From Candidatus Bipolaricaulota bacterium (GTDB lineage: Bacteria > Bipolaricaulota > Bipolaricaulia > UBA7950 > UBA9294), in NCBI GenBank assembly GCA_030612485.1, contig JAUWNS010000163.1, positions 1 through 5,305 on the forward strand: DNA of 5,305 bases, in the 5' to 3' direction. Below, in pieces: positions 1-5,305 of this stretch (the first letter of the stretch is position 1; each line of letters opens with the position of its first letter). The translations under genes were made by a program, and so were the position numbers. The notes under the pieces are model-generated. The model was not told the DNA's origin. It made no database searches and saw only the letters and a list, made by a program, of their open reading frames with translations.

Positions 1-924
1 GATCTGCACCTCTATCTCGCGGGCGAGCCCGGCGGCTACGATGTTCTTGGCGACGTAACGTGCCATATATGAGCCGGAGCGGTCAACCTTTGTCGGATCC
101 TTCCCGGAGAAGGCTCCACCACCGTGTGAGCCGTACCCCCCATAGGTGTCGACGATGATCTTGCGGCCGGTCACCCCGGTGTCCGAGGCCGGCCCACCGA
201 TGACGAACCTCCCGGAAGAGTTGACGAGAAGCTCCGTCTGATCGTCGATCCAGTCCGACATGATCGGGTGGATCACCTGTTCGATGATCTCCTGCTCCAA
301 GGTTGCTTGCTCGACCTCGGGGTCGTGTTGAGCCGCGATGAGGACCGCGGCGGCGCGAGCCGGCCGGCCATTCTCGTACTCGATCGTCACCTGCGACTTC
401 CCATCCGGTCGCAGGTAGGGAAGAGTCCCATCCTTGCGCAGCGCTGCCAGGCGCTTGGTCAGGTGGTGGGAGAGGACGATCGGAAGGGGCATCAGCTCGT
501 CGGTCCCGACGCAGGCGTAGCCATACATGATCCCCTGATCCCCGGCACCGATCGTGTCGTAGGGATCATGAGTAACGCCGTTGCGCGCCTCTTTAGCCGT
601 TGCGATGGCGGCGGCGATATCCGCGGACTGTTCCTTGATCGTCGAGAGGACAGCGCAGTCGTGGTAGTTGAACCCGTAGGCGGCCTTATCGTAGCCGACC
701 TCCTCCACCACTCGGCGCGCGATACGATCGATATCGGCGTAGATTTCGGTCGAGATCTCGCCCCCGACGAGGACGAGCCCGGTGGTGAGAAAGGTCTCGC
801 AGGCGACGTGAGCCTTCCGATCCTTAGCTAAGACAGCGTCCAAGACGGCATCAGAGATCCGATCGGCGATCTTATCCGGGTGTCCCTCCGTTACCGACTC
901 CGATGTGAGAAAGCCTCTTCCCAT
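1..924 (-). CDS. metK: S-adenosylmethionine synthetase (methionine adenosyltransferase), 3' end outside window
   Basis: Cytosolic enzyme that makes S-adenosylmethionine from methionine and ATP, releasing phosphate and pyrophosphate; SAM is the methyl donor for DNA methylases such as the neighbouring HsdM. The 308 visible residues start [18 protein letters not shown]. The ATP-site GHPDK is at residues 14-18, the family signature GAGDQG at 126-131, and the phosphate-binding GGGAFSGKD at 268-276, followed by [19 protein letters not shown]. Bacterial MetK proteins are usually about 380-400 residues, so roughly the last 80-90 are missing at the window edge. The start is supported by a good ribosome binding site 5 nt upstream and by alignment with the usual MetK N-terminus. 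No frameshift or missing key residue is seen. It is divergent from hsdM and is probably an ordinary chromosomal gene next to the variable region. Confidence 0.98.
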
Positions 925-929
925 AGTTC

Positions 930-936
930 CCTCCTT
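930..936 (-). promoter_or_regulatory. metK ribosome binding site
   Basis: On the minus strand AAGGAGG lies 5 nt before the ATG at 924-922. This is a near-perfect Shine-Dalgarno sequence and fixes the metK start. Confidence 0.85.
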
Positions 937-976
937 CATCTCAATGCAGGAATCCTAGCCGCCCCTCCAGGCGAGC

Positions 977-1012
977 GCAAGGTTTGAGAACCTTCTCTGT
1001 GAATGGCCTTGC
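977..1012 (-). repeat. Inverted repeat in the metK leader
   Basis: GCAAGG at 977-982 pairs with CCTTGC at 1007-1012 around a 24-nt interior that itself holds GAGAA/TTCTC arms (986-990 and 993-997). It lies about 50 bp upstream of the metK start and could form a leader hairpin if transcription starts further upstream. No T-run follows it, so it is not an obvious terminator. Function unknown. Confidence 0.3.
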
Positions 1013-1056
1013 ATAGTGAAGCAATACGGATACAAGACCTCAAGTCTAACTCGGGC

Positions 1057-1086
1057 TTCACCCCGCGGGGGAGAATCCTGTACAAT
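1057..1086 (+). promoter_or_regulatory. Candidate promoter for hsdM
   Basis: TTCACC at 1057-1062 (4 of 6 matches to TTGACA) and TACAAT at 1081-1086 (5 of 6 matches to TATAAT) are separated by 18 bp. The spacer contains the perfect palindrome CCCCGCGGGG (1061-1070), which overlaps the -35 box by two bases and could be an operator. The site is about 180 bp upstream of the hsdM start. This is pattern matching only and the -35 box is weak. Confidence 0.3.
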
Positions 1087-1259
1087 AGGAGAGCAACCGG
1101 GAGAGGATGAGGAAATACTTTGCGGAAAAGTGACCTGGATATTACAGAGGAAAGGCGGAAACGTGCATTTGGTGGTACAAGAAGGCTTCTCGATAGGTTT
1201 TGCAGCCCTGAGGCGGGATACCCGTGGGGCGCTTTGTTTTTGTCTTCCCGGACTTAAAC

Positions 1260-1266
1260 GGAGGGG
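1260..1266 (+). promoter_or_regulatory. hsdM ribosome binding site
   Basis: GGAGGGG lies immediately before the ATG at 1269-1271, with 4 nt between GGAGG and the ATG. It favours this start over an in-frame GTG at 1224, which has no comparable site and would add 15 residues not typical of HsdM N-termini. Confidence 0.6.
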
Positions 1267-1268
1267 TG

Positions 1269-2462
1269 ATGGCGCGTAGGAAGGCGAGTAACGGTGCGAC
1301 GCTCGGTTTTGAGCAGACCCTGTGGCAAGCGGCGGATAAGATGCGCGGGCACATGGACCCATCGGAGTACAAACATGTGGTCCTGGGCCTCATCTTCCTC
1401 AAGTACATCTCCGATGCGTTCGAGGAACGCCGCCGCGAGATCGAACACGAAGCTGGGGCACCGGAAAGTGAGTGGTACGTCAAAGAACCACTGATCCGCT
1501 ACGAAGTCCTGGAAGACCGCGACATGTACACGATGAAAAGCGTCTTTTGGGTCCCGAAGGCAGCGCGCTGGAACTATCTCCAAGAGCGGGCGAAACAGCC
1601 CGAGATTGGCAAGCTCATCGACGATGCGATGGTCTCCATAGAGCGGGAGAACCCGTCGCTCAAAGGCGTTTTACCTAAAGACTACGCGCGTCCAGCACTC
1701 GACAAGCAACGGCTGGGCGAGCTGGTCGACCTCATCGGCACCATCGGCCTGGGAGACGCGGAGAACCGCTCCAAGGATATTCTCGGCCGGGTATACGAGT
1801 ACTTCCTCAGTCAGTTCGCAAGCAGGGAAGGAAAGAAAGGCGGTGAGTTCTACACGCCCCGCTGCATCGTCAAGCTACTCGTCGAGATGATCGAGCCGTA
1901 CGAGGGCCGCGTCTACGACCCCTGCTGCGGATCGAGCGGAATGTTCGTGCAGAGCGAACAGTTCATCCGAGCCCACGGCGGACGTGTCGGAAAGCTGTCG
2001 ATCTACGGCCAGGAATCGAACCCGACAACCTGGAAGCTTGCCAAGATGAACCTCGCCATCCGCGGCATCGAAGCCAATCTCGGCGGACAGAACGCCGATA
2101 GCTTCCACAACGACCTGCACAAGACGCTGAAGACCGACTTCCTCCTGGCCAATCCGCCGTTCAACGACTCCGACTGGGGCGGCGAGCGCCTACGCGACGA
2201 CGTCCGCTGGAAGCACGGCGTCCCGCCGACCGGGAATGCGAACTTCGCCTGGGTGCAGCACTTCATCCATCACCTTGCGCCAACCGGGATCGCCGGGTTC
2301 GTCCTCGCCAACGGCTCGATGAGCTCGAACCAGTCCGGCGAGGGCGAGATCCGGAAGAACATCATCGAGGCCGATTTCGTCGACTGCATGATTGCGCTTC
2401 CCGGACAGCTCTTTTACGGGACCCAGATCCCGGCGTGCCTATGGTTTATCGTCCGGGACTAA
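1269..2462 (+). CDS. hsdM: Type I restriction-modification methylase subunit HsdM, N-terminal and catalytic part, prematurely stopped
   Basis: HsdM is the N6-adenine methyltransferase subunit of type I restriction-modification systems. It works with HsdS (specificity), and with HsdR for cleavage. The 397 residues include the HsdM N-terminal helical domain (about 14-185, with [20 protein letters not shown] and [13 protein letters not shown]). The N6_Mtase domain follows, introduced by [18 protein letters not shown], with SAM-binding motif I DPCCGSSG at 217-224 and catalytic motif IV NPPF at 295-298. It ends at [10 protein letters not shown], where a normal HsdM continues for over 100 residues. 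The missing part lies downstream in the same frame after the TAA at 2460-2462 and a hairpin element. All catalytic motifs are present, but the C-terminal region, which normally helps contact HsdS, is cut off. It is probably inactive unless the stop is suppressed or the two halves associate. Confidence 0.9.
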
Positions 2463-2471
2463 TCCAGACGA

Positions 2472-2527
2472 CCCTCACCCCCAGCCCCTCTCCCAGTGGG
2501 AGAAGGTGGCCGAAGGCCGGGTGAGGG
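2472..2527. repeat. Hairpin repeat element 1 (CCCTCACCC...GGGTGAGGG) inside hsdM
   Basis: A 56-bp unit bounded by perfect 9-bp inverted repeats, CCCTCACCC (2472-2480) and GGGTGAGGG (2519-2527). Inside are two smaller hairpins: TCTCCC-AGT-GGGAGA (2489-2503, with adjoining bases partly pairing) and GGCC-GAA-GGCC (2508-2518), giving a three-way-junction shape. It lies where HsdM proteins pass from PACLWF..RD to FRDRRG, so it is an insertion. Read backwards, element 2 carries the same CCCTCACCCC...CTCTCCC start. No transposase is present, so it resembles a non-autonomous miniature element or REP-like palindrome. Its exact ends are inferred from the terminal repeats. Confidence 0.75.
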
Positions 2528-2584
2528 ATGTTTCCGTGACAGAAGAGGGGGGACATTATTCATCGATGCACGCCAGATGGGCAC

Positions 2585-2617
<33 letters not shown>

Positions 2618-2660
2618 TGACGACATTGCCAATATCGCTACTACGTACCATTCTTGGAGA

Positions 2661-2758
2661 GGTGAATCCCCTCTCCCGCTGGGAGAGGGAAAAGATCAGG
2701 GCGACAACGCAGTCTTGCTTAGCTCCTCTCCCTCTGGGAGAGGCAGGGGTGAGGGTGA
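2661..2758. repeat. Hairpin repeat element 2, inserted in frame in hsdM
   Basis: Two hairpins are joined by a 35-nt linker: CCCTCTCCC-GCT-GGGAGAGGG (2669-2689) and CCTCTCCC-TCT-GGGAGAGG (2725-2743), followed by GGGTGAGGG (2747-2755). GGTGA occurs at 2661-2665 and again at 2754-2758, as expected for a 5-bp target duplication, though the right copy could belong to the element. Removing 2666-2758 (93 bp, 31 codons) joins WRG directly to DVYQDI and restores a normal-looking HsdM. The right half is the reverse complement of the left end of element 1 with small differences, so the two are related and oppositely oriented. The encoded insert [20 protein letters not shown] is low-complexity. Confidence 0.75.
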
Positions 2759-2956
2759 TGTCTATCAGGACATCTTAGGCTATTGCAAGAGCGCGACGAT
2801 CGACGACATCCGCGAACACGGCCACGTCCTCACCCCCGGCCGCTACGTTGGTGCACCACCAGTCAAGGACGACGGCGAACCGTTCGAAGAGAAGATGGCG
2901 CGGCTCACCTCGGAGCTCTCCGAGCAGTTCGCCAAATCGCGGAAGTTGGAAGACGA

Positions 2957-3061
2957 GATCCGAAAGAACCTGAAGGGGTTGGGATTCGATGTGTAGCGCA
3001 CGTGACTCGCAGCTTCCGGAAGAGCAGCAAGAGGGAATTGTGCAACAGGCTGTTTCACAAT
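2957..3061 (+). repeat. Direct repeat copy A: hsdM tail plus palindromic flank
   Basis: This 105-bp block aligns without gaps to 4597-4701, 1640 bp downstream, with 80 identical positions by my hand count (about 76%). It covers the last 12 codons of hsdM with the stop, then about 65 bp of flank including CTTCCGGAAGA and a palindrome. The best conserved parts are the hsdM tail and the palindrome. The two copies bracket the fic gene. Confidence 0.85.
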
Positions 3062-3063
3062 TC
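3035..3063. repeat. Long palindrome downstream of hsdM (copy A)
   Basis: Arms GAATTGTGCAACAG (3035-3048) and CTGTTTCACAATTC (3050-3063) pair across a one-base centre with a single mismatch (C3043). No T-run follows, so it is not a standard intrinsic terminator. It sits 40 bp before the fic start and has a better-matched sister at 4677-4701. It could be a protein binding site, a recombination site or an mRNA-stabilising hairpin. Confidence 0.8.
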
Positions 3064-3091
3064 GGTCCTCTCCCACATACCGATACTGAGC

Positions 3092-3100
3092 AGGAGGTGA
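3092..3100 (+). promoter_or_regulatory. fic ribosome binding site
   Basis: AGGAGGTGA, almost fully complementary to the 16S rRNA 3' end, lies just upstream of the ATG at 3104, with 6 nt between GGAGG and the ATG. It fixes the fic start. Confidence 0.85.
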
Positions 3101-3103
3101 ATC

Positions 3104-4186
3104 ATGCCATTTGATAGGAATTCTCCATACAACGCGCTTCCGCTACTTCCACCAAGTGTGGATCTTGAGACGAAGCCAATCCTGCGACGCTGCATCGCGG
3201 CCAACAAGGCTCTTGCTGAACTCAAAGGAGCAGGTGATGTCATCCCCAATCAGGCAATGCTGATCAATGCGATTCCTCTGCAAGAGGCGAAGTTGAGTTC
3301 AGAGATCGAGAATATCGTGACAACGCAGGATGAGCTTTTCCGGGCTGCACTTGATGAGAGCAGTTCTGCAGACCCGAAGACGAAGGAAGTGCTCCGCTAT
3401 CGTACAGCACTCCGCCGTGGCGTGGAACTTCTGCATTCCGATGGCCTCTCATTGGGCCTCCTGGAAGAGGTGTGTAGCGTGCTCCGCGACGAGAGTGTCG
3501 CGTTTCGAACTGACCAGTTTGTCCGAATCGGCAATCCGGACACCGGCGTCATTGCGTACACACCCCCATTTGGTGCAGGGGGCATTCGAGAGAAGCTTGA
3601 GAACCTGCTAGATTTCCTGTTGAGCCCGAGCGAGCTGGACCCACTCATCCGGCTGGCCGTCGTGCACTACCAATTCGAGGCGATCCACCCGTTTGACGAC
3701 GGGAACGGTCGCACAGGACGCATACTGAGCATCCTTCACCTTCTACATGAAGGCCTGCTCAAGATCCCAGTTCTGTACCTCAGCCGGTACATCATTCAGA
3801 GGAAGCCAGAGTACTACCGTCGCTTGCGAGAGGTCACAGAGAAGGGAGCTTGGGAGGACTGGATTCTCTACAAGCTTGAAGGGATTGCAGAGACAGCGTC
3901 GTGGACAACGAATCGGATCTTCGCGATTCGGGATCTGTTCAATGAGACACTCGATTGCTGCCGAAGGGACCTCCCAGGAAGGGTGTATTCGAAGGAACTG
4001 ATCGAACTCGTGTTCACGCAGCCGTACTGCAAGATCCAGTTCCTGGTCGATGCGGGCATCGCCGCACGCCAGACTGCATCGGAATACCTCAAGGAGCTTG
4101 AGAAGGTCGGGGTCCTCTCTGGAGAGCAGCGGGGGCGCGAGATGATCTACAAACATCCGGGGCTTCTGGAGGTATTGGCCGCGTGA
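3104..4186 (+). CDS. Fic family protein, probable AMP-transferase with built-in inhibitory helix
   Basis: Fic enzymes usually transfer AMP from ATP to hydroxyl side chains of target proteins. This 360-residue protein has the full active-site motif HPFDDGNGRTGR at 195-206 (catalytic H195, anion-binding GNG, R206). Upstream is a target-docking flap around 143-155 (GNPDTGVIAYTPP). In the N-terminal domain, SSEIEN at 65-70 fits the inhibitory motif (S/T)xxxE(G/N), whose glutamate blocks productive ATP binding, so it is a self-inhibited class II type Fic needing no separate antitoxin. Residues about 295-350 look like a winged helix-turn-helix (KIQFLVDAGIAARQTASEYLKELEKVGVL). Length and domain order resemble the Shewanella SoFic group. 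It starts 107 bp after hsdM in the same direction and lies between two copies of the hsdM tail. Codon choice appears less GC-biased than hsdM, which suits separate acquisition. Target unknown. Confidence 0.93.
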   Translation: MPFDRNSPYNALPLLPPSVDLETKPILRRCIAANKALAELKGAGDVIPNQAMLINAIPLQEAKLSSEIENIVTTQDELFRAALDESSSADPKTKEVLRYRTALRRGVELLHSDGLSLGLLEEVCSVLRDESVAFRTDQFVRIGNPDTGVIAYTPPFGAGGIREKLENLLDFLLSPSELDPLIRLAVVHYQFEAIHPFDDGNGRTGRILSILHLLHEGLLKIPVLYLSRYIIQRKPEYYRRLREVTEKGAWEDWILYKLEGIAETASWTTNRIFAIRDLFNETLDCCRRDLPGRVYSKELIELVFTQPYCKIQFLVDAGIAARQTASEYLKELEKVGVLSGEQRGREMIYKHPGLLEVLAA

Positions 4187-4202
4187 GCCATCCAAGGATG
4201 AT

Positions 4203-4358
4203 GTGTCGAATTACGGACAGTATTTCGACACGAACGGAGAACGTGTCGATGATCTCGACATGTGAATGGCCACTTGTCGAGAGCACGAGAAGAAATCGAC
4301 ACATCGATGGCTTCGACATGTCCTGGCGACATGTCGATGAATGGAATCCACATCGACA
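4203..4358. repeat. Array of nine TGTCGA/TCGACA sites in alternating orientation
   Basis: TGTCGA occurs at 4204, 4244, 4275 and 4332; its complement TCGACA at 4225, 4255, 4296, 4313 and 4353 (start positions). Successive starts are 21, 19, 11, 20, 21, 17, 19 and 21 bp apart, so most steps are close to two helical turns and one is a single turn. Several pairs extend into longer inverted repeats: GTGTCGAA/TTCGACAC (4203-4210 and 4224-4231), ACGTGTCGA/TCGACATGT with one mismatch (4241-4249 and 4255-4263), and TGTCGATG/CATCGACA (4332-4339 and 4351-4358). GACATGTC is itself palindromic and occurs at 4315-4322 and 4328-4335. The array starts 17 bp after the fic stop. Likely a multi-site protein binding region or a structured fic 3' UTR; no known family is recognised. 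Confidence 0.8.
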
Positions 4359-4518
4359 CGTTCGCCGTGACCAAGCCAGGTCGTGAGGGACTCGGGAGAT
4401 GAAACGATGGCATTGCCAGACGTGATGTCAAGCCAGAATCCTGATGACGGGGCATGACGGGAGTCATACGGATTGATATGACAACACATAACAGGTCTCG
4501 AAGGATGAGAACGATGAA
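4359..4518. other. Gene-free stretch between the two motif arrays
   Basis: I see no gene, RNA signature or strong promoter here. It is rich in TGAC/GTCA (4368, 4427, 4445, 4455, 4463, 4479), including ATGACGGG twice ten bases apart (4444-4461), which may be chance or a weaker set of sites. Together with its flanks it makes up the roughly 400-bp non-coding region between fic and the hsdM relic. Confidence 0.4.
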
Positions 4519-4562
4519 CGAATCGACCGACATTCGACCGACGGATCTCGCGAATCGACCGA
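4519..4562. repeat. Three phased TCGACCGA repeats
   Basis: TCGACCGA starts at 4523, 4534 and 4555; the first and third lie within the identical 12-mer CGAATCGACCGA (4519-4530 and 4551-4562). The steps of 11 and 21 bp match one and two helical turns and recall the spacing of the TGTCGA array upstream. All three are in the same orientation. Function unknown. Confidence 0.6.
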
Positions 4563-4597
4563 TTGGCAATACGCCGATCACTACAACCACGATCACG

Positions 4598-4636
4598 ATC
4601 CGGAAGAACCTGAAGGGGCTGGGACTTGATGTGTAG
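4598..4636 (+). pseudogene. Relic of an HsdM C-terminus
   Basis: Codons read [12 protein letters not shown] then TAG, matching the true hsdM end [12 protein letters not shown] at 2958-2996. No HsdM-like sequence precedes it: the upstream frame is low-complexity, threonine-rich sequence from non-coding DNA. It is a fragment left by duplication, recombination or cassette insertion and is not expected to be functional. Confidence 0.85.
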
Positions 4637-4676
4637 CTCAAACGATCCCCACCTTCCGGAAGAACGTGGCTGCCAA

Positions 4677-4701
4677 ATTGTGAAACAGCCTGTTTCACAA
4701 T
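4677..4701. repeat. Perfect 25-bp palindrome (copy B)
   Basis: ATTGTGAAACAG (4677-4688) and CTGTTTCACAAT (4690-4701) are perfect reverse complements around a single C at 4689. It is the sister of the palindrome at 3035-3063 and closes the direct repeat on the right. No T-run follows. The next recognised feature is the promoter at 4738. Confidence 0.9.
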
Positions 4702-4737
4702 CCCCGTCGCATGACCGCCGAAAGGTGACAGCGGAGC

Positions 4738-4766
4738 TTGACAACTATGATTCTCCCCGCTATAGT
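4738..4766 (+). promoter_or_regulatory. Near-consensus sigma-70 promoter upstream of small RNA and abi gene
   Basis: TTGACA (4738-4743, perfect -35) and TATAGT (4761-4766, 5 of 6 to TATAAT) are separated by exactly 17 bp. Transcription should start about 4772-4774. It is by far the best promoter match in the window and directs transcription into the terminator hairpin and abi. Confidence 0.88.
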
Positions 4767-4772
4767 GTAGTT

Positions 4773-4825
4773 AGCACACCCGCCGGGCCTCTGTCGCAAG
4801 ACATGCTATCTCTCGGCGGGTTTTT
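4773..4825 (+). ncRNA. Putative small RNA, about 50 nt, upstream of abi gene (candidate AbiF RNA antitoxin)
   Basis: A strong promoter places the 5' end near A4773, and an intrinsic terminator ends the transcript at about 4825. The RNA can form stem ACCCGCCG/CGGCGGGT (4778-4785 with 4814-4821) and a TGTC-GCAA-GACA hairpin with a GNRA tetraloop (4792-4803). TAGCA at 4772-4776 can also pair with TGCTA at 4804-4808, which crosses the main stem and makes an H-type pseudoknot. From the literature as I recall it, AbiF genes of the Abi_2 family are stably linked to a conserved non-coding RNA that acts as antitoxin; the position directly before an Abi_2 gene fits. The alternative is a terminator/attenuator leader of the abi mRNA; both may hold. 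The exact 5' end is inferred from the promoter. Confidence 0.7.
4778..4825 (+). terminator. Intrinsic terminator between promoter and abi start
   Basis: An 8-bp perfect GC-rich stem, ACCCGCCG (4778-4785) with CGGCGGGT (4814-4821), runs into TTTTT (4821-4825). It lies within about 10 nt of the predicted transcription start and 15 bp before the abi ATG. Most transcripts should therefore stop as a short RNA, with readthrough supplying abi mRNA. Confidence 0.8.
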
Positions 4826-4829
4826 CATT

Positions 4830-4835
4830 GGGGGT
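4830..4835 (+). promoter_or_regulatory. abi ribosome binding site (modest)
   Basis: GGGGGT lies 5 nt before the ATG at 4841. It is a weaker match than those of metK and fic, which would suit low toxin expression. Confidence 0.4.
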
Positions 4836-4840
4836 AAGGC

Positions 4841-5305
4841 ATGAAGTACGCCAAGCCTCCCCTCGCAATAGACGACCAGGTCAAACTCCTATTCCAGCGT
4901 GGGATGGATGGCGACCCTGAGCTGATGGCACGGCAGCTCACCGCTGTCAACTACTACCGCCTCAGTGGGTATTGGCACACGTTTCGCAAACCAGATGACT
5001 CTTTCAAGCCCGGCACTTCTTTCGATGAAGTCTGGACCACGTATGTATTTGACCGCCACCTTCGCTTGCTTGTGATGGATGCGATCGAGCGGATCGAGAT
5101 CGCCGTCCGGTCCCTTATGGCTTATCACCACGGACACGAGGACGGAGCATTCGCCTATGCGGAGGATTCGTCATCTCTTCCCAAGATGAGCCCAGACGAT
5201 CACGACGAGTTTCTTGCCCGGATAGCCGAAGAAACTGAGCGCAGCAAAGAGACGTTCGTGGAGCATTTCCAAGCCAAGTATGGCGACTCTCACCGGTATC
5301 TCCCC
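4841..5305 (+). CDS. Abi_2 (AbiD/AbiF) family abortive-infection protein, 3' end outside window
   Basis: The 155 visible residues start MKYAKPPLAIDDQVKLLFQRGM. They carry the family N-terminal pattern (LTAVNYYRLSGYWHTFR at 34-50), then FDEVWTTYVFDRHLRLLVMDAIERIEIAVRS (61-91) and RSLMAYH at 90-96, an Rx5H motif of the HEPN ribonuclease type. Abi_2 proteins are usually about 300 residues, so roughly half is present. They are HEPN-related proteins linked to phage-induced growth arrest through RNA cleavage. The gene follows a strong promoter and a short terminated RNA, the arrangement reported for AbiF, whose toxicity is restrained by a neighbouring RNA. The start is set by ATG 4841, consistent with the family N-terminus. 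The subfamily (AbiD versus AbiF) cannot be settled from the half that is visible. Confidence 0.9.
   Translation, partial: MKYAKPPLAIDDQVKLLFQRGMDGDPELMARQLTAVNYYRLSGYWHTFRKPDDSFKPGTSFDEVWTTYVFDRHLRLLVMDAIERIEIAVRSLMAYHHGHEDGAFAYAEDSSSLPKMSPDDHDEFLARIAEETERSKETFVEHFQAKYGDSHRYLP

Follow-up and report, generated by a model that had tools for sequence, protein, structure and literature searches.

The window analysed here, a 5,305-nt stretch of DNA from a Candidatus Bipolaricaulota contig, ends inside a gene of the AbiF/AbiD family. Just ahead of that gene lie a sigma-70-like promoter and a short sequence that can fold into a hairpin followed by a run of T's, all on the forward strand (Table 1). 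A sequence-only reading of the window had proposed that the promoter drives a short RNA that acts as antitoxin to the HEPN toxin encoded downstream. Here we describe the anatomy of this unit, its conservation beside homologous genes and the models that could account for it.

Other genes precede it. The hsdM gene of a type I methyltransferase (1224-2996) is split: a stop at 2462 ends its frame, and reading resumes in an open frame at 2496-2996, with parts of the Pfam N6_Mtase domain in both pieces. GC-rich stretches containing CTCTCCC/GGGAGAGG-like repeats lie at ~2470-2530 and ~2660-2760. A complete SoFic-type fic gene stands at 3104-4186 (PADLOC SoFic, E 2e-110), beside hsdM and abiF. It is flanked by two copies, at 2957-3066 and 4597-4701, of the 3' end of hsdM and the stretch that follows it; the duplicated segment comprises the coding tail and a palindromic part around AATTGTG...CTGTTTCACAAT. 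In the closest relative found (L010, described below), a single copy of this segment comes right after hsdM, with abi next. Two flanking copies in the window and one in the relative point to an insertion of the fic segment accompanied by a duplication. Of the 12 TGTCGA/TCGACA hexamers in the window, 9 cluster in a 155-bp stretch (4204-4358) after fic and ahead of the duplicated hsdM tail; they are possibly operator or recombination sites.

Table 1. Coordinates of the predicted RNA-toxin unit within the window
Feature	Position	Strand	Basis
-35 box TTGACA	4738..4743	+	promoter scan; T-rich at the same place across 80 aligned loci
-10 box TATAGT	4761..4766	+	promoter scan; enrichment at this place across 80 aligned loci
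Inferred transcription start, A, 7 nt past the -10 box	4773	+	A in 80/80 loci
abiF-type antitoxin RNA (predicted), ~53 nt, single self-terminating hairpin	4773..4825	+	R1 match 4774-4827
Outer helix, 8 pairs (A-U, CCCGCC/GGCGGG, G-C)	4778-4785 with 4814-4821	+	covarying pairs in homologues
Inner helix, 3 pairs, GGC with GCU	4786-4788 with 4805-4807	+	covariation in homologues
Tip hairpin UGUC-GCAA-GACA	4792..4803	+	sequence and fold
3' bulge AUCUCU	4808..4813	+	Rfam consensus has CAAAU here
U-tract of the intrinsic terminator, same hairpin	4821..4825	+	sequence; T-richness in 80/80 loci
G-rich ribosome-binding region	4830..4839	+	sequence: GGGGG 4830-4834, AAGG 4836-4839
AbiF/AbiD (Abi_2, HEPN) toxin gene, first 155 codons, truncated at the window end	4841..5305	+	PF07751

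RESULTS

The Abi_2 gene

The 155 residues that are present match Pfam PF07751 (Abi_2) with an E-value of 5.5e-31, and PADLOC labels the protein AbiD (E 1.9e-34). The best solved relative is chain A of PDB entry 8vz6 ('Abi family protein'), which aligns with residues 3-151 at E 2e-18. This entry is identified in a review as PbAbiF with its RNA (PMC12737573), and the fold of the window protein is already told by the sequence match to it.

With the gene cut at residue 155, the place of the catalytic HEPN motif R-x4-H falls past the end of the window. Among 89 homologue frames examined, RN-x3-H occurs in 83 of the 84 longer than 250 amino acids. The remaining five are L010, truncated by the end of its contig, and four that read short (L036, L044, L065 and L071). 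G092, the nearest relative found with a complete gene, has RNICAH; its protein is 68% identical over the part shared with the window. The ribosome-binding region ahead of the start codon is G-rich and modest, as the weak site described in the earlier reading implied. A search of viral contigs with this single protein as query, which reaches close relatives only, returned no relative.

Promoter and presumed start site

The elements TTGACA-17 nt-TATAGT agree with the sigma-70 consensus at 11 of 12 positions. This is the sole sigma-70-like site in the interval 4300-5305; since shuffled sequences are expected to hold 0.8 such sites, the match alone is not significant. Homologous loci supply the missing weight. 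When 80 loci, the window included, are aligned on the covariance model R1 (see below), the last T of the -10 box is found at its place in 60/80 and the second A in 54/80. An A seven bases past the box is present in every one of the 80. The -10 box, the -35 region and the start A all lie outside the columns of the model. This conservation of the -10 place and of the start A shows that the window promoter, called near-consensus in the earlier reading, is real.

Fold and termination of the hairpin

From position 4773 the sequence runs through an AGCAC leader, the hairpin and five T's to the ATG at 4841, with 15 nt separating the end of the U-tract from the start codon. Given a start at A4773, the length of the RNA would be ~53 nt. 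The segment 4773-4830 folds with a free energy of -21.6 kcal/mol (z -3.3), and 1 of 200 shuffled sequences did as well; two longer stretches containing the hairpin that were tried are unremarkable (z -1.2 and -1.3). In the window, the minimum free energy fold pairs part of the inner-helix sequence differently and lacks the conserved inner helix. The fold that contains it comes to -21.4 against -21.6, a gap of 0.2 kcal/mol.

Does the same hairpin also act as a terminator? A simple terminator scan reported no site, presumably because the loop of the hairpin exceeds the scan's 8-nt limit. Across the 80 aligned loci, at least five T's fall within nine bases from the closing U in 80/80, against 6.6% of control positions, a count that is partly selected because R1 includes tail columns. 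Most likely, then, the 5' end of the RNA lies five bases ahead of the hairpin and its 3' end at the terminator that the RNA itself forms. This agrees with the transcript of roughly 50 nt, ending in an intrinsic terminator 15 bp before the Abi_2 gene, that the sequence-only reading had described. Tandem Repeats Finder returned 0 rows for the window.

Conservation beside homologous genes

The homologue loci number 89: the best 80 of 573 confirmed genome candidates, 8 of 316 plasmid records and 1 of 47 phage records. Counts over them refer to related sequences and not to independent events. Their upstream regions were scanned for stems, and R1 was built as a covariance model from 37 homologous upstream regions, with the window and two of its relatives (L010 and L018) left out.

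RNAalifold recovers the same 11-pair structure from the 37-sequence alignment. Pairs in which both sides have changed make up 6 of the 11. Cells with both sides changed number 45, against 12.6 in shuffled alignments (none of 500 shuffles was as high); sliding the partner column gives no more than 10. At the outermost pair of the inner helix both sides have changed in 20 of the 37 sequences. Of the cells, 97.5% are paired, a figure partly selected because the seeds of R1 came from the stem scan; the changes on both sides are less so. The tip hairpin varies in length and sequence across homologues, and the bulge AUCUCU is common to the window, L010, L018, G092 and G098.

Run on the window with filters off, R1 matches 4774-4827 with 56.6 bits (E 8e-16). 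This is the one match above 5 bits on the forward strand; the others are a mirror match of 12 bits on the reverse strand and one of 4.2 bits at 1216. In a search over 512,914 bases with a threshold of E <= 0.001, the model finds the RNA ahead of the gene in 79 of the 89 homologue loci, and in 42 of 52 once the 37 training loci are set aside. As one check of its case, the sequence-only reading had called for a hairpin conserved upstream of homologous genes. That hairpin is present, with covariation, at these 79 loci and at three Abi_2 genes in the 100 genomes described below, and the contrary outcome, a lack of conservation, did not appear.

No R1 match at E <= 0.001 was obtained at 10 of the 89 loci (L006, L007, L008, L023, L034, L049, L070, L073, L081 and L083). 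Four of these, the actinobacterial L007, L070, L073 and L083, have in this position another GC-rich hairpin, CCAGCC.../...GGCTGG, that follows CAACACG and has a T-tail; it may represent an additional branch of this RNA family. R1 was also applied to four more distant phage loci, L099-L102, taken from the other 46 phage records, and gave no match at E <= 0.01 (best E 0.02). Hairpins upstream of their genes are visible by eye. In one, Lactococcus phage proPhi1 (L101, 524-578), a promoter, a hairpin and a U-tract precede an Abi_2-like gene annotated as 'CAAX protease', with a weak R1 match of 13.4 bits (E 0.02).

Some loci depart from the pattern of one RNA per gene. Self-terminating abiF RNA units stand in tandem upstream of a single abi gene in L025 (three units, 49-302), L046 (two, 2716-2962) and L053 (two, 2659-2965); by eye, each unit appears to have its own -10-like box. 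L088 holds a second strong abiF RNA at 396-443 (58.8 bits with R1, and also past the RF03085 cut-off). Downstream of this RNA comes a frame of at least 399 codons that encodes a type I restriction specificity domain (PF01420, E 2e-19). The abi gene of L088, at 3001, is far away and has an RNA of its own. The second copy is possibly an orphan antitoxin RNA.

Relation to Rfam family RF03085

RF03085 is the curated model of the abiF RNA, and its primary paper is reportedly Weinberg 2017. At the gathering cut-off, Rfam finds nothing in the window. At E <= 10 on 601 nt it finds nothing relevant; a match to ar14 shares the GC arms. RF03085 itself gives the window 12.5 bits against a gathering cut-off of 37 bits. 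The homologues behave similarly, with the cut-off missed at 74 of the 89 loci. Where it is passed, the matches coincide with those of R1 (14 of the 80 loci L010-L089, 13 of these 14 being in the R1 training set). The abiF RNA of the Clostridioides difficile phage phiC2 (L008) is recognized by RF03085.

The sequence-only reading had called for comparison with the published AbiF RNA model, and where Rfam reaches, the window hairpin falls in register with RF03085. The window differs from that family in having GGC for AGC, AUCUCU for the bulge CAAAU and a longer tip. The shared register, together with a score of 12.5 bits against 37, makes the window RNA a divergent relative of the abiF RNA and not a curated RF03085 match. 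By its sequence, it is an abiF RNA that the curated model misses.

Relatives in the same phylum

Among the matches listed, the closest relative of the window is L010, a Bipolaricaulota contig with 79% protein identity that is likewise cut within its abi gene. The two RNAs differ at 3 of 53 positions (94% identical), one of them in a helix, where a G-U pair is kept. The coding parts differ at 117 of 465 positions (75% identical; Fisher p 0.0009 against the RNA), and the DNA upstream of the promoter differs at 35 of 138 (p 0.002 against the RNA).

One hundred genomes of L010's phylum were searched for both partners. Abi_2 occurs in three, L010's own genome among them, and the three strong R1 matches (E 1.8e-12, 1.1e-10 and 3.9e-10) each lie just upstream of one of these three genes. 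Two of the loci, G092 and G098, are nearer to the window than most of the best 80 of 573 and were found through this search alone; G098 has a compensatory change from G-C to A-U in the outer helix. In this search 57 first-look candidates per genome were scored under stricter filters, so weak RNAs were possibly lost. Three weak R1 matches (E 1.4e-5 to 1.5e-4) fell in genomes with no Abi_2 match (G033, G044 and G075). The first two we rejected as abiF RNAs, since they are short-loop terminators, and the third, with no U-run directly after its stem, was likewise not accepted.

RNA and protein distances are correlated over 80 sequences, with two short ones dropped (Mantel r 0.60; none of 2000 permutations was as high). 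At the level of sequence, this shows that the two are inherited together; it does not show contact.

DISCUSSION

We conclude, with a probability of roughly 0.9, that the locus encodes an AbiF toxin with an abiF-type RNA antitoxin, arranged as in type III systems, with a self-terminating short RNA and a toxin made by read-through. The RNA-antitoxin/AbiF HEPN assignment of the earlier reading is thus upheld by the conserved and covarying hairpin, by its register with RF03085 and by the precedent from C. difficile, as far as that system is described (PMC12373285). Our analysis contributes the anatomy, homology, covariation, conserved promoter and presumed start, co-occurrence and co-inheritance. 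The abundance of the RNA, read-through, binding, neutralization, ribonuclease action and triggering by phage are extrapolated from published relatives.

RCd22, the corresponding RNA of C. difficile, is reported to be co-transcribed with abiF and to stop mostly at a terminator upstream of it. It binds AbiFCd and neutralizes it both in cis and in trans, and neutralization is lost when its stems are destabilized; it carries two abiF motifs and a separate terminator, in transcripts of 88 to 132 nt (all as given in PMC12373285). The window resembles this system (phi027/phiC2; L008) in placing an abiF motif upstream of Abi_2 behind a shared promoter, with a toxin mRNA predicted to arise by read-through, and in the conserved stem CCCGCC/GGCGGG with its inner AGC/GCU. 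It differs in having one motif that would itself be the terminator, in an RNA of ~53 nt (predicted), and R1 matches L008 weakly (E 0.002 among 90 sources). The second precedent is PbAbiF-AbiFr of Prevotellaceae (PDB 8vz6; Zilberzwige-Tal et al. 2025), whose protein is homologous over the residues given above and whose RNA we compare through its description in a review: each monomer holds one RNA, in which a single-stranded bulge is inhibitory (PMC12737573).

How might the window unit work? A sigma-70-type promoter would start a short RNA at A4773, which after five leader bases would fold into one hairpin. Because U's directly follow the 3' arm, most RNA polymerases would terminate at this point, yielding an abundant RNA of ~53 nt; occasional read-through would give the toxin mRNA. 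The RNA would bind the AbiF HEPN ribonuclease dimer, its 3' bulge near the active site, and keep AbiF inactive. Should the supply of RNA fall or read-through rise, for example on takeover by a phage, free AbiF would cut RNA and growth would stop. By analogy with these relatives, the hairpin RNA very probably both neutralizes the toxin and stops most transcription before it.

An alternative proposal is that the hairpin is a cis-acting attenuator alone, which limits toxin transcription and yields a short RNA with no role in trans. The U-tract does follow the hairpin directly, within the toxin's own leader, and a terminator by itself would lower the level of toxin. An attenuator, however, has no need of an internal helix, a 3' bulge and a constant 5' end conserved across many phyla, and the homologous C. 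difficile RNA is reported to act in trans and to bind the protein (PMC12373285). We consider the attenuator unlikely.

Less probable still is that the RNA is a guide, aiming AbiF at targets as a crRNA does for Cas13, and not an antitoxin. AbiD/F proteins are reported to co-occur with RF03085 and to form a clade with the HEPN domains of Cas13an, and RNA guidance before Cas13 has been suggested (PMC12165695). Against this, no part of the window RNA is a variable single-stranded spacer: what varies is a short closed tip, and the ends of the RNA appear fixed by promoter and terminator. A CRISPR-Cas13 repeat-spacer array was not found in the window, with 0 tandem repeat rows and a single R1 match. 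Weakest of all is the view that the hairpin has nothing to do with Abi_2 and is either an ordinary terminator belonging to the gene before it or a product of chance. In its favour, the three weak R1 matches without Abi_2 show other hairpins reaching E 1e-5 to 1.5e-4 (two being plain short-loop terminators). It is scarcely credible given a window E-value of 8e-16 and strong matches in the 100 genomes that adjoin Abi_2, and we reject the version in which the hairpin terminates the preceding gene, as a conserved promoter of the unit's own stands immediately ahead of the hairpin.

Returning to the RNA antitoxin, the sequence-only reading had singled out the window RNA as very compact. It is a single hairpin with a U-tract, but there is nothing peculiar in that, as the same form stands beside the gene at all 80 R1 loci. 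To judge from sequence, one hairpin serving as both antitoxin motif and terminator is usual among the window's relatives, unlike the C. difficile RNA. Tentatively, and with less than even confidence, we extend this to a joint reading: in a large set of AbiF loci spanning many phyla, the antitoxin motif would be the intrinsic terminator, both being one hairpin carried by a separate ~50-nt transcript whose 5' base is always A. Since motif and terminator would be the same, one structure would set both the dose of antitoxin and the read-through into the toxin. AbiF might then bind the hairpin as it emerges and so adjust termination ahead of its own gene, and defeat of termination, for instance by phage antitermination, would release the toxin.

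The ToxIN, TenpNI and CptNI systems of type III share with the window the order of promoter, RNA antitoxin, terminator and read-through toxin, which for the window is known at sequence level. In ToxIN, a tandem-repeat RNA forms a pseudoknot and is cut by the toxin; the window has instead one hairpin and no tandem RNA repeats. Toxin and antitoxin structures of the ToxIN kind are reported to be unlike those of AbiF (PMC12373285). The window locus, by analogy with its relatives, would work like a type III system and stands outside the ToxIN family.

The locus is a clear member of the AbiF/abiF-RNA kind, and the kind itself is already known, having been described in C. difficile and Prevotellaceae (PMC12373285, PMC12737573); an RF03085 match has also been reported in a cyanophage (PMC9964418). 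Its interest lies in three directions. The curated RNA model is incomplete, reaching its cut-off at 15/89 homologue loci against 79/89 for R1 (37 being the training set). A recently described type of toxin-antitoxin system, near the proposed root of Cas13, is now placed in Bipolaricaulota. Finally, the minimal self-terminating RNA predicted here offers a simple object for studying how one hairpin can be both a terminator and a ribonuclease inhibitor, and it bears on how such RNAs could have become guides.
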